Virus record (IMG/VR): IMGVR_UViG_3300034066_001286
Location: 1-38,249 of that record
Source of the DNA: a virus
Reading direction: 5' to 3' (one strand)
Length of the DNA stretch: 38,249 nucleotides
The translations under genes were made by a program, and so were the position numbers. Positions 1-38,249 of this stretch are shown in pieces; position 1 is the stretch's first letter, and each line of letters begins with the position of its first letter. The notes beneath the pieces were generated by a model. The model was not told the origin of the DNA, made no database searches, and saw nothing but the letters and a program-made list of their open reading frames with translations.

Positions 1-221
1 CCGAGGACATCCTCCGCGACATCCTCTCGATCGTCACCCTCGCCAACTACGGCGCGGCGATCCACACCGGCGCGGCTTCCGCGTTCGACAGCGAGGACAT
101 GGTCAACATCAAAACCGCGCTCGACCAAGCCAAATGGTCCAAGTCCAGCCGCGTGATGATCCTCGACAACTCCTATGAGGGCGCACTCCTCAAGGACGCT
201 GGCATCAAGAACGCCGCCGCA
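1..221. repeat. Terminal overlap with 38029-38249
   Basis: Bases 1-127 equal 38029-38155 exactly. Bases 128-221 then match 38156-38249 with eight substitutions in seven codons, all synonymous (for example CAA/CAG, TCC/AGC, GTG/GTC). This marks a circular or permuted molecule read slightly past its start, with the second copy from a related strain. A 127-base exact overlap is also what an assembler using k=127 leaves at a branch point, so this is probably not a biological terminal repeat. Confidence 0.85.
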
Positions 222-560
222 GTCGGCAGCGCCACCGCCATCCAGAATGGCCGCCTGCCACAGATCGCTGGCTTCGATGTTATCGGAACCAACTTGATCC
301 CCGGCAACAGCCAAAACCTCGTCGGCATGGTCGCACTCCCTGAGTCGATCTTGGTCGCCTTCTCGCCCATCCAGCCATCCCCTGGCGTGTTGAACCACCT
401 CACCAGCTACGAGACCGCCGTCGATCCAGAGACCGGCCTCACCATCGAGTATCGCGCATGGGCTGACCCTGACACCGACACCGAGAAGCAAGTCCTCGAG
501 GTCAATTACGGCTACGCCCTCGGCCACGCCGCCGCCCTCAAGCGCATCGTCAGCGCCTAA
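1..560 (+). CDS. Major capsid protein, 3' part
   Basis: This is the C-terminal part of the protein whose 5' part is at 37683-38249. The frame enters at position 3 (Glu-Asp-Ile-Leu) and stops at TAA 558-560. Joined across the circle the protein is about 301 residues, a usual size for a small HK97-fold capsid subunit. The MCP call rests on position (directly after portal and protease/scaffold, before neck and tail genes) and not on a motif. The shared 221 bp differs from the other end only by synonymous changes, which confirms that the frame is under protein-level selection. Confidence 0.8.
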   Translation, partial: EDILRDILSIVTLANYGAAIHTGAASAFDSEDMVNIKTALDQAKWSKSSRVMILDNSYEGALLKDAGIKNAAAVGSATAIQNGRLPQIAGFDVIGTNLIPGNSQNLVGMVALPESILVAFSPIQPSPGVLNHLTSYETAVDPETGLTIEYRAWADPDTDTEKQVLEVNYGYALGHAAALKRIVSA

Positions 561-565
561 GCCTG

Positions 566-814
566 ATGCGCCTCGCAATCACGCTCACCCGCACCGGCAG
601 CACTTGGAAGGTGGAAAGCCTTCCGAGTGTCCCGCTCGGCGAGCAGCTCGCAGCCTTCAAAGCCAAGCAGGTCGCCGGCGAGTTGACCGCAGACGAGACG
701 CTCGTCGTCTCCCTCGGCGACACGCTCAAGCGCCACATCTGCAAAGCCAAGCCATCCGCTCCCGCCGTTGAGGTGGAAGCCGAAGAAGAGTCACCCAAGC
801 CCAAAAAGAAATAA
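566..814 (+). CDS. Small protein after the capsid gene, unknown function
   Basis: An 82-residue protein starting at ATG 566, five bases after the capsid stop, so very likely co-transcribed with it. It ends in an acidic stretch followed by a Pro-Lys tail (KPKKK). I recognise no family. The position between capsid and neck genes would suit a decoration or head-completion protein, but nothing in the sequence proves that. A strong terminator follows at 850-890, so capsid gene and this gene could form the end of a highly expressed transcript. Confidence 0.65.
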   Translation: MRLAITLTRTGSTWKVESLPSVPLGEQLAAFKAKQVAGELTADETLVVSLGDTLKRHICKAKPSAPAVEVEAEEESPKPKKK

Positions 815-849
815 CCCCGCAAAGCGCCCGCACCGCGCTCCTCGCCCGC

Positions 850-890
850 AAAAGCCCTCGCCGTCTCACTCCGGCGGGGGCTTTTCTTTT
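850..890 (+). terminator. Factor-independent terminator after capsid and small gene
   Basis: Arms 850-863 and 872-885 pair over 14 bp with a single G:T wobble, closing an 8-base loop. The 3' arm runs into TTTTCTTTT (882-890). The stem is GC-rich at the loop side and A:T at the base, the classical intrinsic terminator shape. It sits between head genes and neck/tail genes, so it probably lowers tail transcription relative to capsid. Confidence 0.85.
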
Positions 891-913
891 GACACGGCCC
901 CAGTGGCGTGTCC
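888..913 (+). promoter_or_regulatory. TTTGACAC element with hairpin over the GTG start at 908
   Basis: TTTGACAC (888-895) begins an imperfect inverted repeat: GACACG (891-896, then a bulged G and CC) pairs with GGCGTGTC (905-912). The GTG start codon at 908-910 lies in the 3' arm. No Shine-Dalgarno sequence is visible. Two more copies with the same geometry lie at 34653 and 34944. Confidence 0.5.
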
Positions 914-1231
914 CTGGCATCTCAACGCAACAGATTTTCTCTCCGAGCCGCGAGAGACCATAATTCATGGCACGGCAAGCCGGTCAAATTCCGCCAGCAG
1001 GAAATCCTAGTCGGTCTTCAAGCCATAGCCATCTCGCTCGATTTGGAAATGGGAGGATTCCGCCAAGGTGGGCAGTTCTCCATCAGGTTCCTCGCATCTG
1101 ATCTGCAATCGCCCCCGCGCGTGAACGAGCCGGTCATTTTCAACGGCAAAACCTATTTTCTTTCTCAGGTCTCCGAAACCCACGCCCCCGGCGAATACCT
1201 CGCCACCATGTCGCCAGGAGGTGCCGCGTGA
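908..1231 (+). CDS. Putative head-tail connector (neck) protein
   Basis: A 107-residue protein read from GTG 908. It lies between capsid and tail-tube genes, where siphophages encode head-tail stopper or connector proteins of about this size. The C-terminal half is rich in beta-strand-like stretches (FNGKTYFLSQVSE), as in small beta-barrel stoppers. The N-terminal 25 residues look less conserved-like, so the true start is uncertain; I chose 908 because a similar GTG-in-hairpin arrangement precedes two other genes. It overlaps the next gene as GTGA at 1228-1231. Function is by position only. Confidence 0.5.
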   Translation: MSLASQRNRFSLRAARDHNSWHGKPVKFRQQEILVGLQAIAISLDLEMGGFRQGGQFSIRFLASDLQSPPRVNEPVIFNGKTYFLSQVSETHAPGEYLATMSPGGAA

Positions 1232-1635
1232 ACCTCCCTGTCGAGTCCTCCCTCGCCGCATGGCTCCGCAGCCAGCCCGCCTTTGACGGCATCCCGGTCC
1301 ACACCGGCCAATCCGCCGACACGATCCCGCAGGACCAGAGCGTCCTTCTCGCCGGGTGCGAGAGCACCGAAGCCGTCGCCCGTGGCTTCTACAAAGCCAC
1401 CGCGAGCATCGTGCTGGTCACCCCGGCCGTCCTCGAGAACTCCCTCGAAGCGCACGCCGCCCTCGCCGATTCCCTCCGTGCCTCCCTCCTTTCCGCCGCC
1501 GATCTCGCCGACGCCTTTGCGCCTGCCCTGACCCTCGCCGGCGCCGACCTCCGCAGCGTGGACGACACGCAATCCGACGGCCGGTGGGTCACCACCGCCG
1601 CTCTGACCCTGGCCTTCACCGCGTCCGGCATTTGA
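1228..1635 (+). CDS. Putative tail-completion (neck) protein
   Basis: A 135-residue protein starting at GTG 1228 inside the stop of the previous gene. It has an alpha/beta pattern with an early Pro-rich turn (PVHTGQSADTIPQDQ) and two later strand-rich segments, as in minor tail or tail-terminator proteins encoded between connector and tube genes. No catalytic motif is present. The stop codon lies inside a TTTGACAC element (1631-1638). The assignment is positional. Confidence 0.45.
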   Translation: MNLPVESSLAAWLRSQPAFDGIPVHTGQSADTIPQDQSVLLAGCESTEAVARGFYKATASIVLVTPAVLENSLEAHAALADSLRASLLSAADLADAFAPALTLAGADLRSVDDTQSDGRWVTTAALTLAFTASGI

Positions 1636-1689
1636 CACGCGACCCCCTTCCGAAACCCGCAACCAAACCAACCCAACTCCACCACCACC

Positions 1690-2058
1690 ATGGCCGCAAC
1701 TCTCTATCGCTCATCCGCAGTATCCACAGCCGAATATGGCACGCCAAACGTGTCAGGCATCATATGCACCAGCTTCAGTGTCAACGAAAGCGCATCGCTC
1801 TCAGAGGTCAAGGATGATCAGGGAGGGGTGGTTGCGGTGGCCATGTCGGAAGTGATCAAAGAAATTTCGATCGAGGGCATGCGCACCGGATCATTCACCG
1901 CAACCGTCGGCAGCGCACTCAGCGTCACGATGCCCGCATCGGTCACCCTCGGCGCCACTACGATCGTCACCGGCCTCACCAGCAACTTCGCCGCCGAGCA
2001 GTTCGAGACCGTTTCTCTGACCGCCCGCTCCTACGAGACCGCGATGACCGCTTCCTAA
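1690..2058 (+). CDS. Putative tail tube protein
   Basis: A 122-residue protein starting ATG 1690 after a run of CCA triplets with no Shine-Dalgarno site. It is rich in Thr, Ser, Val and Ala and predicted to be mostly beta, which suits a tail tube subunit. It lies directly upstream of the chaperone genes and the tape measure, where the tube protein is normally encoded. It is short for a tube protein (usually 140-250 residues), so it may be a reduced form or another tail component. Confidence 0.5.
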   Translation: MAATLYRSSAVSTAEYGTPNVSGIICTSFSVNESASLSEVKDDQGGVVAVAMSEVIKEISIEGMRTGSFTATVGSALSVTMPASVTLGATTIVTGLTSNFAAEQFETVSLTARSYETAMTAS

Positions 2059-2122
2059 GCCCGCACCCGCACCCAGCGCCCGGCGCGTGTGATTCACCGC
2101 GCCGGGCTCCCTACGAAAAATC

Positions 2123-2524
2123 ATGACAAAACCTCTCGCAGTCTTTTCCACCCGCGACCTCAAGCTAGCCACGATTCTTTTGACGCTCGGCTTCGAGCCT
2201 GAGAACCCCGCCGCTCCCGCCACGCGCATTCGCCGTGATTCCGGCGACGAGACGACGGTCTTCCACTTCCTCGCCAACCATCCCACCAGCGGACAGCAGG
2301 CCAACCAGGTCATGGAGTGGTTCCGCGACGCCGACATTTTCCTCGAGAAAAACCCCGAGCACCCGGTGGCCTACATCCTCGCCGCGCTCAAGAACCGCGA
2401 CACGCTCGTCAGTGTCGTCAAAGCGACCCCGCGCCAGCTCGTCTTCGAGCGCAACGGGAAAATCGTCTCGATCTCCGAGAACGCCACCGAAGCCGACAAG
2501 AAGCGGTTCGCCAAATTTCTATGA
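2123..2524 (+). CDS. Tail-region protein upstream of the chaperone, DUF5659-like
   Basis: A 133-residue protein starting ATG 2123. Its N-terminus (FSTRDLKLATILLTLGFE) resembles, from memory, the small DUF5659-type domain; no function is known for that family. Residues about 50-130 are Lys/Arg-rich and mostly helical. It overlaps the next gene as ATGA at 2521-2524. The -1 frame is open from 2317 through to 2934, so a frameshift here could also fuse it to the next protein, but I see no canonical slippery heptamer in the overlap. It may be a first tail-assembly factor. Confidence 0.55.
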   Translation: MTKPLAVFSTRDLKLATILLTLGFEPENPAAPATRIRRDSGDETTVFHFLANHPTSGQQANQVMEWFRDADIFLEKNPEHPVAYILAALKNRDTLVSVVKATPRQLVFERNGKIVSISENATEADKKRFAKFL

Positions 2525-2934
2525 AAAAAAACAACGACAAATCCACCACGAACGAAACCCTCGAAACCGACGACGAAGTCCTCCGCGAGCAAGCCATGAC
2601 CAGCGGCCCGCAAAAACTCTCCCGTTGGGAGCTCCGCCCCACCGCCGCGCTCGAAATCTCCTGGATGCAGCGCAACAAAATCCTCACGACCGACATGGAC
2701 ATCATGTGGCGCGCCTCCGGCTTCGGCTTCATCCACGGCGCACCCAAGGCCAGCGTCCGCGCCGTCGTGAACGACTTCCCCCGATTCGCCGCTGCCGTCG
2801 ATGACTGGATGGAAAAACAATCTCCTTCTGCCCAAGAGATCGCCGACCTGCAAAGCCTCTGCCTCGAGCGGACGAACGAATATTTTGCCAGCTACAGCAG
2901 TCAGCGCGGCGCCAAGGATTCGTCGGGAAACTAA
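2521..2934 (+). CDS. Tail assembly chaperone, short form (gpG-like)
   Basis: A 137-residue, mostly helical protein starting at ATG 2521 within the stop of its neighbour. It lies one gene before the tape measure region, where lambda-type phages encode gpG, the chaperone that coats the tape measure during tail assembly. The last two codons before the TAA stop are GGA AAC, forming with the preceding G the slippery heptamer GGGAAAC (2925-2931). That arrangement, not sequence similarity, is the main reason for the call. The longer product is described under 2521-3155. Confidence 0.75.
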   Translation: MKKNNDKSTTNETLETDDEVLREQAMTSGPQKLSRWELRPTAALEISWMQRNKILTTDMDIMWRASGFGFIHGAPKASVRAVVNDFPRFAAAVDDWMEKQSPSAQEIADLQSLCLERTNEYFASYSSQRGAKDSSGN

Positions 2935-3155
2935 ACAGCCCCGGCTGGCTCGCGAGCTATGTCTACCGCATCGCCCGAATCACCGGCTGGGGCTACAGAG
3001 AGATTTTGGAAGACCTCCCGTTCGCGGCCGGCCTTCAAATCCTCCACGCCGACGACTTCGCGCACGGGCGAAAGCGAGTCTGGGGACGAAACAACCGAGC
3101 GACCGATTTTGACTCCCTCGCAGCCATAGAAGCCGCTTTCGAGAACCTGCACTGA
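2521..3155 (+). CDS. Tail assembly chaperone, -1 frameshift form (gpGT-like)
   Basis: If ribosomes slip back one base on GGGAAAC, reading continues at CTA 2931 for 74 more codons to TGA 3153-3155, giving a 211-residue fusion. The extension has no ATG, GTG or TTG start that would give a full product, yet reads as plausible protein (SPGWLASYVYRIARITGWGY and on to FENLH) and ends one base before the next gene's ATG at 3157. This matches the conserved gpG/gpGT arrangement in siphophages, where the T extension recruits tube subunits. Small hairpins follow the site (2936-2947 and 2948-2957) and might stimulate slipping. Confidence 0.8.
2925..2931 (+). other. Programmed -1 ribosomal frameshift site GGGAAAC
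   Basis: In the upstream frame the codons are TCG GGA AAC TAA, so the heptamer is in the correct X XXY YYZ phase (G GGA AAC) and the next codon is the stop. Slipping by one re-pairs the two tRNAs with GGG and AAA. A 5-bp hairpin CAGCC/GGCTG (2936-2940 with 2943-2947) and the palindrome GCTCGCGAGC (2948-2957) lie just downstream. Confidence 0.8.
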
Positions 3156-3156
3156 G

Positions 3157-3954
3157 ATGCCCAAAATCAAATTCGAAAACCTCAAGTTCGAGCAGATCAT
3201 GTCGGACTACGCGACGATTCGTGAGACCACGATCCCCGACGCCGTCCACATGAATGCTCGGCTCTTGTGTGCCGAATTTGCCCGGCGCACGCAGGCTTTC
3301 GGAAAAGATGAAAAGGTAGGCACCGAGCGCGTGCGAAAGGACATTTCAAACATCATCAAGCCACCAGTCTATTTCCTGCAATTCCTCGGGAAAACTCAAA
3401 GCGAGCGATTGAAAAAAAGCCTCACCAAGAATTTTCAAGCGAGAAAGTGGACCGAGCTCAAATCCACCCTTGCCGCTGTCCGGATGGGGTCCGATGCGTT
3501 CACGGTAGCGGAGTCCGACGACTACGCAGGCATCCACCGAGATAACCGGAATTCCAAGACCGGCCGCGCATTTAAGCGCCCGAAGAAGTTCTACCTAGCA
3601 GCCGATTCCACCTCGCTTTTCAACTACATCAAAGAGCGACAGCAAAAGGTCGGATATGCCAAAGCAGGCTGGGCCGAGTGCGCGCTGCAACTTAAGAAAG
3701 TCATCTCCCGCTCGCAGACCTACGATTTTGAAAAGTGGTGGCTCCGTAATAAACCCGGCACCGGGTCCGTGCAGGACAACACCAGCAACATGTTCAGGCC
3801 TACCGTCACGCTTACAAACTCACTCCCGTGGGCCGACAGCGTCCTCCGTTACACCGAGCAGCTCAAAGGCGCGGAAATTGTCTCTAGCAAAATGAAAAAG
3901 CAAATGGAGAAGATTTTGAAAAAGCGCCAAACCAAACTCCAGGAGGCCGCGTAA
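3157..3954 (+). CDS. Tail-region protein of unknown function
   Basis: A 265-residue basic protein starting ATG 3157, one base after the stop of the chaperone extension. It contains many Lys and Arg residues and a C-terminal helical stretch dense in Lys (SKMKKQMEKILKKRQTKLQ). I recognise no domain. Lying between tail chaperone and tape measure it is probably a minor tail or tail-tip assembly protein. The gene is slightly richer in A and T than its neighbours. Confidence 0.6.
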   Translation: MPKIKFENLKFEQIMSDYATIRETTIPDAVHMNARLLCAEFARRTQAFGKDEKVGTERVRKDISNIIKPPVYFLQFLGKTQSERLKKSLTKNFQARKWTELKSTLAAVRMGSDAFTVAESDDYAGIHRDNRNSKTGRAFKRPKKFYLAADSTSLFNYIKERQQKVGYAKAGWAECALQLKKVISRSQTYDFEKWWLRNKPGTGSVQDNTSNMFRPTVTLTNSLPWADSVLRYTEQLKGAEIVSSKMKKQMEKILKKRQTKLQEAA

Positions 3955-3958
3955 CGCC

Positions 3959-6730
3959 ATGGCTGATGTCTCAGTAGAATTCGGAGCTAAGGATGTCGGG
4001 CTGGAAGATAGCCTGAAAAAAATCCAGAACGAGATGCAGAGCCTCGAGGATAAGGTCACGAGCGGCGAGCTCTCTTTCGAGGAATTGGAATCCACGATGA
4101 AGCGCCTCAGCCAAGTCGATCGCCTCGAGAAGCAACTCCAAGCCATCGGCGAAAAATCTGACGGAGCTTCCAAACAAGTTGATACGCTCAATAAAGAAAT
4201 CAAAACAGCAGGCGACAAATCCTCTGAAGCGGGAGGCATCTTTGACGAATCATTTCAAAAAATTTCAGGCGCGATAACGCTTGGGAATATCGCGGCAGAA
4301 GGGTTTCAGAAAATCGTGGAACTCGCTTTCGACGCCGCAACCAAAGTCGTTGAAGGCTTCTCCGATGCGCTCGACCTTGGCGGGCGACTTAACGAGTTGT
4401 CCCAACGCACCGGAGAAGCCTCAGGCACATTGCTCGTGCTTGAGACCGCGTTTAAAAACTCGGGCCTCGAGGCTGACCAAGTCGGAACGGCCATAAACAA
4501 ACTGCAAAATTTTATGGTGGACGCCGCCGATGAGGGAAGTCGGCAGGCTAATGTCATGGACGATCTCGGCATCTCCATGGCCGATTTGAAAGGCAAGACA
4601 CCTACCGAGCAGATGGAGGTGTTTGCCGATAAAATTGCCGGCATAGAAGACCCGACCGAACGGGCTGCCGCAGCCAGTGAAGTTTTCGGAGAAAAACTTG
4701 GAGGAAAACTGCTCCCTCTTTTTACCGACTTTAACGGAAACCTGGACGACGCTCGTGATAAAGTTGGTTCCCTTGAGGAAGTCATGAATGAAAATGCGGC
4801 CACTTTTGATTCGGCCGCCGAGACCATCGAGGCTATAAAAGGCAAGATGGCCGCATTCGCCGCCGGAGTTTTGAGCGAGACGATCCCAGCTCTCGAGGAT
4901 TTGGGCAAAGAAATGGAGCAAGTCGATGCGGCCGGCCTTGGTCAAGATGTGGGGGAGGTTTTGGCGCCAGGTCTTGAGAAATTTTCCTATTTTTTAATCG
5001 GTGTAAATGAAGACCTTAAAGAACTGATCGATCTGTTTGATGTATCAAAAGAGCCATCAAATGCTTTTGAATCTGTCATTAAAACTATTGTTGATACAAT
5101 ATCGGAATTTAGCGATGAGATGCAAAAAACCATTAATTTCATCTCTCCGATGGATGATTTATTTAATGCCTTGGAACAAAAAGGTAGAGATGCCGCCGCG
5201 TCTCAAGATGATCTGTCGGATTCCTTGGATAAGACAGGCAAAAATGCCAGCGATTCAAGCTCTTCGATTCAGACTGCTTCTGATGCCGTTGAAGCCCTCG
5301 GTGAAAAATCTGATTCTTCCAAAACATCTCTCGAGAGCATCGGGAAATCTGCCACAGAAGCCGGAGAATCTTTGGATTCTGCATTTTCACTTACAGGAGA
5401 TTACAACGCAAACATCGAAGGACTCTCTTCAACCTTTAGCGATTTAAACGACAAAGCTTTTGAAAATGTAAACTACTTGGAGGAAGGTAAGGATTTAAGC
5501 TACCAACAAAACCAAGAAGCCGAACAATTAGGATTTAATTTAGGCGAGAACAATTCCCAGCTAGAGATCACGAAAGGCCTATACGACGAGATCAAGCCGC
5601 AAGTCGAAGAAATTACAGAGGCGGAACAAACTCGCCTGGATAACAACAAATCCCTCGTCGAACTCGAGACTGACATTAACGAAGCCAAAGCGAGCGGAAA
5701 TTTAGAATTAGTAAAAACTCTTGAATCGCAGAAAAAAGAAATAGAAAACAAACAAGAGATCAAGAAGCTCACCGAGGAATATCAGAAAACTCTCGGCGTG
5801 AATGCCGACGAAGCCGCCCGACTGGCCACTAATTTTGTCGAAGCCAAAGATGCCGCCGCCGAGATCGAAAACAGAGATGTCGTCATCACGGTCACGACGG
5901 ACATCGACGATTCAACATGGAAAGACCTGCTTGCTGAACTTTCAGCAAATTCAAATCCGGAAGCCATTGAAGTCGCCCTAGAAATCACCGGAAAAGACAC
6001 TCTCCAAGAAGCCTACCAGACGCTCGAAGACATGGAGACCATCAATAAAAATTTTGAAGCGGCGATGGAAGTCTCGGGAGCCAGCAGCCTCGAGGAGGTT
6101 AAGCAAAACCTCGAAGGCATCCCCACTGAGGCGCAAAGGCAGCTCGCTCTCGAGATCACTGGCGAAGACGACCTCGACGACGCGATCAAAAAACTGGATG
6201 ATTTCAAAGGGACTAAGACCGCCAAAGCCCTGCTTGAAAAGGAAGGCTTTGAAAATGTCGATGAGCTTCAAGACGCGCTCGAAGGCATTGCCGGCGAAAA
6301 GCGCACGGAAATGATCGTCGAAGCCCTCGGCGTGGAAGACGCCGAAGCAGCCAGAGACGCTATCGACGCCATCCTTAATGCCGACAGCAAAAAGGCCACC
6401 ATCACCGCCGACGCCGATGTCTCGACCGCCGAGCAAAAAATCGACGACCTCTCCCAAAAAACCGCCACCATCCCCCTCGACGGAGACACCGCCCCACTAA
6501 AGACTGCCCTGGATGAGTTTACCAGCACCGCCCAAAAACTCAACCTCGACGCCAGCGAGGCGATCAGCAATATCCGCGCCGACCTCGAGAAGCCCATCAA
6601 ACTCGACCTCGAGGGCGCAACCAGCTCCGGCGGTGACTCCGGCGATGGCGGCCTCACCGACCTCGTCGAAAGTATCAAATCCCTCCTCGAAAAAATCGAA
6701 CCCAAACTCCCAGTCGCCGCTCTCGTATGA
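3959..6730 (+). CDS. Tail tape measure protein
   Basis: A 923-residue protein starting ATG 3959, the longest in the window, acidic and predicted largely coiled coil. Residues about 1-90 are heptad-rich; about 90-320 resemble the conserved tape-measure region (the TERAAAASEVFGEKLGGKLL segment is typical). The middle, about residues 340-600, is encoded by markedly AT-rich DNA (about 4980-5780). Residues 645-806 contain tandem repeats of about 28-29 residues. Tape measures set tail length; at the usual 0.15 nm per residue this suggests about 140 nm (inference). No muralytic domain is evident. The next gene overlaps its stop. Confidence 0.9.
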   Translation: MADVSVEFGAKDVGLEDSLKKIQNEMQSLEDKVTSGELSFEELESTMKRLSQVDRLEKQLQAIGEKSDGASKQVDTLNKEIKTAGDKSSEAGGIFDESFQKISGAITLGNIAAEGFQKIVELAFDAATKVVEGFSDALDLGGRLNELSQRTGEASGTLLVLETAFKNSGLEADQVGTAINKLQNFMVDAADEGSRQANVMDDLGISMADLKGKTPTEQMEVFADKIAGIEDPTERAAAASEVFGEKLGGKLLPLFTDFNGNLDDARDKVGSLEEVMNENAATFDSAAETIEAIKGKMAAFAAGVLSETIPALEDLGKEMEQVDAAGLGQDVGEVLAPGLEKFSYFLIGVNEDLKELIDLFDVSKEPSNAFESVIKTIVDTISEFSDEMQKTINFISPMDDLFNALEQKGRDAAASQDDLSDSLDKTGKNASDSSSSIQTASDAVEALGEKSDSSKTSLESIGKSATEAGESLDSAFSLTGDYNANIEGLSSTFSDLNDKAFENVNYLEEGKDLSYQQNQEAEQLGFNLGENNSQLEITKGLYDEIKPQVEEITEAEQTRLDNNKSLVELETDINEAKASGNLELVKTLESQKKEIENKQEIKKLTEEYQKTLGVNADEAARLATNFVEAKDAAAEIENRDVVITVTTDIDDSTWKDLLAELSANSNPEAIEVALEITGKDTLQEAYQTLEDMETINKNFEAAMEVSGASSLEEVKQNLEGIPTEAQRQLALEITGEDDLDDAIKKLDDFKGTKTAKALLEKEGFENVDELQDALEGIAGEKRTEMIVEALGVEDAEAARDAIDAILNADSKKATITADADVSTAEQKIDDLSQKTATIPLDGDTAPLKTALDEFTSTAQKLNLDASEAISNIRADLEKPIKLDLEGATSSGGDSGDGGLTDLVESIKSLLEKIEPKLPVAALV
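5891..6376 (+). repeat. Tandem 28-29-residue repeats in the tape measure
   Basis: Successive units begin TDIDDSTWKDLL, LEITGKDTLQEA, MEVSGASSLEEV, LEITGEDDLDDA, EKEGFENVDELQ and EALGVEDAEAAR. Each is followed by an amphipathic helix and the spacing is about 28-29 residues (84-87 bp). The third and fifth G-D/E-L positions are the best conserved. Confidence 0.7.
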
Positions 6731-7935
6731 CGATCTATACCGCCACAAACAACTGGATCGCACAGGGCGACCGCCTCACGAAAATATTCCCAAGCGGCCT
6801 CGTCCTGCTCCAGCAGAACTACATCGCCCCAACCGGCACGCAGCCATCGCCGACTCTCGCCCTCGGGCAGCCATTTCCTGTCAGCACCTCCCCTTGCATC
6901 GATGGCGCCTACATTTTCCCAGCTCCCGGATTTCAAGACAACGGAAACGGATTCACTACCTGCACGGTCACGGCCTACGGTCGAAACAGCTCGACGGGGA
7001 ATAAGACTCTTACAAAGACTATTTCAGAGCACACCGCTCGATGGGTTACGGCCACTGACCCGGGAGAAAATGTAACCAATGGATCGCAATCGTTCCCGAC
7101 AATTTCCGACCAACTACTCTGGACATTTGTGATGCCAAAGACGGCGCCGCCCAATGTCGTGGCGTCGGATTTACTCCAAATTTATCGCCTCTCGGGCCAG
7201 CCCCTCAGTCCGCTTCTGCTGGCTGAGTTTTTCGATAGCGCCGGACACAGGACAGAGCAGGGAGTTCAGCAAATCTCAAAACCCGTCATCAGCACCATAT
7301 CCCGCGCCGAGTGCGTGAATTTCGGCGCTTTCGACGAGTGGACGGTCGTCTACGGGGCCAGCGTAGACTTTCCGGTTTTTGATTTTGGTTCGTTTTTTAT
7401 CATCGCTGCACCGCAAGGGGACAACCTTGTATTCAATCTGACGGTTGGCGGAAGCGCCTCCATATCACATTCCGATTTTTACGAATGGGATTCCAACAAC
7501 TCCGAATCGGCACAAGTTTTAAAAGTCTGGAACATAAATGCTCCGACCGGCTCATGGGCATCATCCACACCGCGCCAAGAAATGCCGCCAGGAGTGGACA
7601 GCCCAACCTACCTAGGCGGCACACTCCGACGCAGTGGCACATCACTGATCGCCTATAGCCCTCCCTCGCCAGCTGTCCCAGGCAGTGGCCACCCAGCACC
7701 TGCCCGACACATCACACGGGAACAGAACCAATCGCCACCGCCAAGCTACACCAGCGGAGCCTTTACCTGGAATGCCGTGCCGACCGGATCATCAAGCGAC
7801 TCAGAGGGAAGCTACATTATTTACACTTACCAACTCCAAACGCCCATCAAGGAAGCCTTTGTAATCGAGCTAGGCAATGAACTCGGGCAGACCTCGAATT
7901 ATTCGGTTGTTATCAATTTTTCCGACCCCGAATAA
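6727..7935 (+). CDS. Tail tip or distal tail protein, unknown family
   Basis: A 402-residue protein starting at ATG 6727 in the tape-measure stop (ATGA). It is rich in Ser, Thr, Pro, Gly and aromatic residues with little Lys or helix, as expected for a beta-structured extracellular protein. A Pro/Ser-rich stretch lies at about residues 290-350. The gene directly after the tape measure normally encodes the distal tail or first baseplate protein. No similarity to a named family is recognised. Confidence 0.6.
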   Translation: MTIYTATNNWIAQGDRLTKIFPSGLVLLQQNYIAPTGTQPSPTLALGQPFPVSTSPCIDGAYIFPAPGFQDNGNGFTTCTVTAYGRNSSTGNKTLTKTISEHTARWVTATDPGENVTNGSQSFPTISDQLLWTFVMPKTAPPNVVASDLLQIYRLSGQPLSPLLLAEFFDSAGHRTEQGVQQISKPVISTISRAECVNFGAFDEWTVVYGASVDFPVFDFGSFFIIAAPQGDNLVFNLTVGGSASISHSDFYEWDSNNSESAQVLKVWNINAPTGSWASSTPRQEMPPGVDSPTYLGGTLRRSGTSLIAYSPPSPAVPGSGHPAPARHITREQNQSPPPSYTSGAFTWNAVPTGSSSDSEGSYIIYTYQLQTPIKEAFVIELGNELGQTSNYSVVINFSDPE

Positions 7936-8282
7936 TGCCCGCCGACCCGCCAATCAATTTTGAGACTCTCGCCAAGCAAGGCGGAAACCCGGCCACCGGC
8001 GGATACCCCTACCAGATAAAAGCCGCCGACCTGCAAAAAAACTTCGTCTTCGCAACTCTTGATGCTGACTCTTCGCTTATCGAATCCACCACTGGCCAAT
8101 GCGGTCACCCGGCGCGCAGGCTAAAAATCCCAGCCGTGCCAGGAAGCGGAACGAAAAACCTCACCGCATCAAGCGGCGCTCTCGCCTGGACAGATGCCAT
8201 CCCAACCCCGCCCACCAGCGGCACCTATGTCCTCGGCGCGGTGGATGGCACCCTGCAATGGATTGCCACGGAGGAATGCTAG
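7935..8282 (+). CDS. Small tail-tip-associated protein, unknown
   Basis: A 115-residue protein whose ATG (7935) shares one base with the preceding TAA. The C-terminal part (SGTYVLGAVDGTLQWIATEEC) resembles short sequences seen at the end of tail fibre modules. There is no helix-rich region or signal peptide. It probably belongs to the host-contact part of the tail by position. Confidence 0.55.
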   Translation: MPADPPINFETLAKQGGNPATGGYPYQIKAADLQKNFVFATLDADSSLIESTTGQCGHPARRLKIPAVPGSGTKNLTASSGALAWTDAIPTPPTSGTYVLGAVDGTLQWIATEEC

Positions 8283-8283
8283 C

Positions 8284-8380
8284 ACAAGTCTTAAGTATTA
8301 AGTTTGTAAGTTTTAAGACTGACCACCGAGGCAATCACGCAAACCGCCACTTAAAACTTAATTCTTAAAACTTAAAACTC
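8284..8380. repeat. AT-rich inverted repeats between tail genes
   Basis: The gap before 8387 holds units of AAGTTTTAAG in one direction (left half, 8284-8320) and CTTAAAACTT in the other (right half, 8350-8379). The clearest pair is TAAGTTTTAAG (8307-8317) with CTTAAAACTTA (8350-8360), an 11-bp stem. The composition is unlike the GC-rich genes around it, and the stretch looks like a host intergenic repeat rather than a gene. Confidence 0.55.
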
Positions 8381-8386
8381 TCTGCC

Positions 8387-8857
8387 ATGACCCTCGGCCG
8401 CACATCCTCCGGAGCCATCAAAATCAAAACCGACGGCGGCCTTCGCGCTGTGAATTGCGCGTGTTGTGTGACGTGTGGGTGCGATACGGCTATAAGTGGA
8501 GACCTATTGCAAACGATGAGAAATGCAACAACTGGCACTTGCAACGGGGCTTCGCCGACATCTTTTAACGCAAGCGGCGGAGGATTTTCTGCCGTTTTTC
8601 AGATTGGAGAATTTCCAGATGCAACCTTTTATACTTGCGCGCTATCGGCATTAACAAATTGCTTTAATTTCGGGGGTGATAATTTCATGAATACAATGGC
8701 TAGCGGGCCTGCCGAGTCATGTTGTCCAACCGACGCTCCGTTCCCAATAACCTGTGCAGATGTCACGTATACAATAAATGGAGACGAATTTACTGCACAT
8801 ACGGAAAATTTTGGATTTGGCCCAGATGTCACTCCTCCAACTTTTGTCTTTTCGTGA
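8387..8857 (+). CDS. Cys-rich tail-region protein, unknown
   Basis: A 156-residue protein starting ATG 8387, with a cluster of Cys near the N-terminus (NCACCVTCGCD) and about six more spread through the chain, including a CC pair. The rest is Gly, Ala, Thr and Phe-rich. Such a count in a phage tail protein suggests metal binding or disulphide cross-links in the assembled tail tip. From about 8490 the DNA is AT-richer than the first 100 bases, hinting that the variable domain was exchanged. It overlaps the next gene as GTGA. Confidence 0.6.
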   Translation: MTLGRTSSGAIKIKTDGGLRAVNCACCVTCGCDTAISGDLLQTMRNATTGTCNGASPTSFNASGGGFSAVFQIGEFPDATFYTCALSALTNCFNFGGDNFMNTMASGPAESCCPTDAPFPITCADVTYTINGDEFTAHTENFGFGPDVTPPTFVFS

Positions 8858-9156
8858 TCCCACAACATATCATTGATTTTCGTGCTCGCACATTGGCTCA
8901 ATTCGGAAGCTCCGCTTTTAATTTCGCTCGCGCAGGCTTCGCGACCACGCCGCCCGAAGCACTCGCCACCCGCGAAGCAACGTGCAAAGCGTGTCCCGAA
9001 TGGGACGCCACCGCGCTGAACAACACGGGTCGCTGCCGCAAGTGCGGATGCTCGACATGGGCGAAGTTGCGAATGGCCACCGAACGCTGCCCCCTTCGCA
9101 AGTGGGAAGCCGTCGAATCGAAACCGGAAACCGGAGTGCTGAAACCGGAAATCTAA
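8854..9156 (+). CDS. Zinc-ribbon protein of the tail region
   Basis: A 100-residue protein read from GTG 8854, whose codon overlaps the previous stop. The core has a four-Cys zinc-binding pattern: CKAC, then CRKCGC, then CPLRKW. It resembles small phage proteins with a CxxCGC...CPxxxW ribbon often encoded next to tail-fibre genes; their role is unknown. The last residues come from a repetitive GAAACCGG stretch (9120-9150), so the C-terminus may be recently altered. Confidence 0.65.
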   Translation: MIPQHIIDFRARTLAQFGSSAFNFARAGFATTPPEALATREATCKACPEWDATALNNTGRCRKCGCSTWAKLRMATERCPLRKWEAVESKPETGVLKPEI

Positions 9157-9219
9157 CCGCCTCTTTCCGCCCTCCGCCTTACGCTCTCCGCTCTAGGAGA
9201 CGCTCGGAAGCCTACCCGA

Positions 9220-9245
9220 TTTGACACCCGCCGCTGGTCAGCGGC
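9220..9245 (+). promoter_or_regulatory. TTTGACAC element and hairpin before the fibre gene
   Basis: TTTGACAC (9220-9227) is followed by the perfect 7-bp inverted repeat GCCGCTG/CAGCGGC (9230-9236, 9239-9245), which abuts the ATG at 9246. No Shine-Dalgarno sequence is seen. The hairpin would sit where a ribosome binds. Confidence 0.4.
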
Positions 9246-10889
9246 ATGAAACTTTTCCTAGACTCCAAAGCCCGGCGATTTATCAAGTCCGCCGCGAGCA
9301 ATGTCGCGCTCCAGACGCTCGTGCTCAAACGCCGCGACCAAGTCCCCATCGAGGTCATTTTCGTTGAGAACGGCATCGCCGTCGATCCCATCCTCGGCAC
9401 CCAGACCACCGTCGCCCTCAAGACCTCATTCTCTGACGCCAATTTCCTAGCTTTGGCGGCTCCTGGCCAAACCATACTCGATCTGAACACCGTCCCGGTC
9501 GAGGGCGCCTTCTCCTCCGATCCTGCCAGCATCGCCGCCTTCCTCGAGATCCGCTGGACCGCCCCGACTCAGGCATTGCGCACCGCGACCCTCCAAGTCG
9601 AAGTTCAGAACTCCGTCATCCTCGGCGACGAGGCCACACCTGCCGCGCTCCCCGACGGCAAAGCCACCCAACTGCAAGCCGAAGCAGGCACCGACAACGA
9701 AAAGTGGATGACGCCCCTGCGCACCGCGCAGGCCATCGCGCAGCTCGCCCCGCCTCCCACTTGGGCAAGCGTGCTGAACAAGCCCACCGAGTTCCCGCCG
9801 AGCAGCCACACGCACACCGCCGCGCAGATCACCGACTTCGCCTCTGCCGTCGTCGCCGTCTCGCCGCCTGTTGATTGGAGCAGCTTGACCGGCAAGCCCA
9901 GCACCTTTGCCCCGTCCGCGCACACGCACCCTATCAGCGAAATCAACGGCCTCGGCGACGCCCTCGATGCCGCCAACGAGCGCATCGACGACCTCCTCGC
10001 CAATATCGACCCCGCCGCGCTGGATTCGATTTCGGAAGCCGTGGAGGTCATCAACACCGAGCGCACCGAGCGAATCGCCGCCGATGCCGCGCTCCAGTCC
10101 GAAATCGACGGCAAAGCCACCGCCGCCCAAGGAGCCAAGGCCGATACCGCCCTCCAGCCCGAACCCGTCGATTATCGCGGAGCCTACAACAACGGAGCCG
10201 ACTACTCCCCCGGCCAAGTCGTCAGCTACAACGGCGAACTCTACATCCGCATCGGAGAGCCGAACCCCGGCTATCCACCGCCTGGCAGTTACTGGGCTGT
10301 CTTCGATCCCTCCGCGTCGCCCGCATTCAAACTCTGGGTCGAACTTTCCAAAGCCGCCACGGTCCACACCCACGCCGCCACCGAGATCACCGGCCTTTCG
10401 AGCTACATCATCGCCAGCGCGCCCGGCCTCTCGATCAACACCACCGTCCGCATCGGTGACGGCGTCTCGACCACCTTCCCGATCGACGGCCTAGTCAGCT
10501 CTGACCCCGAGCATGTCCTCGTCGCCCTCAACGGCGTCACGCAAACCCCCACCACCGACTACCTCGTTTCGGAAGCCACCGGCACGATCACCTTCGACTC
10601 CGCGCCCGCCGCCGGAATGCAGATCAGTTGCACCGCCCTTGGCCTCCGCACCGTCCAGCCGCCGATCGATCCCACGCTCTACCTCTACGCCTTCGACCAA
10701 TCCACCAACGGCCTGACCACCTACAGCGGACGCCTCCTCAATGCCGACCGCCCCGCCGCGCCAGCACTCCCCGAGACCGCCACCACCTGGACGATCCGCC
10801 GCTCCACTCTCTCCGCCGCCGGGCGGATCCTCGCCACCGCCACCGCCACCGGATCGTGGGCCAACCGCACAACGCTCTCCTACTCATGA
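9246..10889 (+). CDS. Tail fibre protein, modular
   Basis: A 547-residue protein. Residues 1-120 form a beta-rich domain like those anchoring fibres to the tail. Then come repeated HTH segments (SSHTHTAAQITDF, AHTHPISEINGL, VHTHAATEITGL), typical His-x-His metal-binding repeats of fibre shafts, a coiled coil, and a carbohydrate-binding-like segment (YSPGQVVSYNGELYIRI). A common fibre domain follows (RIGDGVSTTFPIDGL). The last 68 residues are homologous to the end of the protein at 12166. It probably makes the main host-contact fibre. Confidence 0.8.
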   Translation: MKLFLDSKARRFIKSAASNVALQTLVLKRRDQVPIEVIFVENGIAVDPILGTQTTVALKTSFSDANFLALAAPGQTILDLNTVPVEGAFSSDPASIAAFLEIRWTAPTQALRTATLQVEVQNSVILGDEATPAALPDGKATQLQAEAGTDNEKWMTPLRTAQAIAQLAPPPTWASVLNKPTEFPPSSHTHTAAQITDFASAVVAVSPPVDWSSLTGKPSTFAPSAHTHPISEINGLGDALDAANERIDDLLANIDPAALDSISEAVEVINTERTERIAADAALQSEIDGKATAAQGAKADTALQPEPVDYRGAYNNGADYSPGQVVSYNGELYIRIGEPNPGYPPPGSYWAVFDPSASPAFKLWVELSKAATVHTHAATEITGLSSYIIASAPGLSINTTVRIGDGVSTTFPIDGLVSSDPEHVLVALNGVTQTPTTDYLVSEATGTITFDSAPAAGMQISCTALGLRTVQPPIDPTLYLYAFDQSTNGLTTYSGRLLNADRPAAPALPETATTWTIRRSTLSAAGRILATATATGSWANRTTLSYS

Positions 10890-11113
10890 CAACGATCACC
10901 GAGAGCAACCTCAGCCAGCAACTCGATCTCTCGAGCTTCGACCTCACCCTGCCAGGCATCGTCGTCGAGTATCCCACGCGCTCCGCCTTCCCGAGCACCG
11001 GAAAACCCGACCGCCTCTACCTGGCCCTCGATGAAGGGATGCCCTACCGCTGGTCGCCCTCCGCGAGCGCCTACGCCCTCATGATCCCGGTCATCGACGC
11101 GGGCAATTTTTGA
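10886..11113 (+). CDS. Small fibre-associated protein
   Basis: A 75-residue protein starting ATG 10886 in the stop of the fibre gene (ATGA). The central motif FPSTGKPDRLYLALDEG with a following YRWS is a short domain commonly found at joints of phage tail fibres. It is probably a separately encoded fibre segment or adaptor. Its stop is in a TTTTTGACAA context like the recurrent element. Confidence 0.6.
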   Translation: MTTITESNLSQQLDLSSFDLTLPGIVVEYPTRSAFPSTGKPDRLYLALDEGMPYRWSPSASAYALMIPVIDAGNF

Positions 11114-11166
11114 CAATCACCCCACCACGAACAGCCCAAACAACCACCACCAACACCTAATTAGCC

Positions 11167-12084
11167 ATGGCCAATCCAATCATCAAAATCAAACGCGGTT
11201 CAGGCGCTCCCGTCTCCTTGCAGACTGGTGAAGTCGCATTCGACACGCTCAACAAGTCCCTCTTCATCGGCACAGCCCAAGGCGTTCTCGCCATCGGCGG
11301 CGAGCATGTCTTCGCCAAAAAGACCTATGTCGATAGCGCCGTTTCAAGCGAGCAATCGGCACGCGAAGCAGCGGATTCGACGCTCACCACGAACCTCAAT
11401 GCGGAAATCTCCCGCGCTCAAGGTGCCGAAAGCGATCTCGCCGACGACATCGCCGCCGAGACATCAGCCCGCCAGTCCGCGATCAGCTCCGCCGTTTCCA
11501 CTTTGGAAGCAGCCGACACCGCTTTGGACGGCAAGATCACCGTCGAGAAAGGCCGCATCGATGCGATCCTCAGCGCCGCCTCGGCCGACAAAGACAGCTT
11601 CGCGGAAATCGTCACCCTGATCAATTCGGTCGATCTGACCAACGACAACGCCCTGGCAGCCGCCATCCTCGCGATCAACGACTCGATCGACGACGAGACC
11701 GCTGCCCGCACCTCTGGCGACTCCAGCCTGCAGGGTAACATCGACACCGTCTCGAGCAACCTCAGCGCGCTGACCACACGAGTCACCGCAGCGGAAGCAG
11801 ATATCGTTTCGGAAGAGTCCGCCCGCATCGCCGCAGTCTCCGCCGAAGCCGCTTCCCGCGCATCGGATGTGTCCGGCCTCGAGTCCGACATCGCCGCAGT
11901 CCAGAGCAATCTGGATGCCGAGAGCTCGACCCGTTCGACAGCCGATACCTCGTTGAGCAACCGCATCACGACCCTCGAAAACGCCAGCGCGGACAGCCGC
12001 CTGGACGCAGTCGAGGCCGATGTGGCCGACCACGAGACCCGCATCACTGCCCTCGAGACGACCATCGACGGCGGCAGCTACTAG
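11167..12084 (+). CDS. Coiled-coil tail fibre with Mtd_N-like N-terminus
   Basis: A 305-residue protein. The first 45 residues (IKIKRGSGAPVSLQTGEVAF then SLFIGTAQG) resemble the Mtd_N-type attachment domain found on many fibres. From about residue 55 to the end it is Ala/Ser/Asp-rich with a heptad rhythm and repeats such as EQSAREAADS and SARQSAISSA, a long trimeric coiled-coil shaft. There is no C-terminal head domain, so the receptor-binding tip may be the next proteins. It starts MANPIIK, as does the protein at 12166. Confidence 0.7.
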   Translation: MANPIIKIKRGSGAPVSLQTGEVAFDTLNKSLFIGTAQGVLAIGGEHVFAKKTYVDSAVSSEQSAREAADSTLTTNLNAEISRAQGAESDLADDIAAETSARQSAISSAVSTLEAADTALDGKITVEKGRIDAILSAASADKDSFAEIVTLINSVDLTNDNALAAAILAINDSIDDETAARTSGDSSLQGNIDTVSSNLSALTTRVTAAEADIVSEESARIAAVSAEAASRASDVSGLESDIAAVQSNLDAESSTRSTADTSLSNRITTLENASADSRLDAVEADVADHETRITALETTIDGGSY

Positions 12085-12100
12085 TAACTAACCCAACCCC

Positions 12101-12126
12101 GGCGGGGCGCTCCATAGCGCTCCGCC
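12101..12126 (+). other. Strong hairpin between fibre genes
   Basis: GGCGGGGCGCT (12101-12111) pairs with AGCGCTCCGCC (12116-12126) over 11 bp with one G:T wobble and a CCAT loop. No T-tract follows, so an intrinsic terminator is unlikely; an RNA-stability or processing element is possible. Confidence 0.5.
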
Positions 12127-12165
12127 ACGCGGGGGGTCTAACTCCGCGAAATCAAAACCCGCCAC

Positions 12166-12546
12166 ATGGCAAACCCAATCATCAAGCCCAAATCCTCGAC
12201 CGTAGCGTCGAAGGTCCCAGCCTCCTCCGACCTCGCCCTCGGCGAGATTTGCGTGAACCACGCAGACCGCCGACTTTACTCGCGCAATCCCAGCACGGGA
12301 GAGGTTTATAAATTGGCCGGCACCAAAGACGCGCCCGACCGCGTCTGGGCCTTCGACATTTCAAGCGACGGCCTCACCACTTTTCTAGGCTACCTACTTT
12401 ACGCCGACTTTCCTAACTCCGGCTCGGTGTATGACAGCCCGAATTGGGAAATCTCCCGCACCATCTTCAACACAGCAGGAACAACCAGCAGCGAATCCAG
12501 CGCCACCGGCGCGTGGGCGAACAAGGGAAATTTGAATTATGCTTAG
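12166..12546 (+). CDS. Short fibre protein, paralogous to two neighbours
   Basis: A 126-residue protein built of two parts seen elsewhere in the window. The N-terminus (MANPIIKPK, then LALGEICVNHADRRLYSRN) parallels the Mtd_N-like start of the protein at 11167. The C-terminus (WAFDISSDGLTTFLGYLLYA, ending SATGAWANKGNLNYA) parallels the end of the fibre at 9246. It looks like a compact adaptor linking shaft and tip. Its TAG stop lies eight bases inside the next gene. Confidence 0.65.
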   Translation: MANPIIKPKSSTVASKVPASSDLALGEICVNHADRRLYSRNPSTGEVYKLAGTKDAPDRVWAFDISSDGLTTFLGYLLYADFPNSGSVYDSPNWEISRTIFNTAGTTSSESSATGAWANKGNLNYA

Positions 12547-13345
12547 TCCCCTCTACGGCCAACTCTCCCCGCTGCGCGTGCCAACCACGATGCGCCGGGT
12601 ATCTGACGACAACGACGCGAACGCTTACCTGCTCGCCGTAGAGTCCGCCGACGGTCAACAACTCGAATCCGGAGTCATCTCGGCTGTCGAAGCATTCATC
12701 CTCGGTTGCAAAACCGACAGCATCTGGTCTGCCATCAAAGCCTCCTGCATTCTCGCAGGAGCGCGAACTTTGGGAGGTGCGCTCGTGCCGCTGGTTGGAG
12801 CCGCTCCGACCAATTTCAATTTTGTATCGGGTGATTACAACCGAGAAACAGGGCTAAAAGGCAATGGAACAAGTAAATATTTGGACTCCAACAGAAACTG
12901 CAATGCCGCCCCTCAAAATTCAGCACACGCTGGACTTTATGTAAATGAAATAATTTCCTCAAACCGCTACTACTACGGGTCTTCTACTGCTGCTGGCGGG
13001 CATTCTTTTATTCGATTAGCATCCGGTTCGCTGACCAATATGCAATACAGCGTCAATGCTTTTGGTGCTTTAAACATCACCAACGCAAACAATTCCGGCT
13101 TTATTGGAATCAATCGGGAAAACTCCAGTCAAATAAATGTAAGAACCAATTCCTCTACTGGCACTTACTCGCAGTCCTCTACAACACAAGCAAATATAGT
13201 TCAATTTTTATTTCGTGGAGGCCCTTCTGCCGCATACGGAAATCCACGACTATCTTATTACTCTATTGGAGAAAATATCGACCTCGCCAAGCTCGACACC
13301 CGAGTCAGCTCCCTCATGACCGCCCTCGCCGCCGCCATACCATGA
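12539..13345 (+). CDS. Putative receptor-binding tail protein
   Basis: A 268-residue protein starting at ATG 12539, eight bases before the previous stop ends. Residues about 20-115 match a pattern I know from phage tail proteins (AYLLAVESADGQQLE, IWSAIKASCILAGARTL, FNFVSGDYNRETGLKGNGTS). The rest is a Ser/Asn/Tyr-rich beta region, probably a lectin-like jelly roll. The DNA for that region (12830-13260) is much more AT-rich than the flanks, as expected of an exchanged receptor-binding domain. Confidence 0.65.
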   Translation: MLSPLYGQLSPLRVPTTMRRVSDDNDANAYLLAVESADGQQLESGVISAVEAFILGCKTDSIWSAIKASCILAGARTLGGALVPLVGAAPTNFNFVSGDYNRETGLKGNGTSKYLDSNRNCNAAPQNSAHAGLYVNEIISSNRYYYGSSTAAGGHSFIRLASGSLTNMQYSVNAFGALNITNANNSGFIGINRENSSQINVRTNSSTGTYSQSSTTQANIVQFLFRGGPSAAYGNPRLSYYSIGENIDLAKLDTRVSSLMTALAAAIP

Positions 13346-13659
13346 CACTCGCCGACCTCATCACCCAGCCCGTAAGCTACGAGACAGCGAAAGACCTCGC
13401 TCTCGTCTTCTCGCCCGAACTCGCCGCGCAACTCGCCGCCGTCCAAGCCGAGCACGGCAACCCCCGCCATGTGGCCTCGCCCGTCGATCTCGTCGATGGC
13501 CGAAAAATGCTCTGCGCGGATTTACTGACCGAAATCGGCCCCGGCGGCCTCTACTCCGGCGGGTTCGCCCATCTGCCCGCCGAGCTTTTCCCATCCGTGG
13601 AAGTCCTCCCGATGTCCGAAGTCCTCCCGTTGCTGCCCCAACCCGAAGAAGAAATCTAA
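13342..13659 (+). CDS. Small tail-region protein, unknown
   Basis: A 105-residue protein starting in the stop of its neighbour (ATGA). It is acidic and rich in Leu and Pro, ending in PLLPQPEEEI. No domain is recognised. Between two fibre genes it could be a fibre chaperone or small tail component. Confidence 0.55.
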   Translation: MTLADLITQPVSYETAKDLALVFSPELAAQLAAVQAEHGNPRHVASPVDLVDGRKMLCADLLTEIGPGGLYSGGFAHLPAELFPSVEVLPMSEVLPLLPQPEEEI

Positions 13660-13671
13660 CCCACCAACACC

Positions 13672-15315
13672 ATGCTCGAACAAGTCTCCACCTCCGTAAA
13701 ATTCCTCGCCTTCTACACGGCGAGCAAACAAGGCAAAACCGGCCTCACCGTCACCGTTGACATCTACAATCCAAGCGGCACCCAGATCGTGACCGCTGGC
13801 AGCGCCACCGCCCTCGGCGGCGGGTTGTATAGCTACACGCTAACAAGCAACAACAGCGCGGAAGGGGAGTATGCCGCCATTTTCAAGACCGCCGACAGCA
13901 CGGTGGACAGCCAACACATCCCAAGCCTCTGGGTGCTTGGCCGAGCGGGAGTCGAAAATCTCGACGCCGCCACCTCCTCCCGCCTGCCATCCAGCAGCTA
14001 CACCGCCCCAGCGAACTCGGACATCTCGGCAATCAAAAGCAAGACCGACAATCTCCCAAGCGACCCCGCAGATCAAAGCCTCGTCGAGTCCGCCATCTCC
14101 GCCCTCTCGATCCCGACCGTGGTCCAGATCCGCACCGAGATGGATTCCAACAGCACCAAGCTGGCAAACCTCGACGCAACGATCTCGAGCCGTTCAACCC
14201 TAACGACCGGCGACCTCCCGAGCGTGCCTAGTGCCGCCTCGGTAGCCTCAGCCGTCCGCACCGAACTGACCGAAATCTCGAACCTCGATGCTTCCGTTTC
14301 GAGCCGCCTCGCAGATGCCGACTACACAGCCCCGACCAGCGCCCCGACAGCCGCCGCTGTGGCTTCAGCCGTTCGCACAGAGCTGACCGAGATTTCCAAT
14401 CTCGATGCTTCCGTGTCGAGCCGTTTGGCATCGGCGTCTTACACAGCGCCAGCAAACTCGGACATCACCGCGATTAAGAGCAAAACCGACAACCTCCCGG
14501 CTTCGCCCGCAGCGGTCTCCGACATCCCGACCACCTCGCAAATCTCCACAGCCGTCGAAGGTTCACTCCTCAACGAAGCGGATGGCCAAGCGGTCCTCAA
14601 CGCCATCGTAGGAGCAATCGGAAACCAGAACCTTTCTGAAGTATCGCTCGTCGCCGCGATCCGCTCCGACCTCGAGCGCAACGGCGGGAAACTCATCAAC
14701 CTAGACGCCGCCATTTCCAGCCGATTGGCCGCAGCCGATTACACCGCGCCGACCAGCGCACCGACCGCTGCCAGCGTCGCAACCGCCGTGTGGGGAGCAG
14801 CGACAAAAGAGATCACCGGCGGCACCGTCACAACGCTGACCAACTCGCCCGATGTGCCGACCGAAGCCGAAATCGCCAGCCAAGTCCGCACCGAGCTTTC
14901 GGTCGAACTCGGCCGCATCGATGCCGCTATCAGCTCCCGCCTCGCGCCATCCGGCACCTTGGCGACCGTCACGACATTGACCAACGCACCGACCGTCCCA
15001 ACGGCAGCCGCCATCGCTGACGAAGTCCGCGTAGAACTCGCCACCGAACTCGCCCGCATCGATGCGCCAGTCAGCGGTGCGACAGCCCCAAGCGCCGCCA
15101 CCGTGGCCACGGCAGTCCGCACCGAACTCAGCACCGAGCTGGCCCGAGTGGACGCAGCCGTCAGCACGCGCCTCGCCGGTTCGGCCTACACCGCGCCAGC
15201 GAACAGCGATGTCGCCGCAATCAAAGCCAAGACAGATGCTTTGAACACCGAGCGCCTAGCGAATGTAGCCACCACGGCCATCGTCGGCAACCTCATCGCC
15301 CAGGCTAACAGCTAA
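13672..15315 (+). CDS. Long repetitive tail fibre protein
   Basis: A 547-residue protein. The first 100 residues form a beta domain (VTVDIYNPSGTQIVTAGSAT). The remainder is a repetitive shaft with units such as LDASVSSRLADADYTAP, ELTEISNLDASVSSRL and NSDITAIKSKTDNLP recurring with small changes; at least six LDA[AS][IV]SSRL-type units are visible. The repeats are encoded by near-repeated DNA (14260-14430 is the clearest), which could promote length change. The stop TAA shares its last A with the next ATG. Confidence 0.75.
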   Translation: MLEQVSTSVKFLAFYTASKQGKTGLTVTVDIYNPSGTQIVTAGSATALGGGLYSYTLTSNNSAEGEYAAIFKTADSTVDSQHIPSLWVLGRAGVENLDAATSSRLPSSSYTAPANSDISAIKSKTDNLPSDPADQSLVESAISALSIPTVVQIRTEMDSNSTKLANLDATISSRSTLTTGDLPSVPSAASVASAVRTELTEISNLDASVSSRLADADYTAPTSAPTAAAVASAVRTELTEISNLDASVSSRLASASYTAPANSDITAIKSKTDNLPASPAAVSDIPTTSQISTAVEGSLLNEADGQAVLNAIVGAIGNQNLSEVSLVAAIRSDLERNGGKLINLDAAISSRLAAADYTAPTSAPTAASVATAVWGAATKEITGGTVTTLTNSPDVPTEAEIASQVRTELSVELGRIDAAISSRLAPSGTLATVTTLTNAPTVPTAAAIADEVRVELATELARIDAPVSGATAPSAATVATAVRTELSTELARVDAAVSTRLAGSAYTAPANSDVAAIKAKTDALNTERLANVATTAIVGNLIAQANS

Positions 15316-15584
15316 TGACCGAGGAACTCCTCACCCTCACGACTCACGCCAGCGGTCAAAGCGACCGCTGGCTGTTTGTCGCCCTCCTCATCATCGGACT
15401 TGCAGCAATCGGCGTCTTGTTCCGCTATTTCACAGGCCGCCTCGACAGCCTGCAAGACCGCATGGACACGCAAACCGCCGAGTTTGTGGCTCACCTCAAA
15501 ACCGCGAACCAAGAAATGCTCGGCGTCATCGCCAGCGCCAAAGCAGTCATCGAGCGCGTCGAACGCAAACTGGAAAAGCCCTGA
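15315..15584 (+). CDS. Membrane protein of the lysis cassette
   Basis: An 89-residue protein with one clear membrane segment at about residues 19-38 (WLFVALLIIGLAAIGVLF), followed by a long amphipathic helix (SLQDRMDTQTAEFVAHL and on). One N-terminal membrane helix plus a coiled coil is the shape of inner-membrane spanins (Rz-like) and of some holins. As the first gene of the lysis cassette, before a two-helix holin-like protein and a lipoprotein, either role is possible. Confidence 0.6.
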   Translation: MTEELLTLTTHASGQSDRWLFVALLIIGLAAIGVLFRYFTGRLDSLQDRMDTQTAEFVAHLKTANQEMLGVIASAKAVIERVERKLEKP

Positions 15585-15608
15585 GCCTTTGACACCTCCG
15601 CCCATTCG

Positions 15609-15782
15609 ATGAACGCAATCTACTTTGTCCTTGATCGTCTCAGCGAAAACAGCACCTGGCGCGGTTTGATTTTGGTCGCAGTCGCTCTCGGCGTGAAGCT
15701 CGAGCCAGAGATGCAAAACCAGATCATCGCCGCCGGGCTCGGCCTCGTCGGAACGATCAACATTTTCCGCAAAGGAAAATGA
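15609..15782 (+). CDS. Putative small holin
   Basis: A 57-residue protein (MNAIYFVLDRLSENSTWRGL at the start) with two hydrophobic stretches, about 18-29 and 37-51, separated by a short polar turn (KLEPEMQNQ), and a charged C-terminus (FRKGK). This is the layout of small two-helix holins that permeabilise the inner membrane. It starts at ATG 15609 after a TTTGACAC element (15588-15595) and overlaps the lipoprotein gene as ATGA. Confidence 0.6.
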   Translation: MNAIYFVLDRLSENSTWRGLILVAVALGVKLEPEMQNQIIAAGLGLVGTINIFRKGK

Positions 15783-16030
15783 ATCCAAAACAAGTCGCCG
15801 CGACCGCAGTCATGCTCGCGTGGGTTTTTCTGGCGATTAGTTTTCTGAGCGGATGCGTGGCCGTCCCGATGCCTCCCTTCGGTGAAAGAGTGGGCGAAGC
15901 CGGAACGCTCCACATCCGCGCCACCGTGCGCTTTGAGCCACGCCTGAGCGAAAGCCAATCTGCCAACCGCAACCTCTGGAACGCTCTTGGTGAGTTCCAA
16001 AAAACCCTGCCCGCGCTCAAGGACAAATGA
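15779..16030 (+). CDS. Small lipoprotein, putative outer-membrane spanin
   Basis: An 83-residue protein with a hydrophobic signal (residues about 7-22) and a lipobox LSGC with Cys26 as the lipidation site. The mature part is short and polar, with a Pro-containing start (VPMPP). In a lysis cassette of a phage infecting a diderm host, this fits an o-spanin (Rz1-like) that completes outer-membrane disruption. The lipobox is the strongest hint in the window that the host has an outer membrane. ATGA overlaps at both ends. Confidence 0.65.
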   Translation: MNPKQVAATAVMLAWVFLAISFLSGCVAVPMPPFGERVGEAGTLHIRATVRFEPRLSESQSANRNLWNALGEFQKTLPALKDK

Positions 16031-16632
16031 TTTCGCTACTCGCCCGCTTTTTCATGTTGCCACGCCCGTCGCAATCCCCCGCGCCCGCGCCTGAGTCGAA
16101 GCCCGCAAAGCCAGCATCAAAGCCAGCCAAAACCTCCGGTCTTCTAAAGCCCGAGCCGAAGTTTTACCAACAGACCAACAAGCGCACTCCCAACATTTCA
16201 GCGGGCCGCGTCATCAAACCGACCCACATCGTCCTGCACCACACCTCCGGCGCTTACGCCGGGAGCGTCTCATGGTGCTGTGACCCCGCCAGCAAAGTCA
16301 GCTACCACTGCATCATCGCAAGGAACGGCAAACGCACCGCCCTCGCTCTCCCAACCCAGCGAACCTGGCACGCCGGAGTTTCCTCATGGCAAGGCCGCAA
16401 AGACGCCAACTCGTGGAGCATCGGCATGGCTTGGGAAGGCGACACATACCAAACGCCTCTCAGCGAAGACGCCCTCCTCAGCGCCGTGGAATACTTGTTG
16501 CCCATCATGCGCGAAAACAACATCCCCCTCGCAAACATCCTGCGCCACGCAGACATCGCCCCCGGCCGCAAAAACGACTGCTCCCCCGCCGCCCACGCTG
16601 CCCTCCTAGCCGCCCTCAACCGGGTGCTTTGA
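16027..16632 (+). CDS. N-acetylmuramoyl-L-alanine amidase (endolysin)
   Basis: A 201-residue endolysin. After a Pro/Ala/Lys-rich linker (about residues 12-45) comes an Amidase_2 (AmpD-like) domain. Zinc ligands are visible as His71 (LHHT), His174 (RHAD) and Asp184 (GRKND), with His174 and Asp184 ten residues apart as in AmpD, plus the catalytic-type Lys182. WHAG and SIGMAWEG are further family signatures. It would cut the bond between N-acetylmuramic acid and L-Ala. No signal peptide is clear, so export probably depends on the holin. Confidence 0.9.
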   Translation: MISLLARFFMLPRPSQSPAPAPESKPAKPASKPAKTSGLLKPEPKFYQQTNKRTPNISAGRVIKPTHIVLHHTSGAYAGSVSWCCDPASKVSYHCIIARNGKRTALALPTQRTWHAGVSSWQGRKDANSWSIGMAWEGDTYQTPLSEDALLSAVEYLLPIMRENNIPLANILRHADIAPGRKNDCSPAAHAALLAALNRVL

Positions 16633-16633
16633 T

Positions 16634-16876
16634 ATGGCCAAAAAACCAGCCCCGCCAAAAGACCGCGAGGCCGTGATGATGCAAGCCCGCGCCCTTCTCG
16701 CGGAGCATTTCGCGCATGGCATCTGCGTCGTGAGTTGGGAGGACGAAGGCACCACCTTCAACATGGATTTCAAATTTGGCAATGACTACGCCGCCAAAGC
16801 CCTCGCCCGCGAAGCAGAAGAACTTCTCTGGCCCTACGAGGAAGAAGAGGAAGAAGACGAGGAGGAGGAAGCATGA
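16634..16876 (+). CDS. Small acidic protein, unknown
   Basis: An 80-residue protein with a helical N-terminal part and a tail of Glu and Asp (about residues 68-80, almost all acidic). It starts at ATG 16634, just after the amidase, and overlaps the next gene as ATGA. Such tails often mimic nucleic acid or bind basic proteins; no function can be assigned. Confidence 0.55.
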   Translation: MAKKPAPPKDREAVMMQARALLAEHFAHGICVVSWEDEGTTFNMDFKFGNDYAAKALAREAEELLWPYEEEEEEDEEEEA

Positions 16877-17130
16877 AGGCCACGCTTGAGTTCACCCTGC
16901 CCGAAGAACGCTGCGAGCACATCTGCGCCGTCAAAGGCATGGACACGATTTTAATACTGGATGACCTTCTTCAAGAAATCCGGGCCTTCCTTAAACACGG
17001 CGGTGGCGAATTTAAGTCTTGGCGAGACGAAGAAGGCCGCGACTGCCAAGCCTGCCCGGACACCCTCGAAAAAATCCGCAGCTACATTTGGGAGTTGAGA
17101 AAAGACAACGAGATTCCCGATCTCCCATGA
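16873..17130 (+). CDS. Small conserved-type phage protein, unknown
   Basis: An 85-residue protein with ATGA overlaps on both sides. The pattern (TLPEERCEHICAVKGMD, ILDDLLQEIRAFLKHGG, TLEKIRSYIWELRKDN) recurs, from memory, in unannotated phage proteins. Function is unknown. It is translationally coupled to the phosphoesterase gene downstream. Confidence 0.6.
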   Translation: MKATLEFTLPEERCEHICAVKGMDTILILDDLLQEIRAFLKHGGGEFKSWRDEEGRDCQACPDTLEKIRSYIWELRKDNEIPDLP

Positions 17131-17858
17131 CACCGATTAAAAAATGGAAGCGATGGATGGCCGTCGGATGCAGCCACGGCGATCAGATCGACGAAGAAGC
17201 ACGAAAGGCCGTGCTGGCTTTTAAAGAACGATGGAAACCCGACACCACATTCCACCTCGGCGACTTCCTCGACCTCGCCGCCTTCCGCACAGGTGCCGTC
17301 AACGACCCCAACTCTTCCGACCGTGCGGCCAGCGTGAGCGACGACCTGAGCGCTGGAATTGATTTCCTCCACGAACTCCGCCCGCAGCACATCCTATTCG
17401 GCAACCACGAAGCCCGCCTCTACAAGCTCGCTGCATCGCCTAACGCCCTCGCCGCTCACGCCGCCACGCTCACCATCCAAGCCATCGAAGACGCCGCCAA
17501 GAAGCTCAAAGCAAAAACCTACCCATACCACATCCGCAGCTACGCCCAACTCGGAGGGACAAAATTCCTGCACGGCTACATGTTTAATGTCCAAGCCATC
17601 CGCGACCACGCCGAAACCTACGGCAACTGCATCCTCGCCCACCTCCACCGAGTCGGCAGCGAACGCGCCCGCACGCTCGACGGAGCCACCGGCCACTGCA
17701 CCGGCATGCTCTCCCGATTCGACATGGAATACGCCAACGCCCGCCGTGCCACGCTTGCCTGGTCCCAAGGCTTCGCCTACGGCCACTACTGCGACAATTC
17801 TTTGACCGTCAATTTATGCGAACGAAAAAACGGCCAGCCATGGCTTCTCCCGATTTAA
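17127..17858 (+). CDS. Calcineurin-like metallophosphoesterase
   Basis: A 243-residue protein with the metallophosphoesterase motifs in order: CSHGD (15-19), HLGDFLD (43-49), FGNHEAR (91-97), LHG (148-150) and AHLHR (171-175). The usual first metal ligand in DxH appears to be Cys15 (C-S-H), an odd substitution. I chose ATG 17127, which overlaps the previous stop, over longer readings. Substrates of phage enzymes of this type vary (phosphoproteins, nucleotides, RNA ends), so the role is unknown. Confidence 0.8.
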   Translation: MTPIKKWKRWMAVGCSHGDQIDEEARKAVLAFKERWKPDTTFHLGDFLDLAAFRTGAVNDPNSSDRAASVSDDLSAGIDFLHELRPQHILFGNHEARLYKLAASPNALAAHAATLTIQAIEDAAKKLKAKTYPYHIRSYAQLGGTKFLHGYMFNVQAIRDHAETYGNCILAHLHRVGSERARTLDGATGHCTGMLSRFDMEYANARRATLAWSQGFAYGHYCDNSLTVNLCERKNGQPWLLPI

Positions 17859-18118
17859 ACAAAGCTTGGAGCGCATTCTTCGAGCATGTCGCCATTAGCG
17901 ACCCCTCCGAACTCAAAAAGGAAGGCTGGATGACCAATGCCGAAATCGCCGAGATTTCAAAGCTCGAAGGCGAAGCAGGTCGACAGCTCGCCGACAAAGG
18001 GGTCCGCTCTGGTATCCTGGAAAAAAAAGTAGCCAAAATTTTGATCAATGGGCGTAGAGCCAATCTGAATTTCTACAGGCCTCGGGCAACAGCGGGCAAC
18101 ACTCCCGCAAGTCATTGA
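17816..18118 (+). CDS. Putative winged-helix DNA-binding protein near attP
   Basis: A protein of 100 residues from ATG 17816, or 92 from ATG 17840. The segment TNAEIAEISKLEGEAGRQLA followed by VRSGILEKKVAKILINGR has a winged-helix look. The gene overlaps the phosphoesterase by 43 bp if the first ATG is used. Its last codons contain two GGGCAAC repeats (18084, 18094), which are probably integrase arm sites, so coding and recombination sequence overlap. It could be an accessory factor for recombination or gene control. Confidence 0.55.
   Translation: MRTKKRPAMASPDLNKAWSAFFEHVAISDPSELKKEGWMTNAEIAEISKLEGEAGRQLADKGVRSGILEKKVAKILINGRRANLNFYRPRATAGNTPASH
18084..18100 (+). promoter_or_regulatory. 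Left GGGCAAC repeats (putative integrase arm sites)
   Basis: GGGCAAC occurs at 18084-18090 and 18094-18100, one helical turn apart. The same heptamer occurs three times on the other side of attP (18304-18332). Direct repeats on both arms are typical arm-type sites of tyrosine integrases. Confidence 0.55.
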
Positions 18119-18135
18119 AAAACAAACCCAAGAAA

Positions 18136-18193
18136 GCGACTTAAAATCCGTTTTCGCGAAAGCGGAGTGCGGGTTCAAGTCCCGCCGCCGGCA
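18136..18193 (+). other. attP core: 3' half of tRNA-Leu(UAA)
   Basis: The sequence reproduces the 3' part of a class II tRNA: anticodon loop CTTAAAA (18140-18146, anticodon TAA), stem TCCGT, a long variable arm, T-arm GCGGG-TTCAAGT-CCCGC (18169-18185) and acceptor strand with discriminator CGCCGGCA (18186-18193). No 5' acceptor or D-arm precedes it, so it is not a functional tRNA. A partial tRNA next to an integrase gene is the usual form of an attP that restores the host tRNA on integration. Confidence 0.85.
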
Positions 18194-18303
18194 GAGCGAC
18201 TTGTGACGATTTGGGCTAGGTTTTATGCGGGTTGGCGGGCGGTCGGCATCAAGAATCTAGCGGCGGCTATTGGCGGCTACTGGAAGAAAATAGTTGAGAT
18301 TTC

Positions 18304-18332
18304 GGGCAACACGGGCAACAAGTCTGGGCAAC
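18304..18332 (+). promoter_or_regulatory. Right GGGCAAC repeats (putative integrase arm sites)
   Basis: Three direct copies at 18304-18310, 18313-18319 and 18326-18332, immediately before the integrase ATG at 18336. Integrase binding here could also repress its own gene. Confidence 0.55.
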
Positions 18333-18335
18333 AGT

Positions 18336-19355
18336 ATGAGCGCCTATCTTGTCACTCCCTACCCGCAGCGGCCCGGCACCCCTTGGAAGTTGACCATCCC
18401 GCAGAAAATTTTTGGCAAAAGGATCCGCCGGTTTTACCGCACCGAGGCGGAGGCTTGGGCGGCGGGGCCGGGGCTTTTGGAGAAACTTCAGAAAGGTGGG
18501 ACGGATTCGCTCTCGGAGGAGCAGGTGAGCGGCATGTCGATGAAATCCGCGGTGCGGGATTACATCGCGAGCAAGGCGGGCAGCTCGGAGCGGCACAGGG
18601 ACAAATTGGAAAAGATTTGCGGGGAGCTTTTGGATGCTTTCCCTGGCGCGGTGGCGGCGGTCACTCCGATGCAGGCGGCGAGGGTCTTTGCGAAGATTAC
18701 GGGCGCGCCGACGACGCGTGCGGGGTGGCATCGTTACGCCTCCGGGTTTTTTCGGTGGTGCGTGGACATGGAACTCCTCGACCGAAATCCATTTCGCCGC
18801 GTCGTGGCGCCGGAGGCGGAGTCGAAGAGGTCACTGATTTCTGCAAAGGAACTGCGGTCGATTCTGGATGCGGAAATGTCGGATGCTTTGCGAGCTTGGT
18901 TTCTTCTCGGTGCCTTTGCTGGGTTGCGGTCCATCGAAGTCCACAGGATGCGGTGGGAGGATGTCGATCCGAAGTCCGGCCAGATCGAGGTGCGGCGGGA
19001 GGTTTCGAAACAATCAAGCGGCCTGCCGGAGCGGATCGTGGATTTCACGGAGCCGCTGGCGAGGCGGAAGGATTTCTTCAAAGGAAAATCGGGGCTGATC
19101 GTGCCGGCGAAATCGCTCCGGCTTTATCGGGAGCGTGAGGCGCTGATTCAGCGGCTTAACAACGAGGGCATCGTGCCGTGGGCTATGCTGCCCGAGAACG
19201 CTCTCCGGCACTCTTTCGCTACCTACCACCTCGGCCGCTGCCAGGATGCTGGCAAAACAGCGCACCAGATGGGGCATTCGTCAACGGCTCTGGTTCTCAA
19301 AACCTACGCGGTTCCTTCGCGTAAGGCGGACTGGCGGGCTTGGTGGCGGGTTTAG
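18336..19355 (+). CDS. int: Tyrosine recombinase (phage integrase)
   Basis: A 339-residue integrase; ATG 18336 is preferred because the core of the protein begins there and the arm-type repeats end just before it. An N-terminal SAM-like domain spans about 60-150. The catalytic domain shows Arg198 (AGLRSIE), Arg291 (NALRHSFATYH), His314 (MGHSS) and Tyr324 (KTY). The box-II His of the usual HxxR is Asn288. Codons end in G more often than in the neighbouring structural genes, suggesting a separate origin. It should recombine attP at 18136-18193 with a host tRNA-Leu gene. Confidence 0.9.
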   Translation: MSAYLVTPYPQRPGTPWKLTIPQKIFGKRIRRFYRTEAEAWAAGPGLLEKLQKGGTDSLSEEQVSGMSMKSAVRDYIASKAGSSERHRDKLEKICGELLDAFPGAVAAVTPMQAARVFAKITGAPTTRAGWHRYASGFFRWCVDMELLDRNPFRRVVAPEAESKRSLISAKELRSILDAEMSDALRAWFLLGAFAGLRSIEVHRMRWEDVDPKSGQIEVRREVSKQSSGLPERIVDFTEPLARRKDFFKGKSGLIVPAKSLRLYREREALIQRLNNEGIVPWAMLPENALRHSFATYHLGRCQDAGKTAHQMGHSSTALVLKTYAVPSRKADWRAWWRV

Positions 19356-19478
19356 GCTACGCAAGGGTAGAGTAAAGAGATAATAATCAGTCTTTTACCC
19401 CCCCCCCCCCCAGCAAATCGGGCCAGAGCATGACGGGCATTGGGGTGTCTGGGGGTTGCGTTAAATCGTGAACCTGCC
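19356..19478. other. Convergent gap with a C14 tract
   Basis: This gap lies between the ends of the integrase (+) and the repressor-like gene (-). It holds a run of 14 C (19398-19411) preceded by a weak hairpin (GTAAAGA with TCTTTTAC), possibly a bidirectional terminator. CATTGGGGTG at 19438-19447 matches ten bases of the operator at 19853-19862. No gene is seen. Confidence 0.5.
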
Positions 19479-19808
19479 CTATCCAGTCTTCTGGGAGTTT
19501 TTCTTTGCGTGAATTGAGTGACCAGAAGCGGAAGTTTCGGATCCCGGCTCGATCACTACACCAACACCCGACTGGACTTTTCCCTTTGAACCGTTCTTTT
19601 CGGCGGTTGGTTTGCCAATTTCTTCGAGCTTGTAGCTCGGATTTCCATCCGCCCTACGGAGTTCTTGCGTGAGTAAAAAACGCGCCCAATTCGACAAACT
19701 GCCGAATCCATTCTTGTCCGCGAAATCCTTGGAGCGCTTGATTAGATCAGGCTCTAGCGAGATTCCCGCGCTTTTGGATTTGCGCGAAATCGGTTTTTTC
19801 GGATTCAT
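19479..19808 (-). CDS. Ribbon-helix-helix repressor candidate
   Basis: A 109-residue protein and the only convincing minus-strand gene. The start MNPKKPISRK (19808) is chosen over the upstream ATG because the promoter at 19817-19844 would start transcription only about two bases before it. Residues about 13-52 form a ribbon-helix-helix domain (AGISLEPDLI, then SLSNWARFLLTQEL). The C-terminal half is polar and low in complexity. It shares K[SA]K[SA]AGISLxPxLI with the divergent protein at 19914. Its position opposite the early genes suggests the lysogenic repressor. Confidence 0.7.
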   Translation of the reverse strand: MNPKKPISRKSKSAGISLEPDLIKRSKDFADKNGFGSLSNWARFLLTQELRRADGNPSYKLEEIGKPTAEKNGSKGKVQSGVGVVIEPGSETSASGHSIHAKKNSQKTG

Positions 19809-19816
19809 GTCAATAG

Positions 19817-19844
19817 AAAATATCACCCCTCTAATAATTGTCAA
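19817..19844 (-). promoter_or_regulatory. Leftward promoter of the repressor-like gene
   Basis: On the minus strand TTGACA (19844-19839) is followed after 16 bases by TATTTT (19822-19817), with TG one base upstream (extended -10). The expected start site is near 19810, giving an almost leaderless mRNA for the ATG at 19808. An operator half-site, ATCACCCC (19822-19829), lies in the spacer. Confidence 0.7.
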
Positions 19845-19855
19845 TTTTTAGCCAT

Positions 19856-19871
19856 TGGGGTGATCACCCCA
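19856..19871. promoter_or_regulatory. Palindromic operator TGGGGTGATCACCCCA
   Basis: A perfect 16-bp palindrome between the divergent ribbon-helix-helix genes. A third half-site, ATCACCCC, lies 27 bp away within the leftward promoter (19822-19829). Dimeric ribbon-helix-helix proteins bind such short palindromes cooperatively. Confidence 0.65.
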
Positions 19872-19885
19872 TTTTTTTCTTTGAA

Positions 19886-19914
19886 TGCGTCAACAATTAG
19901 CAATTGTTGGCGCA
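19886..19914. promoter_or_regulatory. Second inverted repeat over the start of the rightward gene
   Basis: TGCGTCAACAATT (19886-19898) and AATTGTTGGCGCA (19902-19914) are inverted repeats matching at 12 of 13 positions with a 3-base spacer. The last A is the first base of the ATG at 19914. It differs in sequence from the GGGGTGAT operator, so it may bind the other protein of the pair or fold in mRNA. Confidence 0.6.
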
Positions 19915-20081
19915 TGGCTAACAGACCAGTCCCGGAGAACAAAAAAGCAAAAGCGGCAGGAATCTCACTCCCGCCACAACTGATCAACCAAGCGCGCAAG
20001 CACGCTTATCAACGCGGAATGAGTCTTAGCGGGTTCGTTCGTCATCTACTCATCGAGAAGCTCGAGAAGGAGGCAGCATGA
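19914..20081 (+). CDS. Ribbon-helix-helix regulator, rightward (Cro-like position)
   Basis: A 55-residue protein that is little more than a ribbon-helix-helix domain: AGISLPPQLINQARKHAYQR, then SLSGFVRHLLIEKLEKEA. Start ATG 19914 sits at the edge of an inverted repeat, suggesting self-control. The similarity to the minus-strand protein indicates duplication. As the first gene of the rightward early operon it occupies the place of cro. It overlaps the next gene, whose start follows a good AGGAGG site. Confidence 0.75.
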   Translation: MANRPVPENKKAKAAGISLPPQLINQARKHAYQRGMSLSGFVRHLLIEKLEKEAA

Positions 20082-20311
20082 ACCTCTCCGATGTTTACAT
20101 AGATATGGACGAGGCGAAGCGCCTCTCGGGTTTTTCCAGCCGATCGATCCGCGACTACATTAAACGGGGCGAATTTGCGGCAAGCCTCCCACGCGGCCGG
20201 TGCGGTGGTTGGCACATCGTCCGCGAGTCGTTTTTGGATTGGTGGGGTTATCGGAACGCATCGACGGCAAACCGCACGACGATCCCAGCACGGAAACGGA
20301 GGGCCGCGTAA
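20078..20311 (+). CDS. Excisionase-like helix-turn-helix protein
   Basis: A 77-residue basic protein with a MerR/Xis-type fold: MDEAKRLSGFSSRSIRDYIK (helix-turn-helix) then the wing GEFAASLPRGRCGGWHIVRE and SFLDWW. The start at ATG 20078 is preceded by AGGAGG, one of the few clear Shine-Dalgarno sequences here. Near integrase and at the head of the early operon, excisionase is the best guess; a transcription factor is the alternative. Confidence 0.65.
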   Translation: MNLSDVYIDMDEAKRLSGFSSRSIRDYIKRGEFAASLPRGRCGGWHIVRESFLDWWGYRNASTANRTTIPARKRRAA

Positions 20312-20418
20312 TGGACTGCGAAACTCTTCTCCGATGCCTCGGCTACTCGATCGACGCGGCTTTTAAATTCGGCCCGGTCGCCATCGCGGCGGTCATCACC
20401 TGGAGGCTCGCCCGATGA
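20311..20418 (+). CDS. Very small membrane-type protein
   Basis: A 35-residue ORF from ATG 20311, which shares a base with the previous TAA. It has one hydrophobic segment (FGPVAIAAVITW). It is too short to identify; it is listed because it fits an unbroken chain of overlapping genes and itself overlaps the next as ATGA. Confidence 0.45.
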   Translation: MDCETLLRCLGYSIDAAFKFGPVAIAAVITWRLAR

Positions 20419-20564
20419 AAAAGCGACTCTGGCTCGTGCAGGGGTTTAATTTTCTCCGCCTAAAAGTCGGGGACACTTTTTTGGCCTTCACCGAATCGGA
20501 AGCTCGGGAGCTTTTCCGAATCGAATACGGCTGCCCTGCGAGCCGGGTGGAGGTCGTCCGATGA
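20415..20564 (+). CDS. Small early protein, unknown
   Basis: A 49-residue protein from ATG 20415 (MKKRLWLVQGFNFLRLK at the start). It has an alternating strand/helix pattern with no known motif. It overlaps both neighbours (ATGA on each side), which supports its reality. Confidence 0.5.
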   Translation: MKKRLWLVQGFNFLRLKVGDTFLAFTESEARELFRIEYGCPASRVEVVR

Positions 20565-20731
20565 GCGCGTGGGAGGCCGTTCTTCTCTCCTCGATCGCCT
20601 TCGGGTCCATGTGGGCCTGCTACCGACTCGGCTTTCGTGACGGGCGCATGACAGAACGCCGGCGTCAGGAGCGCTACTACCGGCGCGAGGAGTTCGGGCG
20701 CGATTGGGACAACCTAGAGGATTTCGACTGA
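20561..20731 (+). CDS. Small early protein with N-terminal hydrophobic helix
   Basis: A 56-residue protein from ATG 20561. The N-terminus (WEAVLLSSIAFGSMWACY) could be a membrane helix; the rest is strongly Arg/Glu-rich (MTERRRQERYYRREEF). Function is unknown. It is last in a run of four coupled small genes. Confidence 0.5.
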   Translation: MSAWEAVLLSSIAFGSMWACYRLGFRDGRMTERRRQERYYRREEFGRDWDNLEDFD

Positions 20732-20866
20732 TTTTGCCTCGCTAGTCCCCAAGGGGGACGCAGGGGCCAAGGGGGGCTGCGCATCCCAAAAAACGCAGAC
20801 CAAAATCTGTAACGGACTGCGGCAACCGGAACAGCAACAACAAGCCGCACAGAAAAAACCAACAAA

Positions 20867-21409
20867 ATGGCAACACTAAAAGCACCAGAAAGCACGGGTG
20901 GCTACGGCCCCCAGATCAAAGACCTCGCCCCGAAAGGCACCTTCTTGGCCACCATCGTGGACATCGTGGACCGTTTCGGCGTCGAGCGCCCGAAGTTCGA
21001 AGACCCCAGCGTCACCGAGAAGGTTGACCTGACGATCTTTGTTTTAGGGTTCAAAGGCAAGGACGGCAAGTTCTACCTAGTCAAAACCCGCGACATGAAA
21101 ATCTCCGGGCATGAAAAGTCGAAGCTCTATGACTTCCTCAAATCTTTGACTGGCGAGCCGCCGAAATACGGCTGGGACTACTGCGAACTCATCGGCACGG
21201 GGGCTCAAATCACTGTGTCGCACCAGGAGAGCAAGCGGACCCCTGGCAAAATGTATGCCACCCTCGGCTCTATCGCTCCGGTGATGGAAGAGTTAAAGGG
21301 CAAAGTCCATCCGCTCTCGGCATTTGCCGCGTTGCTGGACCCGGACAAAGGCGTGCCCGCGGGCGCGGTGGCGTCGGACGACGAGGACGGCAGCGACGAG
21401 CCGTTCTGA
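20867..21409 (+). CDS. Single-stranded DNA-binding-like protein
   Basis: A 180-residue protein. The body (about 20-140) is a beta-rich, OB-fold-like region, and the C-terminus ends in an acidic tail with terminal Phe (SDDEDGSDEPF), the hallmark of proteins that recruit replication partners as SSB does. It is the first gene of the replication block, just ahead of a nuclease. An annealing protein partner of that nuclease is the alternative. A 135-bp leader with a TCCCC/GGGGA hairpin (about 20746-20758) precedes it. Confidence 0.65.
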   Translation: MATLKAPESTGGYGPQIKDLAPKGTFLATIVDIVDRFGVERPKFEDPSVTEKVDLTIFVLGFKGKDGKFYLVKTRDMKISGHEKSKLYDFLKSLTGEPPKYGWDYCELIGTGAQITVSHQESKRTPGKMYATLGSIAPVMEELKGKVHPLSAFAALLDPDKGVPAGAVASDDEDGSDEPF

Positions 21410-21478
21410 ACCAACAAGGAAACCGGGCGCCGGTGGAAGTTACAGCTCCCGCCGGTGCCCTAACCCCGAATCCTATTT

Positions 21479-22285
21479 ATGGCCATTCTCACGGACACAA
21501 AACAGAAATCCCAAGGCTCGCATTGGTATAGCCTCGAAGGCGAAGCCTGTCACCAAATCGCGAAAGCCAAGGGCGACGGCATGCGCAATGTCACCGTCAC
21601 CGACGCCCGAAAGCTCGGGCTTTTCCCCAGCGTCACGAACATCCTCGGCGTCATTGCAAAGCCGGGCCTCGACAAGTGGAAGCTCCAACAAGTCGCCAAG
21701 GCCGCTTTCAACCGCCCGCCTGACGGCAAGGAAAGCGCCGAGTATTTCACTGACCGCATTATCGAGTCTGCCTTTGACCAAGTGGTGGACGCCGCGGACT
21801 TCGGCTCCCGCATCCACGATGCCCTGGAAAAGATTTTCGAGGGCGAGCCGGTCGAGGAGGAACTCCAGCCCTATGTGCAGCCCACCCTTGACTGGAAACG
21901 CGAAAAGGGGCTGACCTTCACCCACCGCGAGATCACGCTCGTGAATGCCGGCGAGGGCTACGCGGGGCGGTGTGATGTCATCGCTCAGGGGAAGAAGGGC
22001 CAACTCGTCATCCTCGACTACAAGACCCGCAAGACGAAGGAGGGGGAGAAAGTCACCACCTACGACGGCCAAGGCATGCAACTCGCCGCGTATGCCGTGG
22101 CGCATTGGGGCGAGGCCATGCTGGATAAAGTGACAGCCGCCAATGTCTTCATCTCGACCACCGAGCCGGGGCGCATGGAAGTGTGCAAACACGACGACCT
22201 CGTTTCCGAGTGGCATGCGTTCAAAGCCGCTTGCCTGCTCTGGCGCAAGATGAAGGGCTTCGACCCGAGGAGGATCGAGGTATGA
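21479..22285 (+). CDS. PD-(D/E)XK exonuclease (RecB/Cas4-like)
   Basis: A 268-residue protein with the nuclease core in order: His113 (SRIH), Asp166 (GYAGRCD), Asp180 and Lys182 (VILDYKT), then QLAAYA (about 201-206). These are the motifs of the RecB-like PD-(D/E)XK family, magnesium-dependent DNA exonucleases. With the SSB-like gene upstream it may process DNA ends for replication or recombination. ATGA overlaps with the next gene. Confidence 0.85.
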   Translation: MAILTDTKQKSQGSHWYSLEGEACHQIAKAKGDGMRNVTVTDARKLGLFPSVTNILGVIAKPGLDKWKLQQVAKAAFNRPPDGKESAEYFTDRIIESAFDQVVDAADFGSRIHDALEKIFEGEPVEEELQPYVQPTLDWKREKGLTFTHREITLVNAGEGYAGRCDVIAQGKKGQLVILDYKTRKTKEGEKVTTYDGQGMQLAAYAVAHWGEAMLDKVTAANVFISTTEPGRMEVCKHDDLVSEWHAFKAACLLWRKMKGFDPRRIEV

Positions 22286-22476
22286 CGATCCTTTGCTCTG
22301 AATGCGGGCACCGCGGCGACCACCTCAAGTGGCCGATCCGCCGCGGCGAGTTGCTCTGCCCCGAATGCGGCTGCCCGGAATACGGGCGCCGCGACCAACT
22401 CCAAGACCTCGCCAACGAGGGCGACGAGTGCGCCATGGCGGACCTTTTTAAGGAGGGAAATCATGGGCGCAACTAA
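22282..22476 (+). CDS. Small zinc-ribbon protein
   Basis: A 64-residue protein from ATG 22282, overlapping the nuclease stop. Four zinc ligands are obvious: CSEC near residue 5 and CPEC near residue 29, with a further GC. Such ribbons bind DNA or a polymerase. It overlaps the HNH gene by 14 bp. Confidence 0.65.
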   Translation: MTILCSECGHRGDHLKWPIRRGELLCPECGCPEYGRRDQLQDLANEGDECAMADLFKEGNHGRN

Positions 22477-23113
22477 ACAGCACCAACTCGAGGAGATGGA
22501 GAAAGAGGCCGTGCGTATGTATGCCGACGCGCTCAAGGCGGGGTTTGAAAGTTGGGATGAATACGAGGCGTCTTTTTTTGAGGAGGAAAAAATGACCCCG
22601 TTGGAGATTTGGCTACAGGGTAACAACCCCCAAAGCCGCTATTGGAAGGAGTGGGAGCATTCGTGTGAGTCTGGGGGCGTCGTTCAGCGGGTTCTCGCTA
22701 ACGGTGCGAAAACCTATGTGGAACAGTGCCAGATTTGCGGCAAGTCCATCAAAGTCTGGAAAAAACAGGATATTCAAACCCCCTATGTTGGCGTTTGGAA
22801 GGATTCACTGGTCACGGAGTGGAGAGAGGCCCAAAAGCGAGTTGATGAAGCCGCCAGGCAAGAAAGAAGGAAGGAATACCATTCTTACCTCCAATCCCAA
22901 GCGTGGAAGGATAAACGCGCAAAAGTTTTAGCTCGGGCCAAAAACCTTTGCGAAGGGTGCGCGGAAAAGCCTGCGACTGAGGTTCACCACCTGACTTACG
23001 CAAATGTCGGCAACGAGTTGTTGTTTGAATTGGTCGCGCTTTGCTCAGGGTGCCACTCCCGATCCCATGCCTCCCAGTTTGTTCCGTCTTTTGTTGAGGG
23101 AGAAGATCAATGA
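22463..23113 (+). CDS. HNH endonuclease-domain protein
   Basis: A 216-residue protein starting at ATG 22463 behind AAGGAGGG. The C-terminal 70 residues are an HNH nuclease: WKDKRAKVLARAKNLCEGC, then EVHHLTY, GNELLFELVALCSGCHSRSH, with zinc Cys pairs and catalytic His residues. The N-terminal part has a further Cys pair (QICGK). It could be homing-type or a functional resolvase/packaging nuclease. Being between replication genes with tight overlaps argues for a stable phage gene. Confidence 0.8.
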   Translation: MGATKQHQLEEMEKEAVRMYADALKAGFESWDEYEASFFEEEKMTPLEIWLQGNNPQSRYWKEWEHSCESGGVVQRVLANGAKTYVEQCQICGKSIKVWKKQDIQTPYVGVWKDSLVTEWREAQKRVDEAARQERRKEYHSYLQSQAWKDKRAKVLARAKNLCEGCAEKPATEVHHLTYANVGNELLFELVALCSGCHSRSHASQFVPSFVEGEDQ

Positions 23114-24840
23114 CCCTCGCCATCGACTTCGAAACCGATTGGTCCCGAGACTACTCCGTTGCTGACTTGGGCGCGTGGGCGTATTGCCACGACCCGCGAT
23201 TCCGTGCCTACCTCGTTTCTTTCCGGGGCGAAGATGGCTGGGAATGGGCGGGGCCTCCCTCGAAAGCGCCGTGGGAGAAAGCGAATGGATACCGGCATTG
23301 GGTTTCCCACAACGCCGCGTTCGACTCCGAGGTTTTCGCCTGCCTGCCCGCGGGCCTCCCGAAGGGCGATGGCCCGGATGTCTGGGACTGCACGGCAGAC
23401 CTCGCCGCCTGCCTGCAACTCCCCCGCGATCTCGCCGGGGCCTGCCGTGAGGGCTTGGGCGTGACGGTGGACAAATCCGTCCGTGAGAGGGCAGGGGAGC
23501 CGGATCTTTTTGCCCCCTCGGCTACGGAGATGGAAGACTACGCCCTCAACGATGCCCGGCTGTGCATGGACCTTTGGGAGCGTTTCCAAGGCCGGTGGCC
23601 GGAGCGGGAAAGGGAACTCTCCCGCCACACCCGCCTGATGGGGCGCCGTGGCATCGGCTTCGATACCGAGAAGGCCACCGAGGCGGTGCGGTCCCTCACG
23701 GCCCAGATCACCGAGACCGAGGCATCCCTGCCCTGGACGGCCTCGGGCCACCCGCCGACCAGCCGGAATGCGTTCTTCCTCGAATGCGACCGGCTCGGCT
23801 TGCCGCGCCCAACCACCACGGCGGAGAAATCCCCCGAGTGGCAGGATTGGCTTGATGCCCACGAAGCCCGCGTGCCGTGGGTGCGTGGCCTCAACCAATG
23901 GCGCAAGCTCAACCGCACGAAGGAAGTCATCGGCGCCATGCTCCTCCGCACCGCCGAGAACCGGCTCCACTACTCCCTGCGCTACTACGGCGCCGCGATC
24001 ACGGGCCGGTGGAGCGGGGCCGATGGGCTGAACCTCCAAAACCTCAACTCCAAGGACACCGCGGGGGGCATCGACCTCCGGGCGTTGCTGGTGCCCGAGC
24101 CGGGTAAGGTTTTCATCGTTTCCGACCTCTCGCAGATCGAGCCGCGCTGTCTGGCCGTGCTCACGGGCGACGAAAAGATGCTGGAATTCCTCCGCACGGG
24201 CGCCGACCTCTACGAGGCCCATGCCCGCGCGACGATGGGCTACATGGATCCGCGCCCACTCAAGGAATCGGACAAAAGCCTGCGCGCCCTTGCCAAGGCC
24301 CGCGTCCTCGGGCTGGGCTACTCCTGCGGGGCCTCCAAATTCGTGACCGTGGCCAAGATCATGGCCGGACTCGACATCTCGCCCGAGGACTCCGAGCGCA
24401 TCGTCACCGAATACCGCGCCCAAAATCCCAAGATCACCGCGCTCTGGGACCGCATGCAGGGCGAATTCTCCCGCGTGAAAGGCCCGGTGTGGGCGATCCG
24501 CACGAAGGCCCGCCGCCCGATGCGCTACTTCAAGCCGAAGGACGGCCAAGCCAGCGCCGTGAAGGGACGCCCGCCGGTGAAATTCTATGGCGGCAAGCTG
24601 GTGGAAAACCTCATCCAAGCCACCGCCCGCGATGTCCTGGCTGAAATGATCCTCCGCATCGAGGCCGCAGGCTTCCCCGTCGTCCTCCATGTCCACGACG
24701 AAATCATCGCCGAGGTGCCCGCGGCCGACGCCCCGAACGCCCTCGCGGAGATTCGCCGAATCATGACCACGCCGCCCGACTGGATGCCCAGCCTCCCGCT
24801 CGAATGCGAGGCCACAACGATGGAGGCGTATGGGAAATAA
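23110..24840 (+). CDS. Family A DNA polymerase with 3'-5' exonuclease
   Basis: A 576-residue polymerase. The N-terminus carries the proofreading exonuclease motif (AIDFET, Asp6 and Glu8). The polymerase domain has motif A DLSQIEPR (339-346), motif B with AKARVLGLGYSCG (about 395-407) and motif C HVHDEIIAE (527-535). There is no 5'-3' exonuclease domain, as usual in phages. It is the replicative enzyme and overlaps upstream (ATGA) and downstream (11 bp) genes. Confidence 0.93.
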   Translation: MTLAIDFETDWSRDYSVADLGAWAYCHDPRFRAYLVSFRGEDGWEWAGPPSKAPWEKANGYRHWVSHNAAFDSEVFACLPAGLPKGDGPDVWDCTADLAACLQLPRDLAGACREGLGVTVDKSVRERAGEPDLFAPSATEMEDYALNDARLCMDLWERFQGRWPERERELSRHTRLMGRRGIGFDTEKATEAVRSLTAQITETEASLPWTASGHPPTSRNAFFLECDRLGLPRPTTTAEKSPEWQDWLDAHEARVPWVRGLNQWRKLNRTKEVIGAMLLRTAENRLHYSLRYYGAAITGRWSGADGLNLQNLNSKDTAGGIDLRALLVPEPGKVFIVSDLSQIEPRCLAVLTGDEKMLEFLRTGADLYEAHARATMGYMDPRPLKESDKSLRALAKARVLGLGYSCGASKFVTVAKIMAGLDISPEDSERIVTEYRAQNPKITALWDRMQGEFSRVKGPVWAIRTKARRPMRYFKPKDGQASAVKGRPPVKFYGGKLVENLIQATARDVLAEMILRIEAAGFPVVLHVHDEIIAEVPAADAPNALAEIRRIMTTPPDWMPSLPLECEATTMEAYGK

Positions 24841-25669
24841 CGACCCCCTCGCCAAACTCAAAGCCTGGCTCCGCAAGAAGGAGTCAGCCGAGATGTCCCT
24901 GCACAAGGCGATTTTCAAGATCGCCATCCTCTCCAAGGAAGCTGGGCTTCCTCCTGAGCAGGCCGAACTCCTCTGCAAAGCCTACGCGGCCGGCAAGATG
25001 GCCCGCCGTGCCCCGGAGCGGGAAATCCGGTCTGCCGTGGCCTGCGCCTACTCGCAGGAGGCCAAGCCCGCGGGGCCGCGATTCCCCGCCCCGATGCGCG
25101 AGTTGATCGCCGAGGTGGATGCCTACCCGGCTACGGTGCCGCGTCCACCCTACCCGCACGACACCCCTGAAACCTTCCTCGAGGCGATGTTCGAGGGGGA
25201 TCCGCTCCTGTGCGTCGGCGCCAACGCCTTCGCCATGGATACCCGCCCGCTCTCTGAGTGGCGGGGAATGCTGGCCTCGATGCAGTTCCTCGTGCCTTCC
25301 CCGATGCTGGCACCCACCGGCCCACGCAAAGAGGACGGCCAAGAGAGTTTTCACGCCGAATCCAACACCGGCCCGAGAATTTTTCTCGTTACGGAGTTCG
25401 ATCACGCGACCAAGCCCCAGCAGATGGCCCGCATCCGCGCCCTCGAGGCCCGCGGAACCCACAAGCTCAAGCTGGTGGTCGATAGCGCGGGCAAATCCCT
25501 CCACGCCTACTGGAAATCCTCGGGCGATGCCCACGCGGATTTCGAATTCTTTTCCTATGCAACCAAACTCGGGGCGGACGAACGCCTTTGGCTCCGTAGC
25601 CAGTTCGCGCGCCTACCTGCCGGTCAACGCGATGGCCGCAAACAAGAAGTCCTTTTATGGCAACCCTAA
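24830..25669 (+). CDS. AEP-type primase-like replication protein
   Basis: A 279-residue protein from ATG 24830. The C-terminal half has features of archaeo-eukaryotic primases: an acidic pair E189-F-D191, the strand-turn VVDSAGKSLHAYW (216-228, with Ser223 and His225) and a later Arg-rich RLPAGQRDGRKQ. The N-terminal 75 residues are helical. Lying between polymerase and helicase genes, it most likely makes primers. Sequence recognition of this family is from memory, so moderate confidence. Confidence 0.65.
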   Translation: MGNNDPLAKLKAWLRKKESAEMSLHKAIFKIAILSKEAGLPPEQAELLCKAYAAGKMARRAPEREIRSAVACAYSQEAKPAGPRFPAPMRELIAEVDAYPATVPRPPYPHDTPETFLEAMFEGDPLLCVGANAFAMDTRPLSEWRGMLASMQFLVPSPMLAPTGPRKEDGQESFHAESNTGPRIFLVTEFDHATKPQQMARIRALEARGTHKLKLVVDSAGKSLHAYWKSSGDAHADFEFFSYATKLGADERLWLRSQFARLPAGQRDGRKQEVLLWQP

Positions 25670-26814
25670 AACAACACGACCACATGGATGGTAAACGCAG
25701 AGCGGGCGCAATGCTCGAGGAACTGCTTACCGCAAAGAAACCTTCAACCTCGCAAGAGACACCGGAGGAACCAGCCGCTACCCCGCTGCCGCCCTTCGAG
25801 TTTTTCGACGATATCCTGGCTAACATGCCGGACGAGCCGCCGCTTCTCGTAGGGGGCAATGACCCGTCAGACATCCGAAAAAATGCCCTCATTCACAAGG
25901 GCGACAAGGTGATGCTCGGGGCAGAATCCAAGGCGGGCAAGACATGGTGGATGATGCAACAAGCCCTGTGCATCTCTGCAGGAATCCCCTTCCTCGGTCA
26001 CAGAACCGTGCAGGGAGTCGTGCTCTACTGCAACTTCGAGCTTCGCCCGTGGGCCTTCGCCCGGCGGATCAAGCAGATCAGCCAAGCTCTCGGGCTGGTG
26101 GATGGCGCCGGACGGGCCAAGGTGCCGCCGCTCTTCATCGGTTGGAACCTTCGAGGCAAGTGCTACGACATCGAGCGCATCTGTGAAGTTGCCGAGGAGA
26201 GGTTCCGCAAGATGCCTGGCATGAAGCTGGCGGGAATCGTAGTGGACCCCCTCTACAAATCCTACGGCGGGAAGGAGGAGAACAGCGCCACAGACATGGC
26301 CGCCGTGCTCGAGAGCATGGAGCGATTCGCCGAAAACCTCCATGCGGCGATCTTCATCTCCTCCCATTTCGCCAAAGGCGACTCCGCAGGCAAGGCTCAG
26401 ATCGACCGCATCAGCGGGTCCGGTGTCATCGCCCGTGACCCCGACAGCATCATGACCCTTTCAAAGATCAAGGACGAAAAGAACCTCTACACCTTCGAGG
26501 CCACGCTCCGGAACATGGCTAGCCCAGAGCCTCGCGTGGTGGAGTTTGAATTCCCCCTCTGGAAGGCCCGAGACGACATCAAGGCAGGCGGGAAATCCTA
26601 CGACTTGACCGAGATGGTGGCGCTCCTCCCTGAGCAAGGATTGACCTCCACGCAATGGTTCGAAGCCGCCGCGGAACAGGGCATTTGCGCCAAGAAATCC
26701 AACTGGGCAAACCTCACAAATTCGGCCCTCAACAAGGGCCTCGTAACGATGAAAAACGGCCCCAGAAACAGCCAGATTTTCACCAAAGCCTCGGGAACTG
26801 GTCAAAACCAATGA
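25657..26814 (+). CDS. RepA-type replicative helicase (RecA-fold ATPase)
   Basis: A 385-residue ATPase overlapping the primase by 13 bp. Walker A is GAESKAGKT (88-96) and Walker B is LAGIVVDP (191-198, Asp198). This is the AAA_25/RepA hexameric helicase layout. A C-terminal winged-helix-like part (about 320-375) may bind DNA. Its last codons contain GGGAACTGGTC, an arm of the inverted repeats in the non-coding stretch after it. Confidence 0.8.
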   Translation: MATLKQHDHMDGKRRAGAMLEELLTAKKPSTSQETPEEPAATPLPPFEFFDDILANMPDEPPLLVGGNDPSDIRKNALIHKGDKVMLGAESKAGKTWWMMQQALCISAGIPFLGHRTVQGVVLYCNFELRPWAFARRIKQISQALGLVDGAGRAKVPPLFIGWNLRGKCYDIERICEVAEERFRKMPGMKLAGIVVDPLYKSYGGKEENSATDMAAVLESMERFAENLHAAIFISSHFAKGDSAGKAQIDRISGSGVIARDPDSIMTLSKIKDEKNLYTFEATLRNMASPEPRVVEFEFPLWKARDDIKAGGKSYDLTEMVALLPEQGLTSTQWFEAAAEQGICAKKSNWANLTNSALNKGLVTMKNGPRNSQIFTKASGTGQNQ

Positions 26815-26943
26815 ACGCGAAACATTTAACCCCTAAAACGCGACCAGTTCCCCCCCCTATAGGGAAAGGAACCACTCAAAACCGATGCGACCAGTCAGTT
26901 CCCAGGGGTGCTACGCACCACCCCCTGGGTAACCTGAGAACTG
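26793..26943. other. Inverted and direct repeats: putative origin or operator
   Basis: GGGAACTGGTC (26793-26803) and GACCAGTTCCC (26842-26852) are perfect 11-bp inverted repeats. Two 20-base segments at 26794-26813 and 26868-26887 match at 16 positions. GCGACCAGT recurs at 26840 and 26887. CCCAGGGG (26901-26908) pairs with CCCCTGGG (26922-26929), framed by CAGTTC and GAACTG. Position after polymerase, primase and helicase suits a replication origin. Confidence 0.5.
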
Positions 26944-26971
26944 TCAGTCCGCTTTTCATCGCTGCCACTTT

Positions 26972-27286
26972 ATGACCGCGCTGGAAATCAAACATCCATG
27001 GCAAGAACTCCAACGCGCGCACGGCGTGGAAATCACCACCGTGAACCCCCTCGAACTTGGCCGGCCGTTCCCATTCACCGACGCACAGCGCGCAACTCTC
27101 CAACCCTACCTCGAAGCCGCGGGAGATCATGGCGCCGTGCTGGTCATTGTGACACGCAGTGCTTTTGAGAACTACCTGCATGCAACTCCCTTGGCCGTCA
27201 CCACAAAAAACCGCCGCACCCTTTCTGCCACCCTTACCCGGCTGAAAAAAGAAACCCATGCCACCCTTCACCCAACACGACCTTGA
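26972..27286 (+). CDS. Small replication-region protein, unknown
   Basis: A 104-residue protein from ATG 26972. The pattern (HPWQELQRAHGVE, then FPFTDAQRATLQPYLEAAG, then GAVLVIVTRSAFENYL) is alpha/beta with no known motif. Its stop TGA (27284-27286) overlaps the TTG at 27283 that opens the resolvase N-terminal frame, in the same way that ATGA and GTGA couple other genes here. Confidence 0.55.
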   Translation: MTALEIKHPWQELQRAHGVEITTVNPLELGRPFPFTDAQRATLQPYLEAAGDHGAVLVIVTRSAFENYLHATPLAVTTKNRRTLSATLTRLKKETHATLHPTRP

Positions 27287-27641
27287 ATCCCTTGGATACA
27301 CCCTGCAACCCGACGGCTCCTTCTCCAGAGCCGGTCATCACCCTGCACCTGCCCGGCTACCTGACCCCAAGCCTCAACCGGCTCTTCGGCAAACACTGGA
27401 CTGCCAGCCACCGCGAAAAACAACTCGCCCGGGCCGCGTTACTCTCCGCATTACGCGCCACGCCTGCCGACTCCTCGACGCCGACAATTTCGCAGGCGGC
27501 TGCAAACCTCTCATCGACCAGCTCCGATACGCCGCCCTCATCCCGGACGACGACCCGGCGAGCGTCGAACTCCAATTCCGCCAGGAGAAAGTCACCAAGA
27601 AAACCCTCGAAATGACCACCATCGAAATCACCCAGCCATGA
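27258..27641 (+). CDS. RusA-type resolvase, frame with the catalytic half
   Basis: A 127-codon ORF from ATG 27258 to TGA 27639-27641. Its second half has the RusA signature: RVTLRITRHACRLLDADNF with the DxDN acids, GGCKPLIDQLRYAALI, and the acidic PDDDP, then QEKV. RusA resolves Holliday junctions. The first half is Pro-rich and unlike RusA, while the -1-related frame at 27283 encodes a RusA-like N-terminus over the same bases. The ORF may therefore be the continuous gene or only its 3' part after a frameshift. It couples to the next gene by ATGA. Confidence 0.75.
   Translation: MPPFTQHDLESLGYTLQPDGSFSRAGHHPAPARLPDPKPQPALRQTLDCQPPRKTTRPGRVTLRITRHACRLLDADNFAGGCKPLIDQLRYAALIPDDDPASVELQFRQEKVTKKTLEMTTIEITQP
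27283..27615 (+). CDS. RusA N-terminal frame overlapping the resolvase
   Basis: This frame opens at TTG 27283 (TTGA overlap with the previous stop). VITLHLPGYLTPSLNRLFGK followed by HW resembles the LPxxPSxNxxW start of RusA proteins. Slipping -1 at GAAAAAC (27415-27421) would join HREK to TTRPGRVTL of the catalytic frame, giving about 119 residues, the usual RusA length. Beyond that point the frame (ending 27615) reads as low-complexity Ser/Thr/Arg and is probably not functional. Programmed shift, mutation and overprinting are all possible. Confidence 0.5.
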   Translation: MNPLDTPCNPTAPSPEPVITLHLPGYLTPSLNRLFGKHWTASHREKQLARAALLSALRATPADSSTPTISQAAANLSSTSSDTPPSSRTTTRRASNSNSARRKSPRKPSK

Positions 27642-27850
27642 GCAAACGCAAAAAGCCACGATTCGGCAAACACGGCAAGATCGTCCAAGAGGTGGCGGGC
27701 TTCCGGGAGTTCCGAGAAGCCTGGCTCGCCAACATGTTGGAAGAAATGTCCGCCGCCTGTGATCGATTTTGGAGCAAGACCCCCGAACGCCGGAAGATCG
27801 AGGCTTCACGCCAACGCTCGGGATTCAACTACGGGAACTCACATGAATAA
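27638..27850 (+). CDS. Small basic protein, unknown
   Basis: A 70-residue Lys/Arg-rich protein from ATG 27638, overlapping the resolvase stop. It has helices EVAGFREFREAWLANMLEEM and no known motif. The next gene starts within its last codons. Confidence 0.55.
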   Translation: MSKRKKPRFGKHGKIVQEVAGFREFREAWLANMLEEMSAACDRFWSKTPERRKIEASRQRSGFNYGNSHE

Positions 27851-28352
27851 CACCTTTACCGCAAGAAACGGCGAGCCTGCCTATATGCCTGACTACGACC
27901 TCGACACGCCCGAGGACACGCTCGCCGATGAACTCGGCACGACGCCCGCCGTGGCCCGCAAGGTCATTGCGATGCTCCAAGCCGCCGAGGTTCGCCAGCA
28001 GGCGTTGACCCTTGGCAAAGTCGTCGGGCTTCTCCTCGAGACCAACAACCTGCCAGTCATGGCCAACGCCATCGCCTTCGCGGCCGGCCTCGACCAGCTC
28101 AACGGCAAGATGTCCCAGGCGCAGGTGGCGCGGGAGCTAAAGGTCACACGCGCCCTCGTCTCCCATTATGTCGTCGGGGTTCGGGATTTCCTATCAGGTA
28201 AAAGCCAGACCTTCGACTGCACCAAGTTCCGTAAGTCCAACAAGTCGCGCCAGACCTTCAGAGAGAAGGCGACGGATCCATTCACGGCGGCCAAGGCGGC
28301 TGCCATCGCCAGATACAAAGCCAGCAACCACATCACCACAAAATGCAACTAA
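27843..28352 (+). CDS. Helix-turn-helix protein
   Basis: A 169-residue protein; I chose ATG 27843, which overlaps the previous gene by eight bases, over the upstream ATG at 27759 that would overlap far more. Residues about 85-115 form a helix-turn-helix (MSQAQVARELKVTRALVSHY). The C-terminus is basic (SNKSRQTFREKATDPF). It may control late genes, as it lies in the small-gene block before the terminase. Confidence 0.6.
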   Translation: MNNTFTARNGEPAYMPDYDLDTPEDTLADELGTTPAVARKVIAMLQAAEVRQQALTLGKVVGLLLETNNLPVMANAIAFAAGLDQLNGKMSQAQVARELKVTRALVSHYVVGVRDFLSGKSQTFDCTKFRKSNKSRQTFREKATDPFTAAKAAAIARYKASNHITTKCN

Positions 28353-28768
28353 TCGACACCACCATGTTCACGCTCCATGCGTTGAACCTACCCGAAACCC
28401 TCACCCCCGCCGAGTGGACGAATATCCACAAGGACATCCTCGTGTGCAAGCGGGCCGCCTCCAAGTGGCTCAGTCAGTCCCGCGATTACTCGAACTCACG
28501 CTGGGGCATGGAGTTCACCGCCGACACCGAGGCACAGCTCGAGCTTGACCTCGGCCTCACCTTGGCTGACGCGAAGCCAACCCTCAACCCGGACGACAAG
28601 ACCAAGGCCATCGTCACCATCGAAGGGCTCTCGCAGAAGTTTACCGTTTGGGAGCGCAAGATGAGCGACGACATCGGCAAGTGGGACCGCGACCGTCTCG
28701 AGCGCGCCCTCGAACTCCTCACGCCAATGGAGGCGACAGCCGCACGGATCCGGGGGCTATTGGCATGA
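28343..28768 (+). CDS. Unknown protein
   Basis: A 141-residue protein from ATG 28343, or 134 from ATG 28364. It is mostly helical, with the middle (AIVTIEGLSQKFTVWERKM) more strand-like. It overlaps the previous gene by ten bases and the next by ATGA. No family recognised. Confidence 0.55.
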   Translation: MQLIDTTMFTLHALNLPETLTPAEWTNIHKDILVCKRAASKWLSQSRDYSNSRWGMEFTADTEAQLELDLGLTLADAKPTLNPDDKTKAIVTIEGLSQKFTVWERKMSDDIGKWDRDRLERALELLTPMEATAARIRGLLA

Positions 28769-29052
28769 GTGACACGCCCGAGACTGATGCTGAATTGATA
28801 GCAATAAAGTCAGTTTGCAAGAATGAATATATGCTCGATACGATGGGAGACTTTGCTCGCAAACTAGAGCGCGAGCGCGACGAGGCACGGAGGAAGCTAG
28901 AGGATTTGGATGTCGCTGCAATCCACACTTGCCACGATCAATGCCAAAGGCCGATGTGCGTATTGAGGCGCGAGCGTGACGAGTTGCTCGAGCGCAACGC
29001 CAAGCTCCGCGACATAGCCGACAGAGCGCTAATGCTTAACCAAACCCAGTGA
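28765..29052 (+). CDS. Small helical phage protein (MSDTPETDA type)
   Basis: A 95-residue protein from ATG 28765. The start MSDTPETDAE and a later FARKLERERDEARRK are typical of small accessory proteins seen in many phages. It is largely coiled coil, with four Cys around residues 56-65 (HTCHDQCQRPMCVL). Function unknown. It overlaps the next gene as GTGA. Confidence 0.6.
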   Translation: MSDTPETDAELIAIKSVCKNEYMLDTMGDFARKLERERDEARRKLEDLDVAAIHTCHDQCQRPMCVLRRERDELLERNAKLRDIADRALMLNQTQ

Positions 29053-29279
29053 CCTGCCCAACATGCGGCACCGACACCCGAGTCATTGCAACCCGCGACG
29101 GATACAGGCGCAGGCTATGCACCAAGGGCCATCGGTTCGTCACCCTTGAACAGGCGCACGAAACGAAATTCCCATGGCTATCCAAACCCAAGCGTAAACC
29201 ATTGAAGAAGAAAAAGAAACCAAAGCAGGACGACAAATGGATCGAACGCATCAACGCCAAGCTGGCCGACTCCGATTGA
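29049..29279 (+). CDS. NrdR-like zinc-ribbon protein
   Basis: A 76-residue protein from GTG 29049. The N-terminus CPTCGTDTRVIATRDGYRRR followed by CTKGHRF resembles the zinc ribbon of NrdR, which represses ribonucleotide reductase genes, but the ATP-cone domain of NrdR is absent. The C-terminus is a Lys-rich tail (KPKRKPLKKKKKPKQ). It may be a small DNA-binding protein and not a true NrdR. Confidence 0.6.
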   Translation: MTCPTCGTDTRVIATRDGYRRRLCTKGHRFVTLEQAHETKFPWLSKPKRKPLKKKKKPKQDDKWIERINAKLADSD

Positions 29280-29383
29280 GGGGGGTGGCATGGGAACCCT
29301 ACCGAAATGGTTCAACCATCGCAGTTTGCCAGTCGCTCGTCATTCTTTTGAGCGTTGCATAATTTGACATCGTTGCACAAGCC
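29280..29383. promoter_or_regulatory. Gap before TerS: candidate terminase-binding (cos) region
   Basis: The 104-bp gap contains the perfect inverted repeat ATGGTT-C-AACCAT (29307-29319) and two direct repeats CGTTGCA (29353, 29371), 18 bp apart. Lambda-type phages place cos and terminase-binding sites just before the small-subunit gene. No convincing promoter is seen. Confidence 0.35.
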
Positions 29384-30040
29384 GTGGGCATCACGGAATT
29401 AAGCAACGCGTTAAGCATCGACAAGTCGGTCGTCTCCCGTCTCGTCAAGAAAGGCATGCCCACGACCTCCGTGGACGCCGCCCAGGCGTGGCGCGAATCG
29501 AACGCACCGCCCCGCGCCAAGCGTGGGCAACGCGGCACACCGCCACCGCCACCGAAACTCTCAAAGGTCGCCGAACCTCCGAGAGTGTCAGAGCCTGCCG
29601 CGCCTCTGCCAGTTCCGCCACCGCCGCCGGTTCACGACAGCGCACCCGAGCCGGACGACGAGGACAACACGCCGCGCCAATCCCTCCGCCGCGCCCGCCT
29701 TGCCGAGAAGGTCGGCTACAACGAACTCGTCATCTGCAAGCGCAACGGCGGATCGGTCGAAGACATCCGCAAAGCGAACCAAATCTACATCGCCAGTCGG
29801 AACAACCGCATCAAGGCCGAGAAGGATTTTAAAGACTGGCAACGCCAGGAAGCCATCACCCTTTTCTACGACGAAGCGCGCGACATCACGAGCCGCCCGC
29901 ACATCACCGCCAAGCAGCTCCTCGAAGTCATGCCCAAGACCCTCGCCACCCGGCTGCACGGCCAACCGCAGAAAACCATCGAAGCCACCCTCGCCGAGTG
30001 GGCCGACAACCTCACGACCATCATCCGAAAAGCCATATGA
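29384..30040 (+). CDS. Terminase small subunit
   Basis: A 218-residue protein from GTG 29384. The N-terminus has a helix-turn-helix (GITELSNALSIDKSVVSRLV) that would recognise the packaging site, followed by a Pro-rich linker (about 46-90) and a helical C-terminal part likely to contact the large subunit. This is the Nu1-type layout. It overlaps the methyltransferase gene as ATGA. The call follows from this layout and from TerL two genes downstream. Confidence 0.7.
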   Translation: MGITELSNALSIDKSVVSRLVKKGMPTTSVDAAQAWRESNAPPRAKRGQRGTPPPPPKLSKVAEPPRVSEPAAPLPVPPPPPVHDSAPEPDDEDNTPRQSLRRARLAEKVGYNELVICKRNGGSVEDIRKANQIYIASRNNRIKAEKDFKDWQRQEAITLFYDEARDITSRPHITAKQLLEVMPKTLATRLHGQPQKTIEATLAEWADNLTTIIRKAI

Positions 30041-31242
30041 CCATCGAACACCTCAAAACCTCCGACCTCATCCCCTACGCGCGCAACGCGAAAAAGCACG
30101 ACGCCAGCCAAGTCGCCAAGCTCGCCGGGAGCATCCGCGAATTCGGTTTCACCAACCCCGTCCTCATCGACAAGGACAACGGCATCATCGCCGGTCACGG
30201 TCGCGTCCTCGCCGCTCAATCCCTCGCCCTCGAGTCCGTCCCCTGCATCCGCCTTGGCCACCTCACCGACACGCAGCGCCGAGCCTACATCCTCGCCGAC
30301 AACCGCCTCGCCGAGATCGGCGGTGGGTGGGACGAGGAAATGCTCAAGCTCGAGCTGGCGGATCTTGCGGCCTTGGATGTCGATGTCGCCGAGATTGGGT
30401 TTGGCGCTGAAGACCTCGCCGAGCTGGAGATGGAAGCCGAGGCCGAAAAATCAGACGCCGATGCCGAGCCACAGATCGACAAGGCCGAAGAACTCCGCGC
30501 CAAGTGGGGCGTCGAGCCTGGGCAACTTTGGGAGCTTGGCGACCATCGGTTGCTGTGTGGCGACTCCACGATCCCCGAGCATGTGGCAAAACTCATGGGC
30601 AAAGAGAAGGCTGAAATGGTTTTTAGCGATCCTCCATATGCTTTGTTTGGAAATTCAACCGGAGTCCATGGCATTGCCGACGATAAAATGGTTCGCCCAT
30701 TTTTTCGTGATATTGGCCGCGCCAGCGTTGAATGGGTTGAAAACTTTGGCCATGTCTATTTGTGCTGCGATTGGCACACAGCGTTTGTTATTCAATCCGT
30801 AATTACAGAAGTTGGTCTGACCGCAAAAAATTTGTGTGTATGGGACAAGGGCGATGGGGGCATCGGTGCAAACTATCAGCAGTGCTATGAGTTAATTTGG
30901 TTTTTTACAAACTCGCCGCGAGCCAAAGGCACTCTGGCAAAAAAAGAAGCTGGAGAGAAAACGGTCAACGGAGTGCCAAACATTTGGCGCTTTCCTCGCG
31001 TTCAAAGTAACAGAATCCACAATGCAGAAAAGCCTGTTGGAATGGTGAGCGTTCCAATCACAAATGGCAGTAAGCCGGGCAACATCGTTTTAGATTTTTT
31101 CTCGGGAAGCGGAACGGCTCTAATGGCCTGCGAGCAACTTGGCCGCAAATGCCGCGCCATCGAAATCTCGCCCGCCTATGTCGCCGTGGCGATCCAGCGC
31201 TGGGCCGACGCCACCGGCAAAGAACCCAAGCGCCTCGCATGA
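30037..31242 (+). CDS. ParB-domain DNA methyltransferase, beta class
   Basis: A 401-residue fusion from ATG 30037. Residues 1-130 are a ParB/Srx-like domain (LIPYARNAKKHD, then NGIIAGHGR). Residues about 155-395 are an adenine/N4-cytosine methyltransferase with DPPY (198-201) before the AdoMet-binding FSGSG (355-359), the order of the beta class. The half coded by about 30610-31130 is AT-rich, indicating exchange. Lying between terminase genes it may mark phage DNA during packaging or protect it from host restriction. Confidence 0.85.
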   Translation: MTIEHLKTSDLIPYARNAKKHDASQVAKLAGSIREFGFTNPVLIDKDNGIIAGHGRVLAAQSLALESVPCIRLGHLTDTQRRAYILADNRLAEIGGGWDEEMLKLELADLAALDVDVAEIGFGAEDLAELEMEAEAEKSDADAEPQIDKAEELRAKWGVEPGQLWELGDHRLLCGDSTIPEHVAKLMGKEKAEMVFSDPPYALFGNSTGVHGIADDKMVRPFFRDIGRASVEWVENFGHVYLCCDWHTAFVIQSVITEVGLTAKNLCVWDKGDGGIGANYQQCYELIWFFTNSPRAKGTLAKKEAGEKTVNGVPNIWRFPRVQSNRIHNAEKPVGMVSVPITNGSKPGNIVLDFFSGSGTALMACEQLGRKCRAIEISPAYVAVAIQRWADATGKEPKRLA

Positions 31243-32942
31243 CCCCCGCCGCCGAAGCCCTACGCGAACACCTCCGCTCGATCTACGCGCCGATTGACCG
31301 GCGCACCGTCACCGAGTGGTGCGCTGACGAGGTGATCTTGAGCGAACGGCAAACGCAGATGCCCGGAGCATTTTCAACCCGCCTCACGCCCTACCTCCGC
31401 GAGCCGCTCGAGTGCTTCGGTGATGTCGATGTTTCCGACCTTGTGCTGGTCTTTGGAACGCAAACCGGCAAGACGACGATGGTGCAAGCAGGCACCGCCT
31501 GGCGGATCGTGAACAAGCCCCAGCCTGTCGTGTGGGTCATGCCCACCGAAGGCCTCGCCCGATCCTTCTCCGAGACGCGCTGGCTCCCGCTCTTCGACGA
31601 CAGCGCCACGCTCGCCGCTCAGAAGCCAGCGGACCGGCACAGATTCAAAAACCTCGAGCAACATTTTTCGCGGTGCTCGCTCGTCTTCGTCGGCAGCAAC
31701 TCCCCGGCGAACCTCGCCAGCCGCCCCGCCGGACTCCTCCTCATGGATGAGGTGGACAAATTCGCCCGCGAGACAGACCAAGAAACCTCCGCGCTTTTCC
31801 TAGCAGAGAACCGCACCAAGTCCTTCGTCGGCGCGCTCCGCGTCAAGACCAGCACACCCACCACGCCGGACGGCGCGATCTGGCAGGAATACCAGAAAGG
31901 CACGCAGGAAAAATTCATGCTCGCCTGCCCGCACTGCCACGAACGCATCGAGCTTTTGTGGGAACAGGTGAAGTGGGACACCGACGCGAAAGTAGCAGGC
32001 AAGTGGAACATGGCCCGAGTCGAAGAATCCGCGCGCTACATTTGCCAGCGGTGCCAAGGCGAGTGGAACGACGGCCAGAAGATCGAGGCTCTGCAAGACG
32101 GCAAATGGCAAGCCACAAACCCCAGCGCCCAGCGCGGCTTCCGCAGCTTCCACCTAAATTCCCTCTACGCGCCTTGGCGCTCCTGCACATTCGGCGCGCT
32201 CGCGGTAAAATTTCTCCGCGACAAGGACACGCTCAACGGCCTGCAAGATTTCACCAACAGCACGATGGCCATGCCGTGGGAACAGGTCGAGACGAGCATC
32301 GGCGACGCCAACATTCTCAGCCTCCGAGGCGACTACACGCGCGGCACCTGCCCTATCGAGCCAGCGCACATCGTCACCTGCGCCGACATCGGCCAGGATA
32401 AGCAGCACTGGACCACGGTCGCCTTCGACGCCAACGGCCAGAGCTTTGTCCTCGACTACGGCACCACGCTCACCATCGAAGACCTCCTCGCCGACTCGCC
32501 CCGCCGCATCTACCGCACACCCAGCGGGCAGGAAGTCCGCCCCGAGTGCGGCCTCATGGATTCCGGCTTCGCCACCTTCCGCGTTTACACAGCCTGCCAA
32601 GTCAGCGCCGGATTCTGGCACGCCGCGAAAGGCTCCGGCGCAACCTTCGGCAGCCGCATCGGGCGCACCGTCATCGACGACTTCCCCGGCGTCGTGCTCT
32701 ACACCTTCGTCGACCACGCCATAAAGACGGAACTCTTCATCGACCGCATCCGAAACGGCAAGCCCCCGCTCGCCATCCCGAGCGACACCACCGAAGACTT
32801 CCTTCGCGGCATGAGCGGCCAGCGCCTCGTCCCCCGCAAGACCGCAACCGGCCAAGAGTTCGTGTGGAAATCCGTCGCGCAAGATCACTACATGGACGCC
32901 GTAAAACTCTGCCATGTCGCCTGGCACATCTTGAAAAACTGA
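31239..32942 (+). CDS. Terminase large subunit (lambda GpA family)
   Basis: A 567-residue packaging motor from ATG 31239. Walker A is FGTQTGKTT (72-80), Walker B LLLMDEVDK with Asp170 and Glu171. Two Cys pairs (CPHC and CQRC, about 228-270) form a zinc site typical of the GpA family. The C-terminal nuclease region shows CADIGQDKQHW. It cuts and translocates phage DNA into proheads. The family normally acts on cohesive-end sites. Confidence 0.9.
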   Translation: MTPAAEALREHLRSIYAPIDRRTVTEWCADEVILSERQTQMPGAFSTRLTPYLREPLECFGDVDVSDLVLVFGTQTGKTTMVQAGTAWRIVNKPQPVVWVMPTEGLARSFSETRWLPLFDDSATLAAQKPADRHRFKNLEQHFSRCSLVFVGSNSPANLASRPAGLLLMDEVDKFARETDQETSALFLAENRTKSFVGALRVKTSTPTTPDGAIWQEYQKGTQEKFMLACPHCHERIELLWEQVKWDTDAKVAGKWNMARVEESARYICQRCQGEWNDGQKIEALQDGKWQATNPSAQRGFRSFHLNSLYAPWRSCTFGALAVKFLRDKDTLNGLQDFTNSTMAMPWEQVETSIGDANILSLRGDYTRGTCPIEPAHIVTCADIGQDKQHWTTVAFDANGQSFVLDYGTTLTIEDLLADSPRRIYRTPSGQEVRPECGLMDSGFATFRVYTACQVSAGFWHAAKGSGATFGSRIGRTVIDDFPGVVLYTFVDHAIKTELFIDRIRNGKPPLAIPSDTTEDFLRGMSGQRLVPRKTATGQEFVWKSVAQDHYMDAVKLCHVAWHILKN

Positions 32943-32946
32943 TGCT

Positions 32947-33159
32947 GTGAAAAAATCCCAACTTTGGAAAATCTACACGGCAAAAAATCCCAGCTTCGCG
33001 GGCGACGGCAACATCACGATGAGCGCGCGCGGCCTGCGCAAGCTCTTCGACCAGACATGGGACTACGCCTACCACGAAGGCGAAGAGGAGAACGAACACA
33101 CGCCGGTCACCGACTCAAAAGGCGTGGATGACCTCATGAAAATCTTCGGCATGTTCTGA
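32947..33159 (+). CDS. Small protein after TerL, unknown
   Basis: A 70-residue protein from GTG 32947. A Lys-rich start, a helix (ARGLRKLFDQTWDYAYHEG), then an acidic stretch. No motif. A short hairpin (TCGGTG/CACCGA, 33165-33180) follows its stop. Confidence 0.5.
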   Translation: MKKSQLWKIYTAKNPSFAGDGNITMSARGLRKLFDQTWDYAYHEGEEENEHTPVTDSKGVDDLMKIFGMF

Positions 33160-33186
33160 CCATTTCGGTGAGCGCACCGATATGAT

Positions 33187-33222
33187 CCCCGAACTTTTCC
33201 CCGAACTTTTCCCCGAACTTTT
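33187..33222. repeat. Three tandem CCCCGAACTTTT repeats
   Basis: The 12-mer CCCCGAACTTTT is repeated three times without interruption (33187-33198, 33199-33210, 33211-33222). A fourth identical copy is at 34370-34381. The surrounding 33160-33330 is AT-rich and non-coding. Perfect conservation suggests protein-binding sites or recent slippage. Confidence 0.75.
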
Positions 33223-33387
33223 TACCTGAACCGCCCGCCGAGCTAGGTTTTAAGCGGCTCCGCAAGCCTCCAAAATTATTTTCACTTTCTTGAAAAAAAG
33301 TTGTTGACGAGAAATCAAGTTCGTGAGATTGTCATGTCAGATCGAAGCCACCACGGCGACGACAAAAACCAAAAACCAAAACGAAAA

Positions 33388-33600
33388 ATGAAACTCATCG
33401 AATCCAACACCACCCTGACCGCTCGCAGCATTTGTGATTATGACTGCATCTACTCACTGACGGTTTTGAACCGCAAAGGCTCCTTTGCCACCGTCCGCTT
33501 TCAAGGAAATGAAAAGCGCGTGAAAGTCAGAAACGATGGCGACTGCGAATATTTAAGGCCTGACAACTACTCCATGGCCCCAATCTTCCGCGCCGCCTAA
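33388..33600 (+). CDS. Small phage protein, unknown
   Basis: A 70-residue protein from ATG 33388; the frame is open further upstream (ATG 33334), but those extra residues are low-complexity and Lys-rich. The core (TLTARSICDYDCIYSLTVLN, later YSMAPIFRA) matches a small family I remember from phages, of unknown function. It is the start of the accessory cluster between TerL and portal. Confidence 0.6.
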   Translation: MKLIESNTTLTARSICDYDCIYSLTVLNRKGSFATVRFQGNEKRVKVRNDGDCEYLRPDNYSMAPIFRAA

Positions 33601-33610
33601 CAATCCACCC

Positions 33611-33633
33611 GGCGCGGGTTCGATCCCCGCGCC
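33611..33633 (+). other. tRNA T-arm-like hairpin
   Basis: GGCGCGGG-TTCGATC-CCCGCGCC is a perfect 8-bp stem with a 7-base loop that has the T-loop consensus, followed by ACCACCC. No matching 5' acceptor or anticodon arm lies upstream (that DNA is coding), so no tRNA is called. It may be a tRNA relic or a simple transcription or RNA-stability element. Confidence 0.5.
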
Positions 33634-33652
33634 ACCACCCAACACGAAAAAA

Positions 33653-33817
33653 ATGAAAACCTCAGAAAAACAACTCTACAACGCCCTGTCTTACCTCGTC
33701 ATTTTCGGCAAGCAGTTGAAAAACACGCTTGAGGAACTGACCTTCGCGATCGAAAAATCCGAGAGCCTTCTCATCGCCCACAACCTCAAAACCTCCACCC
33801 GCTTAAAAAAACCATGA
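33653..33817 (+). CDS. Small protein, unknown
   Basis: A 54-residue protein from ATG 33653, with a hydrophobic stretch (LSYLVIFG) and a Lys-rich end. It overlaps the next gene as ATGA. No family recognised. Confidence 0.5.
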   Translation: MKTSEKQLYNALSYLVIFGKQLKNTLEELTFAIEKSESLLIAHNLKTSTRLKKP

Positions 33818-34050
33818 GCCCCACCGACACACAAATCCGCCTAGCTTGCAGCGTCGATGCAGCAGGCCACCGCAGCGGCCAACCGCTCACGCTAACCGCC
33901 ACCGGACCTGACAACCTGACGATCCCGAACGGCTACATTGTCCGCCACGGCCTGCGAGTCGGCGCTCGTTTCCGGTCGTTTGGAACAGCCATGCGCGCCT
34001 ATGAATTAAAGCGCGAAAATCTCGGCTACACCACCATCGCCACAGCATGA
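33814..34050 (+). CDS. Small protein, unknown
   Basis: A 78-residue protein from ATG 33814, predicted mostly beta (IRLACSVDAAGHRSGQPLTL). It is coupled on both sides by ATGA. Function unknown. Confidence 0.5.
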   Translation: MSPTDTQIRLACSVDAAGHRSGQPLTLTATGPDNLTIPNGYIVRHGLRVGARFRSFGTAMRAYELKRENLGYTTIATA

Positions 34051-34238
34051 AGCAAAATCCCACCACCCACGGCGGCCCGCGCAAAGGATCGGGCCGCCCC
34101 AAAGGAGCGAAGAGCAAGAACGCCAAAGGCCGAACCGCCGTGACGCGCAGCGTCTCCATGCAGCCCGAGAGTTGGGATAAGCTCGACCGCCAGCGCGGCG
34201 ATCAGTCACGCGGGAAGTTTATCGAGAGCAAGCTCTGA
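34047..34238 (+). CDS. Small DNA-binding-like protein (GGPRKGSGRPKG motif)
   Basis: A 63-residue protein from ATG 34047. The N-terminus GGPRKGSGRPKGAKSK is a basic, AT-hook-like motif found in small phage DNA-binding proteins. The C-terminal part (RSVSMQPESWDKLDRQ) looks like a ribbon-helix-helix. It may act on the large non-coding stretch immediately downstream. Confidence 0.6.
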   Translation: MKQNPTTHGGPRKGSGRPKGAKSKNAKGRTAVTRSVSMQPESWDKLDRQRGDQSRGKFIESKL

Positions 34239-34672
34239 GTTTCGTCAGAAAAACGACCACAATTTTCGGACGCAATTTTTATGATTTATACCTCATCCGG
34301 TATATACAAAGTATATCTTTCTTGCCGTATATCTCAACGGGTATCGTTGAAAAAACAGGGTCGTTTTTTCCCCGAACTTTTGAAGGAAAAAGACACCAGA
34401 ATTTCCGTCAAAAAATGTTTAGAAAAGACGGCGCAAACTCAAGTCACACTTGAACTGCCGCGCAATTTCTAATCTTTGACTCGCCCGCCTTCATGCAGGC
34501 AGGCGGACACACGACCGGAGCGACATGCAACGGTGGGATGGGCGGTCATTCATGGCCCGAGACTCCCGAAAGCCCACGCTTGAAAAGGAAGCGCGCGCCG
34601 TCCCTGCATTTCTCCCCCTCTGTGCTCTCCGTGTCCTCCGTGGTTAAACCCTTTTGACACGCCCCCTCGGGC
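34239..34672. other. 434-bp non-coding region with repeats
   Basis: No convincing gene is present; the frame at 34281-34472 is AT-rich and has no supporting feature. The region holds inverted repeats AAAAACGACC (34249-34258) and GGTCGTTTTT (34359-34368) about 100 bp apart, several GTATAT palindromes between them, a CCCCGAACTTTT copy (34370), a CGCC...GGCG hairpin near 34484-34507, and at about 34610-34650 a CTCCGTG-repeat stretch resembling a widespread bacterial intergenic repeat. It may house a regulated promoter. Confidence 0.6.
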
Positions 34673-34678
34673 GTGACC
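34653..34678 (+). promoter_or_regulatory. TTTGACAC element with hairpin over the GTG start at 34673
   Basis: GACACGCCC (34656-34664) pairs with GGGCGTGAC (34669-34677) with one mismatch and a 4-base loop. The GTG start 34673-34675 is in the 3' arm. TTTGACAC lies 20 bases upstream of the start, as at 888 and 34944. Confidence 0.5.
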
Positions 34679-34948
34679 GAACTCGACAAAATCTCCGGCG
34701 TTAAGAGCTACCTCCGCCGAACCAAGAACACCGCTGAACTCCAAACCCTCGCCGACGCGGCTTTTCTCTCCGCGTCCGAGGAAGTCGTCATCACCAGCAT
34801 CAGCGGCGACGGCACCGCCTCCAGCGGACAGGTCTCCTTTCCAAAATGGCTTCTCCTCCAAGCCCTCGAGGAAATCCTCTCCGAAGGCCCGAACGGACGC
34901 CAACTTTTCAACATCGCTGACCGCTCCCGCTACGGCACCGCCGTTTGA
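34673..34948 (+). CDS. gpW-position head-tail joining protein
   Basis: A 91-residue protein from GTG 34673, located between TerL (with accessory genes) and portal, where lambda encodes gpW. Helical N-terminus (LDKISGVKSYLRRTKNTAEL), beta middle (EEVVITSISGDGTAS) and helical C-terminus match the general gpW outline, though it is longer than lambda gpW (68). The stop TGA (34946) is the start of the next hairpin element. Confidence 0.5.
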   Translation: MTELDKISGVKSYLRRTKNTAELQTLADAAFLSASEEVVITSISGDGTASSGQVSFPKWLLLQALEEILSEGPNGRQLFNIADRSRYGTAV

Positions 34949-34968
34949 CACGCCCGCCTCGGCGTGTC
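34944..34968 (+). promoter_or_regulatory. TTTGACAC element with hairpin over the portal GTG start
   Basis: GACACGCC (34947-34954) and GGCGTGTC (34961-34968) are perfect 8-bp arms with a 6-base loop. The upstream stop TGA is in the 5' edge and the portal GTG start (34964-34966) in the 3' arm. Ribosomes finishing the upstream gene would melt the hairpin and could restart on the portal gene. Confidence 0.55.
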
Positions 34969-36451
34969 CGCGAAAATCAAAAAATCAAGTTGGGGAGGCA
35001 ATCGCCCCGGAGCAGGCCGCCCCCGCAAGCTCGACGCCAAAGCCGCCGCGTTCGAGGCCGCCCAGCCCTCTTTAAATCGCGGCCTCATATGGGTTCCGAC
35101 AACCGATCCGAAGCGCGAACTCACGGCACACAGCCGCCTTGAAATCCTCAAAGTTTCGCGCTGGCTCTACAACAACGCCCCCCAAGCCACCTACATTGTC
35201 GAACACCTCGCCCAGCGCGCCATCGGCACCGGCATCGTCGTTCAGCCCAAAACCTCGAACACCGAATGGAACAAAAAGGTCGATCAGTATTTTGAAGACC
35301 GCAACTGCGCCGAGGCATGGGCATTCGACGCCGGCGCCCAGGTCAATTTTTATACCGCGCAAAGTCTCATCCTCCGCCAGGTCGCCATCGACGGCGACTT
35401 CTTCGCGCAATTTTTGAAAACCAAAGACGGCGCGGCTCGCGTTCGTTTCCTCGGCGGCGAGTCCATCGGCGGTGCCGGATCCTTCGCCACCGATTCGCAC
35501 GATGGCGTCATCCTCGACCGCTACGGCGCGCCCGTAGCCTACACGCTGAACAGTGAAGACGGCCTCCGCGTCCCAGCCGAAGACATCCTTCACTTCCGCC
35601 ACATCCGCCGCCAAGGCCAACCCCGTGGCGTCTCGTGGTTTCACTCTGCCGCCGCCAACCTCCGCGACATCTCCGAAATTAACGGATTTGTGAAGGGCGC
35701 GTATAAGGCCGGCGCTCAAATCGGCTACATGGTGACATCCACCGAAGTCGCCAAAATCGGCCTCGGCGCTGGAATGAAAACGACCAGCAACGAAGTCGGC
35801 GACCTCACCACCAGCGACCTCCCGAACGGCATCCTCCTCCCACGCCTCAAGCCAGGCGAAAAGCTCGAAGCATTCAAAAACGACATCCCCGGCCAGACCT
35901 ACGAAGCCGTCATGCGCGCCCTCCGCTCCGATGTCGCCTTCGCCATCGGCCTGCCGCCCGAAGCCATGATGGTCAATGTCGGCCTCGCTGGCACCGAGCA
36001 ACGCGCCGTCCTCGAAGTCACGCAGAATTTCCTCGAGCGCCTTCAGCAGCAGGTCATCGATCAGTTCTGCCGGCCGTTTTACAAATATTGGTTGTGGCAT
36101 GAAATGCAGGCCGGACGCCTCGAATACCCCGGCGATGATTGGTGGCGCCACGAATGGCTCGCCCCCCGCAAGATCACCGTGGACAGCGGCCGCGACGCCC
36201 GCGCTTACAGCGAGCAGCTCGACAAGGGCCACCTCAGCCCGACCCGCTACTACAACATGCTCGGCCTCCGAGCGACCGAGGAAGAGGACGATGTGATCGA
36301 CACCTACCTCCGCCGCAAAGCCAAGTGCGACGCCCTCGGCCTCGATGTTTCGCAGGTTTTTCCAAACTCCCTCCGCAACGGCATCGCCGCCCAACAACCC
36401 GCCGAGCCAGATGCCGACGAGCAACCCATTCAACCACCCGCACAACCATGA
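34964..36451 (+). CDS. Portal protein (lambda gpB family)
   Basis: A 495-residue protein from GTG 34964. It has the lambda-family portal pattern: basic N-terminus, RGLIWVPTTDPKRELTAHSR-type early segment, LRQVAIDGDFFAQFL, HFRHIRRQGQPRGVSWFHSA, and a C-terminal region with LPPEAMMVNVGLAGTEQRAV. Twelve copies form the DNA channel at the capsid vertex, where TerL docks. The C-terminus is Pro/Gln-rich. It overlaps the protease gene as ATGA. Confidence 0.85.
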   Translation: MSAKIKKSSWGGNRPGAGRPRKLDAKAAAFEAAQPSLNRGLIWVPTTDPKRELTAHSRLEILKVSRWLYNNAPQATYIVEHLAQRAIGTGIVVQPKTSNTEWNKKVDQYFEDRNCAEAWAFDAGAQVNFYTAQSLILRQVAIDGDFFAQFLKTKDGAARVRFLGGESIGGAGSFATDSHDGVILDRYGAPVAYTLNSEDGLRVPAEDILHFRHIRRQGQPRGVSWFHSAAANLRDISEINGFVKGAYKAGAQIGYMVTSTEVAKIGLGAGMKTTSNEVGDLTTSDLPNGILLPRLKPGEKLEAFKNDIPGQTYEAVMRALRSDVAFAIGLPPEAMMVNVGLAGTEQRAVLEVTQNFLERLQQQVIDQFCRPFYKYWLWHEMQAGRLEYPGDDWWRHEWLAPRKITVDSGRDARAYSEQLDKGHLSPTRYYNMLGLRATEEEDDVIDTYLRRKAKCDALGLDVSQVFPNSLRNGIAAQQPAEPDADEQPIQPPAQP

Positions 36452-37629
36452 CCACACCCACATCCACCCCGAAATTTTATGCATTGGAAAAATCCGACAA
36501 CGGCGAGGCAACGATCCATCTCTATGATGAGGTCGGTGCTTTCGGCTCAGGCTCTAAAGAATTCCTCGCCGACCTCGGCAAACTCGAAGGCCAACACATC
36601 CACCTCCGGATTAACTCCCCTGGCGGAAGTGTTGTCGAAGGCACGGCAATCTACAACGCCCTTCGCCGCCACAAAGGCGGGCTGACCGTCCACATCGACG
36701 CGCTCGCCGCCTCGATGGCCTCGGTCATCGCCATGGCAGGCGCTCCCGTCTACATCGCCGACAACGCCCTCTTGATGATTCACAACCCGTGGACCGTCAG
36801 CATGGGAGACAGCGACCAGCTCCGCCGCGAAGCCGCTCTTCTCGACAAACTCAAAGACTCCCTCCGAAACGCGTATGTCCGCAAGACCGGCATGGAGGCC
36901 GACCGCATCGCCGAGATGATGGACGAAGAAACCTGGCTTGATGCCGTCGAAGCCGTGGCTCTCGGATTCGCCGACGCGATCGAGGAAGGCGTCGCCGCCG
37001 CAGCCACCGCAACCCCCGCCCAACTCCGCGCCCGATTTGACACCTTCGCCAAAGCAAAATCTATGGATCCAGAACCCGAAAAAACCGAAGAAACCGAAGT
37101 CGCCAACGAACCGACCCCTTTGCTCGTTGAAATTTTGGCCTCGCTTGACGAAGTCGAAACCAAGTCCGCCGACCTCGACGACGAAAGCAAAGTCACTCTC
37201 TCCGAGCGTTTGCAATCCATGGCCTCCGCCATGAGCGCACCCGAAGAAGAGACCACGGAAGAGGCGACGAAGAAAGAGGACGAGGAGTATGCCTCTGAGC
37301 CGCAAGCGAAAGCCACCGCAGCCGACGCGATCCTCGCCAAATACAACGAAGTGATCGCCCGTGCCGAAGCCGCCGAAGCTCACGCCAAAGCCGTTGAGTC
37401 GAAACTCGAACTCGTGAAGGGCGAACTCGCCACCAAGTGCGAAGACCTCGACCGCCTCGAGCGCAGCCTCGGTCTCTCACCTGCCCGCGTCGTTCCCGCC
37501 GTCGACCAAGTGCAAGACTCCGGATCGATCTACGACCAATGGAAAAGCGCCAGCGGAGCCGACAAAACCCGAATCTTCCGCGCCAACCGCAAAGCCCTCG
37601 AAGCCCATTCGAGACTGCATGGCGTTTGA
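36448..37629 (+). CDS. ClpP-like prohead protease with scaffold-like C-terminus
   Basis: A 393-residue protein from ATG 36448. Residues about 20-190 are a ClpP/S14-type serine protease: INSPGGSVVEG (56-66), the catalytic Ser89 in LAASMAS, and His112 in MIHNP. From about 200 on it is acidic and coiled-coil (EETEVANEPTP, then long Glu/Ala/Lys helices), as expected for scaffold, so the gene probably encodes protease and scaffold together, as in lambda C/Nu3. It would mature the prohead. Its stop lies in TTTGACAC (37625). Confidence 0.85.
   Translation: MTTPTSTPKFYALEKSDNGEATIHLYDEVGAFGSGSKEFLADLGKLEGQHIHLRINSPGGSVVEGTAIYNALRRHKGGLTVHIDALAASMASVIAMAGAPVYIADNALLMIHNPWTVSMGDSDQLRREAALLDKLKDSLRNAYVRKTGMEADRIAEMMDEETWLDAVEAVALGFADAIEEGVAAAATATPAQLRARFDTFAKAKSMDPEPEKTEETEVANEPTPLLVEILASLDEVETKSADLDDESKVTLSERLQSMASAMSAPEEETTEEATKKEDEEYASEPQAKATAADAILAKYNEVIARAEAAEAHAKAVESKLELVKGELATKCEDLDRLERSLGLSPARVVPAVDQVQDSGSIYDQWKSASGADKTRIFRANRKALEAHSRLHGV
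37063..37629 (+). CDS. Possible separately initiated scaffold (Nu3-like)
   Basis: An internal ATG at 37063 (MDPEPEKTEETEV) would give a 188-residue protein made only of the acidic coiled-coil part. A TTTGACAC element lies 27 bases before it (37036-37043), inside coding sequence. Lambda makes its scaffold Nu3 in this way. No Shine-Dalgarno site is visible. Confidence 0.35.
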   Translation: MDPEPEKTEETEVANEPTPLLVEILASLDEVETKSADLDDESKVTLSERLQSMASAMSAPEEETTEEATKKEDEEYASEPQAKATAADAILAKYNEVIARAEAAEAHAKAVESKLELVKGELATKCEDLDRLERSLGLSPARVVPAVDQVQDSGSIYDQWKSASGADKTRIFRANRKALEAHSRLHGV

Positions 37630-37682
37630 CACCCAACTAATCACCGAACCCAACCACCTAATCCAAACCACCACCCACTAAC

Positions 37683-38249
37683 ATGGCCACTACCATCAGC
37701 TCCGAACTCAAACTGAATGTCGTTCTCGACAGCGCCCTCATCGCGCTCCGCGAGGCACTTCTCCCGATCAACTCCTTCTCGACCGTGTTCAACTCGGTCC
37801 CACTGCAAGGCACCGACAAAATCTCGGTTCCGTTTTTCCCTCTCGCCACTGACGCGACGAGCGACTTCGACGGCACTTACGCTTTCGGCGACACGAACGC
37901 GATCAACTCCCGCGAGATCACCGTCAACAAGCGCAAATACCAAGCGCTCTCGTTCACATCGAGCGAACTCGCCCGCCAGCCTTACTTCAATCCTGAGCAG
38001 CTCGGATATTTAAAGGGCCGCAAACTGGCCGAGGACATCCTCCGCGACATCCTCTCGATCGTCACCCTCGCCAACTACGGCGCGGCGATCCACACCGGCG
38101 CGGCTTCCGCGTTCGACAGCGAGGACATGGTCAACATCAAAACCGCGCTCGACCAGGCCAAATGGAGCAAGTCCAGCCGCGTCATGATCCTCGACAACTC
38201 CTATGAAGGCGCGCTCCTCAAGGACGCCGGCATCAAAAACGCCGCCGCA
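37683..38249 (+). CDS. Major capsid protein, 5' part
   Basis: N-terminal 189 codons of the capsid protein, from ATG 37683 to the window edge; the rest is at 1-560. It lies after protease and scaffold. The N-terminal region (SSELKLNVVLDSALIALREA, then INSFSTVFNSVP) and the following strand-rich part suit an HK97-fold subunit. The start follows a run of CCA triplets and no Shine-Dalgarno sequence. Its last 94 bases are a second allele of 128-221, changed only at synonymous sites. Confidence 0.8.
   Translation, partial: MATTISSELKLNVVLDSALIALREALLPINSFSTVFNSVPLQGTDKISVPFFPLATDATSDFDGTYAFGDTNAINSREITVNKRKYQALSFTSSELARQPYFNPEQLGYLKGRKLAEDILRDILSIVTLANYGAAIHTGAASAFDSEDMVNIKTALDQAKWSKSSRVMILDNSYEGALLKDAGIKNAAA
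38029..38249. repeat. Terminal overlap with 1-221
   Basis: Second copy of the overlap described at 1-221: 127 identical bases followed by 94 bases with eight synonymous substitutions. Confidence 0.85.

Follow-up and report, generated by a model that had tools for sequence, protein, structure and literature searches.

Comparative evidence for a programmed −1 frameshift and a downstream RNA stem in a likely tail chaperone gene pair of uncultured phages

INTRODUCTION

Does a short gene in the tail operon of an uncultured virus encode one protein, or two nested proteins that share an N-terminal part and differ by a −1 frameshift near its 3′ end? The gene lies in a 38,249-nucleotide stretch of DNA, positions 1 to 38,249 of the IMG/VR record IMGVR_UViG_3300034066_001286, which is referred to below as the window. 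All coordinates are those of the window, and all features named are on the + strand. In tailed phages, the short form of such a pair binds the tape measure protein, and the long form uses its T domain to bind the tail tube subunit (PMC5009743). The prototype is gpG/gpGT of phage lambda (Levin 1993; Xu, Hendrix and Duda 2004, 2013, and 2014, as cited in PMC5009743). An earlier note, made from the window sequence alone, had proposed a pair of this type. The reading that we favor, and hold to be quite probable as a whole, is that nested proteins are made here by programmed −1 frameshifting with a stem that pauses the ribosome, and that they act as tail chaperones by analogy with lambda gpG/gpGT.

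RESULTS

The short product (G-like) is encoded at 2521 to 2934, has 137 amino acids, and terminates at TAA (2932 to 2934). The 3′ end of this open reading frame (ORF) reads TCG GGA AAC TAA in its own frame, so that the heptamer G GGA AAC (2925 to 2931) adjoins the 0-frame stop on its 5′ side. Direct reading of the sequence confirmed the exact slippery phase and the coordinates given in the earlier note. After a −1 slip, the ribosome would read GGG AAA and then CTA AAC AGC CCC, continuing through a T-like extension (2931 to 3155) of 74 codons to TGA at 3153 to 3155. The joined product has 211 residues plus the stop sign (212 characters; about 212 amino acids). The ATG of the next gene, at 3157, is one base beyond this TGA, as had been noted. 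Upstream, the extension frame is open to a TGA at 2802, and no ATG, GTG, or TTG occurs in it between that point and the junction; one in-frame TTG, at 3006 (codon 26), is inside the extension. A gene caller that depends on start codons does not see the extension.

How much weight these features deserve depends on their background frequency. In-phase XXXYYYZ heptamers are rare, with 13 among 3,946 codon pairs (13 genes of the window), and one placed directly before a stop codon is thus unlikely a priori. Open −1 frames of 74 codons are common in this GC-rich genome (685 of 3,023), so the open frame by itself proves little.

Relatives were found through the extension among IMG/VR viral contigs and two Verrucomicrobia metagenome-assembled genome (MAG) contigs, giving 111 distinct sites. 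In 111 of 111, a shift heptamer in the same phase is followed at once by the 0-frame stop codon, and the −1 frame is open. The earlier note had named loss of the heptamer or of the open frame in relatives as evidence against its proposal; such loss was seen in 0 of 111. The heptamer was GGGAAAC in 84 sequences, CCCAAAC in 16, GGGGGAG in 10, and GGGAAAG in 1; the canonical X XXY YYZ pattern seen in phase in the window is therefore shared by 101 of the 111, the other 10 having GGGGGAG. On a FastTree tree that left out the stem part of the extension and the codons of the heptamer itself, the heptamer changed at least 7 times, each time to another shift-type site. The residues encoded there change along with it (Gly-Asn, Pro-Asn, Gly-Lys, and Gly-Glu), which indicates that the nucleotide pattern rather than the peptide is kept.

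The two halves of the locus were also compared for selection. Among 30 distinct close sequences, pN/pS of the extension was 0.25 in the −1 frame versus 1.3 to 1.6 in the other two frames, which also contain stops, and the short-form gene had a pN/pS of 0.30 in its own frame. The alignment of relatives likewise showed a conserved coding −1 frame, as is expected of programmed frameshifting. In divergent relatives, identity was 56 to 97% for the extension versus 30 to 88% for the short protein (23 representatives for the latter). By these comparisons of sequences, purifying selection acts on the extension in the −1 frame and in neither of the other two. Together with the shift site, stop, and open frame kept in 111 of 111 relatives, this selection removes chance as an explanation, and programmed −1 frameshifting, as the earlier note had claimed, is well supported by comparative evidence.

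The same data bear on two other accounts of the open −1 frame. One ORF could have been split in two by an indel from sequencing or assembly or by gene decay, and nothing beyond the frame change itself speaks for this. Across independent metagenomes and the two MAG contigs, the same junction recurs in 111 distinct sequences, with selection on both sides of it; conservation already refutes this account, to which we assign a negligible probability. Alternatively, ribosomes that terminate at the TAA could re-initiate, or translation could be coupled across it, so that the extension would be a gene in its own right. Phage operons commonly show re-initiation close to stop codons, and the TTG at 3006 offers an in-frame start; at 81 of 111 sites, however, the extension frame has no upstream ATG, GTG, or TTG, and in several relatives it closes 6 to 24 nucleotides upstream, which makes separate initiation a poor explanation. 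In most relatives, the extension either has its first start at codon 26, past much of the conserved part, or has none, and a separate gene leaves the conserved heptamer unexplained. We regard a separate gene as very improbable. Stop readthrough was rejected, as the conserved frame is −1 and not 0, and transcriptional slippage is unlikely given the lack of a long homopolymer.

Programmed frameshift sites commonly, but not obligatorily, have a stimulatory structure downstream. The earlier note did not see one; a 12-bp RNA stem is nevertheless predicted, with a 5′ arm (AGCCCCGGCUGG) at 2937 to 2948, 5 nucleotides past the heptamer, that pairs with a 3′ arm (CCGGCUGGGGCU) at 2983 to 2994. Folding of 2932 to 2995 gave a minimum free energy (MFE) of −31.6 kcal/mol (z −3.7; 0 of 200 shuffles as low), and 6 of 3,183 64-nucleotide windows of the genome folded as well (lowest 0.2%). 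Between 9 and 12 of the 12 stem pairs were retained at 111 of 111 sites. In 27 representatives, standard pairs occupied 96.9% of stem cells, and sliding the partner out of register lowered whole-structure pairing from 84.6% to 26 to 49%. An inner helix in the loop was poorly conserved (66% of cells paired). Rfam searches returned nothing relevant.

It is conceivable that the SPGW/TGWG protein motifs create this stem as a by-product and that it is no stimulator. The arms do fall in conserved codons. When synonymous codons were re-drawn in 27 sequences, however, 7.4 to 9.7 pairs were obtained versus 11 to 12 observed, and the real MFE was below that of the synonymous redraws in 27 of 27 (mean z −2.6). 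Synonymous identity averaged 0.79 at stem codons versus 0.60 elsewhere, and residues of the same protein provide controls. Synonymous identity is 0.97 at the invariant Pro4, a stem codon kept as CCC, whereas it is 0.28 at the equally invariant Pro30; Gly5 and Gly21 in the stem have 0.81 to 0.82 versus 0.34 to 0.42 for Gly34 and Gly46 outside it, and the stem codon Gly19 has just 0.59. Double changes in the stem included G-C to A-U at the Gly5/Asn5 pair and G-C to C-G in one sequence, but they were few and phylogenetically clustered, with counts not clearly above shuffles, and the tree held too few independent evolutionary pairs for a covariation test. Covariation in the alignment is thus supportive rather than decisive, which leaves the by-product account some room; on balance we consider that account rather unlikely. 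We propose that the stem is a frameshift stimulator, its stimulatory effect being putative.

Two other candidate stimulators were dropped. A pseudoknot between the loop motif CTCGC and GCGAG after the stem would need 3 nucleotides to span the 12-bp stem, which they cannot, and the pairing is absent from the window, as judged by eye. The other candidate was an upstream Shine-Dalgarno element, AAGGA at about 2914, which is not kept among the relatives.

In the proposed mechanism, most ribosomes would read G GGA AAC TAA and release the 137-amino-acid protein. A fraction would be paused by the 12-bp stem starting 5 nucleotides downstream and move back by one base while the two tRNAs re-pair on GGG and AAA; these ribosomes would add the 74-residue C-terminal domain to give about 212 amino acids. 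By analogy with lambda gpG/gpGT, the short form would coat the tape measure as the tail assembles, and the long form would recruit the tail tube subunit. Both the slippage itself and its frequency are what we infer. The mechanism is classical, and the conserved stem makes the system a variant of it; the stem and the protein families are new here, the novelty of the stem for tail chaperone frameshifts being provisional and judged from open-licence papers.

The neighboring genes suggest what the pair may do. A 122-amino-acid gene (1690 to 2058) occupies the place of the major tail tube protein, to which it is assigned by position only, and a 133-amino-acid gene (2123 to 2524), directly upstream of the pair, has a conserved place and an ATGA overlap with the G start; neither matched a Pfam or PHROGs family. 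Downstream, the tape measure protein (3959 to 6730; 923 amino acids) matched PHROG tail length tape measure families (best E value, 2e-12), with a PhageMin_Tail match below the cut-off. The earlier note had put the shift site just before the tape measure. That detail needs correction: a 265-amino-acid gene (3157 to 3954) intervenes, and the tape measure lies downstream of it. Seven relatives, including both MAG contigs, had the same gene order, namely, a gene of about 130 amino acids, the short form, the extension, a 214- to 325-amino-acid counterpart of the intervening gene, and a large ORF of 704 to 891 amino acids. The large ORF of one MAG contig (L176) matched tape measure PHROGs. Neither the 265-amino-acid protein nor its counterparts had a family match, and all relatives checked had such a gene ahead of the large tape-measure ORF.

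The host is probably a member of the Verrucomicrobiota, as suggested by the two MAG contigs and one distant isolate match. The tape measure of the window had weak tblastn matches to Verrucomicrobia phage P8625 and Idiomarinaceae phage 1N2-2.

Family and fold searches were run on both halves. Pfam and PHROG scans, with single sequences and over alignments, gave nothing significant; PDB profile searches gave no match, and neither half matched INPHARED phages. AlphaFold2 models of both halves (pLDDT about 79) were searched with Foldseek against BFVD, and that of the short form also against PDB, with no match at E ≤ 0.001. Weaker fold matches, none of them significant and all of them leads only, were to YqbN (3klu, E value of 8), to two Myoviridae sp. 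ct8ME27 proteins, one per half, and to two Streptomyces phage chaperones. Likeness to a known chaperone family in sequence or fold, which is not obligatory for the role, was thus not found with Pfam, PHROG, or PDB. Known tail chaperones are themselves very diverse. By these searches, both protein families are undescribed in the libraries searched.

DISCUSSION

Operon position, nested products, and size make a gpG/gpGT-like role likely, by analogy. The gpG/gpGT identity put forward in the earlier note is plausible in view of the location among tail genes ahead of the tape measure, the nested pair of products, and the size of each; homology does not show it, as searches of Pfam, PHROG, and PDB gave no match and fold searches gave none that was significant. 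The frameshift could be real and the pair could instead be other short and long tail or connector proteins of the same operon, as the lack of homology to any chaperone family or fold and the extra conserved gene before the tape measure would allow. Against this, the pair lies upstream of the tape measure in a tail operon in every relative checked, and its nested architecture and sizes fit gpG/gpGT (PMC5009743). In addition, what appears to be an unannotated in-phase A_AAA_AAG with an open −1 frame immediately precedes the tape measure of phage 1N2-2. We give the non-chaperone account a small share of the probability and prefer a tail chaperone pair.

Comparison with lambda gpG/gpGT shows both likeness and difference. 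In each case, a short gene that precedes the tape measure gene carries a G_GGA_AA-type heptamer close to its 3′ end, and a −1 slip there would yield short and long nested products. Unlike lambda, the window has an extra 265-amino-acid gene before the tape measure, a stop codon that abuts the heptamer, and a conserved downstream stem, and no similarity in sequence or fold was found between the two pairs. The reported g-t shift site of the haloarchaeal siphovirus HCTV-1 is G_GGA_AAC (Sencilo 2013, as cited in PMC5009743). It is the same heptamer as in the window, in a virus with an archaeal host.

For the stem, the closest parallel is E. coli dnaX, where, as in the window, a slippery heptamer is followed after a few nucleotides by a stem of about 11 to 12 bp. 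The dnaX site, A_AAA_AAG, has an upstream Shine-Dalgarno stimulator as well; no such element is conserved in the window group, and the genes are unrelated. The dnaX stem has 11 bp, and certain tailed-phage shift sites seem to be without stimulatory signals (PMC5009743).

A stem at this place suggests stimulation of some tail chaperone frameshifts, so that their ratio of short to long form may differ from that of lambda, in which the long form is roughly 1 in 30. A stronger version, which we offer tentatively and think doubtful, is a dnaX-like, stem-driven chaperone frameshift with a long-form share far above that of lambda, in families unrelated to known chaperones and with a third co-conserved protein encoded between the pair and the tape measure. 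Frameshifting in a tail chaperone cluster elsewhere was measured at 6 to 7% (PMC3711429). If the chaperone role is correct, these observations extend tail-chaperone frameshifting to an uncultured phage group probably infecting Verrucomicrobiota, in which both protein families were previously unannotated.

Phages with weakly related tape measures were examined for comparable modules. In Idiomarinaceae phage 1N2-2 (NC_025439), a short stretch of the tape measure is related to that of the window (E value, 1e-7), and the major tail protein is followed by a 131-amino-acid gene in which A_AAA_AAG lies in phase and the −1 frame stays open to the tape measure start. Unlike in the window, no further gene separates this one from the tape measure, and the G and T parts have no detectable similarity to those of the window. 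At ORF 20 of this phage (L336:3520-3773, NC_025439), the −1 frame crosses a gap left in the annotation, which makes an unannotated −1 frameshift extension probable there. Verrucomicrobia phage P8625 is a siphovirus (PMC4642752), and inspection for a comparable frameshift module showed none.

Three further observations concern sequence variation in the group. The first 26 residues of the short protein (window 2521 to 2598) are identical or almost identical to those of clade L037-L045, with which the identity is otherwise just about 40 to 50%, which suggests mosaic exchange within the short-form gene.

In the clade comprising L037-L045, L172, and L173, the heptamer is GGGGGAG before TAG. The P-site glycine codon would re-pair on GGG, and the A site would need GAG on GGA, with a G-U pair at the middle position. 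By the standard rule this is a weaker, less canonical shift site, and the clade is a natural test of shift-site rules. Altogether, 111 natural variants of the shift site and stem are now at hand.

Extension codons 59 to 61 (GAT TTT GAC, window 3105 to 3113) had a synonymous identity of 100% in the 72 distinct loci keeping the residue, with far lower values at neighboring codons. These codons sit about 45 nucleotides before the start of the next gene, and the frameshift does not explain their conservation. The motif TTGAC within them was invariant in all 21 divergent sequences printed.
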